NCBI GenBank assembly: GCA_002284855.1
Contig: CP015603.1
Coordinates: forward strand, 496,001 to 560,000
Length of the DNA: 64,000 nt
DNA from: Actinobacteria bacterium IMCC25003
GTDB lineage: Bacteria; Actinomycetota; Actinomycetes; Nanopelagicales; Nanopelagicaceae
Direction of reading: 5' to 3'
Positions 1 through 64,000 of the stretch are shown piece after piece; position 1 is the stretch's first letter, and each line of letters opens with the position of its first letter. The notes below the pieces were generated by a model. That model was given only the letters and a program-made list of their open reading frames with translations, did not search any database and had not been told where the DNA came from. The position numbers were made by a program, and so were the translations under genes.

Positions 1-1467
1 TCTATCTACGGCTTCCGCGGCGCAACAATTCGCAATATCTTGCAATTCGAAGTCGATTACCCCAACGCCGCAACAGTTCTCCTCGAACAGAATTATCGTT
101 CAACTCAAAATATTCTCAACGCAGCTAACGCTGTCATAACCAAGAATGAATCGCGTAAAGAGAAGAACCTCTGGTCCGATGCGGGCTCTGGTGCACCGCT
201 TGTTGGTTATGTCGCTGAATCCGAATATGACGAAGCTGAATTTATTAAATCTGAAATCCGCTCACTGCAAGATATGGGCTACTCCAATCCAGGCGATACT
301 GCGGTCTTCTATCGCACTAATGCCCAGTCACGTATCTTTGAAGAAATCTTTATGCGCGCTGCTATTCCTTATAAAGTCGTTGGCGGCCTTCGATTCTACG
401 AACGTAAAGAGGTCAAGGATTTACTCGCCTATCTCCGCGTTTTGGCCAACCCCGATGATGAAGTCTCTATCCGACGCATCATCAACTTGCCGAAGCGCGG
501 CATCGGCGATCGTGCGCTAGAAGAAGTAGAAATCTTCGCCCAAGCACAAGGCATCTCATTCTGGAACGCACTTTTACGAGTATCTGAAGCAACCTCTGTT
601 CCCAACAAAGCGGCGCAGTCGATTGCGACCTTTACCTCTATGTTGGTTGCGCTTCAAACTCTCGTTGAAGCAAAGACAAAGCCATCAGTCATCATTGAAG
701 CGGTACTCGAACAATCTGGTCTGCTGACCGAGCTCGAAGCCAGCAAAGATCCACAAGATGAAGTCCGCGTAGAAAACCTTAAGGAACTCGTCTCTGCATC
801 GATGGAATATGAAGAACGCCCCTTCGAAGAACTCGGCGAAGATGAAGAGATTTCACTCTCTGGCTTCCTCGAAAAGGTTTCGTTGGTTGCAGATGCCGAT
901 GAGATTCCAGATGGTGAAGACCACGGGGGAGTCGTTACTTTGATGACACTTCATACTGCAAAGGGACTCGAGTTCCCCACAGTATTTCTCACCGGTATGG
1001 AAGATGGAATCTTTCCTCATGCTCGAACACTCGATGATCCCAAAGAGATCGAAGAAGAACGTCGCCTTGCCTATGTTGGTTTAACGCGCGCCGAAAAACG
1101 TCTCTACATTTCGCGCGCTGAATATCGTTTAACTTTTGGAACACCAAAGTACAACCCAGGCTCTCGCTTCCTCGATGAAATCCCATCCGAACTCATCGAG
1201 TGGAAAAATGAAGGTCGCAGCACATTCACAACATCATCTGCAGTTCGTAAATCTCGACTTCCATCTGGTCCACCACCGCGCGCCACCGGTAAGAAATCAA
1301 CAGCCATGGTTCTCGAAGTTGGGCAGCGTGTGTCACATGACACATTCGGTTTAGGAACCGTTGTAGCCCTTGCCGGCGAAGGAGATAAGTCTGAGGCGAC
1401 CATCAACTTCGGCCAGTACGGCGATAAGCGCCTGCTACTGCGCTATGCCCCTGTAACAGCACTCTAA
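1..1467 (+). CDS. pcrA: ATP-dependent DNA helicase PcrA/UvrD, C-terminal part (5' truncated by window)
   Basis: The reading frame is open from base 1, so this is the C-terminal 488 codons of an SF1 3'-5' helicase used in repair and replication-fork processing. The fragment starts at the YGFRGA motif and contains late helicase motifs: TLHTAKGLEF near fragment residue 316 (motif V) and VGLTRAEK near 359 (motif VI). The last ~50 residues (GQRVSHDTFGLGTV) match the Tudor-like C-terminal domain of PcrA, which contacts RNA polymerase in studied relatives. The N-terminal Walker A lies outside the window. sucC follows after 51 bp. PcrA is favoured over UvrD because of this C-terminal domain. Confidence 0.93.
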   Translation, partial: SIYGFRGATIRNILQFEVDYPNAATVLLEQNYRSTQNILNAANAVITKNESRKEKNLWSDAGSGAPLVGYVAESEYDEAEFIKSEIRSLQDMGYSNPGDTAVFYRTNAQSRIFEEIFMRAAIPYKVVGGLRFYERKEVKDLLAYLRVLANPDDEVSIRRIINLPKRGIGDRALEEVEIFAQAQGISFWNALLRVSEATSVPNKAAQSIATFTSMLVALQTLVEAKTKPSVIIEAVLEQSGLLTELEASKDPQDEVRVENLKELVSASMEYEERPFEELGEDEEISLSGFLEKVSLVADADEIPDGEDHGGVVTLMTLHTAKGLEFPTVFLTGMEDGIFPHARTLDDPKEIEEERRLAYVGLTRAEKRLYISRAEYRLTFGTPKYNPGSRFLDEIPSELIEWKNEGRSTFTTSSAVRKSRLPSGPPPRATGKKSTAMVLEVGQRVSHDTFGLGTVVALAGEGDKSEATINFGQYGDKRLLLRYAPVTAL

Positions 1468-1476
1468 ATAAGCACT

Positions 1477-1482
1477 TAGGAT
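1477..1482 (+). promoter_or_regulatory. possible -10 hexamer of the sucCD promoter
   Basis: TAGGAT lies in the 51-bp gap after pcrA, about 36 nt before the GTG start of sucC, which would give a ~30-nt leader holding the AAGGAG ribosome binding site at 1508-1513. No convincing -35 is seen, so this is tentative. Confidence 0.35.
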
Positions 1483-1518
1483 TGGGCTCTATTCGCCCCT
1501 CACTCTTAAGGAGCCTAC

Positions 1519-2685
1519 GTGGATCTCTACGAATACCAAGCCCGCGATCTTTTTGAAAAGCACACTGTCCCTGTTCTTCAGGGCGCTGTTGCAACTACCC
1601 CCGAGCAGGCACGTGATGCTGCTGCAAAGATGGGTAGCAAGGTCGTCGTTAAGGCGCAGGTAAAAGTTGGTGGCCGTGGAAAGGCAGGCGGAGTAAAGCT
1701 TGCAGTAGATCCAGCAGATACATTTGAAAAGGCCAGCGCCATTCTCGGAATGGATATTAAGGGCCACACAGTTCACAAAGTGATGATTGCCCAAGCAGCA
1801 CCTATCGTTGATGAGTATTACGTTTCGATTCTTCTCGATCGCTCAAACCGCACATTCCTTGTTATGGCATCGGTTGCCGGCGGAATGGATATCGAAGAAG
1901 TTGCACGCACTGCACCAGAAAAGCTTGCCAAGGTTCCTGTAAATGCAGTTGATGGAATCTCACTTGCCAAGGCGAAAGAGATTGTTGCTCAGGCACAGTT
2001 CCCTGCAGATGTGGCAGATCAAGTTGCCGATGTATTGGTCAAGCTCTGGGAAACCTTCCAATCTGAAGATGCAACTCTTGTTGAAGTAAACCCACTCGTA
2101 AAGACTGAAGATGGTCGCGTCGTCGCACTTGATGGCAAGGTCACTCTCGATGACAACGCTGATTTCCGTCAGCCAGATCACGAAGCTCTCGTCGACCATG
2201 CAACAGCAAATGCACTGGAAGCTGCTGCAAAAGAAAAGGGCCTTAACTACGTCAAGCTCGATAACGGTCAGGTCGGAATCATCGGTAACGGTGCCGGCCT
2301 TGTGATGTCGACTCTCGATGTCGTTGCCTACGCTGGCGAAAAGTTCGGTGGCATGCGCCCTGCGAACTTCCTCGATATTGGTGGCGGTGCTTCAGCACAA
2401 GTGATGGCTGATGGGCTCTCCATCATTCTCGGCGATCCCGATGTAAAGAGCGTATTTGTTAACGTTTTCGGTGGAATCACAGCGTGTGATGCTGTCGCAA
2501 ATGGCATTGTGCAGGCGCTTGAACTCCTTGGGCCAAAGGCAACTAAGCCAATTGTGGTTCGCCTTGATGGAAATAACGTCCTCGAAGGACGCGCAATTCT
2601 TAACGCTGCAAACCACCCATTGGTTGAGCAAGCTGAAACTATGGATGGAGCAGCATCACGCGCTGCAGAATTGGCGGCGAAGTAA
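1519..2685 (+). CDS. sucC: succinyl-CoA synthetase (ADP-forming) beta subunit
   Basis: Catalyses, with SucD, the reversible conversion of succinyl-CoA plus ADP and phosphate to succinate, ATP and CoA in the TCA cycle (cytosol). The protein is 388 aa, the usual length. The N-terminal ATP-grasp region begins [15 protein letters not shown] and the C-terminal ligase domain has [12 protein letters not shown] (about 257-268) and [10 protein letters not shown]. The start is GTG, chosen because AAGGAG lies 5 nt upstream of it. Its stop shares one base with the sucD ATG, so the two subunits are translationally coupled. mdh and icd are close downstream, making this a TCA-rich stretch. Confidence 0.97.
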
Positions 2686-3566
2686 TGTCTATCTTTATCA
2701 ACGCATCAAGCAAGGTAATCGTTCAGGGCATGACAGGTTCTGAAGGAACCAAGCACACCCGTCGTATGTTGGCATCAGGCACCAAAGTTGTCGGTGGAGT
2801 AACACCAGGCAAGGGTGGTCAGGTTGTCGATATCGACGGAACTTCACTTCCAGTCTTTAACACAGTCGCTGAAGCAATGACTGCAACAGGTGCCAACGTC
2901 TCTGTCGTCTTCGTTCCTCCTAAATTTGCCAAGGCTGCTGCGATCGATGCTATCGATGCCACAATGCCACTCGTCGTTGTCATCACTGAAGGAATTCCTG
3001 TACATGACTCTGCATACTTCTATGCATATTCATTACAAAAGGGAACAACACAGATTGTCGGACCTAACTGCCCTGGACTTATAAGCCCAGAGCAATCAAA
3101 TGTCGGCATCATTCCTGCAGATATCACCAAGCGCGGACCAATCGGACTTGTCTCGAAATCAGGAACACTTACTTATCAAATGATGTACGAACTCCGCGAT
3201 ATCGGATTCTCAACAGCAGTAGGAATCGGTGGAGACCCAGTTATCGGAACAACTCACATCGACTGTCTTCGTGCATTCCAAGATGATCCTGAGACAACAG
3301 CAATCGTCATGATTGGTGAAATCGGCGGAGATGCTGAAGAACGTGCAGCTGCATTTATCGCTGAATATGTCACAAAGCCAGTTGTTGGCTACGTAGCAGG
3401 ATTTACAGCTCCTGAAGGCAAGACCATGGGCCACGCAGGCGCCATTGTCTCTGGCTCATCAGGCACAGCGCAGGCTAAGAAAGATGCACTTGAAGCAGCT
3501 GGCGTAAAGGTCGGACAGACACCAAGCGAAACTGCGCAGTTGATGCGCGACATCCTAGGTCGTTAA
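2685..3566 (+). CDS. sucD: succinyl-CoA synthetase alpha subunit
   Basis: Partner of SucC; binds CoA and carries the phospho-histidine intermediate. 293 aa, normal length. An N-terminal CoA-binding Rossmann domain ([14 protein letters not shown], ~8-21) is followed by the ligase domain with the active-site histidine in [15 protein letters not shown] (His near 250). ATG overlaps the sucC stop by one base. The downstream membrane protein, purN and purH follow in the order I recall for many actinobacteria. Confidence 0.97.
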
Positions 3567-3573
3567 TTCTCCG

Positions 3574-4647
3574 ATGCAACGTGTCCTCTCGGTCTCGTTG
3601 TCTCATGTAATACGTAGCGCCGCTTTTCTTCTCCTCCCATTTTCATTTATCGCACTGATTGCCTGGGCAACTGCAGGAAGTGCGAGCGGAAGTACAACTG
3701 ATCCGATCCGTGGCGCTGTTTGGATCTGGTTAGGTGCCCACCACATTCCATTTCAGTTGGCGTTGCCACCTACCGGAATTGCTGGGTATCTCACCTATCT
3801 ACCTATCGGGGGAGTAGTTCTTCCCTTTATTGCAATTCGATCAGCCTTTAATCGCGCAATTGATCGCTTGCAAGGAGATTTCCACGATATCAATGGCGTT
3901 CGCATTATCTTCTCAACTCTCTATGCACTTCTCGTTACTGCGCTCTCATTCTTAAGTAAATCAACGGCTATTTCTCCTCAGTGGTATCTCGCTCCCGTGA
4001 TTGCATTTCTGATTGCCCTGATTGCAACGCTGACAGCTGGCCACAAAGTTTCGCCATCCCGACCTGTTCGAATTGCAATTCGTATATGGGCACTTTGCAT
4101 AGGTGCATCACTTATTCTCGTGATGATTTTTATCTTCGCCAACTTTGGTCAGGTGAAGAACATCACGACATCACTCCAACCAGGATTCTTTGGCGGGTTC
4201 TTGCTTCTCTTCCTCAACGCTCTTTACTTACCTAATGCAGCAATCGGCCTGGCATCATATTTCTCTGGAACTGGTTTAGCGGTTGGAGCAGGAACACTTG
4301 TTTCACCACTGTGGTACCACCTGGGACAAATTCCAGCGTTGCCTCTACTTGGAATTCTTCCCACAGGTAAGCAACCAATTGCCTTGATTGCGATACTCGC
4401 ATTTATCGGACTTGGGGTTCTCCTTGCGCGATGGGCTCTTGTCTATGGAATTCAAGCGCTAATCCAAAGCTACATATTTACAGTGGTGGGCGCTGTTCTC
4501 TTGGGTTATCTAGCCAGTGGCTCTCTCATCACAGCCGAGATGGGGGCAATGGGTGTCTCAATCTGGAAGTTCGCGCTCTCTATCGCAGTGGAAATTGGAA
4601 TCGGTGCGGTAGTTACAACCTTATTGATGAATCGCAGTAATCGATGA
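3574..4647 (+). CDS. DUF6350-type polytopic membrane protein
   Basis: 357 aa, very hydrophobic, with about eight to ten predicted membrane segments and short charged loops (for example RSAFNRAIDRLQGD near 90). I see no catalytic motif. Position between sucD and purN is the classic place for the actinobacterial DUF6350 family, whose function I do not know to be established. It begins 7 nt after sucD and its TGA overlaps the purN ATG (ATGA), so it belongs to the sucCD-purNH transcription unit. The family assignment rests on context and hydrophobic pattern. Confidence 0.75.
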   Translation: MQRVLSVSLSHVIRSAAFLLLPFSFIALIAWATAGSASGSTTDPIRGAVWIWLGAHHIPFQLALPPTGIAGYLTYLPIGGVVLPFIAIRSAFNRAIDRLQGDFHDINGVRIIFSTLYALLVTALSFLSKSTAISPQWYLAPVIAFLIALIATLTAGHKVSPSRPVRIAIRIWALCIGASLILVMIFIFANFGQVKNITTSLQPGFFGGFLLLFLNALYLPNAAIGLASYFSGTGLAVGAGTLVSPLWYHLGQIPALPLLGILPTGKQPIALIAILAFIGLGVLLARWALVYGIQALIQSYIFTVVGAVLLGYLASGSLITAEMGAMGVSIWKFALSIAVEIGIGAVVTTLLMNRSNR

Positions 4648-5204
4648 AGCGCATCGTCATCTTGGCATCTGGAAGCGGAACTCTTGCGCAAGCTATTTTC
4701 GATGCGCACCTTGATGCAGATATCGTTGCTGTGATTTCAGATAAGGAAGATGCAGCCGTTCTTGAGCGCGCTCACAAGGCACGAATTGAGACCTTCACAA
4801 TTCCTATGTTGCCCGATCGCACCGAGTGGGATCGCGAACTAGAAACCCTCATCGCCGCTCTCAAGCCAGATCTCGTCGTCAGTGCCGGGTTTATGCGAAT
4901 CCTTTCTGAGCGAATTACCAATAAATTTAAGATCATCAATAGCCACCCTGCGCTTCTGCCGCTCTTTCCTGGAGCGCATGCCGTCCGCGATGCTCTTGCA
5001 GCTGGTGTCAGCGATACTGGCACCACAATTCACTGGGTCGATGCCGGCGTCGATACCGGAAAGGTTATTGCGCAGGAACGCGTAGAAATTCTTCCGGGCG
5101 ATACTAAAGAGTCACTTCATGAACGTATTAAGATTGTCGAACGAGGTCTCATAGTTGCGACCATTGCAGAACTCTTACCAACCCTGGAGAAGAACAATGG
5201 CTAA
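4644..5204 (+). CDS. purN: phosphoribosylglycinamide formyltransferase
   Basis: Transfers the formyl group of 10-formyl-THF to GAR, the third step of de novo purine synthesis. 186 aa, normal size. The GSGTLAQAI loop (10-18) binds the ribose phosphate. Catalytic residues of the GART family are visible as Asn99 and His101 in NSHPALLP and Asp137 in [12 protein letters not shown] overlap with the membrane protein upstream; purH begins inside its last codons. With purH and folD it forms a one-carbon/purine unit. Confidence 0.96.
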
Positions 5205-6744
5205 TCGCAAACCTGTCCGTCGCGCACTCGTCAGCGTCTACGATAAAGACCGACTTCTCGAACTAGGACAGTGCCTCTCCGATGCAGGCGTAGAAATTCT
5301 CTCAACCGGATCTACAGCAAAGACTCTCCAAGATGCGGGCTTTGCAGTAACCGAAGTCAGTAGCTACACAGGTTTCCCAGAAATCATGGGCGGGCGAGTG
5401 AAGACTCTGCACCCAAAGATTCACTCAGGAATTTTGGCGGATCAAAATAATCCCGATCACCTCAAGGCGATTGCGGAACTTGATATCGCTCCCTTTGATC
5501 TTGTGGTCATCAACCTCTACCCATTCTTAAAAACCCTTATGTCTGGCGCCTCTTTTGAAGAGTGCATCGAACAGATCGATATCGGCGGACCTTCCATGCT
5601 TCGCGGTGCAGCAAAGAATCACGGCTCAGTTGCAGTCGTCTGCAATGAAGATCAATACGACCATGTCATCGAATCCATCAAAGCTGGCGGATTTACCGAT
5701 GAAGAACGTAAGCGTTTAGCCCTCGAAGTTTTCCGCACTACCGCTGAATACGATCTCACTATCGCAAGTTGGTTGGGTTCAACCATCAGCATGCAGATGG
5801 AAGATATGGATTGGCTCGGTCTGATTTGGAAGCGCGAGAACACTTTGCGATATGGCGAGAACCCACATCAGAAGGCTGCCATCTATCGCGGGGGCCCTCC
5901 TGGAATCGTCAACGCTGTGCAGTCACATGGCAAAGAGATGTCCTTTAACAATTACACCGATGCAGATGCAGCATGGCGTACCGCCCTCGATCACTCTGAA
6001 CCATGCGTTGCCATCATTAAGCACGCTAATCCCTGTGGAGTTGCAGTAGGCATAGATATCGCTGATGCATATGCAAAGGCACATGCCTGCGATCCCGTTT
6101 CAGCATTTGGTGGCGTTGTCGCAGCGAATCGTAAGGTCACGGTTGCAATGGCCGAACCACTTTCACAGATCTTCACTGAAGTCATCATCGCTCCTGAATA
6201 CGAACCAGAAGCACTTGAAATTTTGATGAAGAAGCCATCGATTCGAATTCTGACCAGCCCATTCACATTTATCTCACCACTCGAACTTCGCCCAGTATCT
6301 GGCGGAGTACTTGTGCAGCAGACAGATCTCATTAATGCAGAAGGTGATGATCCAAAGAATTGGAAGCAGGTAACAGGTGCGCCAGTTTCTGCAGATGTTC
6401 TTAAAGACCTTGTCTTTGCCTGGCGCTCGGTTCGTGCTGTAAAGAGCAATGCCATCTTGCTCGCTAAGGATGGTGCAGCAGTGGGAATTGGAATGGGTCA
6501 GGTCAATCGCGTTGATTCAGCGAAATTGGCAGTAGATCGTGCCGGTAATCGCGTTGCAGGAAGTGTTGCAGCATCTGATGCATTCTTCCCATTTGCTGAT
6601 GGCCTGGAAATCCTCACTTCAGCAGGCGTTACCGCGGTTGTTCAGCCTGGCGGAAGCGTCCGCGATGAAGAAGTTATTGCTGCAGCTACTAAGGCAGGCG
6701 TGGCGATGTTCTTTACCGGCACTCGTCATTTCTCACACGCTTAG
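5197..6744 (+). CDS. purH: bifunctional AICAR transformylase / IMP cyclohydrolase
   Basis: Performs the last two steps of IMP synthesis. 515 aa from ATG 5197, chosen because GGAGAAG stands just upstream and the protein then begins [17 protein letters not shown], typical of the family; an in-frame upstream start at 5155 lies inside purN. The N-terminal MGS-like cyclohydrolase domain has STGSTAKTL and [10 protein letters not shown]; the C-terminal transformylase domain has KHANPCGVA near residue 275. It overlaps purN by 8 nt and is followed 21 bp later by folD, which supplies its folate cofactor. Confidence 0.97.
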
Positions 6745-6753
6745 CGCAGAGAA

Positions 6754-6759
6754 TAGGAT
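6754..6759 (+). promoter_or_regulatory. -10 element of a predicted leaderless folD promoter
   Basis: TAGGAT is separated from the folD ATG by exactly 6 nt (TCCCAC). No Shine-Dalgarno sequence precedes the ATG, so initiation at or next to the A of ATG is likely. Confidence 0.5.
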
Positions 6760-6765
6760 TCCCAC

Positions 6766-7608
6766 ATGAGCGCACAGATACTTGATGGAAAAGCACTAGC
6801 TGCCTCAATCAAGAAGGATCTCGCTGCTCGCACTGTGGCACTCAAGGCAAAGGGAATTACGCCAGGGCTAGGCACCGTTCTTGTTGGCGATGATCCTGGT
6901 TCACATTCTTATGTGGGTGGCAAGCACCGCGACTGCCAAGAAGTTGGCATCAACTCAATTCGCGTCGATCTGCCAGCAAGTGCAACACAGGCCGATGTCC
7001 TTGCTGCAATTAAAGATCTCAATGCAGCGAAAGAGTGCACCGGATACATCGTGCAACTACCACTCCCTAAGGGCATTGATACTCAAGTAATTCTTGAAGC
7101 CATTGATCCCGATAAAGATGCAGATGGATTGCACCCAATGAATTTAGGTCGCCTTGTCGCTGGATATGACGCACCACTTCCTTGCACTCCGCGCGGAATT
7201 GTCGAATTAATTAACCATTACAAGATTCCACTCGCGGGCGCGGAAGTAGTTGTCATCGGACGTGGCCTCACCGTAGGTCGTCCTCTTGGATTACTCATGA
7301 CGCGCAAGCAAGAGAATGCGACAGTGACGCTGACTCACACCGGAACAAAAGATTTAGTTGCACATACCAAGCGCGCAGATATCGTCGTTGCCGCAATCGG
7401 TCAGGCACATTTCCTAAAGGCCGAGATGATCAAACCAGGCGCAGCAGTTCTTGATGTTGGAATTTCGCGTACAGAGGCAGGGCTGCTCGGCGATGTTGAT
7501 CCCGGTGTTATGAACGTTGCATCTTTTGTTGCACCGATGCCAGGTGGCGTTGGACCAATGACCCGCGCCATGCTTTTGATGAATGTGGTTGATGCATGCG
7601 AGAGATAA
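6766..7608 (+). CDS. folD: methylenetetrahydrofolate dehydrogenase / cyclohydrolase
   Basis: Interconverts 5,10-methylene-THF and 10-formyl-THF, feeding PurN and PurH. 280 aa. The catalytic lysine of the family is Lys53 in [10 protein letters not shown], the PLPKGID motif lies at ~98, and the C-terminal [12 protein letters not shown] signature at ~257. It probably has its own leaderless promoter. Its 3' end overlaps the DUF3017 gene by 13 nt. Confidence 0.96.
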
Positions 7609-7823
7609 CTACTCTTCAACTTCGCGCGGCATACACCGCAATTTCACTCGGCGTTCTTCTCGGTATTACAGGATTTGTCCGCACAGGTGCCCTCCTGATT
7701 TCAGCGGGCACTGGTGTGATTTCGCTTTCGCAGTGGAATAAGCGCAGAATTGAGCGCTACCTCCCGCTTGCAATCGCGATCGTCCTCTTTGGTCTGGCTA
7801 TCGCCCTTCCGAAGGGGTTGTAG
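7596..7823 (+). CDS. DUF3017-type small membrane protein
   Basis: 75 aa with two or three hydrophobic segments (about 10-28, 30-45 and 55-72) and a basic loop NKRRIERY between them. Actinobacteria commonly have a DUF3017 protein directly after folD, which is the main basis for the name. The ATG lies inside the last codons of folD (13-nt overlap), so expression is probably coupled. I know of no established function. Confidence 0.7.
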
Positions 7824-7862
7824 AGTTCTCTCGACGTCAAGATATATATAAAGGATACGTAT

Positions 7863-8813
7863 ATGGCAAAGAAAGTCACCGTTGTAGGTGCAGGTTTCTA
7901 TGGTTCAACAACAGCTCTTCGTCTGGCTGAATACAACATCTTTGATGAAGTTGTTCTCACAGATATCGTCGAAGGAAAGCCTGAAGGCTTAGCTCTTGAT
8001 ATGAATCAATCACGTTCCATCGAAGGATTCGAAACCAAGATCACCGGTGCAACAACGACTGCCGAAGGTGCTGGATACGAGAAGACAGCTAACTCTGATG
8101 TCGTCGTTATTACAGCAGGTCTTCCACGTAAGCCAGGTATGAGCCGTATGGATTTGATCGGCGTCAACGCAGGCATCGTCCGCGGCGTTGCAGAAAATAT
8201 TGCCAGGCATTCTCCTAACGCAGTCATCATCGTGGTCTCCAACCCACTCGATGAGATGACAGCGCTGGCGCAGATTGCCACTAACTTTCCAAAGAATCGA
8301 GTGATGGGTCAGGCAGGAATGCTCGACACTGCACGCTTTACCAACTTCGTTGCAGAAAAGTTGGGCGTGGAAGTCGGAACAGTAAAGACGCTCACACTTG
8401 GTTCACACGGTGACACCATGGTTCCAGTCCCAAGTCGTTGCACAGTGGGCGGCGTTCCACTTTCAGATAAGTTGTCACAAGCTGACATTGACGAGCTCGT
8501 TGATCGCACACGTAATGGTGGCGCAGAAGTCGTCGCACTTCTGAAGACAGGTTCTGCTTATTACGCACCATCAGCTGCCGCAGCTCGCATGGCAAAGGCA
8601 GTTATCGAAGATTCAGGCGCAGTCATGCCAGTGTGTGCATGGGTCGATGGCGAATACGGAATCTCAGGTGTCTACCTCGGCGTCGAAGCTGAAATCGGTA
8701 AGTCCGGCGTACGCAAGGTTGTTGAAACAAAGTTAACTGATGCAGAAGTTGCTTCACTCAAAGAAGCTGCAGAAGCGGTTCGCACCAAGCAAGCAGATGT
8801 AAAGGATATGTAG
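7863..8813 (+). CDS. mdh: malate dehydrogenase (LDH-like type)
   Basis: Oxidises malate to oxaloacetate with NAD in the TCA cycle. 316 aa. The Rossmann loop is GAGFYGS (9-15); Asp34 at the end of strand 2 indicates NAD rather than NADP. The substrate loop [10 protein letters not shown] (Arg89, Arg95) has the arginine that marks malate rather than lactate specificity, and the catalytic His182 is in GSHGDTM. AAGGA stands 7 nt before ATG. icd starts 3 nt after its stop, giving an mdh-icd operon. Confidence 0.93.
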
Positions 8814-8815
8814 CC

Positions 8816-10030
8816 ATGGCAAAGATCAAAGTAGAAGGAACAGTTGTAGAGCTCGACGGCGATGAAATGACTCGCATTATGTGGCAGTTCATCAAAGATA
8901 AGTTGATCCTGCCTTACCTCGACGTCAACCTCGAGTACTACGACCTCGGTATGGAACACCGCGATGCCACCGATGATCAAGTCACTATCGATTCAGCTAA
9001 GGCAATCCAGAAGCATGGCGTTGGTATCAAGTGCGCAACTATTACTCCTGATGAAGCTCGCGTTGCAGAGTTCGGACTCAAGAAGATGTGGAAGTCTCCT
9101 AACGGAACCATCCGCAACATTCTTGGCGGCGTAATTTTCCGCGAACCAATCATCATTTCTAACGTTCCACGTTTAGTTCCACACTGGACTAAGCCAATCG
9201 TTATCGGTCGTCATGCATTTGGCGATCAGTACCGCGCAACAGATTTCAAGGTTCCAGGCCCAGGAAAGCTCACCCTTTCTTACGTTCCTGAAGATGGCTC
9301 AGCCCCACAAGAATTCCAAGTCTTTGACTTTAAATCTTCAGGTGTAGCAATGGCGATGTATAACGTCGATGATTCCATTCGCGACTTTGCTCGTGCTTCA
9401 TTGAACTACGGACTTCTTCGCAAGTTCCCTGTCTACCTCTCAACAAAGAACACCATCCTTAAGGCATATGACGGTCGCTTTAAAGATATCTTTGAAGAGA
9501 TCTACCAGGCAGAATTTAAAGCGCAGTTCGATGCAGCAGGCATCTGGTACGAACACCGCCTCATCGATGACATGGTTGCTATGTCACTTCGTATGGAGGG
9601 TGGCTATGTCTGGGCATGTAAGAACTACGACGGAGACGTTCAGTCAGATACCGTCGCACAGGGTTATGGCTCACTTGGCTTGATGACATCTGTCTTAATG
9701 ACACCAGATGGAAAGGTCTGCGAATCAGAGGCTGCTCACGGAACAGTGACACGTCACTACCGCGATCACCAGGCTGGCAAAGAGACTTCAACCAACCCAA
9801 TCGCATCTATCTTCGCGTGGACACAGGGCCTTGCACACCGTGCCAAGCTTGATAACAATGCAGAACTTGCAAAGTTCTCTAAGACTCTTGAGCAGGTTTG
9901 TATCCAGACTGTCGAAGAAGGAAAGATGACTAAAGATCTCGCCCTTCTTATCTCTAAGGATGCGCCATATCAAACGACTCAGCAGTTCCTCGACTCAATC
10001 GATGAGAACCTCAAGAAAGCGATGGCGTAA
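8816..10030 (+). CDS. icd: isocitrate dehydrogenase, NADP-dependent homodimeric type
   Basis: Oxidative decarboxylation of isocitrate to 2-oxoglutarate with NADPH production. 404 aa, the length of the short homodimeric (eukaryote-like, type II) enzymes rather than the 740-aa monomeric form found in several other actinobacteria. Recognisable segments are [12 protein letters not shown] near the N-terminus, [12 protein letters not shown] around 95 (substrate binding) and [12 protein letters not shown] around 304 (cofactor binding). Directly downstream of mdh. Confidence 0.95.
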
Positions 10031-10051
10031 AGCTTCGGCTTCACGATAGCT

Positions 10052-10738
10052 ATGGACCAGAGCGCTGGTGCGATCGCACTTGTAGGTTCTGGTGAATATT
10101 CAGTACAGATGCAGGAGCTGGAAACGCAGCTCCTGCATCGTGCTATTTCTCGAGGAAAACGAAATACCTTTGTTCAAATCCCAACCGCCTCTTCACATGA
10201 AGGTGAGGCCAGTCGCGCCAAGTGGAGGCGCTTAGGACAAGAACAATCTGATCGCATCGGAAGTGACTGCATTTATCTTCCCATTCATGAACGCGAAGAT
10301 GCCTTCAATCCAGAATTTGTTGATGCCATAAAAGGCGCAGGGCTGATTTATTTCTCTGGGGGAGACCCACATCGAGTTGCTGAGATCTTCAACGGATCGC
10401 CACTGTGGAATGAAATCGTCGCAGAGTGGAAGACCGGAACCTCATTAGCCGGATGTTCAGCAGGAGCTATGGCTTTTGGTGGAAGCATTATGGGGATTCG
10501 AAAGTCTCGACATTCAGAGGGACTCGGGCTCTTAACAGGCCTTGAGGTGATTCCCCATTACGACAAGATGCTGGGCTGGTTACCTGATCGCGTGGCAAGT
10601 TTTATTGCCAACTCCGTTTCCAACGCAACCCTTCTCGGAATCGATGAGAATACAGCGCTGGTTTATACCGATGCCTGGCGCAAATTTGGCCGCGGTAATG
10701 TGCATGTTCTTCGTGGAGCGTTAGAAATCAAAGAATAA
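10052..10738 (+). CDS. peptidase S51 / cyanophycinase-like hydrolase
   Basis: 228 aa, similar in size to dipeptidase E (PepE). The nucleophile elbow is GCSAGA with Ser136, and GGDPHRV at ~103-109 lines the active site in this family. Known relatives cleave Asp-X dipeptides or cyanophycin; the substrate here cannot be read from sequence. It follows icd after 21 bp and is closed by a strong bidirectional terminator. No signal peptide, so cytosolic. Confidence 0.78.
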   Translation: MDQSAGAIALVGSGEYSVQMQELETQLLHRAISRGKRNTFVQIPTASSHEGEASRAKWRRLGQEQSDRIGSDCIYLPIHEREDAFNPEFVDAIKGAGLIYFSGGDPHRVAEIFNGSPLWNEIVAEWKTGTSLAGCSAGAMAFGGSIMGIRKSRHSEGLGLLTGLEVIPHYDKMLGWLPDRVASFIANSVSNATLLGIDENTALVYTDAWRKFGRGNVHVLRGALEIKE

Positions 10739-10772
10739 AAAACCCGCCGTAGCGAACTACGACGGGTTTTTT
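10737..10772. terminator. bidirectional intrinsic terminator
   Basis: AAAAAACCCGCCGTAG, loop CGAA, then CTACGACGGGTTTTTT: a 16-bp stem with one G-T pair and A/T runs on both sides. It lies between convergent genes and can stop transcription from both directions. One of only two clear intrinsic terminators in the window. Confidence 0.92.
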
Positions 10773-10782
10773 AAGGATCTAA

Positions 10783-11865
10783 TTAGTTAATGCGTGCACC
10801 TGTTGATGCATCGAAGAGGTGTACTGCACCTGCAACGTTTGCCACGGTGATTGTCTCGCCTGGCTTTGGTGGATTCTTTGGATCCCAACGAACAATTACT
10901 TGTACACCTTCATCTGTTGAGTTAGCGAACTTCACGTTGCTATCTGCAGGTTTTCCGTAGACGAATGCATCAGAACCAAGTTCTTCAACCACTTCAACGA
11001 GAACGTGGAAGCCCTTTGATGCTGGAACCCAACCTTCTGGGCGGATACCTACTGTGACTGATGCGCCAGCAGATGCTGGAACATCGATATCGAGATCACC
11101 AAGGTGTGCCTTTCCGCCTGAAACTGGAGCGGTAAGGAGGTTCATGGCAGGAGAACCGATAAAGCCGGCAACGAATGCATTTGCTGGCTTATCGTAAAGA
11201 TTACGAGGTGTATCAACTTGCTGTAGCAAGCCATCCTTGAGAACTGCAACGCGATCGCCCATGGTCATAGCTTCAACCTGGTCGTGTGTTACGTAGACAG
11301 TTGTGATTCCAAGGCGGCGCTGAAGGGCCGCGATCTGTGTACGAGTTGCAACGCGCAACTTCGCATCAAGGTTTGAGAGTGGTTCGTCCATCAAGAACAC
11401 CTGTGGTTCGCGAACGATCGCACGACCCATGGCAACGCGCTGACGCTGACCACCTGAAAGAGCCTTTGGCTTGCGCTCTAGGTATGGCTCGAGGTCGAGC
11501 AACTTTGCTGCTTCACGAACTCGCTTATCGCGTTCTGCCTTATCGATGCCTGCGATCTTGAGTGCGAAGCCCATGTTCTCTGCAACAGTCATGTGTGGGT
11601 AAAGCGCATATGACTGGAAGACCATCGCGATATCGCGATCTTTTGGTGCAACGTTTGTGACGTCACGATCTCCGATTAGAACTCGACCACCGTCGATCTC
11701 TTCAAGGCCTGCCAACATACGAAGTGATGTTGACTTACCGCAACCTGATGGTCCAACAAGAACAAGGAACTCGCCATCTGCGACGGTGAGGTTGAGCTTG
11801 TCTACTGCAGGAGCTGTTGTGCCTGGGTAGATACGTGAAGCATTTTCAAATACAACTGATGCCAT
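10783..11865 (-). CDS. msiK: multi-sugar ABC transporter ATP-binding protein (MsiK/UgpC type)
   Basis: 360-aa ATPase of the MalK/UgpC/MsiK class that energises carbohydrate ABC importers. Walker A GPSGCGKST (38-46), signature LSGGQRQRV (~136) and Walker B VFLMDEPLSNLD (~156) are intact. The C-terminal ~120 residues form the regulatory OB/TOBE domain (VGIRPEGW). No permease or binding protein is adjacent, which fits the Streptomyces MsiK model of one ATPase serving several sugar transporters; that role is an inference. AAGGAAA stands before the ATG. A near-palindrome lies 18-36 nt upstream of the start. Confidence 0.9.
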   Translation of the reverse strand: MASVVFENASRIYPGTTAPAVDKLNLTVADGEFLVLVGPSGCGKSTSLRMLAGLEEIDGGRVLIGDRDVTNVAPKDRDIAMVFQSYALYPHMTVAENMGFALKIAGIDKAERDKRVREAAKLLDLEPYLERKPKALSGGQRQRVAMGRAIVREPQVFLMDEPLSNLDAKLRVATRTQIAALQRRLGITTVYVTHDQVEAMTMGDRVAVLKDGLLQQVDTPRNLYDKPANAFVAGFIGSPAMNLLTAPVSGGKAHLGDLDIDVPASAGASVTVGIRPEGWVPASKGFHVLVEVVEELGSDAFVYGKPADSNVKFANSTDEGVQVIVRWDPKNPPKPGETITVANVAGAVHLFDASTGARIN

Positions 11866-11883
11866 TTTTTACATTTCCTTATC

Positions 11884-11901
11884 CGGGCAGGTACGTGCCC
11901 G
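11884..11901. promoter_or_regulatory. imperfect palindrome upstream of the ABC ATPase gene
   Basis: CGGGCA-GGTACG-TGCCCG: 6-bp perfect arms around a GTAC core, 18 bp in total with one mismatched pair. It lies 18-36 nt upstream of the msiK-like start, where a repressor could act. The protein that binds is unknown. Confidence 0.4.
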
Positions 11902-11984
11902 ACGGTCCGAGGATGAAGGTGCTGGCCGGTTGACCAGCGTGGGAAAGGTTATGGCACAGGGGAGCGTTTAGGAAGGGCGCTCGC

Positions 11985-11990
11985 TAGACT
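11985..11990 (+). promoter_or_regulatory. -10 element before the CNNM/CorC-type gene
   Basis: TAGACT, 9 nt before the ATG at 12000, with no Shine-Dalgarno sequence between. It predicts a transcript with a leader of only a few nt. Confidence 0.45.
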
Positions 11991-11999
11991 TCTCACATC

Positions 12000-13295
12000 A
12001 TGGAAAGTCACCCGAGCGGCTCCCTTCTCTCCGCGATTCTTACCGTCCTAGCCCTGATCTTCGTGGGCGGACTCTTTGTGGCTGCTGAGATTGCACTTAT
12101 CTCTCTGCGCGAATCTCAGGTCAAGCAGATGGCAGGACGCGGTCGACGTGGTGCCAAGGTCGCTGAAATTGCCTCAAACCCCAACCGACTTTTGGCTGCT
12201 CTCCAAGTCGGTGTGACTGTTACGGGTTTTCTCTCTGCAGCGCTGGGCGCCGAAAAGCTTGGCGTATATGTCATTCCGTGGCTTGAAGATCTCGGATTTA
12301 AATCTAAAGCTGCCAGCACAACTTCACTCATCGGCGTAACTCTGGTTATTGCATATATCTCTTTGGTCTTTGGCGAACTTGTCCCTAAACGTCTTGCGCT
12401 CTATCGCACCGAGGCAATCGCGCTCGCTTCCGCTGATGTCGTAAAGATTCTGACCAACCTCTTCCGCCCCATTGTCTGGATTCTTTCGCACTCCACCAAT
12501 TTTGTCGTTCGAATCTTTGGCATTGATCCTAAGGAACAACGCGCACAAATTTCAGAAGAAGAGCTCCTCGATCTCGTTGCAGGACACGCTGCTCTCACCG
12601 ATGAAGAACGTGACATCGTCGAAGAAGTATTTAATGCATCAGAGCGACAGGTGCATGAGGTCATGGTGCCGCGTACCGAAGTTGATTTTATGGATGCTTC
12701 TCTCACTGTCGGCAAAGCAATTGCGCTAGCAATCGAGAAGGCACATTCACGCTATCCCGTAGTGCGCGGCTCTTCTGATGAGGTCATCGGATTTATCCAT
12801 GTTCGCGACCTTCTTGATACCACGCTTGCAAATTCCAATGCCAAAATCCAAGAGCTTGCACGCAACATCATGTACTTACCTGGCACAAAAGGAATTCTTC
12901 CTGCACTCACTGAGATGCGTAGTCAACGCCAACATCTAGCAATCGTGCTCGATGAATATGGTGGAACTGATGGCATCGTCACCCTCGAAGACCTCGTTGA
13001 AACTCTCATCGGAGATATCCGCGATGAATACGATGGTGATGAAACTGAGGTTTCTCTTGAATCACGGACAGGTGACTTTGAGGTCGATGGCTTGATATCA
13101 CTCGAAGATCTGCTCGAAGAGACCGGAATTGAGCTCCCTGAAGGCCCTTACGAAACTGCAAGTGGATTCGTGATGCATTACTTGGGGCGAATCCCAGTCA
13201 TAAGTGACATCGTCGGCGTCAATGGAGTCCGAATCACAGTGCTTTCGATGGAAGGAAAGCGCGCTGGCCGATTATTGATCTCGCGTAACTACTAA
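12000..13295 (+). CDS. CNNM/CorC-HlyC family membrane protein with CBS domains
   Basis: 431 aa. The N-terminal DUF21/CNNM membrane domain (about 1-200, segments near 10-30, 60-80, 100-125 and 140-165) is followed by a CBS pair (about 215-335, [12 protein letters not shown] and [15 protein letters not shown]) and a C-terminal CorC_HlyC domain (~350-430). Related proteins are linked to magnesium/cobalt efflux or sodium-coupled Mg transport; the old hemolysin label has little support. It is divergent from the msiK-like gene and followed 20 bp later by trpS. Confidence 0.88.
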
Positions 13296-13302
13296 GGCGT
13301 GC

Positions 13303-13308
13303 GAGAAT
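13303..13308 (+). promoter_or_regulatory. possible -10 element before trpS
   Basis: GAGAAT sits 7 nt before the trpS ATG, the same distance as the TANNNT sites elsewhere in the window, although its first base is not T. CAGAAT occurs at 6-7 nt before htrA and moeZ as well. Confidence 0.3.
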
Positions 13309-13315
13309 TACAACC

Positions 13316-14308
13316 ATGAAGCGCGTTCTCTCTGGCATCCAGCCAACTAGTGACTCTTTCCACCTCGGAAATTACCTTGGTGCGGTCAAGCAGTGGGTTG
13401 AGCTTCAAGATGGCCACGATGCTTTTTACTGCATCGTCGATCTTCATGCCCTCACAGTTGAGACAGATCCCGCTCTTCTTCGTAAGCGCACACTCGCATC
13501 TGCGGCGCAGCTCTTGGCTCTCGGCATCTCACCAGAGAAATCCACACTCTTTGTGCAGTCACAAGTTCCCCAACACAATCAATTGGGTTGGATTATGGAA
13601 TGCCTTACCGGTTTCGGTGAAGCAAGCCGCATGACTCAATTTAAAGATAAATCCTCCAAGGCTGGCGCTGACTCTGCGCGCGTAGGACTCTTTACCTATC
13701 CGATGTTGCAAGCTGCAGACATTCTTCTTTACCAAGCGCATTACGTACCTGTCGGTGAAGATCAACGTCAGCACATCGAACTCACTCGCGATCTTGCAGG
13801 ACGATTCAATGCGCGCTACGGACAGACTTTCCAACTCCCTGAGGCCTATATTTTAAAGACTGCAGCCAAGATCAACGATATTCAAGAGCCAACTGCGAAG
13901 ATGAGTAAATCTTCAGGCGCAGTGGCTGGCGTTATCGAAATCATGGATACTCCTGAGGCCAACCTCAAGAAGATTAAGAGCGCCATGACCGATGCTGGTC
14001 GCGAAGTGAGATACGACGTCGCTGAAAAGCCTGGAATTAGCAATTTGCTCACCATCCATTCAGCGCTCTCTGGCCGCACCATTGCAGAACTTGAAAATGA
14101 ATTTGCGGGCAAGGGCTACGGAGACTTTAAATCAGCAGTGGCAGAAGTCGTTGTCGAATATCTTCGTCCAATACGTGCCAAGGCGATGGAACTTCTTGAA
14201 GATGAGAAGCACCTACTTGCTATCTTGCATCAAGGCTCTGAGAAAGCTCGCTTGGTTGCGCAGCAGACAATCGAGACTACCTATAAGAATTTAGGCGTAG
14301 TCCTCTGA
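13316..14308 (+). CDS. trpS: tryptophanyl-tRNA synthetase
   Basis: Charges tRNA-Trp. 330 aa, the usual bacterial length. Class I signatures are HLGNYLG (16-22, HIGH equivalent) and KMSKSSG (near 194-200). [12 protein letters not shown] at the C-terminus is the normal tail. Its TGA shares one base with the ATG of the BMP-family protein that follows, so the synthetase is translationally coupled to a transport protein. Confidence 0.97.
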
Positions 14309-15294
14309 TGAAGATTCGCTCACTCCTTCTTGCCGTAGTACTCGGAAGTTCACTTCTCGCTGTACCCGCACAAGCAGCAACGCAGCTCAGCGTGGGAGTG
14401 GCATACGACATCGGCGGACGCGGCGATAAATCATTTAATGATGCTTCTGCTGCAGGTCTTGATAAAGCTCAGAAGCAATTTGATTTCAATCTTGAAGCTG
14501 TCGTCACCGATGGAACCAGCGCTGATCGTGAAAAGCGTATTCGCTCTCTCATTACAAAGAATTGCAATCCCATCATCGCTATCGGCGCAGGTTATGCCTC
14601 GACACTGCAGGCACTATCTGTTGAATTTCCCAACACGCATTTCGCCATCATTAATGATGCAAGCGTTGCCGCCCTTAATGTGACATCGGTAATCTTTGCA
14701 AATACTCAAGGTGCCTACCTCGCTGGATTTAGCGCAGCTCAAGTGAGTAAAACTGGCAAAGTCGCGATGATTGCAAACCCAGATCAAGCAGATATGTATA
14801 AAGATGGATTCTCTGCGGGAGTATTTGCAAGCAAGAAGAAGGTCATCCCAATCGTGAAATATGTTTCAGGCTCTTACTCAGCTGCAACCAATCAAGTAAT
14901 TGATGCGGGTGCAGATGTTGTTTTTGTAGCAACTCAAGGATCCGACTCCGAAGTCTTCAAAGTAATCGTTGCTCGTAATGCGAAGAAGAAGGGTTCGAAT
15001 ATCGGACTTATCAACGTCGAACCAGATCAGTACATCACCGTCACAAGTGCGACCAAGAAATTCCTAATTGCATCTTTTGTAAAGCGCGTCGATAAAGCTA
15101 TCTACGACATCATCGCCCTCTCTACTGAGAAGAAGCAGTACCTCGATATCTTGGATGCAGATGCTGGTATTTACGGCCGCCGCTACGGAATAACTGGGGG
15201 AGGAATTGAATTCACCATCCGATCCAAAGAACTCTCTGCTGTGAGCGCATCCATCAACATCGCCGCAGCCACAGCGGAGAAAATCTCCGCATAG
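14308..15294 (+). CDS. BMP/PnrA-family solute-binding protein (first copy)
   Basis: 328 aa with an N-terminal signal peptide (basic start MKIR, hydrophobic core, AQA-A cleavage site near residue 24) and no lipobox cysteine. The mature part starts VGVAYDIGGRGDKSFNDA, the hallmark of the BMP family, whose studied members bind purine nucleosides. It overlaps trpS by 1 nt and precedes a second BMP gene and a nucleoside ABC system, which supports a nucleoside ligand. Divergent from the second copy, so probably a different ligand preference. Confidence 0.85.
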   Translation: MKIRSLLLAVVLGSSLLAVPAQAATQLSVGVAYDIGGRGDKSFNDASAAGLDKAQKQFDFNLEAVVTDGTSADREKRIRSLITKNCNPIIAIGAGYASTLQALSVEFPNTHFAIINDASVAALNVTSVIFANTQGAYLAGFSAAQVSKTGKVAMIANPDQADMYKDGFSAGVFASKKKVIPIVKYVSGSYSAATNQVIDAGADVVFVATQGSDSEVFKVIVARNAKKKGSNIGLINVEPDQYITVTSATKKFLIASFVKRVDKAIYDIIALSTEKKQYLDILDADAGIYGRRYGITGGGIEFTIRSKELSAVSASINIAAATAEKISA

Positions 15295-15308
15295 CTTTAA
15301 AGTTCAAC

Positions 15309-15324
15309 TTGAGAGTTTTCTCAA
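15309..15324. repeat. small inverted repeat after the first BMP gene
   Basis: TTGAGA-GTTT-TCTCAA, 6-bp perfect arms and a 4-nt loop, 15 nt after the stop. No T-run follows, so it is at best a weak terminator or a processing site. Confidence 0.35.
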
Positions 15325-15361
15325 TTGTTACAAGCCACACCCTAAATTTGGCCCGAGCCTT

Positions 15362-15391
15362 TTGTTGATTTTCTGCGCTCACTACTAGGCT
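15362..15391 (+). promoter_or_regulatory. candidate promoter of the second BMP gene
   Basis: TTGTTG (15362-15367), 18-bp spacer, TAGGCT (15386-15391). Initiation near 15398 would give a leader of about 34 nt carrying the perfect GGAGG ribosome site at 15421-15425. Confidence 0.5.
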
Positions 15392-15431
15392 CACACCCAC
15401 GAACCACCCATTTATTCCTTGGAGGAAAACC

Positions 15432-16493
15432 TTGAAGAAGACAATTAAGTTTGTAGCAGTTTTCGCTGCTGCGGCACTTGCATTCGGTGCAGCTCCAGCT
15501 GCAACTGCAGCAACCGCGACTAAGGCATGTCTTGCACTCGATACAGGCGGCGTTGACGACAAGTCATTTAACGCATCAGCTTGGGCAGGCGCACAGGCTG
15601 CAGCAAAGGCAAATAAGAACATCACTGTTAAGTACCTTGCTGCAACAACAGATGCTGACTACGCACCAAACATCAAGAAGCTTGTAGACGAGAAGTGCAA
15701 CATCATCGTTGGTGTTGGCTTCCTTATCAACGGCGCAATCGTTGCTGCTGCTAAGGCAAACCCAACAGTTCACTTTGCAATCGTTGATCAGGATGGCGAA
15801 GACCACGGTGCAGACGGTTCTGTTTACCCAGGAACTAAGTACCCAAACCTCAAGCCACTTCAGTTCTCAACAAATGAATCAGCATTCCAGGCAGGTTACC
15901 TCGCAGCTGGCGTTTCAAAGACCGGCAAGGTTGCAACATATGGCGGACTTAACATTCCACCAGTCACAATCTTCATGGATGGCTTTGCTAAGGGTGTAGC
16001 TCATTACAACAAGGTAAAGGGCAAGACAGTCACAGTATTTGGCTGGGATACAGCTAAGAAGGACGGAACATTCGTCGGTGGCTTCTCAGATTCAGCAAAG
16101 GCGCTTCAGATCTCTAAGAACTTCGAGCAGCAGGGTGCAGATGTAATCTTCCCTGTCGCTGGTGGTCTTGGTGGCGCAACAGCAGGTAACTCAATGACTT
16201 CAAAGAAGTCAGTTGTTATCTGGGTTGATACAGATGGCTTCATCGCTGCACCACAGTACAAGTCAGTACTTTTGACTTCAGTAGTTAAGGGTGTTGGAAC
16301 TTCAGTTCAGTCTGTTATTGCAGATGAAAACGCTGGAAAGTTCTCATCAACTGGTTACAACGGAAATCTCAAGAATGCAGGAACATTCCTTGCTCCTTAC
16401 CATGACTTGATCCGTAAGGTCCCTACTGCACTTCGCACCGAAGTTACAAAGCTCGGTAACGATATTCGCAGCGGGAAGGTTTCAGCTAAGTAA
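15432..16493 (+). CDS. BMP-family nucleoside-binding protein (second copy)
   Basis: 353 aa, signal peptide MKKTIKFVAVFAAAALAFGA with probable cleavage around ATA-A near 26, then LALDTGGVDDKSFNASAW, the BMP family opening. The start codon is TTG, supported by GGAGG 6 nt upstream; the strong site compensates for the weak codon. By eye the codon choice is unusually uniform (AAG for Lys, GCA/GCT for Ala, AAC for Asn), suggesting very high expression as expected for an abundant transport receptor. It has its own promoter and is followed by a strong terminator, so it can be made in excess over the ABC subunits downstream. Confidence 0.9.
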   Translation: MKKTIKFVAVFAAAALAFGAAPAATAATATKACLALDTGGVDDKSFNASAWAGAQAAAKANKNITVKYLAATTDADYAPNIKKLVDEKCNIIVGVGFLINGAIVAAAKANPTVHFAIVDQDGEDHGADGSVYPGTKYPNLKPLQFSTNESAFQAGYLAAGVSKTGKVATYGGLNIPPVTIFMDGFAKGVAHYNKVKGKTVTVFGWDTAKKDGTFVGGFSDSAKALQISKNFEQQGADVIFPVAGGLGGATAGNSMTSKKSVVIWVDTDGFIAAPQYKSVLLTSVVKGVGTSVQSVIADENAGKFSSTGYNGNLKNAGTFLAPYHDLIRKVPTALRTEVTKLGNDIRSGKVSAK

Positions 16494-16513
16494 TTAGCTA
16501 AAACTAGTTTTAC

Positions 16514-16554
16514 AAAGATGGGCTAGCACCTCGGTGCTAGCCCATCTTTCTTTT
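16514..16554 (+). terminator. intrinsic terminator after the second BMP gene
   Basis: A perfect stem: AAAGATGGGCTAGCACC paired with GGTGCTAGCCCATCTTT around a minimal loop, followed by CTTTTC. It probably stops most transcripts of the receptor gene before the ABC operon, giving receptor excess. Confidence 0.92.
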
Positions 16555-16585
16555 CATTTAACTTTCTAAACTTCAATAAAACTAG

Positions 16586-16591
16586 TAGATT
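16586..16591 (+). promoter_or_regulatory. -10 element of a predicted leaderless nucleoside ABC operon promoter
   Basis: TAGATT is 7 nt before the ATG at 16599 and only 1 nt before the in-frame ATG at 16593. This spacing selects 16599 as the start, with transcription beginning at or next to it. Confidence 0.5.
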
Positions 16592-16598
16592 TATGCAC

Positions 16599-18098
16599 AT
16601 GTCACTCGAATTGCGTGGAATTACAAAGCGCTTCGGGTCCCTTACCGCAAATGACTCCATCGATCTCGCAGTAGGCAACGGAGAAATTCATGCCATCCTT
16701 GGCGAAAATGGTGCAGGTAAATCAACGTTGATGAATATCGTCTACGGTCTTCTTTCGCCTGACGAAGGCACAATTAGCGTCGATGGCAAAGTTGTCTCTA
16801 TCGATTCACCCCTCGATGCTTTAGCTGCCGGCATCGGAATGGTGCATCAGCACTTTATGTTGATTCCCGTTTTTACAGTGGCCGAGAACATTGTCTTAGG
16901 ACATGAAAAAACTAAAGGTCCAGGGCTCCTTGATCTTGAAGCAGCCCGCAAAGAGATTCTGCGCGTCTCTGCTGAATTTAATTTTGATATTGATCCTGAT
17001 GCTCTTGTTGAAAATCTACCGGTCGGTCTCCAGCAACGCGTTGAGATCATTCGAGCGCTTATCTATGATGCAAAGGTTCTGATTCTCGACGAACCTACTG
17101 CGGTACTGACTCCGCAAGAGACCGATGAACTTCTACGTAATATGAAGAAACTCAAAGAGCGTGGAACTTCGATTGTCTTTATTACCCACAAACTTCGTGA
17201 GGTAAAGGAGGCAGCGGATAAGATCACCATTATTCGTCGCGGCAAGGTTGTTGGCACAGCTTCACCATCTGCATCACAGGAAGAGCTTGCCTCCCTTATG
17301 GTCGGACGTCCCGTATCACTCGATGTTGAGAAGAAGTCGCCTCAACTGGGTACAGTCATGCTCGATGTAAAGAATCTCAATATTTCTGATCACACAGGTC
17401 GTTCATTGGTAAAGAACGTCTCCTTCGAACTGCGTGCCGGTGAAGTTCTTGCAGTTGCTGGTGTGCAAGGCAATGGTCAATCAGAGCTTGCCGAAGCAAT
17501 TGTTGGACTACAAGAACATGTGCACGGAACAATCACTCTCGATGGTGTTGATATTACCAAGTCATCAGTGCGCGAAGCCCTTCATGCGGGTATCGCCTTT
17601 GTTCCAGAATCACGCGAGGAAGATGGTCTGATCGGTTCATTTAGTATCGAAGAGAATTTGATTCTCGATCTCCATGATCTGCCACCATATGCAAAGGGGC
17701 CGGTCATCTCACAAGTAGTAGTGGCGCAAGAGGCAGAGAAGCGCATTGCAGAATTTGATATCCGTACCCAATCCGCTAAAGACAGTGCATCGTCACTATC
17801 AGGTGGCAATAAGCAGAAAGTTGTCCTTGCCCGCGAACTTTCTCGTCCAGTAAAACTCGTCGTCGCCTCACAACCAACTCGTGGCCTTGATGTGGGCTCC
17901 ATTGAATTTGTCCATGAGCGAATCATCACTGAACGTGATTCTGGCCGTGCCGTATTGCTCTTTAGCACCGAGTTAGACGAAGTCTCAGCACTCGCTGATC
18001 GCGTCGCCGTTATGTATCGTGGAGAATTTATTGCAATTGTTCCAGCCACAACTTCTCGCGAAGACCTCGGACTCTTGATGGCGGGAGTAAAACCATGA
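16599..18098 (+). CDS. nucleoside ABC transporter ATP-binding protein (tandem ABC domains)
   Basis: 499 aa from ATG 16599 (an ATG two codons upstream at 16593 is the alternative). Two fused ABC ATPase domains, as in the sugar/nucleoside class (RbsA, YufO/NupA). The first has Walker A GENGAGKST and the MVHQHFMLIP segment typical of nucleoside transporters; the second has a degenerate Walker A (GVQGNGQSE), signature LSGGNKQKVVLARE and SQPTRGLD. Operon with two permeases and cdd-deoA-add supports nucleoside import. Its TGA overlaps the next ATG. Confidence 0.92.
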   Translation: MSLELRGITKRFGSLTANDSIDLAVGNGEIHAILGENGAGKSTLMNIVYGLLSPDEGTISVDGKVVSIDSPLDALAAGIGMVHQHFMLIPVFTVAENIVLGHEKTKGPGLLDLEAARKEILRVSAEFNFDIDPDALVENLPVGLQQRVEIIRALIYDAKVLILDEPTAVLTPQETDELLRNMKKLKERGTSIVFITHKLREVKEAADKITIIRRGKVVGTASPSASQEELASLMVGRPVSLDVEKKSPQLGTVMLDVKNLNISDHTGRSLVKNVSFELRAGEVLAVAGVQGNGQSELAEAIVGLQEHVHGTITLDGVDITKSSVREALHAGIAFVPESREEDGLIGSFSIEENLILDLHDLPPYAKGPVISQVVVAQEAEKRIAEFDIRTQSAKDSASSLSGGNKQKVVLARELSRPVKLVVASQPTRGLDVGSIEFVHERIITERDSGRAVLLFSTELDEVSALADRVAVMYRGEFIAIVPATTSREDLGLLMAGVKP

Positions 18099-19246
18099 AA
18101 TTGAAGAGACTTATCCTTCCTGCGCTCTCTTTTGCAATGGCGCTCTTTGTTAGTGGATTGCTCGTTGCATTTTCTGATTCAACAGTCTTGGCACTCAAGG
18201 GCAATCCACTTTCAATGCTCTCAAAGGGGCTATCCACTGCGGGCAATGCATATTGGGCGCTCTTCCGTGGATCAATCTTCGACCCACGATTAGCAGAAGG
18301 ACATTTCTTCCAGGGTTTCTATCCACTCTCTGAAACTCTCGTAGCTGCTTCCCCTCTGATTCTTACCGGTCTCTCCGTCGCACTCGCATTCCGTGCCGGC
18401 CTCTTTAATATCGGTGCGCAAGGTCAATTTATTGCTGGTGCAATCGGTGCAAGCTGGGTTGGTTTCTCCTTTGATCTTCCAACAGGAATTCACGCAGTTG
18501 CAGCCATCGCTGCAGCGATGCTCTTTGCTGGACTCTACGGTGGTTTCGTCGGTCTTCTGAAAGCGCGTACAGGTGCTCATGAAGTTATCGTCACCATCAT
18601 GCTCAACTATGTAGCGGGCTACTTCTTGCTCTGGCTATTGAGCACAACTGCTTTCTTGCGTCCTGGCCGCCAAGATCCATTAGCGCCTGAGGTAAAGATG
18701 AGTGCACGTCTGCCCCATCTCTTCGGCTCCGAACTTCGTGCAAACCTAGGATTTATCGTCGCTCTCTTTGCCGCCGCTGCAATCTGGTGGTTGCTGAACC
18801 GAAGCACATGGGGATTCCGCTTCCGTGCAGTCGGCGCAAATGCTGCAGCATCACGCACCGCAGGTATCTCAGTTGCTCGAGTTACTACATCAGTGATGTT
18901 TATTGCTGGCGCGCTTGCCGGACTCGGTGGCGCTGTTCAAATTCTTGGTTCTGAACCTGCTATGACTGCTGGAGTTGGCGGAAGCTTTGGATTCGATGCC
19001 ATCACCGTTGCACTTCTTGGTCGGGCTACCCCAATCGGAACTGTCTTTGCAGCTTTACTGTTCGGTGCACTTCGCGCTGGTGGACTCACGATGCAGGCAA
19101 GTACAGAAACGCCTCTCGATCTTGTTCTTGTCATCCAAGCTCTCGTCGTTCTCTTCATCGCTGCTCCTGCTTTGATTAAATCTTTATTCCGACTCAAGAA
19201 CGTTGATGAAGGCGAAACCGTAGCTTCGAAGGGATGGAATGGGTAA
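18095..19246 (+). CDS. nucleoside ABC transporter permease (YufP type)
   Basis: 383 aa inner-membrane subunit with about eight or nine membrane segments. Conserved blocks are ALAFRAGLFNIGAQGQF (~100-116), the AHEVIVTIMLNYVAGY loop (~160) that contacts the ATPase, and GSFGFDAITVALLGRATPIG (~296). ATGA overlap with the ATPase gene and one-base overlap with the second permease. Confidence 0.92.
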   Translation: MKLKRLILPALSFAMALFVSGLLVAFSDSTVLALKGNPLSMLSKGLSTAGNAYWALFRGSIFDPRLAEGHFFQGFYPLSETLVAASPLILTGLSVALAFRAGLFNIGAQGQFIAGAIGASWVGFSFDLPTGIHAVAAIAAAMLFAGLYGGFVGLLKARTGAHEVIVTIMLNYVAGYFLLWLLSTTAFLRPGRQDPLAPEVKMSARLPHLFGSELRANLGFIVALFAAAAIWWLLNRSTWGFRFRAVGANAAASRTAGISVARVTTSVMFIAGALAGLGGAVQILGSEPAMTAGVGGSFGFDAITVALLGRATPIGTVFAALLFGALRAGGLTMQASTETPLDLVLVIQALVVLFIAAPALIKSLFRLKNVDEGETVASKGWNG

Positions 19247-20523
19247 TGAGTACCGTTGAAGTACGCGCGCTCTCTGCGCCAGAACGTCGCCGCAAGCGCG
19301 GAATCATCACCATGGCAGGGCTCGGTGCCTTCGCACTCGCCATCTTCGGAATACTTCCTAAGACCGGACAACCCGTCACATATAGCTTTGTTCTGGGTAA
19401 TGAGTGGGTACTTGCAAAAGAGATCGTCGTTAACTCTAAGAGTGGAGCGCTTCTCTTCTCTGTCATTGCTCTTCTTGCAGTGGCAATCGCTGCCCTGCAA
19501 TTCCGCGCACGTAAGACAATCCGTGCAGCCAGCGCACTCTTCGGCGCAGCCTTTCTCATGTCATTCCTCTGCTGGGCATCAGCAGGAAAATTCATTCCCT
19601 TTACTGGGCTTCTTCAAGGTGCGCTCTTCCTCTCTGTTCCACTGATCTTCGGCGCAATGGCCGGCGTGCTTTCTGAGCGATCAGGTGTCATCAATATCGC
19701 AATTGAAGGACAACTTCTTGCAGGTGCATTTATGTCAGGCGTTATTGCATCACTTACCCAGAATAAGATTGCTGGCCTGCTAGTGGCGCCTTTTGCTGGA
19801 GCTGCTATCGCTTGGCTCCTTGCAGTGTTTGCCATCAAATATGGAATTGATCAAGTTGTCCTTGGTTTCGTTCTCAACGTTCTAGTTATCGGACTCACCA
19901 ACTTCCTCTATAAGAAGCTCTTGATTCCATATCAATCAACCTGGAATGCTGGCGGAACCTTTGCACCGATTGAGATCCCATTGCTCTCTAAGATTCCTGT
20001 GATCGGACCGATCTTCTTTAGCCAGAGCATCATCGTCTACCTCATGTATGTAGCTGTAGTCATTATTAATATTGCACTCTTCAAATCAAAGTGGGGACTT
20101 CGTACTCGCTCAGTCGGCGAACACCCAACTGCTGCAGAATCCGTTGGTATCGATGTCAATAAGATTCGCTTCCGCAATGTCCTCATTGCTGGCGCAGTTG
20201 CAGGGCTTGGTGGAGCATTCTTTACACTCGGTGCAGTCGGTTCATTTAGCAAAGAGATGACTGCAGGCAAGGGCTTTATTGCACTCGCCGCGCTTATCTT
20301 CGGTCGCTGGAGCCCTCTTGGCGCTGTCGCTGCAGCTCTCATCTTTGGCTTTGCAGATAACTTGCAAGGACTTCTCACAATTACCGGAACGCCAATTCCA
20401 TCTGAATTTATGTTGATGGCACCATATGTGGCAACCATCATCGCTGTCTCTGGCTTTGTCGGAAAAGTTCGTGCCCCGGCTGCTGATGGCGTTGCCTATA
20501 AACGTGGAGGCGGTTCGCACTAA
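19246..20523 (+). CDS. nucleoside ABC transporter permease (YufQ type)
   Basis: 425 aa, second permease of the pair. ATG 19246 is chosen because it overlaps the upstream TAA by one base and GGGATGG precedes it; an in-frame ATG at 19234 would overlap more. After an N-terminal extension with two or three extra membrane segments comes the conserved core ERSGVINIAIEGQLLAGA, then GEHPTAAESVGIDV and GKGFIALAALIFGRWSP. The extra N-terminal segments are longer than in Bacillus YufQ. Confidence 0.9.
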   Translation: MSTVEVRALSAPERRRKRGIITMAGLGAFALAIFGILPKTGQPVTYSFVLGNEWVLAKEIVVNSKSGALLFSVIALLAVAIAALQFRARKTIRAASALFGAAFLMSFLCWASAGKFIPFTGLLQGALFLSVPLIFGAMAGVLSERSGVINIAIEGQLLAGAFMSGVIASLTQNKIAGLLVAPFAGAAIAWLLAVFAIKYGIDQVVLGFVLNVLVIGLTNFLYKKLLIPYQSTWNAGGTFAPIEIPLLSKIPVIGPIFFSQSIIVYLMYVAVVIINIALFKSKWGLRTRSVGEHPTAAESVGIDVNKIRFRNVLIAGAVAGLGGAFFTLGAVGSFSKEMTAGKGFIALAALIFGRWSPLGAVAAALIFGFADNLQGLLTITGTPIPSEFMLMAPYVATIIAVSGFVGKVRAPAADGVAYKRGGGSH

Positions 20524-20921
20524 TGGAGATCAATTGGGAATTACTGCGCAGTGAAGCGCTTGGTGCCATGAAGAAGGCCTATGCACCGTATTCAAAGTTT
20601 CCAGTAGGCGTGGCTGCTCTTGTCGATGATGGTCGCATCATCACTGGGTGCAATGTTGAAAATGCTAGCTATGGACTCACTCTCTGTGCTGAATGTGGTT
20701 TGGTTTCAAACCTCATTGCCACAGGTGGCGGACGCCTTGTGGCATTTGCATGTGTAGATATTGCAGGCAATCCCTTGATGCCATGCGGGCGCTGTCGCCA
20801 ACTGCTCCAAGAACACGGTGGATCCAAGCTTCAGATGGATACCAATGAGGGCATCAAAACTCTTGGCGATCTACTTCCATGGGCATTTGGCTCTGAAGAG
20901 ATGAACGAACGTCTTTCATGA
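20523..20921 (+). CDS. cdd: cytidine deaminase
   Basis: Deaminates cytidine and deoxycytidine to uridine and deoxyuridine. 132 aa, homotetramer type. Zinc ligands Cys55, Cys88 and Cys91 with catalytic Glu57 are visible in CAEC and MPCGRC; NVENASYGL (44-52) binds the nucleoside. ATG overlaps the permease stop by one base and its own stop overlaps deoA by four, placing it in the nucleoside uptake operon. Confidence 0.96.
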   Translation: MEINWELLRSEALGAMKKAYAPYSKFPVGVAALVDDGRIITGCNVENASYGLTLCAECGLVSNLIATGGGRLVAFACVDIAGNPLMPCGRCRQLLQEHGGSKLQMDTNEGIKTLGDLLPWAFGSEEMNERLS

Positions 20922-22207
20922 TCGAACCATTTGCAGCCGTTGAAATTATTGCGGCTAAGCGCGATCGTAATGAGCTAACAGATCCACAAATCGATTGGAT
21001 TATCGACGCCTACACACGTGGAGTTGTTGCAGACGAACAAATGTCAGCGCTTCTTATGGCAATTCTTCTCAACGGTATGAACTCTCGCGAAATTTCTCGC
21101 TGGACCAACGCCATGATCAATAGTGGCGAACGCATGGATTGGTCGAAGCTCGATTGCAAAACTGCAGATAAGCATTCAACGGGTGGCGTCGGAGACAAGA
21201 TCACCCTTCCTCTCGCTCCACTTGTTGCAGCATGTGGGGGAGCAGTTCCTCAATTGTCAGGTCGCGGACTTGGCCATACCGGTGGAACTCTCGACAAACT
21301 TGAATCCATTCCTGGTTGGCGCGCATCGCTGACCAATGATGAGATGCTCAAAGTTCTGCAAGATACAGGCGCGGTTATTTGTGCAGCAGGTGCCGGCCTT
21401 GCCCCAGCAGATAAGAAGCTCTACGCACTGCGCGATGTCACAGCAACCGTTGAAGCAATTCCTCTCATTGCATCTTCCATCATGAGCAAGAAGATTGCTG
21501 AAGGTACCTCCGCACTCGTTCTCGACGTCAAGACAGGGTCTGGTGCCTTTATGTCAGATCCTGCAAAGGCATCTGAACTTGCTCGTACGATGGTGCAGCT
21601 TGGTAAAGATGCAGGAGTAAAGACACGTGCCCTCGTTACTGCGATGGATGTTCCACTCGGTCTTACTGCCGGAAACGCTCTTGAAGTTCGCGAATCCGTT
21701 GAAGTCCTTGCAGGTGGGGGACCCGCAGATGTCGTTGAATTAACAATTCTCCTGGCACGCGAAATGATTGATGCGGCGGGCATTGTCGGAAAAGATCCTG
21801 CCGATGCACTGAAAGATGGCAGCGCAATGGATCACTGGCGCCGCATGATTAGCGCACAAGGTGGAGATCCTGATGCTGCACTTCCGGTTGCTCATGAACA
21901 GCATGTTGTAAAGGCTGCCAATAGCGGCACGATTACAACCATGGATGCCATGAAGGTCGGTGTCAGCGCATGGCGGTTAGGCGCAGGACGTTCGAAGCAG
22001 GGTGAGAAGGTACAAGCAGGGGCAGGTATCGAACTCCATGCAAAACCTGGTGATTACATCACTGCCGGCTCACCGCTGATGACGTTGCATACCGATGAAG
22101 CTCCACGCTTTGAACGCGCTCTCGAAATTCTTGAAGGTGCTGTCACAATAGTTGAAGGTGGAACGGTTAATCGTCTGCCTCTAGTGTTAGAGAGAATTGA
22201 AGGATGA
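20918..22207 (+). CDS. deoA: thymidine / pyrimidine-nucleoside phosphorylase
   Basis: Phosphorolyses thymidine and deoxyuridine to the base and deoxyribose-1-phosphate. 429 aa. The family signature [16 protein letters not shown] (~110-125) and the phosphate-binding [10 protein letters not shown] (85-94) are intact. It supplies deoxyribose-1-phosphate to the mutase and DeoC encoded on the opposite strand 4-7 kb away. Coupled to cdd and add through 4-nt overlaps. Thymidine versus general pyrimidine specificity cannot be decided from sequence. Confidence 0.95.
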
Positions 22208-23298
22208 GCGACTTAACAAAGAAGCCAACAGCTGATCAAGTCAAGCGCCTTCCTAAGGCACTTCTGCACGATCACCTCGACGGTGGCCTTCGCCCTCAAA
22301 CAATTATCGATATTGCCAAAGAGATTGGCCATGAACTTCCAACCTACGATGCTGCAGAACTCGCTGAATGGTTTCGCAGCTCATGTGATTCAGGCTCTTT
22401 GGTTCTCTACCTCGAAACCTTTGCTCACACAGTTGCAGTCATGCAACGTAAAGAAGATGTTGTTCGCGTAGCGCGCGAGTGCGCAGTCGATCTAGCTCGC
22501 GATGGCGTTGTCTATGCAGAAGTGCGTATGGCGCCCGAGCTGATCACCGAAAAAGGTTTATCGCTCTCACAGGCTATCGAAGCAATTCTTGAAGGTTTCC
22601 GCGCTGGCGAAGCTGAAGCAAAAGCTGAAGGCAACACAATCCGCGTGATGTCACTTCTCTGCGGAATGCGCCAGAACGAACTTTCACAAGAAGTGGCTGA
22701 ACTCGCTGTGAAATACCGTGATCAAGGCGTTGTTGGATTTGATATTGCGGGCCCTGAAGATGGATTCCCACCAAGTGATCAACTCGATACCTTTGAATAT
22801 TTGCGTCGCGAAAATGCACACTTCACTATCCATGCCGGTGAAGCCTATGGATTGCCATCAATCTGGGAAGCAATTCAGCTGTGCGGAGCAGAACGTCTCG
22901 GCCATGGAGTGCGCATCACCGACGATATCGATTTCAACCACACGCCACCGCGACTAGGACGCCTTGCTTCCTATGTCCGTGATCGCCGCGTTCCGCTTGA
23001 GATGTGCCCATCGTCAAATATTCAGACAGGTGTGGCAGATTCCTTTGCACATCACCCGCTTGCACGTCTGGCAAAGCTTCGCTTCCGCGTGACCATCAAT
23101 ACCGATAACCGTTTGATGTCAGCAACATCAATGACGCGCGAGATGACAGAGATGGTCAATCAATGTGATTGGACCTTCCAAGATCTGCAGCGCGTCACCA
23201 TCAATGCGCTCAAGAGCGCCTTCATTCCCTTTGAAGAACGCTTGGCAATTATTGAGAGCGTTATCAAACCAACATACGCAAAGATTTCAGAGGAATAA
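22204..23298 (+). CDS. add: adenosine deaminase
   Basis: Converts adenosine and deoxyadenosine to inosine forms, the substrates of PNP. 364 aa. Metal ligands His22 and His24 in LHDHLDGG, catalytic HAGEAYG (~213), SSNIQT (~266) and the metal Asp in INTDNRLMS (~298) are all present. Last gene of the uptake operon; only 4 bp separate its stop from the stop of the convergent half-length aldehyde dehydrogenase gene, and no terminator is seen there. Confidence 0.95.
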
Positions 23299-23302
23299 AG
23301 GA

Positions 23303-24154
23303 TTAAATCCCGACGGAATGCCAGACGGTCTTGGATTCCATAAAGGCGAGAATGCGCGTAGGAGTTTTTCCTGATCCAAAGGAGTGAATTCTCTTAAGGT
23401 TTTCGGCACCTGCCTCTTTGAGGGCCCCATGTTTCTTCTTTTGGATCCCAGTGATATCAAAGCCATCGATATCCATGTGAGATGCTGCCCAGGGCGCTAG
23501 TTCATCTAATGAACCAGTCAGAATGTTGATAACACCAGCGGGAAGATCGCTTGTGGCAAGCACTTCAGCAAATGACATGGCAGGAACTGCAAGTCCACCT
23601 GGAACGAGGACGACCGCTGTGTTTCCTGAAACTACTGCTGCAGCAACAGCATCGCTAAATTCGATGAAGCTTTCTGAAGAAGCGACTGCAACGACTCCCT
23701 GAGGTTCGGAGATAGAAAAGTTGAAGAATGGACCAGAGACAGGATTAGTGGCACCGCTGACAGCTTGCAGCTTGTCACTCCAGCCCGCATACCAAACCCA
23801 GCGATCGATCGCTTCAGAGACGAGCGCCTTCGCCTTTGCAGGAGTGGTGTGAGAGGTCAAAGCAATCTCAGATTCAAATTGCTCTGATCGCCCTTCAAGC
23901 ATCTCTGCAATTCTGTAGAGAATCTGTCCGCGGTTGTAGGCAGTTGCTTTAGCCCAGCCAGATTGTGCTGCACGCGCTGCAGTAACTGCATCACGAAGAT
24001 CTTTACGTGATGCAAGTGCAGGGTTGGCCACGAAATTTCCGTTCTTAGCTGTTACTTCAAAGACTCGACCGGATTCGCTCCGAGGAAAAGCGCCATTGAT
24101 GTAGAGCTTGTAAGTCTTTTTCACATCAATACGGGATGGTTTTTTGGTAGCCAT
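23303..24154 (-). CDS. half-length aldehyde dehydrogenase-like protein without catalytic domain
   Basis: 283 aa against about 480 for the family. It aligns with the N-terminal cofactor domain of its full-length neighbour (YINGAFPRSESGR, then ISEPQGVVAVASSESF in place of the IPWNFPL region). The NAD-binding lysine of VVLKPAE is changed (VVLVPGG), the FTGSTDVG loop is replaced by FDITGIQKKK, and the protein ends before the catalytic Glu and Cys positions. It starts directly after the stop of the full-length ALDH with no gap, so both are co-translated. The frame is intact and no remnant of a catalytic half follows, so it is probably a maintained structural or regulatory partner rather than a fresh pseudogene. 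Function is inferred. Confidence 0.75.
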   Translation of the reverse strand: MATKKPSRIDVKKTYKLYINGAFPRSESGRVFEVTAKNGNFVANPALASRKDLRDAVTAARAAQSGWAKATAYNRGQILYRIAEMLEGRSEQFESEIALTSHTTPAKAKALVSEAIDRWVWYAGWSDKLQAVSGATNPVSGPFFNFSISEPQGVVAVASSESFIEFSDAVAAAVVSGNTAVVLVPGGLAVPAMSFAEVLATSDLPAGVINILTGSLDELAPWAASHMDIDGFDITGIQKKKHGALKEAGAENLKRIHSFGSGKTPTRILAFMESKTVWHSVGI

Positions 24155-25603
24155 TTACTTCGCCCCAGTTTCTTTGCCAGTCTTCAAATATGCAGCTAAT
24201 CCATGTCTGCCGCCTTCGCGTCCCCAGCCAGATTCTTTATATCCGCCGAAAGGTGATGCTGGATCAAATTTATTAAATGTATTTGCCCAAATCACTCCGG
24301 CCTTGAGGTGTTGGCTCGCCCAGAAAATACGTGAGCCTTTCTCGCTCCAGATTCCGGCAGATAATCCAAAGGGAGTGTTATTGGCCTTATCCATCGCTTC
24401 TTGCGGAGTTCTAAAGGTTAAGACCGAAAGAACTGGACCAAAAATCTCTTCTTGCGCAATGCGATGAGCTTGGGTTACTCCGGTAAAGATGGTGGGAGCA
24501 AACCAGAATCCCTTGTTGGAGAGATTGCATTGCGGGCTCCAGCGCTCGGCACCTTCGGCATCTCCGATTGCGGAGAGCTCCTTAATCTTCACGAGCTGCT
24601 CTTTCGAGTTGATTGCACCCAAATCAGTATTCTTATCGAGAGGATCGCCCACGCGGATCTTGGCCATTCTGACCTTGAGCTTCTCAATAATCTCTTCAGC
24701 AACGCTCTCTTGAACAATGAGGCGTGAGCCTGCGCAGCAGACATGGCCTTGATTGAAGAATATTCCGTTGACTATTCCTTCTACAGTTTCATCGATAGGC
24801 GCATCATCAAAGACGATATTTGCGCCTTTGCCGCCAAGTTCGAGAGTTGCCTTCTTATCTGTTGAGGCAATGGCACGGGCGATCTTCTTACCGACATCGG
24901 TAGAGCCAGTAAATGCAATCTTATGAACTCCTGGATGGTTCACGATTGCTGCACCTGTAGACCCATCACCAGTGACAATATTGACGACACCATCTGGTAA
25001 TTCGGCTTGCTGGCAGACTTCAGCAAAGAGCAGAGCGGTAAGCGAAGTTGTCTCTGCTGGCTTAAGAACTACCGTGTTACCTGTTGCAAGCGCTGGCGCA
25101 ACTTTCCATGCGAGCATGAGAAGTGGGAAATTCCAGGGAATGATCTGTCCGGCAACTCCATAAGCCTTAGGGGAGTGGCCCAGTCCTGCGTAATCTAATT
25201 TATCGGCCCATCCTGCGTGATAGAAGAAGTGAGCTGCGACGAGGGGAATATCGATATCGCGTGTTTCACGGATTGGTTTTCCATTATCAAGAGTCTCAAG
25301 AACTGCGAACTCACGTGCCCGTTCTTGAAGAATGCGTGCAATGCGGTAGAGATACTTTCCTCGCTCTTTCCCGGATAACTTCGACCACGTCTTGGTATAT
25401 GCCTTCTGCGCAGCCATAACAGCTTTATCAACATCAGATACTCCACCTAAAGCAATGTGGCTCAAGATCTCTTCAGTTGCTGGATTAATGGTGGGGAAGT
25501 GCTTCTTTCCAGCGACAAAAGAGCCATTGATGAAGTGGCCGTACTTAGGCTTGATGGAGACGATAGATCGAGATTCAGGAGCCGGGGCATATTCAAAAGT
25601 CAT
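24155..25603 (-). CDS. NAD(P)-dependent aldehyde dehydrogenase
   Basis: 482-aa full-length enzyme. IPWNFPL (155-161), VVLKPAE (178-184), FTGSTDVG (231-238), LELGGKG with Glu256 and HVCCAGSR with the nucleophile at Cys289 or Cys290 are all present. Being directly downstream of deoC (11-nt gap), its likely substrate is the acetaldehyde released from deoxyribose-5-phosphate; this is inferred from context. Other aldehydes are possible. Confidence 0.92.
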   Translation of the reverse strand: MTFEYAPAPESRSIVSIKPKYGHFINGSFVAGKKHFPTINPATEEILSHIALGGVSDVDKAVMAAQKAYTKTWSKLSGKERGKYLYRIARILQERAREFAVLETLDNGKPIRETRDIDIPLVAAHFFYHAGWADKLDYAGLGHSPKAYGVAGQIIPWNFPLLMLAWKVAPALATGNTVVLKPAETTSLTALLFAEVCQQAELPDGVVNIVTGDGSTGAAIVNHPGVHKIAFTGSTDVGKKIARAIASTDKKATLELGGKGANIVFDDAPIDETVEGIVNGIFFNQGHVCCAGSRLIVQESVAEEIIEKLKVRMAKIRVGDPLDKNTDLGAINSKEQLVKIKELSAIGDAEGAERWSPQCNLSNKGFWFAPTIFTGVTQAHRIAQEEIFGPVLSVLTFRTPQEAMDKANNTPFGLSAGIWSEKGSRIFWASQHLKAGVIWANTFNKFDPASPFGGYKESGWGREGGRHGLAAYLKTGKETGAK

Positions 25604-25614
25604 TCTGGCCTCTT

Positions 25615-26562
25615 CTAATCGATCGTGACGTAGTTGGGGCTAGCGTAGTAGCCATCTGACATTTTCATGCGTTGCATCAGTAGGTCATTCAGTAGAGCGC
25701 TGGCACCGATACGGAATAGGTCTGGAGTTAACCATTCGGGCCCAGCTGTTTCATTGACCAGTACAAGTTGTTTGATTGCATCTTTTGTAGTGCGGATACC
25801 ACCAGCTGGCTTGACTCCAATTCTGCGTTGAGTCATTGAGTAGAAGTCGCGTACCGCTTCCAGCATCACAAGAACAACAGGAGGAGTTGCTGCAGGGGCA
25901 ACCTTTCCGGTTGAAGTCTTGATGAAATCGGCGCCCGCAAGCATTGCAAGATAGGAAGCTTTGCGAACGTTGTCGTAAGTAACGAGCTCTCCTGTCTCAA
26001 AGATAACCTTGAGGTGAGCCTTACCTCCGCAGACTTCACGGATCTTTACAATCTCATCAAAAACCAGACCATATTTACCCGCTAAGAATGCTCCGCGATC
26101 AATCACCATATCGATCTCTGCAGCACCTGCATTGATTGCATCTTGCGTATCTTGAATTTTCACTTCCATGGATGCGCGCCCAGATGGAAAGGCGGTCGAT
26201 ACCGCCGCTACCGGGACATGTTCTCCGCCGATGGAATCTAAATGTGTGCGGGCAATTTCGACCATATCGTTATAGACACAGACTGCGCCGACGCTCGGCA
26301 CGGTGGGATCTGTGGGATCTGGTCTGACTGCTTTAGAACATAGTGCTCGGACTTTGCCAGGAGTATCTGCTCCTTCAAGCGTCGTGAGATCCACCATCGA
26401 GATGGCAGTTTCAATAGCCCATTTCTTACTTGAAGTTTTAATGCTTCTCGTTGCCAGCATTGCTGCTCGGGCTTCTGCGCCGACTTGATCGACTCCCGAG
26501 AGTTGATCAAGGAAGTGAATAAGAGATTTCTCTGATCCATCAACAAGGCCGTAGAAACTCAT
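25615..26562 (-). CDS. deoC: deoxyribose-phosphate aldolase
   Basis: Cleaves 2-deoxyribose-5-phosphate to glyceraldehyde-3-phosphate and acetaldehyde. 315 aa. The Schiff-base lysine is Lys215 in ADFIKTSTGK, with Lys185 in HLKVIFETG and Asp151 in EIDMVID, all as in known enzymes. It overlaps the phosphosugar mutase gene by 4 nt. It is longer than the E. coli enzyme because of an N-terminal extension of about 50 residues. Confidence 0.95.
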   Translation of the reverse strand: MSFYGLVDGSEKSLIHFLDQLSGVDQVGAEARAAMLATRSIKTSSKKWAIETAISMVDLTTLEGADTPGKVRALCSKAVRPDPTDPTVPSVGAVCVYNDMVEIARTHLDSIGGEHVPVAAVSTAFPSGRASMEVKIQDTQDAINAGAAEIDMVIDRGAFLAGKYGLVFDEIVKIREVCGGKAHLKVIFETGELVTYDNVRKASYLAMLAGADFIKTSTGKVAPAATPPVVLVMLEAVRDFYSMTQRRIGVKPAGGIRTTKDAIKQLVLVNETAGPEWLTPDLFRIGASALLNDLLMQRMKMSDGYYASPNYVTID

Positions 26563-28175
26563 GAAAGCAATTCTTTCAGAGGCTGGCGAATCTCGTCGAG
26601 CAATTTCTGTGATTCATCTGACGTCTTCGTAATAACTTCGATGTAGCACTTCATCTTTGCCTCTGTGCCTGATGGGCGGATGATGATGCGAATACCTCCA
26701 GCAAGCCAGATACGTAAACCATCGGTTGGTGGCAATCCATCTTTCGGTGCTGCTAAATCATCGATTGATTCAACAGCGCGCCCTGCAATTTCCTTGGGAG
26801 GATTCTGGCGAAGCCCAGCAAGAAGTCGAGTAATGGCAGACATATCTGAAACACGGATCGATATCTGTTCTGTCCCGTGGAAACCATGACGTTCCCATAC
26901 TTGATTGAGTAAATCGCTAATAGTGAGGCCATCACGCTTGAGATCCATGGCCACTTGCGCCAAGAAAATCGCTGCAGAGATTCCATCTTTATCGTTCACG
27001 GTATCGGAATCAACTGCATATCCGATCGCTTCTTCATATCCGAAGGCGAGATCTTCAATCTTTGCCAGCCACTTAAAGCCTGTTAGAACTTCTTTAAAAT
27101 CTATTCCGTAATGAGCGCTGATCTTACGTAGAGCAGATGAGGAGACGATGGAGTTTCCAAATGTTCCGGTGGGCTTTGAGCGCGCTATCCATTCGCCCAG
27201 AACAACACCGAGTTCATCTCCGCGGAGCATGCGCCAGCCCACTGCAGGGTCATTGATTGCTGCAGCGCAACGATCGGCATCTGGGTCATTGGCAATCACT
27301 AATTCAGCGCCGAAATCGCGAGCTTTCTTGAGAGCGAGATCAATCGCACCGGGTTCTTCAGGATTGGGAAATGCAACGGTTGGAAAATCTGGATCTGGGG
27401 TGCATTGCTCATCGACGGTGATCAGAGATGAGAAGCCTGCCTTATTAAAGACAAATTGCGCCGTCTCGGTTCCGACTCCATGCATTGCTGTGTATACAAT
27501 CTTGAGATCTCCGGGACGTGGTGCAAGGGCGCTTGTTCTCTTTACATATTCATTGAGAACTTCTTCATCCAGAATTGTCCACTTACTGCCGCGGGGGAGT
27601 GATTTGAGAGATGTCACTGCATCGATATCAGCTGCGATAAAGCCATCGGTGGGATTGATGATTTGTGAAGATGCATAATTGATTCCATCTGCGACAGGCC
27701 CGACATAAACTTTGTATCCATTATCTTGTGGTGGATTGTGGCTTGCTGTCACCATGATTCCGATATCGCAGGCAAGATAAGACGTAGCAAATGCAAGAAC
27801 AGGCGTTGGAAGCGGACGCGGAAGTATGTAGACATCCATACCGGCACCGCTCATAATCTCTGCCGTCTCAAAAGTGTAATCCTCAGAGCCATAACGTGCA
27901 TCGCGACCAACAACGACCTTTGTCATGCCGCGCTTCTTCATATATGTAGCGATACCTGCAGCAGCGCGCCCTACGACAGCGCGGTTCATACATGAAGGTC
28001 CGGGGCCTATCGGACCACGTAACCCGGCAGTTCCAAATTGAAGAAAGCCGCTGAAATGCTTCTTGAGAGTCTCTTCATCACCGGCATCGAGCAGAGTCTG
28101 CAACCCAGCAGCTGTCTTGGGATCTGGGTCGTCAGCAATCCAAGCTTCTACTTCGGCGCGCAGAGTGCTGTTCAT
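26559..28175 (-). CDS. phosphosugar mutase (phosphopentomutase/phosphoglucomutase family)
   Basis: 538 aa alpha-D-phosphohexomutase. The phosphoserine is Ser145 in TASHNPPQDNGYK, the metal loop is NDPDADRC (~300) and the C-terminal phosphate loop is RPSGTEAKMKCYIE. The position between PNP and deoC indicates that it moves phosphate from C1 to C5 of (deoxy)ribose, though glucose-1-phosphate activity is also possible. It has a predicted leaderless promoter of its own in the 18-bp gap after the PNP gene. Confidence 0.9.
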   Translation of the reverse strand: MNSTLRAEVEAWIADDPDPKTAAGLQTLLDAGDEETLKKHFSGFLQFGTAGLRGPIGPGPSCMNRAVVGRAAAGIATYMKKRGMTKVVVGRDARYGSEDYTFETAEIMSGAGMDVYILPRPLPTPVLAFATSYLACDIGIMVTASHNPPQDNGYKVYVGPVADGINYASSQIINPTDGFIAADIDAVTSLKSLPRGSKWTILDEEVLNEYVKRTSALAPRPGDLKIVYTAMHGVGTETAQFVFNKAGFSSLITVDEQCTPDPDFPTVAFPNPEEPGAIDLALKKARDFGAELVIANDPDADRCAAAINDPAVGWRMLRGDELGVVLGEWIARSKPTGTFGNSIVSSSALRKISAHYGIDFKEVLTGFKWLAKIEDLAFGYEEAIGYAVDSDTVNDKDGISAAIFLAQVAMDLKRDGLTISDLLNQVWERHGFHGTEQISIRVSDMSAITRLLAGLRQNPPKEIAGRAVESIDDLAAPKDGLPPTDGLRIWLAGGIRIIIRPSGTEAKMKCYIEVITKTSDESQKLLDEIRQPLKELLS

Positions 28176-28181
28176 AGGTAG

Positions 28182-28187
28182 AGGCTA
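28182..28187 (-). promoter_or_regulatory. -10 element of a predicted leaderless promoter for the deo-type operon
   Basis: On the minus strand TAGCCT is followed by 6 nt (CTACCT) and the ATG of the phosphosugar mutase. It allows the mutase-deoC-ALDH group to be expressed apart from PNP and the carboxylase genes. Confidence 0.5.
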
Positions 28188-28193
28188 ATCTCG

Positions 28194-29024
28194 TTAGACG
28201 AGTTTAGGAATAGTGTTTTTAAGAAGAGTGCCCATGCGATCTGCAGCAGCTTTGCCAGCAGCAATAACCTCTTCATGATTCAACTTCTCGCCAGTTACGC
28301 CTGCTGCAGCATTGGTGACGAGCGAAATTCCGAGCACTTCAGCTCCAAGTGCATGCGCTGCAATAGCTTCAGGAACGGTAGACATTCCAACGAGATCTGC
28401 GCCCATTGTGCGCATCATCAAAATTTCTGCAGGAGTTTCATAGGTGGGTCCGCGCCAATGGACGTAGACACCTTCGGCGAGTGAAGCATCTTCCTTCTTT
28501 ACGATCTCGCGGATGCGATTGCTGTAAAGATCAGTGAGATCGATAAAAGTTGCACCTGAAAGTGGTGACGCTGCAGTCAGTGAGATGTGGTCGCGAATAA
28601 TGACAGGCTGACCAACTTTGTATGAAGTGTTAATTCCACCGCACGCGTTTGTCAGAATGACTACTTTGCAGCCTGCCTTTACAGCTGTGCGAACTCCGTG
28701 CACAACTGGCTCCATACCTTTACCTTCGTAGAGGTGGGTGCGACCGAGAAATACAAGTGCGCGAATAGTTTTGCCATTCTCAACGATTTCATATGAGCGA
28801 ACTTTTCCTGAGTGTCCTTCGACTGCTGGCGCAAAGAAACCGGTGATCTCATGAGCATCGCATTCGTAAGCGGGAGTACCGAGCGCATCAGCTGCCGTTA
28901 CCCACCCTGAACCCATAACGAGTGCAACATCGTGAGATGCAACGCCTGTACGTTCTGCGATTTCTGCCGCTGCCTTCGTAGCAGCAGCTAATGGATCAGA
29001 GTAGAGAAGATCAGTTGAGGTCAT
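28194..29024 (-). CDS. purine-nucleoside phosphorylase (type I, trimeric class)
   Basis: Splits inosine/guanosine and the deoxy forms into base and (deoxy)ribose-1-phosphate. 276 aa. VMGSGWV (~36-42) is the phosphate-binding loop and [10 protein letters not shown] (~124-133) with [14 protein letters not shown] (~214) are conserved PNP-I blocks. The ATG overlaps the carboxylase alpha stop by 4 nt, joining it to the upstream carboxylase operon, while its product feeds the mutase just downstream. Confidence 0.94.
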
Positions 29025-30739
29025 GCCTCAATAATGTCACAGAGAACTGTTCCGCTGGCTACTGTCTCACCGATTACAGCTTTTAGGTTCTTAATCACAC
29101 CTGACTTATGGGCGTTGAGAGGTTGCTCCATCTTCATCGCTTCGAGAACGATGACGAGATCTCCGGCTTCAACGCTCTGTCCTTCTTCGACTGCAATCTT
29201 TACGACAGTTCCTTGCATAGGGCTGGCGAGGCCAGTTCCTGATGATCCGCCACCGGATGATTGCTTTGCGCGATGGCGCTTCACAACTGGTTCTGGTGCA
29301 TGTACCAGGATTTCAAAGCGCTTTCCATTGACTTCAGCGACGAGCTTTTCTGCAGCAACGCGAGTCTGAATTTCAGCAGCGCTTGATTCAAAGGCAGGGA
29401 TATCGTTCTTAAATTCATTTTCAATATAGCTTGTATAGACCTTGAAGACTTCTGTATATGAAGGATCTTCGAGGATTGCACGGTGGAATGGAAGCGCAGT
29501 AGCAAGGCCACCTACTTCGAATTCAGCAAGTGCGCGACGTGCGCGCTGGATAGCTTCTTTACGAGTAGCACCAGTAACGATCAGCTTCGCAAGAAGTGAA
29601 TCGAAGTTACCGCCGATGACATCGCCATTATGGAAACCGGCATCGACGCGGACGCCAGGACCTGTTGGAATATTCCACGCTGTGATGCGTCCTGGTGCAG
29701 GTAAGAATGAACGGCCGGGGTCTTCACCGTTAATGCGGAATTCAATGGAGTGTCCGCGCACAACAGGATCATCGAAGCCGAGGCTTTCACCCATTGCGAT
29801 ACGGAATTGTTCGCGCACAAGATCGATTCCAGTTACTTCTTCAGAGACTGGGTGTTCCACCTGTAGACGAGTATTTACTTCAAGGAAAGAGATTGTTCCG
29901 TCGAGACCGACGAGGAATTCACATGTGCCGGCGCCAACGTATCCGGCTTCCTTCATGATTGCCTTACTTGAGCGGTAGAGCTCTTCATTCTGGGCATCAG
30001 TAAGAAATGGTGCAGGCGCTTCTTCTACAAGTTTCTGGTGGCGGCGCTGCAATGAACAATCGCGCGTTGAAACGACGACTGCATGGCCGTGCTTATCGAC
30101 CAATACCTGTGTCTCTACGTGGCGCGGCTTATCGAGATAGCGCTCGACAAAACATTCACCGCGACCGAAACCTGCGATTGCTTCACGGACTGCTGATGCA
30201 TAAAGCTCGGGAATTTCTTCCATGGTGCGTGCCACTTTAAGTCCACGACCTCCGCCACCGAAGGCAGCTTTAATCGCAACCGGAAGACCATGTTCCTTCG
30301 CAAAGGCGAGAACTTCTTCATGTCCCGTTACTGGATCTTTTGTACCTGCAACAAGGGGCGCACCTGCCGCGGATGCGATGCGGCGCGCTGAAACTTTATC
30401 TCCTAGTGCGCTGATGGCAGCTGGTGGGGGACCAATCCAGATTAAACCGGCGTCGACAACAGCTTGCGCGAAGTCAGCATTCTCTGAGAGAAATCCATAA
30501 CCTGGGTGAACAGCATCAGCGCCGGCTTCTTTTGCAAGGGCGATGATCTTTGGAATATTGAGATAGGTATCTTTGGCGACAGTTCCGTTGAGTGAGTATG
30601 CAAAATCTGCACTCTTTGCGTGAAGTGCATCGCGATCTTCTTCAGAGTACATCGCCACTGATTCGAGGCCATGATCCTTACATGCGCGGATGACGCGAAG
30701 AGCAATCTCTCCTCGGTTTGCAATCAGAACGCGCTTCAT
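29021..30739 (-). CDS. acyl-CoA carboxylase alpha subunit (biotin carboxylase plus BCCP)
   Basis: 572 aa from the ATG that begins [20 protein letters not shown]; a longer in-frame version would start inside maf. The start has GGAGAT upstream and overlaps the maf TGA (ATGA). Order: biotin carboxylase (ATP-grasp, [24 protein letters not shown]) to about residue 450, linker, then a biotin carrier domain with the biotinylated Lys536 in EAMKMEQ. It carboxylates acetyl-CoA and/or propionyl-CoA with the beta and epsilon subunits encoded upstream. BirA, needed for biotinylation, is encoded divergently. Confidence 0.95.
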
Positions 30740-31338
30740 GACATCTCCTTCACCTGTGGCCAAGAATAACCAAGTTGCTTCATCGCGTTACGAAGAAATG
30801 GCATCGAAATACCCACAACATTGGTGTAATCGCCCTCGATAACGGGGATGAATGGACTTCCGAAGCCATCGAGAGTGAATCCACCCGCTACATGCAGAGG
30901 CTCTTCAGACGCTACGTAATCAGCAATCTCTTCATCTGTCATATCTGTAAAGGTAACTTTTGTAGTAACGCGATCTGCGATTTCGATTCCGCGTTCAGTG
31001 TCGATGATGCAATGGCCAGTATGAAGAAGACCTGTACGACCACTAATCTTTTTAGCGCGTTCGATTGCAACATCCGGAGTACCTGGCTTGCCGAATGAGA
31101 TACCATCGACATCAAAGGTGGAATCGCATCCGATAATGATTGCTGGGTAATCAATCATTTCGCGCACGGTATGGGCCTTTGAAATTGCTAAAGCAATCAC
31201 CATATCTTCAGGGCTCATCGCGTTGAAGAAATCTGTCTCTTCATCAACGTTACTCACAATAATTGTTGGCTTCAGGCCAGCATCGGTAAGCAAGCGTCGG
31301 CGAGATGCAGATTGTGAAGCAAGAACGATACGTGGCAT
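30736..31338 (-). CDS. maf: Maf-like nucleotide pyrophosphatase
   Basis: 200 aa. The family opening [12 protein letters not shown] (6-17) and the acidic EET motif (VDEETD, 32-37) are present. Maf proteins hydrolyse dTTP/UTP or modified NTPs. It lies between the carboxylase epsilon and alpha genes, an order I recall from other actinobacteria. Adjacent ATG/stop junctions on both sides indicate one transcript. Confidence 0.9.
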
Positions 31339-31521
31339 TTAGCGGTGCTTTCTTGCGCCGAATGTCATTTGATGGGGCAACGGTTGGCGCAATTGAGGAA
31401 GAGCGAAGACGCTGCGCTTAATGACCGGCTTGATATCGACAGCTTTATGGTTTGCCAGAACTGCTTGGAGCGCAAGGAGTTCTTCAGGCGTTGGATGGCC
31501 TGCAGCGACAGTGAACTTCAT
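31339..31521 (-). CDS. accE: acyl-CoA carboxylase epsilon subunit
   Basis: 60 aa. GHPTPEELLALQAVL (8-22) is the conserved core of the actinobacterial epsilon subunit, which bridges alpha and beta and raises activity. It starts 2 nt after the beta gene stop and ends directly before maf. The C-terminus is basic and probably disordered. Confidence 0.85.
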   Translation of the reverse strand: MKFTVAAGHPTPEELLALQAVLANHKAVDIKPVIKRSVFALPQLRQPLPHQMTFGARKHR

Positions 31522-31523
31522 CG

Positions 31524-33095
31524 TTATAGCGGAATATTTCCGTGCTTACGAGCAGGCAAGGTATCGCGCTTAGTCTTTAAGGTGCGGAATGCCTTTGTGA
31601 TGTACTGGCGTGAATCTTCAGGTTCAATCACGCTATCGATAGTTCCGCGCTCAGCGGCTAGGTATGGATTGGAGAACTTCTCGGTGTACTCAGTGATGAG
31701 TTCGGCGCGCTTCGCATCTTGATCTTTAGCTTCAGCGAGATCTTTACGATAGAGAATATTGACCGCGCCTTGCGCGCCCATCACTGCAATTTCAGCGCTA
31801 GGCCATGCGAAGTTAATATCGCTACCGAGGTACTTAGAGCCCATCACGATAAATGCTCCGCCATAAGCCTTGCGAGTAATAAGGGTTACGAGCGGAACTG
31901 ATGCTTCAGCATATGCGTAGAGCAACTTTGCACCGCGACGAATGATTCCGTTCCATTCTTGTTCTGTTCCGGGCATAAATCCAGGTACATCTACGAGCGT
32001 GAGGATTGGAATATTAAATGCATCGCAGAAACGCAAGAAGCGCGCTGCTTTTTCAGATGAGTTGATATCAAGAGTTCCAGCTAATTGTGATGGCTGGTTT
32101 GCAATGATTCCGACTGACTGACCTTCGATGCGCGCAAAACCCACAACGATATTAGGTGCGTAGAGCGCGTGAACTTCAAGGAATTCGCCTTCATCAACAA
32201 GTGCCTGAATCAAGTTCTTCATATCGTAAGGCTGGTTAGGGCTATCTGGAATCAAAGTGTTGAGCGAAGTATCGGATGCGCTCTTATCGAGAGTTTCAGT
32301 GGGAGGAAGAACAGGTGATCCATCCATATTGTTGGAAGGAAGGTATGAGAGCAGTGCCTTTACATAATCGATGGCATCGGCTTCAGAATCGGCCATGTAG
32401 TGCGCATTTCCAGATTTGGTGTTGTGCGTAAATGCACCGCCGAGCTCTTCCATGCCAACATCTTCACCAGTGACTGTCTTGATGACATCAGGACCGGTGA
32501 TAAACATATTTGAGGTCTCTTTCACCATGACGGTGAAGTCGGTAAGAGCTGGTGAGTATGCAGATCCACCCGCGCAAGGTCCGAGGATCAATGAGATTTG
32601 AGGAATGACACCTGAAGAACGGGTATTGAGGCGGAAGATACGGCCATAACCATTGAGCGAAGCCACACCTTCTTGAATGCGCGCTCCACCTGAGTCGTTG
32701 ATTCCGATAAGAGGAATTCCAGACTTCAGAGCAAACTCTGCAATCTTTACAATCTTTTCAGCATGTACTTCGCCGAGTGAACCACCAAAGACGGTGAAGT
32801 CCTGTGAGTAAAGCGCGATTGGTCGGCCATCTACTGTCGCAGTGCCAATAATTACTCCGTCACCATAAGGGCGGTTCTTCTCCATACCGAAGTTCTGTGC
32901 ACGGTGGCGAGCAAACTCATCAAGCTCCGTAAATGAATCTGGATCCACGAGCATCTCAATACGTTCGCGAGCGGTGCCCTTACCCTTGGCATGCTGCTTT
33001 TCTTCGGCGCGTGCAGAACCAGCGTGGACAGCTTCATCAATTCTTTCGCGGAGGTCTTCGATTTTTCCCGCGGTAGTGTGCAGATCTGGGCTCAT
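31524..33095 (-). CDS. pccB: acyl-CoA carboxylase beta subunit (carboxyltransferase)
   Basis: 523 aa, PccB/AccD5 type. N- and C-terminal crotonase-like halves are seen, with oxyanion-hole glycines in [13 protein letters not shown] (~160) and in [11 protein letters not shown] (~405). It transfers CO2 from carboxybiotin to acetyl- or propionyl-CoA. ATG 33095 is preferred to 33101 because a TACCTT hexamer stands 6 nt upstream. Heads the carboxylase-maf-PNP operon and is divergent from birA with only 18 bp between start codons. Confidence 0.94.
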
Positions 33096-33100
33096 GAACA

Positions 33101-33107
33101 TAAGGTA
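33101..33107. promoter_or_regulatory. overlapping divergent -10 hexamers for pccB and birA
   Basis: The 7-bp TAAGGTA is TAAGGT (33101-33106) on the plus strand, 7 nt from the birA GTG, and TACCTT (33102-33107) on the minus strand, 6 nt from the pccB ATG. Both predicted mRNAs are leaderless and the two -10 boxes share five base pairs. Confidence 0.5.
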
Positions 33108-33113
33108 CTAGTC

Positions 33114-33881
33114 GTGAGCACTGTTGCGCCAAGACCACCGCTAGATAGTTCGGTGATCTCAGAAAAAATCTCGCGGTACTGGCGAGTAAGCGTGGTTGAA
33201 GTCACGGGGTCGACTCAAGATGACTTAACTCAATTAGTTGCAGATAAGAAAGCTAAAAGTGGCGATGTCATTGCTACTGAATATCAAAGTGCTGGCCGTG
33301 GTCGCCTCGATAGAAAATTCGATGCACCTGCATCATCTGCTCTCATGTTTTCGCTTTATATCGAACCAACTCGCGAAAAATCTGATTGGTCTTTCTTGCC
33401 CCTTCTCACTGGACTGAGTGCAATCTTTGCTCTCACCACATTCGGTCCTGAATCTTCACCAGCTCTTAAATGGCCAAATGACATTCTCTTAGGAGTTGGC
33501 AAGGTCGGAGGAATAATTGCCCAAGCCAGCGGTGACGGAGTTGTAATCGGAGTTGGTATCAACGTTGGAATGACTCACGAAGAACTTCCTGTTGCAACCG
33601 CTACATCACTGGCCTTACATAGCTTTCCGGTACTGGATCGCAATCTCCTTCTCGCTGCATTCCTGACAACTTTTGAAGAGCTCTTCGAACGATGGCAGAA
33701 CGGTGAAGATCTTCGCCATCTCTATAACGAGCGCTCTGCGACAATAGGCCGCGAAATTCGCATTGAACATCCTGATGGCAGCTATAAGAACGGGAAAGCA
33801 GTTGATGTCACGCCTGCGGGCGAACTTCTTCTCGATGATGGTTCACGAGTAACAGTCGGTGACATCGTTCATCTACGATAG
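33114..33881 (+). CDS. birA: biotin--[acetyl-CoA-carboxylase] ligase
   Basis: Activates biotin as biotinyl-AMP and attaches it to the carrier lysine of the carboxylase. 255 aa from GTG 33114; the open frame extends upstream but lies antisense to pccB. TGSTQDDL (31-38), the biotinyl-AMP loop GRGRLDRKF (61-69) and LKWPNDILLG (~121) are conserved. There is no N-terminal helix-turn-helix domain, so it is a monofunctional ligase and not a repressor. Shares its promoter zone with pccB, its target complex. Confidence 0.93.
   Translation: MSTVAPRPPLDSSVISEKISRYWRVSVVEVTGSTQDDLTQLVADKKAKSGDVIATEYQSAGRGRLDRKFDAPASSALMFSLYIEPTREKSDWSFLPLLTGLSAIFALTTFGPESSPALKWPNDILLGVGKVGGIIAQASGDGVVIGVGINVGMTHEELPVATATSLALHSFPVLDRNLLLAAFLTTFEELFERWQNGEDLRHLYNERSATIGREIRIEHPDGSYKNGKAVDVTPAGELLLDDGSRVTVGDIVHLR
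33874..33879 (+). promoter_or_regulatory. -10 element of a predicted leaderless purK promoter
   Basis: TACGAT, 6-nt spacer, then GTG at 33886; the hexamer lies in the last codons of birA. Confidence 0.5.
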
Positions 33882-33885
33882 AGCC

Positions 33886-34998
33886 GTGAACGAAAGATTC
33901 CCTCGCGTTGGCGTCATAGGCGCAGGGCAATTAGCGCGCATGATGGTTGCGCCAGCGACAGCGCTCGGAGTAGATCTACTTCTCTTTGCTCAGAGCCCCG
34001 AAGATTCAGGCGCTCAAATAACACATCACGTTGTTGGCGAATACACCGATCTTGAAGCGCTGAAGAAATTCGCTGAAGATTGCGATGTCATCACCTTTGA
34101 ACACGAGTTAGTCCCGCTCTCTGTCATTAAGGGCCTTGAAGCAACTGGCGTCAAGGTTTATCCGCCGTCATCTGCATTTATCTATTCACAAGATAAAGCC
34201 GAGATGCGGAAGAAGCTCAGCGCATTTCCTTCACCAACGTGGAAGATTTCAACTTCGACCGCCGATATCGATCGCTACCCCTTGATTGCGAAGGCAATCT
34301 CTGGTGGTTACGATGGCCGCGGCGTATGGAAGATTAATTCACAGGACGAGCTTGCTGAGGTTTTAAAGACCACTCCGCAACTCTTGATAGAAGAGCTCAT
34401 TTCTTTTGACACAGAAATCGCAGTGATGGTTGCTCGATCTCCACATGGACAAGCAACTTCATGGACACCGACTGAAACAGTTCAGGAAGATGGAATCTGC
34501 ACCCTCACGATTTCCCCGGCACAGAACATTTCTGCTGAACTAGCTGAAAAGGCACAGAAGCTCGCACTTGATATCGCACAAGAAGTTGGTGTTGTCGGAG
34601 TCATGGCTGTAGAAATGTTTGTGAAGGGCGATCATCTCTTTATCAACGAACTCGCAATGCGTCCACATAATTCAGGACATTGGACTATTGATGGCTCTGT
34701 CACAAGTCAGTTTGAACAACACCTTCGTGCAATTCTCGATCTTCCACTTGGCGACCCTTCAATGACCGCCGATATCGCGGTGATGGGAAATATCTTGGGT
34801 GGCGAGAAGACAGATATGTATCGTCCCTACCTCCACCTCATGGCGCGCAATCCTGAGTTGAAGTTCCACCAATATAAGAAGGAAGTACGCGTTGGACGCA
34901 AGATTGGCCATGTCACCGCAGTCGGTTCTGACCTTCTACAATTAACCACTGATGTGCAGCATGCACGTGACTATATGAGCGGAGCAATCGATGAGTGA
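33886..34998 (+). CDS. purK: N5-carboxyaminoimidazole ribonucleotide synthase
   Basis: Converts AIR plus bicarbonate and ATP to N5-CAIR in purine synthesis. 370 aa from GTG 33886, which directly follows birA (4 nt) and lies 6 nt after a -10 hexamer; an in-frame ATG at 33859 lies within birA. ATP-grasp fold: [13 protein letters not shown] near the N-terminus, [13 protein letters not shown] (~137), and [14 protein letters not shown] (~256). The ATG of purE lies 8 nt inside the purK end. Confidence 0.95.
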
Positions 34999-35506
34999 TC
35001 GTAAAGATGTAGCCATCATCATGGGCTCAGACTCTGATTGGCCAGTCATGGAAGAAGCTGCAAAGGCGCTCGATTCATTCGGAATTTCCTACAGCGCAGA
35101 TGTGGTTTCAGCACACCGCATGCCCGAAGAGATGGTCGATTTCGCAAAGAGTGCAGCATCAAAGGGTTACAAGGTGATCATTGCTGGCGCAGGGGGAGCA
35201 GCGCACCTTCCTGGAATGGTCGCATCCCTTACGACACTTCCTGTTATCGGTGTTCCAGTCTCTTTGAAGAACTTAGATGGAATGGATTCACTCCTCTCCA
35301 TCGTTCAGATGCCAGGTGGAATTCCTGTTGCAACAGTGGGAATTGATAACGCTAAGAATGCAGGAATCCTTGCAGCGCGCATCATCGGTTCAGCAGATGC
35401 AGCAGTTGCTAAGAAGATTGAATCTCAGCTCTCAGAGTTATCAGAGGAAGCAAAAGCAAAGGGCGCCCAATTGAGCGCCCGTCGCAATGCAAAGACTGGT
35501 TTTTAA
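34991..35506 (+). CDS. purE: N5-carboxyaminoimidazole ribonucleotide mutase
   Basis: Rearranges N5-CAIR to CAIR. 171 aa, class I PurE. MGSDSDWP (11-18) binds the substrate phosphate and SAHRMPE contains the conserved His42. Overlaps purK by 8 nt. Ends beside a 15-bp tandem duplication at the junction with the convergent UDP-sugar dehydrogenase gene; its final codons contain a 20-bp near-palindrome. Confidence 0.95.
35461..35480. repeat. 20-bp near-palindrome in the purE 3' coding end
   Basis: GGGCGC-C-CAATTG-A-GCGCCC: perfect outer 6-bp arms and a CAATTG core with one mismatched pair. It can form a GC-rich hairpin 24 nt before the stop. No T-run follows directly, so it is not a standard intrinsic terminator. 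Confidence 0.45.
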
Positions 35507-35532
35507 TCAGTACGACCTTAATCAGTACGACC
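35503..35532. repeat. 15-bp perfect tandem duplication at a convergent gene junction
   Basis: TTAATCAGTACGACC occurs twice head to tail (35503-35517 and 35518-35532). On the minus strand each copy encodes Gly-Arg-Thr-Asp-stop, the C-terminus of the UDP-sugar dehydrogenase; the first TAA used is in the right-hand copy. The left copy also supplies the TAA of purE. Confidence 0.9.
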
Positions 35533-36828
35533 TAGTGCATGCACGCGCCAACCAGCTGCGCGCCACAAGTTACGGTCCAACATATTGCGACCATCAATAA
35601 GGAACTTTGACTTCACAAGCTGACCGATTACTGATGGATCGAGTTCGCGATATTCCTTCCACTCGGTGAGGTGCAAGATTGCATCTGCGCCCTTTACTGC
35701 GTCGACAACTTTCTCTTGGTAATCAAGATTAGGGAAGCGCTTCCGTGCAGGTTCAATACCCTTTGGATCGTGGACAACAACTTGTGCACCAGCTGCCTGA
35801 AGTTGTGCAGCGATATCAAGAGCTGGGGAGTCACGCACATCATCGCTATCAGGCTTAAAGGTTGCACCGAGAACAGCGATTTTATATTGAGTGAGATCTT
35901 CTGAAAGGTCTGCGCGCACTACATCGATAACGCGCTGACGTGCACGAAGGTTGATGGCATCAATCTCGCGAAGGAATTCGAGCGCTTGATCTGCACCAAG
36001 TTCTTGTGCGCGCGCCATAAATGCACGAATATCTTTCGGAAGGCAGCCTCCACCGAAGCCGATACCAGCCTGCAAGAAGCGATTTCCAATACGTGGGTCG
36101 TAGCCGATTGCCTTGGCAAGGACAGTGACGTCGCCGCCTGCTGCTTCGCAGACTTCAGCCATCGCATTGATAAATGAAATCTTGGTTGCAAGGAATGAGT
36201 TTGCTGCAACTTTCACGAGTTCAGCAGTTGGAAGATCTGCGCGAATCCATGGTGTGCCAAGGTCGATCACTGGCTTATAGACCTCTTTGAGAATCTCTTC
36301 TGCACGATCGTTGGCAACACCTACGACGAGACGGTTGGGTGTCAATGTATCTTCGACGGCAAATCCTTCGCGAAGAAATTCAGGGTTCCAAGCAAGGTCT
36401 GCTTGTGGCGCCGATGTAGCTAGCTGATCGCGCAAGAGCTGTGCAGTTCCGACAGGAACGGTGGACTTTCCAACAACCAGCGCACCTTCTTTAAGGTGTG
36501 GAGCGATTGCCGCGACTGATGACTTCACATAGGTGAGATCTGCAGCAAGTCCATCCTTACTCTGTGGAGTACCGACACAGATGAAGTGAACATCGGCATC
36601 TGCAACTGCTGAGAAGTCAGTTGTGAATGAGAGGCGTCCGGTCTTCATCTCTGCAGCGAGAAGTGTGTCGAGCCCTGGCTCGTAGAAAGGAAGCTCGCCC
36701 TTAGAGAGGAGATCTACCTTGCCCTGATCGGTATCGATACCGATGACTTCAAATCCGAGAGAGGACATACATGCCGCATGGGTTGCACCGAGATAGCCAC
36801 AACCAATTACTGAAAGCTTCAGAGTCAT
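35518..36828 (-). CDS. ugd: UDP-glucose 6-dehydrogenase family protein
   Basis: Oxidises UDP-glucose (or a related NDP-sugar) to the uronic acid for envelope polysaccharide. 436 aa. NAD loop VIGCGYLGATHA (7-18), catalytic Lys206 in AELVKVAANS, and nucleophile Cys262 in GFGGGCLPKD. UDP-glucose is the most likely substrate; GDP-mannose is possible. Opens an envelope gene block with LCP, GT2 and ABC-2 genes. Start ATG lies 7 nt after TAGACT, suggesting a leaderless mRNA. Confidence 0.9.
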   Translation of the reverse strand: MTLKLSVIGCGYLGATHAACMSSLGFEVIGIDTDQGKVDLLSKGELPFYEPGLDTLLAAEMKTGRLSFTTDFSAVADADVHFICVGTPQSKDGLAADLTYVKSSVAAIAPHLKEGALVVGKSTVPVGTAQLLRDQLATSAPQADLAWNPEFLREGFAVEDTLTPNRLVVGVANDRAEEILKEVYKPVIDLGTPWIRADLPTAELVKVAANSFLATKISFINAMAEVCEAAGGDVTVLAKAIGYDPRIGNRFLQAGIGFGGGCLPKDIRAFMARAQELGADQALEFLREIDAINLRARQRVIDVVRADLSEDLTQYKIAVLGATFKPDSDDVRDSPALDIAAQLQAAGAQVVVHDPKGIEPARKRFPNLDYQEKVVDAVKGADAILHLTEWKEYRELDPSVIGQLVKSKFLIDGRNMLDRNLWRAAGWRVHALGRTD

Positions 36829-36835
36829 GCGTGGG

Positions 36836-36841
36836 AGTCTA
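36836..36841 (-). promoter_or_regulatory. -10 element of a predicted leaderless ugd promoter
   Basis: Minus strand TAGACT, 7-nt spacer (CCCACGC), ATG at 36828. No Shine-Dalgarno sequence. Confidence 0.5.
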
Positions 36842-36873
36842 TTGCAGGGTTATTTAAAATTCGAAAATTAAGG

Positions 36874-37974
36874 CTATTTCGAGGTGGCGCAAGGATTTTC
36901 CGCACCTGTTTTAGTCTTAAATTTGTCGACCGTCACAGGTTTTGAAGTTGCTTTAGCCGATGGCTTAATACTCTCAACAAGGGCTTCATCATTACGAATT
37001 CGAGTCCATAAATCAGTCGCCAACACCTGATCCCAGATAACTACGGAACCTACGCCCGGATAGCTTCCATTGGGATCCGAGAGAGGCACAGTAAGAGTAC
37101 GTAGATTGCCGGCAGAGAGATTTCTCATCTGCTTTGCAAGTGTGAGTAGATCACCTTTATTTACAGATGTATCCATCTTTACCGTTGAAATTGTTGCGTT
37201 ATAAAACTTTGTCATCTTGATTGGATTGAGAAGGACGCCGCTACTTGTTGCTTTGCGGAGAACTGCACTCACAAATTGTTGTTGACGTTCCATTCGTCCA
37301 ATATCTCCACGGCCATCGAAGTCACGGGTACGGACATATTTGAGCGCTTCAATTCCATCGAGTAGATGCGAACCAGCGCTCATGACGAGGTGGCTCTTAG
37401 GATCATTGATGGCAACTTTCGAACAGACTTGTATTCCACCCAGGGCATCGACAACACCTGTGAAGCCAGCAAAGCTCACTTCGACATAGTGGTCAATTTT
37501 AAGATTGGTTTTGGCTTCAAGAGTTTGAATCAAAAGTGGAGCACCACCAAATGCAAATGCTGCATTTATTTTTCCGGGACGTTCAGGGATATCACGAGTT
37601 CCATCTTGGCTTCGGTGAGCTGGAATATTTACCAATGTATCGCGGGGAATAGAGACGACGTAGGCTGCATCGCGAGCTTTAGAAATATGTACGAGCAACA
37701 TTGTGTCTGATCGTCCACCGGCGGCAACAGCGGTGCTTCCAACGCGAAGTGCCTTAATTTGTGCCTTGGTCAGACCCTCACGGCTATCTGACCCCACAAC
37801 TAGGTAGTTCAGCGCCTGCGATGTTTTCTCTGGTCGAGACTTCAATGTGCCAAAGACATCTATTCGAGAAATCTGTCCGCTGACTTGACCAAGTCCAAGC
37901 CACGATAACGATGCAATAAGGACCACACCAAGGGAGAGTGATGTAATAATTCGAATTGCACGAGATGAATTCAC
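36874..37974 (-). CDS. LytR-CpsA-Psr (LCP) family cell-wall glycopolymer ligase
   Basis: 366 aa with one N-terminal membrane anchor (about 8-30) and an extracytoplasmic LCP domain. Characteristic blocks are VVGSDSREG (~60), GGRSDTMLLVHI (~87), SIPRDTLVNIP (~108) and YVRTRDFDGRGDIGRMERQQ (~213-232). LCP enzymes attach teichoic-acid or arabinogalactan-type polymers to peptidoglycan from polyprenyl-phosphate donors. Start is GTG, 6 nt after a TACCCT hexamer. Fits the exporter and glycosyltransferase genes beside it. Confidence 0.92.
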   Translation of the reverse strand: MNSSRAIRIITSLSLGVVLIASLSWLGLGQVSGQISRIDVFGTLKSRPEKTSQALNYLVVGSDSREGLTKAQIKALRVGSTAVAAGGRSDTMLLVHISKARDAAYVVSIPRDTLVNIPAHRSQDGTRDIPERPGKINAAFAFGGAPLLIQTLEAKTNLKIDHYVEVSFAGFTGVVDALGGIQVCSKVAINDPKSHLVMSAGSHLLDGIEALKYVRTRDFDGRGDIGRMERQQQFVSAVLRKATSSGVLLNPIKMTKFYNATISTVKMDTSVNKGDLLTLAKQMRNLSAGNLRTLTVPLSDPNGSYPGVGSVVIWDQVLATDLWTRIRNDEALVESIKPSAKATSKPVTVDKFKTKTGAENPCATSK

Positions 37975-37980
37975 ATCCGT

Positions 37981-37986
37981 AGGGTA
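37981..37986 (-). promoter_or_regulatory. -10 element of a predicted leaderless LCP-gene promoter
   Basis: Minus strand TACCCT, 6-nt spacer (ACGGAT), GTG at 37974. Confidence 0.5.
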
Positions 37987-38010
37987 CTTGGACGATAGCG
38001 TGGAGGGGTT

Positions 38011-39009
38011 ATGGCGACACCGACTCCAGAGTTAATTGGCTCACCGCTCCCGGCAATAAGCGTCATTCTTCCTGTTCTCAATGAGGAAGCGCATTTACAG
38101 AGCGCCGTTCACTCAATTCTTTCTCAGGATTATCAAGGTTCCATTGAAGTAATTCTTGCAATTGGACCATCAGAGGATCGCACTCTTGAAATTGCTGAAG
38201 AGATGTCACGTAAGGATTCGCGAGTCGTAATAGTTAACAGTCCAACGGGGCGAACAGCTGCTGGACTCAATCTTGCACTCAACAAATCGCAGAGCCCTGT
38301 GGTTGTTCGCGTGGATGGCCATGCACAGATTCCGCAGGATTATCTTCGGCTTGTCGTTGAAATTCTCAACTCCACAGGTGCAGTCAATGTTGGTGGAGTT
38401 ATGGCAGCTGTCGGAACTACCCCCTTTGAGAAGGCAGTTGCTGGGGCGATGCGAAGTGCGTTAGGAGTCGGTGCATCCCGTTTTCATACCGGAGGTGAAG
38501 CAGGCGCGGTTGATACTGTTTATCTCGGAGCATTTAGACGTGAAGCGCTTCTTGCCATCGGTGGATTCGATGAAAGATTTACACGTGCGCAAGATTGGGA
38601 ACTGAACTTCCGTCTTCGCGAAAAGGGTGGGCTTGTTTATTTTGATCCCCGCTTACATGTGACATATCGACCACGTTCTACTGCGCGCGCACTTGCTAAG
38701 CAGTACTTTGAATACGGACGTTGGCGTCGAGTGGTCTCACGCCGACACAGTGGAACAATTAATTATCGCTACTTAGCTCCACCATTTGCACTTGTAGGGT
38801 TTTCGTTCTCACTCATTGCAGGAATATTTCTACCCATTTTCTTTGCTCCAGCTGCGATTTATCTTCTCTTTGTCGTACTGGCATCAATCAAGATTGCAAC
38901 ATCGATTCGTGAATACCTTCTTCTTTTGGTGGTAATTCCCACCATGCACTTCGCATGGGGAGCGGGATTTATCTCATCGCCAAAGACTCTCGTGCCCGCC
39001 GCTGAATAA
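38011..39009 (+). CDS. family 2 glycosyltransferase with C-terminal membrane segments (ExoA-like)
   Basis: 332 aa. The GT-A fold begins ISVILPVLNEEAHLQSAV (18-35), the nucleotide/metal site is RVDGHAQIPQDY (~101), and GGFDERFTRAQDWELNFRLREKG (shown here as separate blocks GGFDERF and QDWELNFRL, ~190) is the acceptor region. Two or three hydrophobic segments follow from ~250, anchoring it at the inner membrane. GGAGGGG precedes the ATG. Likely adds sugars to a lipid-linked envelope polymer; the sugar is unknown. Confidence 0.87.
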   Translation: MATPTPELIGSPLPAISVILPVLNEEAHLQSAVHSILSQDYQGSIEVILAIGPSEDRTLEIAEEMSRKDSRVVIVNSPTGRTAAGLNLALNKSQSPVVVRVDGHAQIPQDYLRLVVEILNSTGAVNVGGVMAAVGTTPFEKAVAGAMRSALGVGASRFHTGGEAGAVDTVYLGAFRREALLAIGGFDERFTRAQDWELNFRLREKGGLVYFDPRLHVTYRPRSTARALAKQYFEYGRWRRVVSRRHSGTINYRYLAPPFALVGFSFSLIAGIFLPIFFAPAAIYLLFVVLASIKIATSIREYLLLLVVIPTMHFAWGAGFISSPKTLVPAAE

Positions 39010-39026
39010 GAAGCAGGTCGCTGCGG

Positions 39027-39032
39027 TAGCCT
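39027..39032 (+). promoter_or_regulatory. -10 element of a predicted leaderless ABC-2 exporter promoter
   Basis: TAGCCT, 7-nt spacer (TTCGCAC), GTG at 39040. Confidence 0.45.
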
Positions 39033-39039
39033 TTCGCAC

Positions 39040-39867
39040 GTGGAGAAGCCAGTAGTTGTATACGAGCCGTTTCGCGCGGGGCTACCTCCTATGCGCGAAT
39101 ACCTGCGCTCACTCTGGAGTCGTCGCACCTTCATCGCTGAATTTTCACGCTCTGAACTCCGCGAGCAGAATTACGGATCAGTCTTTGGCCAGCTCTGGCT
39201 CATTCTCAATCCGCTTCTTCTATCAGCTGTCTACTTTCTTCTTATCTATGTCATTGGTGGAAGTAGCGATGCCAATCGCTTCGGCCATCTGACCGCAAAC
39301 CTCTTCCTCTTCTACCTCATCGCAAATAGTTTGACTGGTGGCGTGAAAGCTATTACTTCGGGCCAGCGCCTTATTCTCAATACATCTTTTCCACGAGTGA
39401 TGCTCCCAATTTCAGCAACCATCATTGCGCTCTTTAAATTTATGCCCACACTGATTGTCTTTGCAATTATTCATGCAGTGATTGGCCTTCCATATTCATG
39501 GCAGATGCTCTGGGCGATTCCCATCCTCCTAATTGCGCTCATCATGGCTCTTGGCATGGCAATTCTGATCTCATGCATCAATGTGTATTTTCGCGATATC
39601 TCTAGCATGCTGCCTTACCTGACTCGTAGCTTGCTCTACTTATCTCCAATACTTTACGAAGCAACAAATGTCTCTGATCGAATTAAGACTCTCGAGATTG
39701 CAAACCCCATCTTCTTCCTGCTTGATTCATGGTCACGCGTTGTCGTACATGCGCAAGCGCCATCAATGAATGGACTGATGCACGCCACAGCGTGGGCGCT
39801 CTTCCTCTTTATCTCTGGCACTTACTTCTTCTTATCGAGGGAGCGTGATTTCGCTGTCCGACTTTAA
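39040..39867 (+). CDS. polysaccharide ABC-2 exporter permease (TagG/Wzm type)
   Basis: 275 aa, six membrane segments after a cytosolic N-terminal helix with the ABC-2 signature SELREQNYGSVFGQLW (~40-55). Exports lipid-linked polysaccharide with the ATPase encoded next. Start GTG. Its end overlaps the ATPase gene by 23 nt. Neighbouring GT2 and LCP genes suggest the exported polymer is joined to the cell wall. Confidence 0.9.
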   Translation: MEKPVVVYEPFRAGLPPMREYLRSLWSRRTFIAEFSRSELREQNYGSVFGQLWLILNPLLLSAVYFLLIYVIGGSSDANRFGHLTANLFLFYLIANSLTGGVKAITSGQRLILNTSFPRVMLPISATIIALFKFMPTLIVFAIIHAVIGLPYSWQMLWAIPILLIALIMALGMAILISCINVYFRDISSMLPYLTRSLLYLSPILYEATNVSDRIKTLEIANPIFFLLDSWSRVVVHAQAPSMNGLMHATAWALFLFISGTYFFLSRERDFAVRL

Positions 39868-40651
39868 ACACGAACATTCGCCCCACAGCGTTGCTGTCTC
39901 GGTGAAAGATCTCGGTCTTACATACACGACCTCGATTGATAAGAAACCAACTCTGAAAGCACGCTTAAAGACTCTTGGTCGCGGTAAGAAGCACACACGT
40001 ATTGTGCGCGCCCTGAACGATGTCTCCATTGATGTTCATTATGGAACTGTGCTTGGAATTATTGGATCAAATGGAGCAGGCAAGTCATCACTGATGCGCG
40101 TGATTTCAGGAATTGTTCCACCTACACAAGGTCGGGTTGAGGTCTACGGAAGCGTTAGCACCTTGCTTGCTTTAGGTGTCGGTTTCAATCCCTCAATGAC
40201 AGGGCGCGATAACGTCTACTTAGGTGGACTCGCTGCGGGAATGTCGCGCGAGGAGATTGATTCAAACTTCGATGCCATCGCAGATTTCTCTGAACTTGGT
40301 GAAGCAATTGATGCACCCATGCGCACATACTCATCAGGAATGTATGCCCGTCTGGCATTTTCGGTAGCCGCAGTGGTTGAGCCAGATATCTTGATTATTG
40401 ATGAAGCTCTCAGCACCGGAGATGCCAAATTTAAAGAGAAGAGCCTCAATCGCATCAAGGAACTTCGCACCGCTGATCGCGCGCTTATCTTAGTTAGCCA
40501 CGCACTCGCAACGATTGAAGATATCTGTAATGAAGTTGTCTGGCTCAATAAGGGAAAACTCATGATGCGTGGAAATCCGTCTGAGGTCATCGCTGCCTAC
40601 CGCGAATTCGTAGATGCAAGAAAGAGCGCATCATCTGATGAGGATGTTTAA
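39845..40651 (+). CDS. polysaccharide ABC exporter ATP-binding protein (TagH/Wzt type)
   Basis: 268 aa. Walker A GSNGAGKSS (~74-82), signature TYSSGMYARLAF (~161) and Walker B ILIIDEALSTGD (~183) are intact; the switch His is in LVSHALATI. It has no long C-terminal carbohydrate-binding domain, so export is probably coupled to chain termination elsewhere. GTG start inside the permease end. Confidence 0.9.
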   Translation: MISLSDFKHEHSPHSVAVSVKDLGLTYTTSIDKKPTLKARLKTLGRGKKHTRIVRALNDVSIDVHYGTVLGIIGSNGAGKSSLMRVISGIVPPTQGRVEVYGSVSTLLALGVGFNPSMTGRDNVYLGGLAAGMSREEIDSNFDAIADFSELGEAIDAPMRTYSSGMYARLAFSVAAVVEPDILIIDEALSTGDAKFKEKSLNRIKELRTADRALILVSHALATIEDICNEVVWLNKGKLMMRGNPSEVIAAYREFVDARKSASSDEDV

Positions 40652-41825
40652 AACTTTTCTCATTGCTTGTATTACATTCTTACTTGTTCCCGTAGCAAAC
40701 GCTGACACTCCCCAGTCCTTCTCTTTCACTGGATCGGGTTTTGGACATGGCGTTGGAATGAGCCAGATGGGTGCGCGCGCACATGCTCTAGCAGGAGAGA
40801 GCGCAACAGCAATTCTTAATTACTACTACAAAGATATCGTTGTGGCACCGATTGTTGATACCCAGACTATTCGCGTCAATATTGGTCACTTACTGAAGTC
40901 GATCTCCTTTCTTTCTGCGTCTCCAGATTCTTTGATTCAGATTTATGCCGGCGAAGTTGTAGGGCCAACAGAAGTCGCTCCTCTAGCCACCTTTACTGCA
41001 AAGCAGAAAGTTTCGCTCAGAGTTGATGAGCAAGGAAACGTCACAGGACCAGTTTCTGGAAAGACGCTGACAGTTCGTTGGAGCGGACCTAATTCGGTGA
41101 TTACTTTCTCTCAACCAGGAAGTGCAGTTCGCTATCGATATGGTCAGATTCAAGTAAGGGTTGTGAAAGGCGCCTTCGAAGTCACCAACTCATTAAGTCT
41201 TCATGACGAGTACCTATGGGGGATAAGTGAGATGTCATCAGCGTGGCCAGCGGCGGCGCTGGAGGCTCAAGTGATTGCTTCACGCTCGTACGCGCTTTCA
41301 AAGATTGGCACCATCAAGCCATCGTGCGATTGCCACGTGTATTCGCATATCGCAGATCAGAATTTTGTTGGTTACTCGAAAGAGATTGAGCCAAAAATTG
41401 GTCCGCTCTGGAAAGCTGCAGTTATCCGCACCAATATAGATTCCTCAACAAGTCTTGCAATTCTTGCCAACGGTAAACCCATCCAGGCTTACTACTTCTC
41501 TTCTTCTGGAGGGGCAACGCAGACAACGCTCGATGCGTGGGGGCAACCTTCTTCTTATACGCAGTCGGTTGCAGATCCCGCCGGGCTTGATCCAAAGATC
41601 AATCCGCGTTTTGCGAATTGGAAAGCTAGTGCGAGTCAAGATTTGGTGGCAAAAGCATTTTTACTCCCTGAAATCATTTCGCTAGAAATTGTCTCCAGGA
41701 ATACTGCAGGAGCTGTTACTTACATCAAAGGAACGAGCGCCGACGGATCAACAAAACTGCTACGCGGGGATACCTTTAGAAGCCGCGTAAAGATTCCTTC
41801 ACCGTACTTTCAGCTGGCGCAATAA
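40638..41825 (+). CDS. SpoIID/LytB-domain secreted protein
   Basis: 395 aa from ATG 40638 (40644 also possible). Signal peptide MRMFKTFLIACITFLLV, cleavage near ANA-D (about 24). Directly after it comes GFGHGVGMSQMGARA, a motif that sits at the C-terminal end of SpoIID in firmicutes, and then the SpoIID core LEAQVIASRSYAL (~207). Such proteins cut or assist cutting of peptidoglycan glycan strands. Overlaps the exporter ATPase by 14 nt. Enzymatic activity here is unproven. Confidence 0.85.
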   Translation: MRMFKTFLIACITFLLVPVANADTPQSFSFTGSGFGHGVGMSQMGARAHALAGESATAILNYYYKDIVVAPIVDTQTIRVNIGHLLKSISFLSASPDSLIQIYAGEVVGPTEVAPLATFTAKQKVSLRVDEQGNVTGPVSGKTLTVRWSGPNSVITFSQPGSAVRYRYGQIQVRVVKGAFEVTNSLSLHDEYLWGISEMSSAWPAAALEAQVIASRSYALSKIGTIKPSCDCHVYSHIADQNFVGYSKEIEPKIGPLWKAAVIRTNIDSSTSLAILANGKPIQAYYFSSSGGATQTTLDAWGQPSSYTQSVADPAGLDPKINPRFANWKASASQDLVAKAFLLPEIISLEIVSRNTAGAVTYIKGTSADGSTKLLRGDTFRSRVKIPSPYFQLAQ

Positions 41826-41834
41826 GGCGCAGAG

Positions 41835-42752
41835 TTAGTTGGCGTGAAGCACTGAATTTAAGCCGCCCCACGTACCTGTGCGCATAACTGCTTCAAGTCC
41901 ACCAGTAAGTGAGTTACGTCGGAATAAGAGATTACTTGCACCTGAAAGAGTTCCTGCCTTCACAATCTCGCCATCAGGAAGTTTTACCTTGGCTGCAGCG
42001 GTGATGTAGGTACCTGCTTCGATGACGCAATTATCGCCCAGTGATATGCCTAGCCCTGAGTTTGCACCGAGAAGACACTTTTCCCCGATAGAGATCACTT
42101 CTTTTCCGCCACCGCTGAGGGTTCCCATGATGGATGCACCGCCACCGACATCGGTGCCATCGCCCACTACGACTCCGGCTGAGATGCGACCTTCGACCAT
42201 AGAGGTGCCCAGAGTTCCGGCATTGAAGTTAACAAAGCCTTCATGCATCACAGTTGTGCCTGAAGCGAGGTGAGCCCCAAGGCGAACGCGATCAGCATCT
42301 GCAATGCGAACACCTGACGGAATAACGTAATCAACCATGCGCGGGAATTTATCAACAGCAATGACAGTGACATGGCCATACTTTGCCTTGAGCTTTGCGC
42401 GGGTAGTTTCAAATCCATCTACTGCGCAAGGGCCTGCAGATGTCCACACAACATTTGCAAGTAATCCAAAGATTCCATCGAGTGATTGGCCATGTGGCTT
42501 TACAAGTCGATGGGAGAGAAGGTGCAGTCGTAGGTAAGCATCTTTTGCATCTTTAGGCGCAATTGTGAGATCGATTTCAAGTGAGACTAATTCGCGAGTA
42601 ACTCTGCGGGCTTCATCGCTACCCACCATTGATGTCAGCGTTGCATCAGGTGTACCAGTAAGGGCACCGAGAGCAGGAGATGGATACCAAACATCGAGAA
42701 CTGTTGAACCTGCAAGTGTTGCGATTCCGTGGCCGTGAGCTAAAGAAGACAT
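41835..42752 (-). CDS. dapD: tetrahydrodipicolinate N-succinyltransferase
   Basis: Succinylates tetrahydrodipicolinate in the succinylase route to diaminopimelate and lysine. 305 aa, actinobacterial type: an N-terminal alpha/beta domain, then a left-handed beta-helix with hexapeptide repeats ([35 protein letters not shown]) and the C-terminal GLNSVLHAN. dapC (59868) supplies the next step. Convergent with the SpoIID gene (9-bp gap) and divergent from the LOG gene. Confidence 0.94.
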
Positions 42753-42758
42753 GTTCTA

Positions 42759-42764
42759 AGCCTA
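42759..42764 (-). promoter_or_regulatory. -10 element of a predicted leaderless dapD promoter
   Basis: Minus strand TAGGCT, 6-nt spacer (TAGAAC), ATG at 42752. Only 5 bp separate it from the divergent -10 at 42770. Confidence 0.5.
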
Positions 42765-42769
42765 ACCCC

Positions 42770-42775
42770 TATTCT
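42770..42775 (+). promoter_or_regulatory. -10 element of a predicted leaderless LOG-gene promoter
   Basis: TATTCT, 7-nt spacer (GTCCCTC), ATG at 42783. Confidence 0.5.
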
Positions 42776-42782
42776 GTCCCTC

Positions 42783-43319
42783 ATGCGCATTGCAGTATTT
42801 TGCTCTTCATCACCCACCATCGATAGCAAATTTATCGACCTCGCATTTGAACTTGGCGCCGGTATCGCTGAAAGCGGTGCGGAATTAGTTTCAGGTGGTG
42901 GCCATATCTCTGCCATGGGAGCGATTTCTCGAGGCGCCCGAAGCAAGAGCGGACGGACGATTGGAATCATTCCGCAGAAATTGGTTGATATTGAATTTGC
43001 CGATCACGATAGCGATGAACTTATCGTCGTTGATTCGATGCGCACACGTAAGGCAAAGATTGAAGATCTCTCCGATGCCTTCATCACCTTGCCGGGTGGG
43101 CTCGGGACTCTCGAAGAACTCTTTGAAATCTGGGTTGGTCGCTACCTAAAGTTTCACGATAAACCAGTCATCATTCTCGATCCGTACGGTATCTATCAGC
43201 CACTTCACGCACTTGTCGAACATCTCGAGACCGAAAACTTTGTAAAACCAGGAATGCGCGATCTTCTCCATTGGACAACGACTGTTGAAGAAGCAGTAGC
43301 GATTGCACATGGCAAGTAA
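42783..43319 (+). CDS. LOG-family protein (TIGR00730, nucleoside monophosphate phosphoribohydrolase)
   Basis: 178 aa. SGGGHISAMGAISRGA (~37) and the family signature PGGLGTLEELFE (~104-115) with MRTRKAKI (~82) are present. Members release bases from nucleoside 5'-monophosphates (cytokinin-activating LOG in plants and mycobacteria). Located next to dapD as I recall for mycobacteria. The following SRPBCC gene begins 11 nt before its stop. Confidence 0.9.
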   Translation: MRIAVFCSSSPTIDSKFIDLAFELGAGIAESGAELVSGGGHISAMGAISRGARSKSGRTIGIIPQKLVDIEFADHDSDELIVVDSMRTRKAKIEDLSDAFITLPGGLGTLEELFEIWVGRYLKFHDKPVIILDPYGIYQPLHALVEHLETENFVKPGMRDLLHWTTTVEEAVAIAHGK

Positions 43320-43758
43320 CACTCTCTCGATTCATTTGACGATTCCAGCTTCGCAAGAAGTTGTGTGGAGCAAGATTGCAGACTGGCAATCACAAGGTGA
43401 TTGGATGTTGCAGACAAAGGTCTGGGTTACCTCCGACAACGTTGAGGGAGTGGGAACTTCGATAGCTGCATTTACGGGGCCGCTCTACTTTCTCTACCCA
43501 CGTTTTAAATCTCTTGGACTTCTCGATTTAATGGTTGTCACACAATGGCAACCTCCACACCGATGCGATGTCGACCATGTCGGAAAAATTCTTAAGGGCA
43601 GTGGATCATTCCAGTTGAGTGATATTGCCGGCACGTCTACACGCTTTGACTGGTCAGAAACAATCGAAGCGCCTAAGGCGGTCTTCTTCCTTATTGCGCC
43701 GTTTCTCTACATTGGCGTGCGCATATCTCTCGCACGCTTCGCGCGATCTTTTACATAA
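43309..43758 (+). CDS. SRPBCC (START-like) family protein
   Basis: 149 aa from ATG 43309; a TTG two codons upstream is less likely. The polyketide-cyclase/START pattern is seen: an N-terminal strand IHLTIPASQEVVWSKIADW, central WQPPHRCDVDH, then FDWSETIEAP and a long C-terminal helix. Such proteins hold hydrophobic ligands; the ligand cannot be told. Overlaps the LOG gene by 11 nt. Confidence 0.75.
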   Translation: MASNTLSIHLTIPASQEVVWSKIADWQSQGDWMLQTKVWVTSDNVEGVGTSIAAFTGPLYFLYPRFKSLGLLDLMVVTQWQPPHRCDVDHVGKILKGSGSFQLSDIAGTSTRFDWSETIEAPKAVFFLIAPFLYIGVRISLARFARSFT

Positions 43759-43766
43759 GTCACCCC

Positions 43767-43808
43767 ATTCTTTGGATTCTTTAAGAATTTTGATGAATCT
43801 AGAAGAAT
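43767..43808. promoter_or_regulatory. array of ATTCTT/AAGAAT half-sites
   Basis: Four copies of one hexamer: ATTCTT at 43767 and 43776, and its reverse complement AAGAAT at 43783 and 43803. The middle two form the 13-bp palindrome ATTCTT-T-AAGAAT. The array ends 8 bp before the predicted -10 of the sigma4-like gene, where a dimeric regulator could bind. Confidence 0.45.
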
Positions 43809-43816
43809 CAAGCGAG

Positions 43817-43822
43817 TAACCT
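43817..43822 (+). promoter_or_regulatory. -10 element before the sigma4-like gene
   Basis: TAACCT, 8 nt before the ATG at 43831, with no Shine-Dalgarno sequence; near-leaderless. Confidence 0.4.
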
Positions 43823-43830
43823 CTATTCCT

Positions 43831-44031
43831 ATGAGCAGCTCGAGCAATCCTCAAACCCTTGCCGATCTGCTCGCATCCCTTCCCGAAGAAGAGCGAATCA
43901 TCTTGACCTTGCATTACCTGCGCTCCAAATCGAGTGTAGAAATTGCAGCCCTTCTCTCTGTCCCAGATCGCGCTGTTATCGCCGTAATAGAGTCCGGAAA
44001 GGCGCGCCTCAAGGGGGAGCTAGGGCTCTAA
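43831..44031 (+). CDS. small sigma-70 region-4-like helix-turn-helix protein
   Basis: 66 aa. LPEEERIILTLHYLRSKSS followed by VEIAALLSVPDRAVIAVIES matches the helix-turn-helix of ECF sigma region 4, which contacts the -35 element. Region 2 is absent, so it cannot act as a sigma factor on its own; it could bind DNA or RNA polymerase as an accessory factor. It stands alone between an SRPBCC gene and DUF3117, behind an operator-like array. Confidence 0.7.
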   Translation: MSSSSNPQTLADLLASLPEEERIILTLHYLRSKSSVEIAALLSVPDRAVIAVIESGKARLKGELGL

Positions 44032-44145
44032 TCCGGGCATATCTTCGATTTCACCCATGGCTCAATCTGCGAGATACTTCTCCCTACAACTTTCTATCCG
44101 AAAGTTCCCCGCACCCGAAGTAAGAGCAAACAAGGAGTCCCCACC

Positions 44146-44325
44146 ATGGCAGCTATGAAACCTCGTACCGGTGATGGACCAATGGAAGTTACGAAGGAAG
44201 CTCGTTCCCTCGTTATGCGAATTCCTCTCGAAGGTGGCGGGCGCCTCGTAGTGGAACTCAACCCACAGGAAGCAAATAACCTCAGCGCAGCTCTTGAAGC
44301 CGCTGTCGCTCTCATTAAGAAGTAG
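44146..44325 (+). CDS. DUF3117 small protein
   Basis: 59 aa: starts MAAMKPRTGDGPMEVT, with RIPLEGGGRLVVEL in the middle and ALIKK at the end. This is the very conserved actinobacterial DUF3117 family, present next to dapD/LOG-type genes in mycobacteria as I recall. AAGGAG lies 8 nt before the ATG. Its TAG is in the same frame as the downstream aminopeptidase, which lacks a normal start codon. I know of no established function. Confidence 0.88.
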   Translation: MAAMKPRTGDGPMEVTKEARSLVMRIPLEGGGRLVVELNPQEANNLSAALEAAVALIKK

Positions 44326-44340
44326 AGCGGATCTACAAAA

Positions 44341-45822
44341 ATTCTTCACACAGTTGCTCCCGATCTTGAGGCCTTAGTAAGCGCAGATATTCTCGCTGTT
44401 GGCTTTACCAAGAAGAGCGATGACTCAATCGAACTGGCCGGTAACTCACGCCTCATCGCATCTCTTGAGAAATACTTCGGGATCAGCTTGGTTGATGAGG
44501 TTGCCTTCTTCCAACCCTCAGGAAAAGCTGGAGAGCTCTATGAGATTCCGGTACTCCACAAAGATTCCTCAGTCGACCGTATCTACATTGTTGCAGTCGG
44601 TGATGGAGAACTCCCTGCACTTCGCATTGCGGGTGCTGCATTAGGGCGAAAGGTTCGTGGCAAAGCAGTCGAACTCGTCTCGCTTATCGCAGACTCTCGC
44701 TTAGAAATTCGTGCACATGGAGTCTCCATACTGCTTGGCGCATACACATGGAATCTCAAGACTGGAAAGCCAGCAGAGATCGCAACTATCGCGCTCGCAA
44801 CAAAAGATGGAGCCTCTGTGGCTGAAGCAAGCGTTATCGCGCGTGCTCTCTATACAGCGCGTGACCTCATTCATACCCCATCCAACATTAAGAATCCGTT
44901 GTGGATGGCCCAAGAGGCAAAGAAGCTTGCTGATGAAAAGGGTTTAGCTATTTCAATCCTTGCCGGAAAAGAACTTGCCAAATTTGGCGGTCTGCGTGCA
45001 GTCGGAAATTCATCTCCAAAGCCAGGCCCTCGATTTATCCAACTTACCTACATTCCAAAAGGAAAGTCACGTTCTGCCGCAGCACTTCCACATATTGTGA
45101 TCGTTGGAAAAGGAATTACCTTCGATACTGGCGGAGTATCACTGAAGCGCCCCTATGAATTTATGACTGCCATGAAGAGCGATATGGCTGGTGCTGCTGC
45201 AGCTCTTGCGACAATCAGTGCACTTCCAGATTTACAACCGCAAGTAAAAGTCACAGTTCTCATGATGTGCGCAGAAAACGCGCTTTCTGGTACTTCACAG
45301 CGCCCATCTGATGTCATTACTCAATACGGTGGGACAACAGTTGAAATTATTAATACCGATGCTGAAGGTCGTCTCGTTCTAGCCGACGGACTTGCGTACG
45401 CGGTAGAAAATCTTGATCCTGATTATCTCTTTGATATTGCAACGCTGACAGGTTCTGCAACTCTTGGGCTAGGTCGCCAATATGCAGCGCTCTATACACG
45501 CGATGAGAAGCTCGCTAAAGAACTCGTTGCAGTTGGCGAAGCTTCAGGAGAACGTGTCTGGCACATGCCTCTGGTTGATGATTACCAAGACTCTCTTGAT
45601 AGTGATGTTGCAGATTTGAACCATAATGGCGATAAAGGTGATTACTCAGCAGGTTCTGTCACCGCTGCGCTCTATCTCGAACATTTTGTCGCTGATTCTC
45701 GGTGGGTTCACCTTGATATTGCTGGTACCGGTCGTAGCGAAATAGATTCTGGAGAAAACGCCAAGGGTGGAACCGGATTCGGCGTGCGATTCTTCATTGA
45801 TTGGATATTGTCTCTCTCATGA
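44341..45822 (+). CDS. pepA: leucyl aminopeptidase (M17), non-canonical start
   Basis: About 493 aa if begun at ATT 44341. Active-site blocks are intact: GKGITFDTGGVSLK and the M17 signature NTDAEGRLVLADGL, with GTSQRPSDV before it. The N-terminal M17 domain (VSADILAVGFTKKSDDS) clearly extends upstream of the first ordinary start (TTG 44488), yet between the DUF3117 TAG (44323) and 44488 there is no in-frame ATG, GTG or TTG. ATT at 44341 gives the usual length of ~500 aa; ATT at 44389 or CTG are alternatives. Starting at TTG 44488 would give a 444-aa protein lacking ~50 residues of the domain. The methyltransferase gene overlaps its stop. Confidence 0.85.
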   Translation: MLHTVAPDLEALVSADILAVGFTKKSDDSIELAGNSRLIASLEKYFGISLVDEVAFFQPSGKAGELYEIPVLHKDSSVDRIYIVAVGDGELPALRIAGAALGRKVRGKAVELVSLIADSRLEIRAHGVSILLGAYTWNLKTGKPAEIATIALATKDGASVAEASVIARALYTARDLIHTPSNIKNPLWMAQEAKKLADEKGLAISILAGKELAKFGGLRAVGNSSPKPGPRFIQLTYIPKGKSRSAAALPHIVIVGKGITFDTGGVSLKRPYEFMTAMKSDMAGAAAALATISALPDLQPQVKVTVLMMCAENALSGTSQRPSDVITQYGGTTVEIINTDAEGRLVLADGLAYAVENLDPDYLFDIATLTGSATLGLGRQYAALYTRDEKLAKELVAVGEASGERVWHMPLVDDYQDSLDSDVADLNHNGDKGDYSAGSVTAALYLEHFVADSRWVHLDIAGTGRSEIDSGENAKGGTGFGVRFFIDWILSLS

Positions 45823-46445
45823 ACATCAGCCCGCATTCTTACGCAGAGACCTTTATTGCAGAAGATGCGGTAAAGAGTGCAGCTCGTGCTCGTGGGCAAG
45901 AACTCGGCACAGTTGATGCAACACAAGGTGCAGGTGCCTATCTTCGCCACTTGGCACACCAGCTCAATGCTCAATCAGTCGTTGAAATTGGCACAGGTTC
46001 GGGCGTTGGTTCACTCTGGATTCTTGAAGGCATGATTGCAAGTGGAACTCTGACTTCTATCGATGACGAAATGGAACATACATCGATTGCAAAGCTCGCT
46101 ATGGCTGATGCTGAAATTGCACAGTCTCGCTACCGTTTTATCACCAACTCGGTTATGGATGTCATGACCAAATTAACAGATCGCGCCTATGACTTGGTTG
46201 TCTACCGTCATAACTCTGAAGATCTCTCATTTGCTATCTCTGAAGCACACCGAATTCTGCGCAGCGGTGGCGTCTTTGTTATCGATAATTTCTTCGGTGG
46301 ATCAAAGGTTCAAGACCCCGCTCAGCGTGATCCCAAGACAATTGCTCTGCGTGAAGCTGGGAAAGCGATTAAAGCCGATACAGAATCTTGGGTGAGTTCA
46401 CTCATACCAACGGGTGACGGCTTATTGCTCGCCACTAAGTTGTAG
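45819..46445 (+). CDS. SAM-dependent O-methyltransferase (family 3)
   Basis: 208 aa from ATG 45819, which overlaps the pepA TGA by 4 nt. SAM loop VVEIGTGSGVGSLWI (~52-66), acidic SIDDEMEH (~82) and YDLVVYRHN (~122) follow the catechol-O-methyltransferase-like pattern. The normally conserved D-A-D metal motif of the class is replaced by YRHN, so metal dependence is doubtful. Substrate unknown. In mycobacteria a similar gene precedes sigE-htrA-tatB; here htrA and tatB follow without sigE. Confidence 0.83.
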   Translation: MNISPHSYAETFIAEDAVKSAARARGQELGTVDATQGAGAYLRHLAHQLNAQSVVEIGTGSGVGSLWILEGMIASGTLTSIDDEMEHTSIAKLAMADAEIAQSRYRFITNSVMDVMTKLTDRAYDLVVYRHNSEDLSFAISEAHRILRSGGVFVIDNFFGGSKVQDPAQRDPKTIALREAGKAIKADTESWVSSLIPTGDGLLLATKL

Positions 46446-46451
46446 CAGAAT
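46446..46451 (+). promoter_or_regulatory. possible -10 element before htrA
   Basis: CAGAAT, 6-nt spacer (AACTTC), ATG at 46458; no ribosome site. Same hexamer and spacing class as before moeZ. Confidence 0.3.
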
Positions 46452-46457
46452 AACTTC

Positions 46458-47576
46458 ATGAGCATCAATCCTGGTGGCCCTTGGTGGGTTGCTCCCAGCA
46501 ATCGCGGTTTAGGCAGAAAGATCTCACTTCGCTCTGCAATTATCTTTGCCATCGTCGTTGGGGTCATTGCAGGTGCATTTGGTGCATCATCAACTGGTTC
46601 ACTCTTCGGACATTCAGTCAATCTTGTGAAATCAACTTCCACGATTGAACGACCAGTGGGATCCGTCGCAGAGATAGCTCAACGCGTACTTCCTTCAGTG
46701 GTCTCTATCGAAGCTAAATCTAATGATGGCGGAGCAACTGGCTCAGGCTTTGTGATCGATAGTTCTGGCTACATTCTTACCAACAACCATGTGATTGCAG
46801 CATCTGTAACAAGCGGTGGAGATATCACTGTTCGACTCAACGATGGCAGTTCTTACGATGCAAAGGTAGTCGGTCGCGATACCTCATACGACTTAGCAGT
46901 TCTCAAAATTATTGGCGCATCTGTTAAAGCGCTCCAGTTTGGCGATAGCGACAAGGTGGCGGTTGGAGATTCAGTGATTGCTATCGGCTCACCACTGGGC
47001 TTAACCGGAACGGTAACACTTGGAATTATCAGCGCTAAGGATCGCGCTGTCACGGCTGGCGAAACTAGTGAAGAGAACTCATTTATTAACGCCCTTCAAA
47101 CAGATGCAGCAATCAATCCAGGAAATTCAGGTGGGCCACTTGTCGATGCCACGGGTGCAGTCATTGGCGTGAATTCGGCTATCGCCTCGCTGGGTTCGAA
47201 CTCCAATTCTCAAACAGGATCAATCGGTTTAGGTTTTGCTATCCCAATCAATCAGGCGCGCAAGACTGCAGACCAGTTGATAAAGAACGGAAGAGCAACC
47301 TATCCGGTGATGGGAATCTCTGTTGATATGAATTACTCAGGTGAGGGAGCCCTTATCGCAAAGAGCGCAAAGGCAATTCTTGCGGGCGGACCAGCTGCAA
47401 AGGCCGGAATGAAGGCAGGAGACATCATCACCTCAATCGATGGACGTGCCATTACATCTCCTGAAGAGCTCATCGTTGCTATTCGAGCGAGAAATGTTGG
47501 CGATACCATCGAAGTTACATTCAAACGCGGTGAAGAAGTGAAGACTGCAACTATGACGCTGACGGCTGGCAAGTAG
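46458..47576 (+). CDS. htrA: HtrA/DegP-like serine protease with PDZ domain
   Basis: 372 aa, membrane-anchored (one segment about 25-45), protease domain outside the membrane. Catalytic triad His111 (TNNHV), Asp145 (YDLAVLK) and Ser224 (GNSGGPL); one PDZ domain from ~285 (GGPAAKAGMKAGDIITSIDG). Handles misfolded envelope proteins. tatB follows after 20 bp. Confidence 0.94.
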   Translation: MSINPGGPWWVAPSNRGLGRKISLRSAIIFAIVVGVIAGAFGASSTGSLFGHSVNLVKSTSTIERPVGSVAEIAQRVLPSVVSIEAKSNDGGATGSGFVIDSSGYILTNNHVIAASVTSGGDITVRLNDGSSYDAKVVGRDTSYDLAVLKIIGASVKALQFGDSDKVAVGDSVIAIGSPLGLTGTVTLGIISAKDRAVTAGETSEENSFINALQTDAAINPGNSGGPLVDATGAVIGVNSAIASLGSNSNSQTGSIGLGFAIPINQARKTADQLIKNGRATYPVMGISVDMNYSGEGALIAKSAKAILAGGPAAKAGMKAGDIITSIDGRAITSPEELIVAIRARNVGDTIEVTFKRGEEVKTATMTLTAGK

Positions 47577-47596
47577 CAGAGTAAGGTTCACTCACT

Positions 47597-47905
47597 ATGT
47601 TCTTTGACTTTGGCGCCGGCGAAATAATCGGACTCGCGATTCTTGCCATGATTCTTATTGGCCCTGAACGCCTACCTAATTTCGCTGTTGATGCCGCAAA
47701 GTTTGTAAAAAAGGTGCGCGAGATGGCGACATCAGCTACCAATGAACTTAAAGAGAACCTTGGTCCAGGCTTCGAAGATCTCAAACCAACTGATCTCAAC
47801 CCAAAGACATTCCTTCAAAAGCAGCTATCAAGCGTTCTGGATGAGAACGATAAACCAACATCGAAGGCGAAATTTGTCAGCAAGATTGACCCTGATCTTC
47901 TATGA
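47597..47905 (+). CDS. tatB: Sec-independent protein translocase TatB
   Basis: 102 aa. FDFGAGEIIGLAILAMILIG is the single membrane segment (~3-22) with the conserved Glu9, followed by the hinge PERLP and an amphipathic helix (FAVDAAKFVKKVREMATSA). The acidic/charged tail is typical of TatB. The htrA-tatB-mrp order matches what I recall for mycobacteria. The 4-nt ATGA overlap couples it to mrp. Confidence 0.9.
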   Translation: MFFDFGAGEIIGLAILAMILIGPERLPNFAVDAAKFVKKVREMATSATNELKENLGPGFEDLKPTDLNPKTFLQKQLSSVLDENDKPTSKAKFVSKIDPDLL

Positions 47906-49020
47906 CTACCCTTGAATTAGTACATGCCGCTCTCGCCACAGTTCAGGACCCAGAACTCCATCGCGCGCTGCCTGAACTTGGCATGGTTAAAGCTGTTGAG
48001 ATCACTGGCTCGACAGCAAAGTTAGAAATCCTTCTCACAATCTCAGGATGTCCTATGAAGGATCGTCTCCAGAAAGATATCGACTCAGCAGTAACTGCGA
48101 TTGAAGGAATCTCTGCTGTTGAAATTACCTTCGGTGTGATGGATGAAGAACAGCGCGCCAATATTAAGAAGTTACTGCGTAACGGTCGCGAAAGTTTTAT
48201 CTCCTTTGCTCAGAAAGATTCGCTGACCCGAGTTATTGGCGTGGCCTCAGGTAAGGGTGGAGTTGGAAAATCTTCTCTGACAGCAAACCTTGCCGTTGCA
48301 TCTGCTCACAAAGGTTTGCGTGTAGGAATCCTCGATGCTGATGTTTATGGACACTCCATTCCACGTTTAATGGGCTTGATTGGTCAGCGACCAACAGCAA
48401 TCGATCAGATGTTTATTCCGCTCGAATCTTTCGGCGTAAAAACTGTCTCGATGGAGATGTTTAAGCCTGAACGCTCCGATGCTATTGCTTACCGTGGTCC
48501 ACTCCTGCACCGAGTCTTGGAACAACTCCTATCTGATGCCTATTGGGGCGATCTCGACCTTCTCTATATCGATCTTCCGCCCGGAACCGGAGATCTTGCA
48601 ATCTCGCTCGGCCAGCTGGTTCCCTCTTCAGAGATTGTTGTTGTCACAACGCCACAAGTTGCTGCCGCGGAAGTAGCTGAACGCGCCGGACGTATTGCCC
48701 ACCAAATTCATCAGCGCGTTATTGGCGTCATTGAAAATATGTCTGCCTACCCATGCGCTAAATGTGGCGAACTCACATCACTCTTTGGCGAAGGTGGGGG
48801 AGAAGAAACTTCTCGTCGACTTTCACAGTTGGTTGGTGCAGATGTGCCACTTCTGGGCAAGATTCCATTTAGCCCAGATCTGCGCGAAGGTGGAGATGCT
48901 GGTGCGCCGGTAGTTGTATCGGCACCCGAGAGTCCAAGCGCTAAAGCGATTGAGGCAATTGTTTCTCAGCTAATTGTGCGTGAAAAATCTTTACTTGGCG
49001 TCAGACTCGGGCTTGCGTAA
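47902..49020 (+). CDS. mrp: Mrp/ApbC/NBP35-type P-loop iron-sulfur carrier ATPase
   Basis: 372 aa. N-terminal MIP18/DUF59 domain (1-90, with SGCPMKDRL), then the deviant Walker A GKGGVGKSS (117-125), a DADVYGHS segment and a C-terminal Cys pair CAKCGE (~286-289) that holds a transferable Fe-S cluster in relatives. Its 3' end overlaps the convergent DUF1003 gene by 30 nt. Confidence 0.93.
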   Translation: MTTLELVHAALATVQDPELHRALPELGMVKAVEITGSTAKLEILLTISGCPMKDRLQKDIDSAVTAIEGISAVEITFGVMDEEQRANIKKLLRNGRESFISFAQKDSLTRVIGVASGKGGVGKSSLTANLAVASAHKGLRVGILDADVYGHSIPRLMGLIGQRPTAIDQMFIPLESFGVKTVSMEMFKPERSDAIAYRGPLLHRVLEQLLSDAYWGDLDLLYIDLPPGTGDLAISLGQLVPSSEIVVVTTPQVAAAEVAERAGRIAHQIHQRVIGVIENMSAYPCAKCGELTSLFGEGGGEETSRRLSQLVGADVPLLGKIPFSPDLREGGDAGAPVVVSAPESPSAKAIEAIVSQLIVREKSLLGVRLGLA

Positions 49021-49485
49021 CTCTTCAACAATCTCTTTTGCAAGATCGCCAAGTTCGTTACGTAGGTAATCGCGAGTAGCAACATCACCTAAGGCAATGC
49101 GAAGGCTGGCAAGCTCGCGAGTGAGATATTCAGTGTCGGCGATGCTTCGCGCATTCTGTGCACGATCTTCATTGAGTGCAATGCGATCCCTGTCAGCTTG
49201 ACGATTCTGTGCCAGCAAAATTAGCGGAGCAGCATATGAAGCTTGAAGAGAGAGAATCAACGTAAGGAAGATAAATGGGTATTTATCAAATCGAATATCG
49301 TGTGGAGCCAAGGTGTTCCAGAGAACCCAGCTAACAACAAATGCTGTCATGTAGACCAAGAAACGTGCTGTTCCCAAGAAACGCGCGAAGCGCTCAGAGA
49401 GACGACCGAAAGTTTCTGGATCTATATTTCCACGGAGCGAACGACGTGTTTCGCGCGGTGTATCCAAACCAAAGTTGCGTGCCAT
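48991..49485 (-). CDS. DUF1003 membrane protein
   Basis: 164 aa. Two membrane segments (about 40-60 and 68-88) joined by the conserved DKYPFIFLTLILSLQASYAAP, then a charged helical tail (QNRQADRDRIALNEDRAQN). I know no firm biochemical role. GGAGG 8 nt before ATG. It is preceded 2 nt upstream by the MgtE-like gene and overlaps mrp by 30 nt on the opposite strand. Confidence 0.88.
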   Translation of the reverse strand: MARNFGLDTPRETRRSLRGNIDPETFGRLSERFARFLGTARFLVYMTAFVVSWVLWNTLAPHDIRFDKYPFIFLTLILSLQASYAAPLILLAQNRQADRDRIALNEDRAQNARSIADTEYLTRELASLRIALGDVATRDYLRNELGDLAKEIVEELRKPESDAK

Positions 49486-49487
49486 CG

Positions 49488-50801
49488 TTACACCTCCTCG
49501 GTGAAATTCTCAGAAAAATTAGTATCGATGCTCTCGAGCGCAGCTGTGGTTGCAGCTGAATCTCGATGATCATGGCGCCAGTTTGTAGGCAGTAAGTGAT
49601 CGAGCACGTCATCGACAGTAACTGCGCCCAAGAGGCGATCATTGGCATCGATAACAGGCAGTGAGAGCAAGTTATAGCTAGCTAAGTATGACGAAACTGC
49701 ATGCAATGATGCGTCGGGATTAACTCCCTGCGTATTGGTATCGACGATAGAACCTAGAAGAGTTGAAGGTGGTTCGCGCAAGAGTCGCTGATAATGAACC
49801 ATTCCAATGAAGCGACCGGTCGGGGTTTCGAGGGGTTGTCGCGCGATAAATACCTGTGAAGCAAGAGCAGGTGAAATTTCGCTCTGTCGAACCGCGGCAA
49901 GAGCATCAGCGACTGTGTAATCAGCCGACATCACAATTGGCTCAGTCGTCATCATTCCGCCTGCCGAGTAATCTTCATATGTCATCAGGCGCAGCACGTC
50001 TTCAGCATCTTCAGGATCCATTAGATCGATGAGCTCTTGCGCACGCTCTTCTCCAATTTCACGGAGCAAGTCGGCTGCATCATCAGGATCCATCTCTTCG
50101 AGAATATCTGCAGCACGTTCGCCTTCGAGTTCTGCCAAGAGAGCTACACGCTCTGATTCATCCATCTCTTCAAGAACATCTGCCAAGCGTTCGTCATCAA
50201 GTGCGCGAGCAACTTCAACGCGACGCTTCGGTGCAAGATCTTGAATGACAGCAGCTAGATCTGCCGCTCGTAGATTGCTCAGAGTTGAAAGTAAGTTGGA
50301 GACGCCTTGGTTGGATTCGTGTTGTGCAAAGCCGGTGACTTCTTCCCATGTCACTGTTGACGTTGCGCCCTTGCGACGAAGTCCGCGTCCCTTGCGCATA
50401 ATATGTACGCGAGTGATGAGCCAATCTCCAGTGCGATTTTGCTCCATGCCCATATCTTCGACAAGTACGTTCTCACCATTTTCGACAAGTGAAATTGTGC
50501 GATCGAGTAAATCTCCAAGAACTAACAACTCACCTGCACGAGTTTCAAAACGGCGCATATTAAGAAGGCCAGTGATGACAACGGCTCCTGATTCGATAGA
50601 AGTCACGCGAGTAATCGGAACAAAGACGCGACGACGTAGCGGAACTTCTACAACTAATCCAAGGATGCGGGGAGATTGATTGTTAGAACGAAGGGTCGCG
50701 ACAGCATCGCGCACCTTGCCAACAGGATCCCCATTTGGGTCAAAGACTGCAGTTCCAGCAAGACGGGCGAGAAATACGCGATTGATGTTATTTCCGCTCA
50801 T
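49488..50801 (-). CDS. MgtE N-domain / CBS-domain protein lacking the membrane channel
   Basis: 437 aa. Order: PRC-barrel-like domains (~10-150, GLVVEVPLRRRVFVPI), MgtE intracellular N domain with acidic helical repeats (ADILEEMDPDDAADLLRE, ~180-275), then two CBS domains (~285-410). No transmembrane domain follows, so it is not an Mg2+ channel by itself; it could sense magnesium or nucleotides and control the DUF1003 membrane protein co-encoded 2 nt downstream. Predicted leaderless start. Confidence 0.87.
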   Translation of the reverse strand: MSGNNINRVFLARLAGTAVFDPNGDPVGKVRDAVATLRSNNQSPRILGLVVEVPLRRRVFVPITRVTSIESGAVVITGLLNMRRFETRAGELLVLGDLLDRTISLVENGENVLVEDMGMEQNRTGDWLITRVHIMRKGRGLRRKGATSTVTWEEVTGFAQHESNQGVSNLLSTLSNLRAADLAAVIQDLAPKRRVEVARALDDERLADVLEEMDESERVALLAELEGERAADILEEMDPDDAADLLREIGEERAQELIDLMDPEDAEDVLRLMTYEDYSAGGMMTTEPIVMSADYTVADALAAVRQSEISPALASQVFIARQPLETPTGRFIGMVHYQRLLREPPSTLLGSIVDTNTQGVNPDASLHAVSSYLASYNLLSLPVIDANDRLLGAVTVDDVLDHLLPTNWRHDHRDSAATTAALESIDTNFSENFTEEV

Positions 50802-50807
50802 GGGATA

Positions 50808-50813
50808 AGAGTA
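50808..50813 (-). promoter_or_regulatory. -10 element of a predicted leaderless MgtE-like gene promoter
   Basis: Minus strand TACTCT, 6-nt spacer (TATCCC), ATG at 50801. Confidence 0.5.
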
Positions 50814-50830
50814 ACCGTTGAGGTATCGAC

Positions 50831-50836
50831 TAGGTT
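50831..50836 (+). promoter_or_regulatory. -10 element of a predicted leaderless DMT-transporter promoter
   Basis: TAGGTT, 6-nt spacer (TGCCTT), ATG at 50843. Divergent from the -10 at 50808, 17 bp away. Confidence 0.5.
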
Positions 50837-50842
50837 TGCCTT

Positions 50843-51754
50843 ATGTCTGAGGTCCAGAAAGCGACGGTTCATAACCACACCGAGCTACCCGCTCGGCCCG
50901 ACCTCATCCGCCTGATTATCGGAATTTTCGGCATCGGATCATCCGGTCCGCTGATTGCACTCAGCACTATGCCGGTTCCCACCTTAATTTTCTGGCGCAA
51001 TCTCGGCGGATCTCTGATGACCCTGCCCTTTGCTCTTCGACATAAGCTCAATCGCACTGGCGTGAAGTGGGCGATATTGGCTGGCGTTGTGCTCGCTGTT
51101 CACTTTGTCGGATTCTTCCTATCGATGCGCATGACAAGCGTTACAGCAGGAACTGCAATCGTGGCCACTCAACCAATCTTCGCTGCGTTCTTCGTTAAGT
51201 TAACGGGCGGACATATTCCAACAAAAGCTTGGTTTGGCATGCTCATCAGTTTTAGCGGCGTTCTGCTTGTTACAGGCATTGACCTACAACTCGATCGTCG
51301 CTCATTTATGGGAGATCTTGCCGCGCTGGTTTCAGGGGCGCTCGCAGCTGCCTATATGTTGATTGGTTCGCGGGCTCAAAAAACTCTTGCAACCACTTCA
51401 TATACGACCATCTGTTACTTCGTGTGTGCAGCAACTGCGCTGCCGATGGCAATTTTTTCGGGCTATCAAATTGTTGGTTTCGTTGCGAAAGAGTGGTGGG
51501 TACTGCTTGGTCTCATTCTCGGCGCACAAATTCTTGGCCACACCATGTTTAACATCACCTTGAAGCGAGTATCACCTGCCGTCGTTTCAATGATTGTCTT
51601 CTTTGAAGTTCCTGTTGCAGCCATTCTTGCGATGATCTTTAACATCGGTAAGCAACCAACCTTGATGATTATTCCAGGAGTAATTTTGATTCTTGGGGGA
51701 TGTATCTTGGTTGTACTCCGTACTCGACCTGAAAGTGTGGTGATAGAAGAATGA
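50843..51754 (+). CDS. EamA/DMT-superfamily transporter
   Basis: 303 aa, ten predicted membrane segments in two EamA repeats (first ~25-150, second ~160-290, with VSPAVVSMIVFFEVPVAAILAM). Such carriers move amino acids, nucleobases or other metabolites; the substrate cannot be read here. ATGA overlap with the PHP gene, then MarC, forms a three-gene operon. Confidence 0.88.
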   Translation: MSEVQKATVHNHTELPARPDLIRLIIGIFGIGSSGPLIALSTMPVPTLIFWRNLGGSLMTLPFALRHKLNRTGVKWAILAGVVLAVHFVGFFLSMRMTSVTAGTAIVATQPIFAAFFVKLTGGHIPTKAWFGMLISFSGVLLVTGIDLQLDRRSFMGDLAALVSGALAAAYMLIGSRAQKTLATTSYTTICYFVCAATALPMAIFSGYQIVGFVAKEWWVLLGLILGAQILGHTMFNITLKRVSPAVVSMIVFFEVPVAAILAMIFNIGKQPTLMIIPGVILILGGCILVVLRTRPESVVIEE

Positions 51755-52596
51755 TTGACTTACATACCCACACCACCTGCAGCGATGGAACAGATACACC
51801 TTTTGCTCTCGTGAAGAAGGCTTTAGCTGCAGGCGTTACAACCCTTGCAATTACTGATCATGATTCAACTTCAGGCTGGAGTGAAGCTATATCAGCAATT
51901 CAGCCTCAGATTGAACTTGTTCTGGGCGCTGAGGTTTCTTGTCTCACCTCAGATGGAATTAGCGTTCATATGCTTGGACTTCTCTTTAATGGTGAGGACC
52001 CTGAAATTCAGCAGATGTTGGCCGATTCTCGCGATACCCGCCTTCCACGTATGCGCAAGATGGTTGAACTCTTGAGTGCCGATGGAATCAATATCTCTCT
52101 CGATGATGTTTATCGCGCTACTCCCGAAGGTGCCACTGTCGGTCGTCCGCATTTAGCTGATGCCCTTGTAGCTAATGGAGTTGTCGCTAGCCGCGATGAA
52201 GCTTTTTTAGATTTGCTCAATAATGGGTCGAAATATTATGTAACACATGCTGCGCCAACGCCCGAAGATGCAATTCGTGCCATTCGAAAAGCTGGGGGAG
52301 TTGCAGTAATTGCGCATCCTTTCGCATCTCGCCGGGGGCAGACCATTACCGCATCGACTTTTGCGGATTTAGTCGCCGCAGGTATGAACGGAATTGAAGT
52401 TCATCACCGTGATCAAAACGCACAGGAGCAGGAAACGCTTACTGCAATTGCACAAGAACTCAACCTGGTAATAACAGGCTCAAGTGATTATCACGGCACC
52501 GGAAAACTTAATGGGTTAGCAGAAAACACTACGAATCAGGGACAATGGGAACAGCTAGAGTCACTTGCAGATGCACGAAGGGTTGTTAGGAAATGA
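51751..52596 (+). CDS. PHP-domain phosphoesterase (TrpH/RNase AM type)
   Basis: 281 aa. Metal-binding motif 1 is DLHTHTTCSDGTDTP (3-17), motif 2 is ITDHDSTSGW (~37), GAEVSC (~60), and the C-terminal motif is SSDYHG (~247). Members cleave short oligonucleotides or 3',5'-bisphosphonucleotides. Overlaps both neighbours by 4 nt. Confidence 0.88.
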   Translation: MIDLHTHTTCSDGTDTPFALVKKALAAGVTTLAITDHDSTSGWSEAISAIQPQIELVLGAEVSCLTSDGISVHMLGLLFNGEDPEIQQMLADSRDTRLPRMRKMVELLSADGINISLDDVYRATPEGATVGRPHLADALVANGVVASRDEAFLDLLNNGSKYYVTHAAPTPEDAIRAIRKAGGVAVIAHPFASRRGQTITASTFADLVAAGMNGIEVHHRDQNAQEQETLTAIAQELNLVITGSSDYHGTGKLNGLAENTTNQGQWEQLESLADARRVVRK

Positions 52597-53204
52597 ATTC
52601 ACTTGGAGCAGTCACTTTTGCTACTCAAGCCTTCGTCACCCTCTTTGTGATCATGGATCCGCCTGGTGCCACACCTATCTTCTTAGGGTTGGTCGGCGAT
52701 AAGTCACCACGCGAAAGAGTTCGCCTTGCCTGGCAAGCAGCTGGTGTCTCGCTCTTTGTAATCGCTACTTTTGCAGTCTTCGGTCGCTTCATTCTCGATT
52801 ACATGAACGTTTCTATTGAGGCTCTCCAAGCCGCTGGCGGATTACTGCTTCTCTACGTAGCGCTCCAACTCTTGACCGGAAATAAGAACACCGGCACAGA
52901 AAGCTCAAGTGAAAATATTGGAATGGTTCCACTTGGAACACCGCTCCTTGCAGGTCCCGGTGCAATCGTTGCCACAATGATTTATGTTCAGAAGGCAGAT
53001 ACCCATACTCAAATTCTTGGTTTAGCGATAGCAATTCTTGCAGTACACCTGATAATCGGTACCGTTTTGATGGCTTCAACAAAAATAGTGGGCCTCATTA
53101 AGAATTCTGGCGTCACACTTCTTGCCAGCATTGCTGGACTTCTGCTTGCTGCTATCGCGGTTCAGATGTTGGCAAATGCGATTAAAACCTTCGCAGCTGC
53201 CTAA
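52593..53204 (+). CDS. MarC-family integral membrane protein
   Basis: 203 aa with six predicted membrane segments; the conserved opening VTLFVIMDPPGATPIFLGL (~15-33) and PLGTPLLAGPGAIVATM (~110) identify MarC/UPF0056. The E. coli member is no longer considered a drug-resistance factor, so no function is assigned. Convergent with the helicase gene after 6 bp. Confidence 0.9.
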   Translation: MNSLGAVTFATQAFVTLFVIMDPPGATPIFLGLVGDKSPRERVRLAWQAAGVSLFVIATFAVFGRFILDYMNVSIEALQAAGGLLLLYVALQLLTGNKNTGTESSSENIGMVPLGTPLLAGPGAIVATMIYVQKADTHTQILGLAIAILAVHLIIGTVLMASTKIVGLIKNSGVTLLASIAGLLLAAIAVQMLANAIKTFAAA

Positions 53205-53210
53205 CTAAAA

Positions 53211-54572
53211 CTATTCTGAGATTCTTTTGGTGCGTGTACGTTCGCGCTTCACGCGATCTGCTGCCGGCTTCTTAGCTTCAACAGGTTTCTCAGATTTAGT
53301 TCTATCTGATTTTGGTCGATCGGATTTAGGTTTATCGGCCTGAGGCGCGCGCTGCGGTGTCATTCTTCCGGTAGAGCCTGCCGGAATGTTGAGCATTTCG
53401 AAGAGGTGCTCTGATGATGAATACGTTTCAACTGGCTCAGGGAGCCCAAGAACAAGAGCTGTATCAATCATCTTCCAGCGAGCAAGTTCATCCCAATCTA
53501 CAAATGTGACTGCAATTCCATGTGCACCGGCGCGAGCAGTACGACCAATGCGGTGAACATAGGTCTTCTCATCTTCTGGGCACTGATAGTTAATAACGTG
53601 AGTGATTCCATCAATATCGATACCGCGTGCAGCGACATCTGTTGCAATCAATACATCTGACTTTCCCGCTTTAAAGTCGTTCAGGGCTTTTTCGCGTGCA
53701 GATTGACCGAGGTCGCCGTGAATTGTTGCGGCACGGAAACCGCGCTCAATAAGGTCATCAGATGTCTTCTGCGCTGTGCGCTTTGTGCGGCAGAAGACGA
53801 TGGTTGGTCCACGGCCATTTGCTTGCAAGATACGTGCGAGCATTTCGATCTTATCCATCGCATGTGCACGGACAACATGTTGTTCGATGCGCGAGACAAC
53901 GGCACCTTCATCTTCATTATCTTGAGTACGAATATGTACAGGTTGATTCATGAAGCGACGTGCAAGAGCGATGATGTCTCCGGGCATTGTTGCCGAGAAG
54001 AGCATTGTCTGCTGACGTGCTGGAGTGCTGGTAAAAATCTTTTCTACATCGGGCAAGAAGCCAAGGTCAAGCATTTCATCAGCCTCATCGAGAACAACGC
54101 GAGAGACGAATTTCAGTGTCAGCTGTCCTTGGCGATAGAGATCGAGGAGACGACCTGGAGTTCCGACAACAATTTCTACACCGTTATTGAGCGCCTCGAT
54201 TTGTGGCTCGAATGCGCGACCACCGTAAACGGCGAGCGTGCGAATTCCACGATTAAATGAGAGCTCTTCAATATCTTTTGTTACTTGCACACAGAGTTCG
54301 CGAGTAGGAACAACGATGAGTACTTGTGGCTTTCCTTGGTTAGGAAGTGTCGCCCAATCTGAATCATTAGGTGCAATGACGCGCTCGATAACAGGAATAC
54401 CGAATGCAAGGGTCTTACCTGTTCCGGTCTTTGCCTGGCCAATGACATCTCCATCAGCGAGAGCGATAGGCATGACCATCTCTTGAATAGGAAAAGGTGA
54501 TGTAAATCCATGCTCTGCGAGAGCTGCAATTGTTTCCTTGCGAAGAGGAAGGTCTGCGAAAGTCAGGCTCAC
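53211..54572 (-). CDS. DEAD-box RNA helicase (RhlE/CsdA-like)
   Basis: 453 aa. Q motif FPIQEMVMP (~27), Walker A AKTGTGKT (~43-50), LDEADEMLD, FSATMPGD and HRIGRTAR are all intact. The tail after ~395 is lysine/arginine-rich with repeats of the type DKPKSDRPKSDR, likely an RNA-binding, disordered extension. Expected roles are ribosome assembly and cold adaptation. Starts directly after the stop of DUF3107. Confidence 0.93.
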   Translation of the reverse strand: MSLTFADLPLRKETIAALAEHGFTSPFPIQEMVMPIALADGDVIGQAKTGTGKTLAFGIPVIERVIAPNDSDWATLPNQGKPQVLIVVPTRELCVQVTKDIEELSFNRGIRTLAVYGGRAFEPQIEALNNGVEIVVGTPGRLLDLYRQGQLTLKFVSRVVLDEADEMLDLGFLPDVEKIFTSTPARQQTMLFSATMPGDIIALARRFMNQPVHIRTQDNEDEGAVVSRIEQHVVRAHAMDKIEMLARILQANGRGPTIVFCRTKRTAQKTSDDLIERGFRAATIHGDLGQSAREKALNDFKAGKSDVLIATDVAARGIDIDGITHVINYQCPEDEKTYVHRIGRTARAGAHGIAVTFVDWDELARWKMIDTALVLGLPEPVETYSSSEHLFEMLNIPAGSTGRMTPQRAPQADKPKSDRPKSDRTKSEKPVEAKKPAADRVKRERTRTKRISE

Positions 54573-54824
54573 TTACACAACGCCGAAACCGACGCGGCGC
54601 TCAGCTGGCTCGCCGATTTCGACGTAACCAATCTTGTCCGCAGGGACGATGATCTCGTGTCCCTGTACATCTTGAAGAGAGAGTGGAGTCTGCGCTGTCA
54701 GAGCTGCAGTAACTGCGCTCTTGATCTCAGCGGGAGTCGAAGGGCAATCAAAAGAGAGTTCGCTTCCAACATTGGTAATGGAGATACGAACTTTTGCTGC
54801 CTTTTCAGATTTCTTTGAACTCAT
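54573..54824 (-). CDS. DUF3107 small protein
   Basis: 83 aa. VRISITNVGSELSFDC and GHEIIVPADKIGYVEIGE followed by RRVGFGVV match the actinobacterial DUF3107 family (TB9.4 in mycobacteria). I know of no established function. It lies between TetR and helicase genes, an order I recall from mycobacteria. Predicted leaderless start; first in a unit with the helicase. Confidence 0.87.
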   Translation of the reverse strand: MSSKKSEKAAKVRISITNVGSELSFDCPSTPAEIKSAVTAALTAQTPLSLQDVQGHEIIVPADKIGYVEIGEPAERRVGFGVV

Positions 54825-54830
54825 GAGCCC

Positions 54831-54836
54831 ATCTTA
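54831..54836 (-). promoter_or_regulatory. -10 element of a predicted leaderless DUF3107 promoter
   Basis: Minus strand TAAGAT, 6-nt spacer (GGGCTC), ATG at 54824. The hexamer lies in the 16-bp gap after the TetR gene. Confidence 0.5.
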
Positions 54837-54840
54837 TTCG

Positions 54841-55476
54841 TTAAGAGTCAGTACGGGGAAATCCAGAAATTCCTCGCCACATGAGGTTCTCAACGAGCTC
54901 CATCGCTTGCTGGCGTGTGAGTTTGCTATCACGCTCAAGCCAATGGCGAGCAGTTACTTGAACATAGCCAATTAATCCAACTCCGAGCATCATCGCTGCT
55001 TCTTTTGGAAGACCAGTGTCATTTGAGATGACTCCGGAGACAGCAGCTGCACAGTCATATGTCATGCGATTGAGACGTTCGCGAACTTGAGGTTCGACGC
55101 TCATATCGCTTTCGAAGAGAAGGCGGAATGCTTCGCCTTCATTTTCAATAAAGTTGAAGTACGCCTCAATAGTGACATGAACGCGTTGTTCGTTATCGGG
55201 AGTCGATGAAATCGCTTTTTGAATCTCATAGACAAGTGAATCGATATGGAGATCAAGGACTGCAAGATAGAGATCTAGCTTCGATGGAAAGTGCTGGTAG
55301 AGAACAGGTTTACTGACGTTAGCTCGATCTGCAATTTCATCCATCGCTGCTGAGTGATATCCAGCTGCTGTGAAAACTTCGAGGGCTGCAGAGAGCAGAA
55401 TTGCGCGTCGCTCGTCGCGAGGAAGTCGCGACTTATCTGAACGCGAATTGTTTGCAGTTGCTGATTCGGTACTCAT
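54841..55476 (-). CDS. TetR-family transcriptional regulator
   Basis: 211 aa from ATG 55476; the open frame extends further upstream but overlaps moeZ, and a -10 hexamer stands 7 nt before this ATG. Helix-turn-helix at about 30-75 (MDEIADRANVSKPVLYQHFP). The ligand domain is of the type found in lipid-related regulators (Rv3208-like by context), but the ligand is unknown. Divergent from moeZ. Confidence 0.9.
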   Translation of the reverse strand: MSTESATANNSRSDKSRLPRDERRAILLSAALEVFTAAGYHSAAMDEIADRANVSKPVLYQHFPSKLDLYLAVLDLHIDSLVYEIQKAISSTPDNEQRVHVTIEAYFNFIENEGEAFRLLFESDMSVEPQVRERLNRMTYDCAAAVSGVISNDTGLPKEAAMMLGVGLIGYVQVTARHWLERDSKLTRQQAMELVENLMWRGISGFPRTDS

Positions 55477-55483
55477 TCCGCGA

Positions 55484-55489
55484 ATCGTA
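55484..55489 (-). promoter_or_regulatory. -10 element of a predicted leaderless tetR promoter
   Basis: Minus strand TACGAT, 7-nt spacer (TCGCGGA), ATG at 55476. Confidence 0.5.
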
Positions 55490-55518
55490 CTGAATTCGCC
55501 ACGAAAGGCACAGTACGG

Positions 55519-55524
55519 CAGAAT
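55519..55524 (+). promoter_or_regulatory. possible -10 element before moeZ
   Basis: CAGAAT, 7-nt spacer, ATG at 55532; no ribosome site is seen. Confidence 0.3.
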
Positions 55525-55531
55525 TACCTGC

Positions 55532-56713
55532 ATGAAGACGCCTCCACTAGTCACGCCAGGCCCAGCGCTTACCGTTGATGAAGTGCGCCGATATAGCCGC
55601 CACTTGATCATCCCTGATGTAGCAATGGCAGGCCAGCAGCGCTTGATGAATGCAGAGGTTCTCTGCGTCGGAGCAGGTGGATTGGGTTCACCAGCACTGA
55701 TGTATCTCGCAGCTGCCGGAGTCGGAACTCTCGGAATAGTTGAATTCGATACCGTTGATGAATCTAATCTTCAGCGCCAGATTATTCATGGCCAATCAGA
55801 TATTGGTAAGAGCAAGGCGCTGAGCGCTAAGGAAAAGATTGCCGAAATCAATCCTTATGTGAATGTTGTCCTCCACGAGACGCGACTCGATAACTCAAAT
55901 GTCATGGAGATTTTTTCTCAGTACGACATCATCGTTGATGGCACAGATAACTTTGCTACGCGTTATCTCGTTAATGATGCCTGCGTTCTCTTAAAGAAGC
56001 CTTATGTCTGGGGTTCTATCTATCGCTTCGATGGACAGGCAAGCGTCTTCTGGGCCGAGTACGGTCCGTGCTACCGCTGCCTCTATCCAGAGCCACCACC
56101 TCCCGGAATGGTTCCAAGTTGTGCTGAAGGCGGTGTGCTCGGAGTTCTCTGCGCGACTATCGGTTCAATTCAGACAACGGAAGCCATCAAAGTTCTCACT
56201 GGCGTGGGCGAACCGCTGATTGGTTCACTCATGGTCTACGACGCACTTGAAATGACATTCCGTAAAATCAAAGTGCGCAAAGATCCTAACTGCCCACTCT
56301 GTAGCGATAAGGCAACGCAAACTGCGCTCCTACCTGACTACGAAGCATTCTGTGGAACGCTCTCTGATGCAGCGCAAGAAGCAAGCACTGGTTCGACCAT
56401 TACCGTTCAAGAGCTCAAGTCAAAGATTGATAATAAAGATGACATCTACCTCATCGATGTTCGTGAACCAAGTGAGTATGAGATCGTCAATATTCCAACT
56501 GCACACTTGATTCCTAAGCAAGGATTTATTGATGGCAGCGTGCTTGCATCGCTTCCACAAGATAAGCCCATTGTTCTTCACTGCAAGAGTGGAGTTCGTT
56601 CAGCCGAATGTCTTGCGATTCTCAAGAGCGCAGGCTTTGCCGATGCATCACATGTATCAGGTGGCGTCATTGCATGGGCGAAACAAATCGATACAACTCT
56701 TCCGGTTTACTAA
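55532..56713 (+). CDS. moeZ: MoeZ-type adenylyltransferase/sulfurtransferase (MoeB plus rhodanese)
   Basis: 393 aa from ATG 55532; the upstream open frame overlaps tetR. The N-terminal MoeB/ThiF domain has [17 protein letters not shown] (ATP loop, ~47) and zinc cysteines in CYRCLYP and CPLC. The C-terminal rhodanese domain (from ~290) has nucleophile Cys351 in HCKSGVRS. It activates and thiolates ubiquitin-like sulfur carriers (molybdopterin, thiamine or CysO type). Its stop overlaps mshB by one base, linking two thiol-metabolism genes. Confidence 0.93.
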
Positions 56714-57582
56714 TGCGCACGAGCTATAAGGGTTATCGCATGCTGCTTGTGCATGCCCATCCTGATGACGAGACCATCAATAATGGAGCCACGATGGCGC
56801 TGTATGCAGCCCTCGGAGCAGATGTCACGCTCGTTACATGTACTCGTGGCGAAGAAGGCGAAGTGTTGGTTAAAGATTTAGCTCATCTGGCCGCACATGA
56901 AACAGATTCACTTGGAGACCATCGAGTCGAAGAGTTGGCAGTAGCCATGAAAGCTCTGGGAATTTCTGATCACCGCTTCCTCGGTGAAGGTCACACTAAG
57001 TATCGCGATAGCGGAATGATGGGAACCGAACCCAATAATCGCCCCGATACTTTCTGGAAAGCTGATTTTGATGAAGCCACAAGCCATCTGGTGCGCGTCA
57101 TAGATGAAGTGAAGCCACATGTCTTGATTACCTACGATGAATTCGGCGGTTACGGCCATCCAGATCATATTCAGGCACATCGAGTAGCGATGAACGCTGC
57201 CGAGAAATCAACCTGGAATATTGAGAAGATTTATTGGAACGTCATGCCTAAGTCGGTCATTCAAGAAGGAATTGATGCGATGAAGAAGATGGGCTCTGAT
57301 TTCTTCGGAGCAGAAAAGGCGGAAGATCTTCCCTTTGCTAAAGATGATTCATTTGTTCACGCAATGGTCGATGGCAATGCTTATGTCGAGAAGAAGATGG
57401 ATGCAATGCGTGCGCATGCAACTCAGATTGAGGTCGATGGACCTTTCTTCGCGCTCTCCAATAATTTAGGTCTGCAAGTGTGGGGGCATGAGTACTACAC
57501 CCTTGTAAAGGGCACGAAACACGAGCCTTTGGATGCAAAGGGTTACGAAACTGATCTCTTTGCGGGGATTGAACTTTCGTAA
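56713..57582 (+). CDS. mshB: GlcNAc-inositol deacetylase of mycothiol synthesis
   Basis: 289 aa LmbE-type zinc deacetylase. Zinc site HAHPDDE (His16, Asp19) and the third ligand in [12 protein letters not shown] (~155); [10 protein letters not shown] (~46) is typical of MshB. The start at ATG 56713 overlaps the moeZ stop by one base. MshB is preferred to the paralogous Mca amidase from these motifs, but Mca-like activity is not excluded. It implies that the cell uses mycothiol. Confidence 0.88.
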
Positions 57583-57893
57583 TGAAGTTTCTCTCCTCAC
57601 TCTTCTTCGGCGCACTGGTTGCAATCTCGGCAACACTGATTCATCAAACACTGCCACCGCTCGGAGTAGCTGTGGGAATCATCGCAACCTATGTAGGCAT
57701 TTGGTACATAGGCCGCAGATATGGAAAGCGTCGCTACAAGTTCTACGCACTTATTGCGTGGCTCGTTGTGATTGCAAAGGCTGGATCTTTTGGCGCTGGA
57801 AATGAACTTCTTATCCAAGGAGACAGCCCCGGAAGTGCGCTCTTAATGATTGGTTTTCTTGTGGGGCTAGTCGCTGTACTGCCTCGCCCTTAA
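57582..57893 (+). CDS. small polytopic membrane protein (possibly DUF6113)
   Basis: 103 aa, four predicted membrane segments (about 4-22, 28-45, 55-72, 83-100) with a basic loop GRRYGKRRYK in between. No catalytic motif. Actinobacteria often have such a protein after mshB (DUF6113), which is a context-based guess. One-base overlap with mshB; only 1 bp separates its stop from the convergent cysS stop. Confidence 0.7.
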   Translation: MKFLSSLFFGALVAISATLIHQTLPPLGVAVGIIATYVGIWYIGRRYGKRRYKFYALIAWLVVIAKAGSFGAGNELLIQGDSPGSALLMIGFLVGLVAVLPRP

Positions 57894-57894
57894 C

Positions 57895-59472
57895 TTACTT
57901 CCAACTCCAGCTCTGACCATCGGCGCCATCTTTGATTTCAAGGCCGGCATCAGATAACTGATCTCGCAATGCATCGCTCAGCGCCCAATTCTTCTCTGCG
58001 CGAGCTGTAATGCGCGCATCGAGTAGCGCTTGAAGATCTGCACTCACTTCTTTACTTTCCACGCCGCGATCGAGATCAAGCCCCAGCACCTGATCTGCAA
58101 AGAGGAAGATGGCACGTTTATCGAGAGCTCCGATACTGGAATCCTTTTCGATGGCACGAATTCGCTGCATCGCTCGTGGTGTATCAAGATCATTGGTGAG
58201 TGCATCACTGAGTTCTTGATCAAATTTCAACTCTGTACCGCTACCTGCATCGGAGAGCAATTGTCTCCAGCGTTTGAGAGTTGAATGTGCTGCCTCAAGA
58301 GAGGCCCAACTGAGATCCATTTGTGAGCGATAGCGATTCTCAAGCAGTGCAAAGCGAAGTGAAAGTGGGTCTAATCCTCGATCGATGATGTCCTGCAGCA
58401 AGACAACATTGCCAGCGCTCTTCGACATCTTGCGGCCTTCAAAGAGAAGGTGTTCGCCATGTACCCATGAATCAACGGTTTCATCACCTGTCAGCGAATT
58501 AGATTGTGCTCGTTCATTTTCATGGTGAGGAAAGCGGAGATCAATTCCACCAATGTGGAGATCCACATGCCCATCGAGAAGTTCTATCGACATAGCGCTG
58601 CATTCAATATGCCAACCAGGAAATCCTGCACCCCACGGTGAATCCCAAATCATTTGAGTGCGCGCACCTGCTAATTTCCAGAGCGCCCAGTCCGCGTGAA
58701 ATCTCTTGCCACCTTCATCGGTGAATTCATAACGATGACCTGGTTTAAGCGCTTCGAGTTTATTTCCGCTGAGCGCTCCATATGAAGGAAATGATGTGGC
58801 ATCAAAGTAGACAGAGCCATCAGTACCGACATAGGCATGCTTGAGTTCAATCAATTTCTCAATCGACTCAATCATCTGCGCCATCTTCTCCGAGGCCCGT
58901 GGATAGGAATCTGCTCCTTGAATATTGAGTCGAGCTAAATCAGTATGAAAACGCGCCTCAAAAATTCGGGCAATCTCAAAGGGATCAATCTTTGTCTTCT
59001 CTGACTCTGCGAGCATCTTGTCTTCATCGGAAAAATCATCTGCCATATGTCCCACATCGGTGATGTTCTGGACCAAGGTGACATCGAGTCCGGTCAGCTG
59101 CAGAGTGCGGGAGATGAGGTCTGAAAGTAGAAAGGTACGCAGATTCCCAACATGTGCATCTCGGTAGACAGTTGGACCGCAGCAGTAGATTCGAACCGCC
59201 CCATCTCGGCTAGAGATTGTCTTCAGAGATCTCGACATCGTGTCGTACATCGAGAGTGATCCGCTCGAGGTATCGCGCCGGTTAAAAACTGGGATGACTC
59301 GGAAAGCGACAGCATCATCAGGGTTGAAAGCGACTGTTTCACCACGTCGATTAATCAAGGTTGTCTCACTCTGTAGAACGCCGACGACATCTCGAAAGCT
59401 GCCATCACTGTCGCGCAGGCGAATCGTCGCTCGCTTGCCGAGCGCCTGCGCTATCTGAGTGCGCAGATTCAT
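57895..59472 (-). CDS. cysS: cysteinyl-tRNA synthetase with extra N-terminal domain
   Basis: 525 aa from ATG 59472, about 75 residues longer than usual. The ordinary enzyme begins at MYDTMSRSLKT (ATG 59250, 451 aa) and contains CCGPTVY with AHVGN (HIGH), zinc ligands in WHIECSAMS and HHENERAQ, and RKMSKSAGN. The C-terminal anticodon part (ARAEKNWALSDALRDQL) marks CysS rather than the shorter MshC. The extension reads like a small beta-barrel (RATIRLRDSDGSFRDVVGVL, then TLINRRGETVAF). It is in frame with no stop, so the fusion is probably real, though an internal start at 59250 is possible. Confidence 0.88.
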   Translation of the reverse strand: MNLRTQIAQALGKRATIRLRDSDGSFRDVVGVLQSETTLINRRGETVAFNPDDAVAFRVIPVFNRRDTSSGSLSMYDTMSRSLKTISSRDGAVRIYCCGPTVYRDAHVGNLRTFLLSDLISRTLQLTGLDVTLVQNITDVGHMADDFSDEDKMLAESEKTKIDPFEIARIFEARFHTDLARLNIQGADSYPRASEKMAQMIESIEKLIELKHAYVGTDGSVYFDATSFPSYGALSGNKLEALKPGHRYEFTDEGGKRFHADWALWKLAGARTQMIWDSPWGAGFPGWHIECSAMSIELLDGHVDLHIGGIDLRFPHHENERAQSNSLTGDETVDSWVHGEHLLFEGRKMSKSAGNVVLLQDIIDRGLDPLSLRFALLENRYRSQMDLSWASLEAAHSTLKRWRQLLSDAGSGTELKFDQELSDALTNDLDTPRAMQRIRAIEKDSSIGALDKRAIFLFADQVLGLDLDRGVESKEVSADLQALLDARITARAEKNWALSDALRDQLSDAGLEIKDGADGQSWSWK

Positions 59473-59498
59473 GCTCGCCCCAAAAGTCGGTGGTACAT
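59469..59498 (-). CDS. putative 9-codon leader ORF before cysS
   Basis: Minus strand ATG 59498 encodes MYHRLLGRA and ends in TGA overlapping the cysS ATG (ATGA). A TAGGGT hexamer stands exactly 6 nt before it, as at other predicted leaderless starts here. It would make cysS translation depend on termination and reinitiation. No cysteine codon is present. Evidence is spacing only. Confidence 0.35.
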   Translation of the reverse strand: MYHRLLGRA

Positions 59499-59504
59499 AG
59501 CGCA

Positions 59505-59510
59505 ACCCTA
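59505..59510 (-). promoter_or_regulatory. -10 element of the cysS transcript
   Basis: Minus strand TAGGGT, 6 nt before the leader-ORF ATG at 59498 and 32 nt before the cysS ATG. Confidence 0.4.
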
Positions 59511-59536
59511 ATCGTGCAAGGGCGCTCCTGCAGGGT

Positions 59537-59542
59537 TAGAAT
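59537..59542 (+). promoter_or_regulatory. -10 element of the fdxA promoter
   Basis: TAGAAT, 36 nt before the fdxA GTG. The implied leader of ~30 nt carries CGGAGGA at 59566-59572 as ribosome site. Confidence 0.45.
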
Positions 59543-59578
59543 TACGGTCAACCGTTATTAGCTCCCGGAGGACTTTTC

Positions 59579-59899
59579 GTGACATATGTAATTGCTGAAC
59601 CGTGCGTGGATGTAAAAGATAAGTCTTGCCGCGAAGAGTGCCCAGTCGACTGCATTTACGACGGCACCCGCATGCTCTACATCCAGCCTGACGAATGTGT
59701 CGATTGCGGAGCTTGCGAACCAGTATGCCCAGTTGAAGCCATCTACTACGAGGATGATGTTCCTGGCCAGTGGCAAAATTATAAGAAGATCAATACAGAA
59801 TTCTTTATCGAACTCGGTTCACCTGGGGGAGCATCAAAGGTCGGGGAGACAAATACCGACCATGCAGATGTCACTGCTCTTGCGCCAAAAACTTCCTGA
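59579..59899 (+). CDS. fdxA: 7Fe ferredoxin (3Fe-4S plus 4Fe-4S)
   Basis: 106 aa electron carrier. The first cluster motif is CVDVKDKSCREECP (C-x7-C-x3-C-P) and the second is CVDCGACEPVCP (C-x2-C-x2-C-x3-C-P), the FdxA/FdxC arrangement. GTG start with GGAGGA 6 nt upstream. The C-terminal tail overlaps the dapC start by 32 nt; an fdx-dapC pair is also known to me from mycobacteria. Confidence 0.95.
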   Translation: MTYVIAEPCVDVKDKSCREECPVDCIYDGTRMLYIQPDECVDCGACEPVCPVEAIYYEDDVPGQWQNYKKINTEFFIELGSPGGASKVGETNTDHADVTALAPKTS

Positions 59900-60956
59900 T
59901 TTTCCTTGGGATGCGCTAGCACCGTACGGAGCTATCGCAAAGCGTCACCCACAAGGAGCAATCGATCTCTCGGTGGGAACACCGGTTGATGCCACCCCAG
60001 AATTTATTCAGAAAGCTTTTCAGGGAGCTGCAAACTCTCCGGGCTATCCCGTAACAGTTGGAACACCTGAATTACGTGAAGCAATCACCACATGGGCAGA
60101 AAAGTATTTAGGTGCCACTGGTGAATTCGGAGTACTTCCGATCATCGGATCTAAAGAATTTGTTGCATGGCTTCCGACATTTATCGAAGCGCAGAGCGTT
60201 CTCTATCCTGATGTTGCGTATCCAACCTATCTAGTTGGCGCATTGCTTGCTCAAGCAGAAGCAACCCCAGTCTCACTTCAGGCAGCGACATGGCCAGCTG
60301 CAGATATGGCTTGGGTAAATTCACCGTCAAATCCGACGGGCAGAGTTCATAGCGAATCCGAATTTAGAGAAGCTATTGAATGGTCTCGAAAGAATAAGAG
60401 CGTTGTAGTCTCTGATGAGTGCTATCTCGAATTTGGAGACACGGTTACTCCTACTTCCATCTTGCAATACACCGGGGGAGTTAACACCAATATTCTGGCG
60501 GTGCACTCACTTTCAAAACGCTCTTCCATGGCTGGATATCGCGCCGCATTTATCGTGGGAGATCCCGCACTTATTGCTCGCATCCTGGAAGTTCGCAAAC
60601 ATGCAGGCATGATGGTTCCGCTTCCTGTGCAGATTGCGATGATTGCAGCTCTTTCCAATGAAGATCATGTTGCTGAACAACGTGCTCGTTATAACGCACG
60701 TCGCGCAACCCTTGCCCCAGCGCTTCGCGCAGCTGGATTCACTATCGAAAATTCTGAAGCTGGTCTCTATATCTGGGCTACCCGTAATGAAAATTGCTGG
60801 GACTCAGTTTCGTGGCTTGCTGAACTCGGCATCATCGCTACACCAGGAATTTTCTATGGCGACAATGGCGCATCGCATATCCGAATTGCAATGACAGCCA
60901 CAGATGCACAGATCTCTGAAGCTGCTTCTCGCATCACTTCCAAAGTAGGTGCATAG
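59868..60956 (+). CDS. dapC: succinyldiaminopimelate aminotransferase
   Basis: 362 aa from ATG 59868 (59862 is a close alternative; the longer open frame overlaps all of fdxA). Class I/II PLP enzyme: the PLP lysine is Lys217 in HSLSKRSSMAGYR, with NSPSNPTG (151-158) and the N-terminal LPDFPWDALAPY that is typical of actinobacterial DapC. Acts after DapD in lysine/diaminopimelate synthesis. Overlaps fdxA by 32 nt. Confidence 0.91.
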   Translation: MSLLLRQKLPDFPWDALAPYGAIAKRHPQGAIDLSVGTPVDATPEFIQKAFQGAANSPGYPVTVGTPELREAITTWAEKYLGATGEFGVLPIIGSKEFVAWLPTFIEAQSVLYPDVAYPTYLVGALLAQAEATPVSLQAATWPAADMAWVNSPSNPTGRVHSESEFREAIEWSRKNKSVVVSDECYLEFGDTVTPTSILQYTGGVNTNILAVHSLSKRSSMAGYRAAFIVGDPALIARILEVRKHAGMMVPLPVQIAMIAALSNEDHVAEQRARYNARRATLAPALRAAGFTIENSEAGLYIWATRNENCWDSVSWLAELGIIATPGIFYGDNGASHIRIAMTATDAQISEAASRITSKVGA

Positions 60957-60958
60957 CA

Positions 60959-61915
60959 ATGGCTGTAGGCATTCTCTTGGTAGGAGGCTTTGGTACACGC
61001 CTCAAGCCGCTGACAGATGAATCACCGAAACCGATGCTTCCTGTTGCAGGTCTTCCTGTAACGGAACACCAGATACTTGCAGCAAAGAAGGCTGGAATTC
61101 ACACACTTGTTTTAGCGACGTCATATCTGGCAGAAGTCTTTACACCGTACTTTGGCGACGGGGCTAAGTGGGGGATGAAGATTCTCTATGCAGTTGAAAA
61201 GGAACCTCTTGGCACAGGTGGCGCGATTCGTAACGCCGCCGAACTCCTTGGTCGCGATGAACCCGTAGTGATTTTTAATGGCGATGTACTCAGTCGCCAC
61301 TCGATTGCAGATCAAATAAAATTCCACACAGATAACAGCGCTGATGTGACACTTCATCTGATTGATGTTGAAGATGCGCGTGCCTTCGGTTGCGTTCCCA
61401 CCGATGCCGATGGTCGCGTAACCGCCTTCCTTGAGAAAATGGATAATCCTGTAACAAATTCGATTAATGCAGGGTGCTATGTATTTAGCCCACAAGTGAT
61501 TGAGCAAATTCCTCTGGGCACGGTTGTCAGCGTTGAACGCGAAACTTTTCCTACACTTGTTGCAGACGGTCGACCAGTATTCGGTTATAAAGAACAGTCC
61601 TATTGGCTCGATGTAGGAACTCCCGCGGCGCTCTTTAAAGGTTCACGCGATTTGGTTGAAGGTGATTTTCACGCGATGGCTGATACAACTATCGCCTCAG
61701 ATGCGGTCATCACAGGCGGCACTTCCATCGGAGCTCGTTGTTCCATCGGATCGGGCGTACGAATTGACGATTGCATCATTGGAGACGATGTCACCATCGG
61801 CGATGGAGCGATTCTGACTCACTCATTCATCGCACATGGCGCCGAGATCGCTGCAGGAACTCAGAAAAGCGCGCATTACCTATCAAAAAAGCTCGATTTA
61901 CCGATTTCACTCTAG
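60959..61915 (+). CDS. NDP-sugar pyrophosphorylase (mannose-1-phosphate guanylyltransferase-like)
   Basis: 318 aa. Nucleotidyltransferase signature LVGGFGTRLKPLT (7-19) with SPKPMLPV, then FNGDVLS (~104) and a C-terminal left-handed helix with hexapeptide repeats (IASDAVITGGTSIGARCSIG). In actinobacteria this gene near whiB2/whmD is usually the GDP-mannose pyrophosphorylase; glucose-1-phosphate specificity cannot be excluded. Two nt after dapC. Confidence 0.87.
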   Translation: MAVGILLVGGFGTRLKPLTDESPKPMLPVAGLPVTEHQILAAKKAGIHTLVLATSYLAEVFTPYFGDGAKWGMKILYAVEKEPLGTGGAIRNAAELLGRDEPVVIFNGDVLSRHSIADQIKFHTDNSADVTLHLIDVEDARAFGCVPTDADGRVTAFLEKMDNPVTNSINAGCYVFSPQVIEQIPLGTVVSVERETFPTLVADGRPVFGYKEQSYWLDVGTPAALFKGSRDLVEGDFHAMADTTIASDAVITGGTSIGARCSIGSGVRIDDCIIGDDVTIGDGAILTHSFIAHGAEIAAGTQKSAHYLSKKLDLPISL

Positions 61916-61946
61916 AAATTAAACTTTTCCCAGCGTAAATCGAAAA

Positions 61947-61980
61947 AATCCCTCATCCCAGGGGTTGACTCAGAGGGATT
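61947..61980. promoter_or_regulatory. inverted repeat around the whiB -35 region
   Basis: AATCCCTC (61947-61954) and GAGGGATT (61973-61980), 8-bp perfect arms 18 bp apart, with the -35 TTGACT between them and the right arm in the promoter spacer. Confidence 0.5.
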
Positions 61981-61993
61981 ACACGGGTGTAAT
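61965..61993 (+). promoter_or_regulatory. whiB promoter (-35 and -10)
   Basis: TTGACT (61965-61970), 17-bp spacer, TGTAAT (61988-61993). The clearest sigma-70-type promoter in the window. Initiation near 62000 leaves a ~57-nt leader with GAGGAG at 62041-62046. Confidence 0.75.
61978..61993. promoter_or_regulatory. 16-bp palindrome covering the whiB -10
   Basis: ATTACAC-GG-GTGTAAT: 7-bp perfect arms around a GG centre, overlapping the whole -10 hexamer. A protein bound here would block polymerase, so an operator is likely. The binding protein is unknown. Confidence 0.55.
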
Positions 61994-62056
61994 TCTCTTC
62001 TAGAGCGCGTTCTTCACACCGAAGTGCGCCCTACTGATCTGAGGAGTCTTACGAGC

Positions 62057-62365
62057 ATGCCGATTCGTCCCGAAGGTACATCGACTGGCAAGCCATCAGC
62101 CCCCACTGCTGGACCAACTATCCAATTAGCAAGCGGAGAGAATATTGAACTCTCCTGGCAAGAGCGCTCACTATGCGCTCAGACCGATCCCGAAGCCTTC
62201 TTCCCTGAAAAAGGTGGTTCTACACGCGAAGCAAAGCGCGTCTGCCTCTCATGCGATGTCCGCCAAGAGTGCCTCGAATATGCGCTCGCACATGATGAGC
62301 GTTTCGGAATCTGGGGTGGCCTCTCCGAGCGTGAGCGCCGTCGCCTCAAGCGCCGCCCTGCATAA
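62057..62365 (+). CDS. whiB2: WhiB-family transcription factor, WhiB2/WhmD type
   Basis: 102 aa from ATG 62057 (GAGGAG about 10 nt upstream; an in-frame GTG at 62024 is less likely). Four cluster cysteines Cys40, Cys63, Cys66 and Cys72, then the turn GIWGGLSERERRRLKRR (83-100). The stretch between (AQTDPEAFFPEKGGSTREAK) is typical of WhiB2/WhmD, linked to cell division in mycobacteria and sporulation in Streptomyces. Fe-S binding and sigma-factor interaction are expected from the family. Strong promoter with palindromes upstream. Confidence 0.93.
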   Translation: MPIRPEGTSTGKPSAPTAGPTIQLASGENIELSWQERSLCAQTDPEAFFPEKGGSTREAKRVCLSCDVRQECLEYALAHDERFGIWGGLSERERRRLKRRPA

Positions 62366-62395
62366 GCGCGCCGTAACCTTCACAGTTTCAAACGA

Positions 62396-62401
62396 TAAGT
62401 T
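62396..62401 (+). promoter_or_regulatory. -10 element of a predicted leaderless GT2-gene promoter
   Basis: TAAGTT, 6-nt spacer (TCCCTT), ATG at 62408. Confidence 0.5.
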
Positions 62402-62407
62402 TCCCTT

Positions 62408-64000
62408 ATGAGTACGCAACGCGTTTCTGCCATTCTCGTTGTCCATGATGGAACAACGTGGCTGCCAGAAGTAGTTGCATCAATCGCTTCTCAAACTCGA
62501 AACGTTGATCAGATCCTCGCTGTCGATACTGGCTCCACTGATGGATCAGCGAAACTTCTTAAAGGCGCTCGCATCCCCGTTGCAACACTCGATCGCTCTA
62601 CAGGTTTTGGTGAAGCAGTTGCGTACGGTGTCGATCATCTCTCTGCACCGATTGAAGGCGCCGAAGAATGGTTATGGATTCTTCACGATGATTGCGCACT
62701 AGATCCCAACGCACTCGAATCTTTATTAACAGCTCTTATCGAACGACCAAGCGTTGTTATGGCCGGACCAAAACTTCTTGGTTGGCATAACCGCACTCAC
62801 TTACTTGAAGTAGGTATCAGCCTTGCCACAAACGGCGCACGCTGGACAGGACTCGAACCTTCTGAATACGATCAAGGTCAACGCGATGGTGTGCACGAAG
62901 TTCTCTCCGTCAGTACAGCAGGCGCACTTATACGTCGCGATGTCTTTGAAGAGCTCGGCGGCTTCGATAACAATCTAGAACTCTTCCGCGATGATGTTGA
63001 CTTTGGCTGGCGCGTTCGCACAGCTGGGCATTCCGTTGTAGTGGTTACCGATGCTGTTGGCTTTCACGCGCAAGCGGCCACCAATGAACGTCGCCCCATC
63101 GACGTCAAAGGCGCATTCCTGCATCGCCCACTTCTGCTCGATCGCTGCAACGCTGCCTATGTTCTTCTTGCGAACTCCAGCTGGTGGTCACTGCCATGGC
63201 TATCGCTACAACTTCTCTCTGGCGCACTTGTTCGTTCCATCGGGTATCTCTTTGCAAAGTTACCAGGATATGCAAGCGATGAAATTCTTGCAATTGCATC
63301 GCTACTCATTCACCCGACAGAACTACTTGAAGCGCGTAAAGCTCGAAAGAAGAGTCGCTATATCTCAAGCAGAGTTGTAAAGAGTTTTATTCCCTCACGA
63401 TTTACCCAACTGCGAAGTTCAATTTCTCGAGGATTTGAGGCGCTTCGTGCCAAGCTCTTGCCAGATGATGCGGCAGGGGTATCTCCTGCTCTCAGCGATC
63501 TGACTCTCAATGAAGATGAAGATCTACTTACCCCCATCTCGTCTAAACCATGGCGCTTAGTCTTTACGCGCCCGCTTGTCGCAATGTCCACAGTTTTAGC
63601 TGTAATAACGATTTTCTGGGCGCGCCATCGATTCGGTGCAATTTCTGGGGGCGCACTTCCTGAATCACCTGATCGCCTCAGCGAACTCCTTAAAACTTAT
63701 GTAGCGAGCTGGCATAACATCGGAATGGGAAGCGGATTATCTACTCCACCTTGGGTACTTATTCTGAGTGTTGCTACGTTACTCACTCTAGGAAATATAC
63801 AACTCTTCATCACACTATTCTTTATCGCTGCTCCTTTTGCACTTCTGCTTACATCCCATCGATTCGTCAAGCGATTTACAGATAACCCTTGGCTATCTGC
63901 CGGAGCTGCCCTTCTCTACGCCCTTTCACCGGTATCAATTGCTGCAGTGAATTCTGGCCGGCTAGGACTTTTGGTATTCCTGGCTTTACTTCCCCTCTTC
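62408..64000 (+). CDS. large family 2 glycosyltransferase with membrane domain (3' truncated by window)
   Basis: 531 codons without a stop up to the window end. GT-A domain at 1-300: VSAILVVHDGTTWLPEVVAS (6-25), AVDTGSTDGS (~43), the DXD-like site ILHDDCALDP (~97), GGFDNNLELFRDDVDFGWRV as acceptor region (~183). From ~395 several membrane segments follow, so it is a membrane-bound polymer-building enzyme. Its place after whiB and the NDP-sugar pyrophosphorylase fits envelope glycan synthesis. Sugar and acceptor unknown. Confidence 0.85.
   Translation, partial: MSTQRVSAILVVHDGTTWLPEVVASIASQTRNVDQILAVDTGSTDGSAKLLKGARIPVATLDRSTGFGEAVAYGVDHLSAPIEGAEEWLWILHDDCALDPNALESLLTALIERPSVVMAGPKLLGWHNRTHLLEVGISLATNGARWTGLEPSEYDQGQRDGVHEVLSVSTAGALIRRDVFEELGGFDNNLELFRDDVDFGWRVRTAGHSVVVVTDAVGFHAQAATNERRPIDVKGAFLHRPLLLDRCNAAYVLLANSSWWSLPWLSLQLLSGALVRSIGYLFAKLPGYASDEILAIASLLIHPTELLEARKARKKSRYISSRVVKSFIPSRFTQLRSSISRGFEALRAKLLPDDAAGVSPALSDLTLNEDEDLLTPISSKPWRLVFTRPLVAMSTVLAVITIFWARHRFGAISGGALPESPDRLSELLKTYVASWHNIGMGSGLSTPPWVLILSVATLLTLGNIQLFITLFFIAAPFALLLTSHRFVKRFTDNPWLSAGAALLYALSPVSIAAVNSGRLGLLVFLALLPLF

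Follow-up and report, generated by a model that had tools for sequence, protein, structure and literature searches.

Read on the reverse strand of the window (the whole 64,000-nucleotide stretch analyzed, from Actinobacteria bacterium IMCC25003), the gene cysS2 encodes a second cysteinyl-tRNA synthetase (CysRS2) that carries a small β-barrel of the SH3 type at its N terminus. In relatives the same barrel is found as a separate mini-protein, and phylogenies indicate that SH3-CysRS fusions arose independently about 5 to 6 times. With a probability of roughly 0.5, we favor the explanation that a normally separate barrel mini-protein has been joined to the second CysRS, that CysRS2 charges tRNA-Cys, and that the barrel adds a contact of its own.

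The ORF and its translation place cysS2 at 57895..59472 (reverse strand); it opens with an ATG at 59472, codes for 525 amino acids over 59472..57898, and ends with a stop codon that finishes at 57895. The protein consists of a barrel of ∼60 residues, a linker of ∼13 residues, and a complete CysRS. Pfam PF24551, the AlphaFold model, and a low dN/dS define the barrel, which is of the SH3_Rv0428c type (residues 1 to 60; 59293..59472, reverse strand). The linker (residues 61 to 73, PVFNRRDTSSGSL; 59254..59292, reverse strand) is marked by low pLDDT and by a conserved FNRRD motif, which is kept in 11/11 fused loci of g1. The catalytic part spans about residues 74 to 397 (58282..59253, reverse strand), with PF01406 at residues 89 to 396, and the C-terminal CysS_C anticodon-binding domain occupies about residues 475 to 525 (57898..58050, reverse strand), with PF23493 at residues 475 to 522 (32.9 bits versus a cut-off of 23). 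The CysRS profile TIGR00435 is matched over its full length by residues 73 to 523 (381.8 bits versus a cut-off of 340), the catalytic motifs HVGN (107 to 110) and KMSKS (348 to 352) and the Zn-ligand residues (C98, C291, H317, and a Glu of HHENE) are all present, and in PDB alignments the closest solved folds to this part are CysRSs. A CysS_C-like module (24 bits versus a cut-off of 23) also begins a 296-amino-acid glycosyltransferase-like protein of L004 (1534-2424; G000:C1 about 429037-429927), which is directly preceded by two MaoC/HadAB-type dehydratase-like ORFs.

On the divergent side, cysS2 is flanked by the ferredoxin gene fdxA (59579..59899, forward strand; Pfam Fer4), which is the divergent neighbor in other families as well and marks the locus throughout the class. 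On the convergent side lies an mshB-type PIG-L deacetylase gene (56731..57582, forward strand; PF02585); its listed ORF is 56608-57582, and similarity puts the probable start near 56731. The nearest relative of the protein, 98% identical, comes from a freshwater MAG (L269). The named relatives are actinobacterial MAGs, many of them from lakes or reservoirs by isolate name, one labeled Candidatus Planktophila.

The initial annotation had noted a likeness between the N-terminal part and the β-barrel in front of some actinobacterial GNAT acetyltransferases, and the profiles bear this out: PF24551 is the N-terminal domain of Rv0428c/Cg3035-type acetyltransferases. The match covers residues 10 to 58; with the N terminus alone it reaches an E value of 7.5e-5 and 23.2 bits (curated cut-off 27), fused orthologues exceed the cut-off (34.8 bits in G125, 33.4 in G137), and lone barrel copies in other families score 37 to 54 bits. 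The barrel also matches the start of NF049894, the profile of Cg3035-type N-acetylglutamate synthase; a profile search of the protein for a GNAT catalytic domain gave no match. In Corynebacterium glutamicum, a library clone with about 800 of the 1008 bp of cg3035 (the 3′ part) complemented Escherichia coli argA (PMC3827942). From the lengths, the missing part would be the barrel, and the complementation is consistent with a barrel separable from GNAT.

AlphaFold predicts that the barrel has an N-terminal helix followed by five strands, with a core pLDDT of 91 to 98 for residues 1 to 60, in line with the SH3-like fold that had been suspected. In the full-length model, pLDDT is low at residues 61 to 70, within the linker, which is consistent with a flexible tether. 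Foldseek searches with the barrel returned Lsm/Hfq-type proteins, designed SH3 barrels, and the N-terminal domain of GatDE chain A, all with weak E values. The top hit was 4a54 (Edc3/Scd6 Lsm-type; E value, 0.017), Hfq followed at 0.079, and GatDE chain A (1zq1) aligned with a probability of 1.00 and an rmsd of 1.8 over 58 columns. VIA-align Z scores did not exceed 7.6 overall and reached 7.0 for Hfq. Because the best E value is only 0.017 and Z stays below 8, the fold is to be taken as generic: the predicted structure fits an SH3/Sm-like small barrel and names no function. A PDB sequence search with the barrel gave chance matches only.

Across about 200 related genomes, the barrel at the fdxA-divergent locus occurs in four states: SH3-GNAT, a lone ORF next to cysS2, the SH3-CysRS fusion, and a lone ORF in genomes with neither GNAT nor CysRS2. 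Since these arrangements include the lone ORF, we regard the barrel as a self-standing small protein that has repeatedly been joined to its neighbors. Among the 111 CysRS2 loci of the family to which our genome belongs, 31 carry the same fusion, 38 have a lone barrel just upstream, 32 have SH3-GNAT upstream, and 10 lack a barrel. The SH3-GNAT genes (about 330 amino acids; PF24551 plus PF24553) lie upstream of cysS2 in g1, g4, g7, g9, g11, and g16. These proteins score 143 bits against the NF049894 cut-off of 280, so their acetyltransferase substrate is only putative; Cg3035-like genes beside a ferredoxin gene have been noted earlier (PMC3827942). The lone barrel ORFs abutting cysS2 are 64 to 100 amino acids long and end a few residues past the barrel, and the stop codon often overlaps the start of cysS2 (ATGA or GTGA). 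Nine of the 10 barrel-less loci belong to genus g17, where cysS2 faces fdxA directly, and CysRS2 without a detectable barrel is also found in f34. A lone barrel lies just upstream of cysS2 in f5, f22, and f35, whereas an EamA-type transporter gene stands between the two in f14, as does a transglutaminase-like gene, among others, in f11. In f11 (L197, L198), the gene after the lone barrel is of a transglutaminase-like/TPR (SirB1-like) type.

Lone barrels without GNAT or CysRS2 are found in eight g1 genomes (G103, G127, G133, G162, G185, G189, G191, and G194), in two genomes of g8 (G143 and G149), and at fdxA in distant families. Within the own family they are under purifying selection, with dN/dS mostly 0.07 to 0.27. 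The initial annotation had treated the domain as an invention of the synthetase; this does not fit a barrel that stands alone in genomes without CysRS2 or GNAT, nor relatives whose CysRS2 has no barrel. Retention of the barrel solely on account of CysRS2 is ruled out by the lone-barrel genomes, which indicate that it has a role outside CysRS2. The lone mini-proteins of the SH3_Rv0428c type that are encoded opposite fdxA, about 65 to 100 amino acids in length (L205, L206, and L216 in other families; L349-L356), apparently make up an unnamed small-protein family.

In a tree of 130 CysRS2 proteins, the fused state requires 6 changes, 5 of them forced by well-supported branches, and a careful tree of 59 proteins gives the same counts (6 to 7 changes in bootstrap), although such counts do not separate fusion from fission or gain from loss. 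Splitting of a gene with both parts left intact is, we infer, less likely than fusion. With the 59-protein tree, a single clade of all fusions is rejected at a p-AU of 1.9e-5 and a single clade of the g8 fusions more weakly, at a p-AU of 0.016. Linker lengths also differ between origins, ranging from 18 to 72 nt. Judged from these trees, the fusion arose about 5 to 6 times, and this repetition speaks for a genuine and probably useful extra domain.

Alternatively, the fusion could be mutationally easy and the joined state functionally neutral: overlapping codirectional genes would have lost a stop codon in a streamlining genome, leaving barrel and synthetase to act independently on one chain. 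The overlap of the lone barrel ORF with cysS2 by a few bases speaks for such an accident, as do G039 and G030/G174, in which barrel and CysRS2 share one frame with stops alone between them, and the retention of each partner without the other. Yet the number of origins (5 to 6), the persistence of most of them in several species, and linkers that have stayed open suggest that the joined state is well tolerated at the least and may be favored. We consider neutrality possible but on the unlikely side.

The initial annotation implied the normal CysRS of the cell, and here it needs correction: the genome (1.35 Mb, one contig) carries three members of the CysRS family, and cysS2 is an additional, second CysRS. 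The canonical cysS (C1:126381-127775; TIGR00435, 453 bits) lies among ispDF-type, carD-type, and RNA methyltransferase-type genes, named by reading their ORFs. A genuine mshC is found at 879724 (TIGR03447, 543.7 bits), separate from the cysS2 locus; the cysS2 protein scores 232.7 bits against the TIGR03447 cut-off of 485.1, and an MshC identity was rejected. In the tree, CysRS2 groups in a single clade with its counterparts from other families of the class, and canonical actinobacterial cysS falls outside it. Of 297 genomes drawn from the whole class, 55 contain CysRS2 (E value ≤1e-85), with 52 to 58% identity outside the own family, and more distant relatives (43 to 50% identity) occur elsewhere in the phylum. 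All 131 CysRS2 proteins share the Zn-ligand residues, HVGN, and the two Lys of KMSKS, and the unchanging Zn ligands rule out a zinc-independent spare enzyme; the first S of KMSKS is A in 32 of the 131. The anticodon domain is kept in 127 of 131, and R491, D500, R503, and D515 are invariant in all 127. Four examined loci of a g8 subclade (L125, L135, L138, and L139) encode barrel-CysRS2 fusions without this C-terminal domain, two of the four with KMAKS in place of KMSKS, and their genomes still have canonical cysS. Among 40 tRNA matches in our genome, a single tRNA-Cys(GCA) and no second tRNA-Cys were found, no tRNA-Sec scored above the cut-off, and no SelC*-like tRNA was found. A limited literature search returned no report of this second CysRS or of an SH3-CysRS fusion.

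The contact made by the barrel could be with tRNA itself, if the barrel were an appendix that helps CysRS2 to capture or select tRNA-Cys. The best structural matches would agree with this, since they include Hfq, Lsm/Sm proteins, and a tRNA-dependent amidotransferase (the GatDE domain), and the fused g8 subclade has lost the anticodon-binding domain and retains the barrel. However, those matches are of a generic fold, the net charge of the barrel averages only about +1, and the barrel also exists without CysRS2. We therefore hold a tRNA-binding role of this kind to be unlikely. By analogy with MshC or CysRS*, CysRS2 might have no part in translation and instead ligate cysteine to a different acceptor or an unusual tRNA, which the barrel would bind. 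Canonical cysS and mshC are present in the same genome, and the anticodon domain lost in the g8 subclade is also absent from CysRS* (PMC9437257). Against this stand the C-terminal domain with its four invariant residues in 127/131 CysRS2 proteins, the one ordinary tRNA-Cys, and the lack of tRNA-Sec above the cut-off and of any tRNA gene near cysS2 in the truncated clade. This proposal is distinctly doubtful. As a long shot, the lone barrel might be an Sm/Hfq-like RNA-binding mini-protein of Actinomycetes that repeatedly captures enzymes (the acetyltransferase and CysRS2) and that in one clade has replaced the anticodon domain as the tRNA-contacting part.

Finally, translation starting at 59250, with the upstream frame as mere leader DNA, is scarcely credible: an in-frame ATG does occur at the equivalent position in our genome and in G016, G193, and G157, but the upstream codons have low dN/dS, close relatives do not keep the Met, and the upstream part is a known domain with a confidently predicted fold. 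Of the ∼74 residues that had been counted before MYDTMSRS, exactly 74 are present, with M75 at nucleotide 59250. M75 is Ile in G051 and G180 and is absent in G145, G091, G073, G198, and G196; because it is not conserved, initiation at 59250 is excluded as a general rule. At the position equivalent to 59472, the start codon in most relatives is ATG or GTG; an in-frame TTG lies at 59505, 11 codons upstream of the cysS2 ATG. Between fused relatives, dN/dS of the barrel is about 0.06 to 0.26, single values being noisy over 51 codons. By these substitution patterns, the whole cysS2 frame is conserved at the protein level, and the extra N-terminal domain holds up as annotated. As a separate observation, most close pairs show a smaller dS for the barrel than for the CysRS part (for example, 0.15 versus 0.58; the pairs include L027/L066, L140/L142, and L110/L113), which hints that the DNA or RNA near the divergent fdxA promoter is itself under constraint.

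In the favored explanation two partners are joined: an SH3/Sm-like barrel, which within this bacterial family is an independent, selected mini-protein encoded opposite fdxA, and a Zn-type second CysRS whose lineage is not that of canonical cysS. In the likely path, loss of the GNAT part would have reduced an SH3-GNAT gene to a short barrel ORF that overlaps cysS2 (often by ATGA), and a lost stop or changed frame would then have produced the barrel-CysRS2 fusion. We infer GNAT loss rather than gain as the direction; lone barrels occur in distant families too. CysRS2 would still charge the single tRNA-Cys with cysteine through ordinary chemistry, and by way of the flexible linker the barrel may bring it an RNA or protein contact of its own. 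That contact must matter outside CysRS2, since genomes without CysRS2 retain the barrel, and the tether is dispensable, because CysRS2 persists without a detectable barrel in g17 and f34. Adjacency of barrel and cysS2 alone could be inherited, as the ancestral fdxA locus is home to both genes. Our computational analysis found no ligand or partner of the barrel. Control of cysteine supply through the domain, with a link to mycothiol, had also been proposed and is unsupported: the link rests only on the neighboring mshB, which reflects the ancestral order of the region, and mshC lies elsewhere. Around cysS2, Rfam gave no match of note to a T-box or riboswitch, and a promoter and terminator scan did no better than chance.

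Synthetases with added domains are already known; the same small domain joined independently to the same spare synthetase about 5 to 6 times in one bacterial family amounts to a natural experiment. Attention is drawn to a selected protein of 65 residues that has been overlooked: it is encoded at the fdxA locus in many Actinomycetes and until now has had a name only as the N-terminal end of an acetyltransferase. A second CysRS lineage also emerges as widespread, in genomes that are otherwise losing genes.

Among known systems, bacterial class I CysRS (TIGR00435; PF01406 plus PF23493) has the complete catalytic and anticodon-binding parts, and all of its motif residues, in common with CysRS2; the cysS2 protein differs in its extra N-terminal barrel, in being the second copy of the genome, and in belonging to a separate clade. 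MshC, the cysteine:GlcN-Ins ligase, is a CysRS relative of the same fold encoded in the same genome. Rv0428c/Cg3035-type GNAT proteins (NF049894; PF24551 plus PF24553) begin with the same kind of barrel, whereas in the cysS2 protein the GNAT part is missing and CysRS2 follows the barrel instead. Hfq, Lsm/Sm, and other SH3-like small barrels have the N-terminal helix and five-stranded barrel predicted here, but no sequence relation was detected, and a Z score below 8 may reflect the common arrangement alone. CysRS* of Desulfobacterales (Mukai et al. 2017, reviewed in PMC9437257) is likewise a second CysRS beside a normal one; it lacks the anticodon domain, like the g8 subclade and unlike the copy in the window, and it is coupled to SelC*, of which our genome yielded no counterpart.
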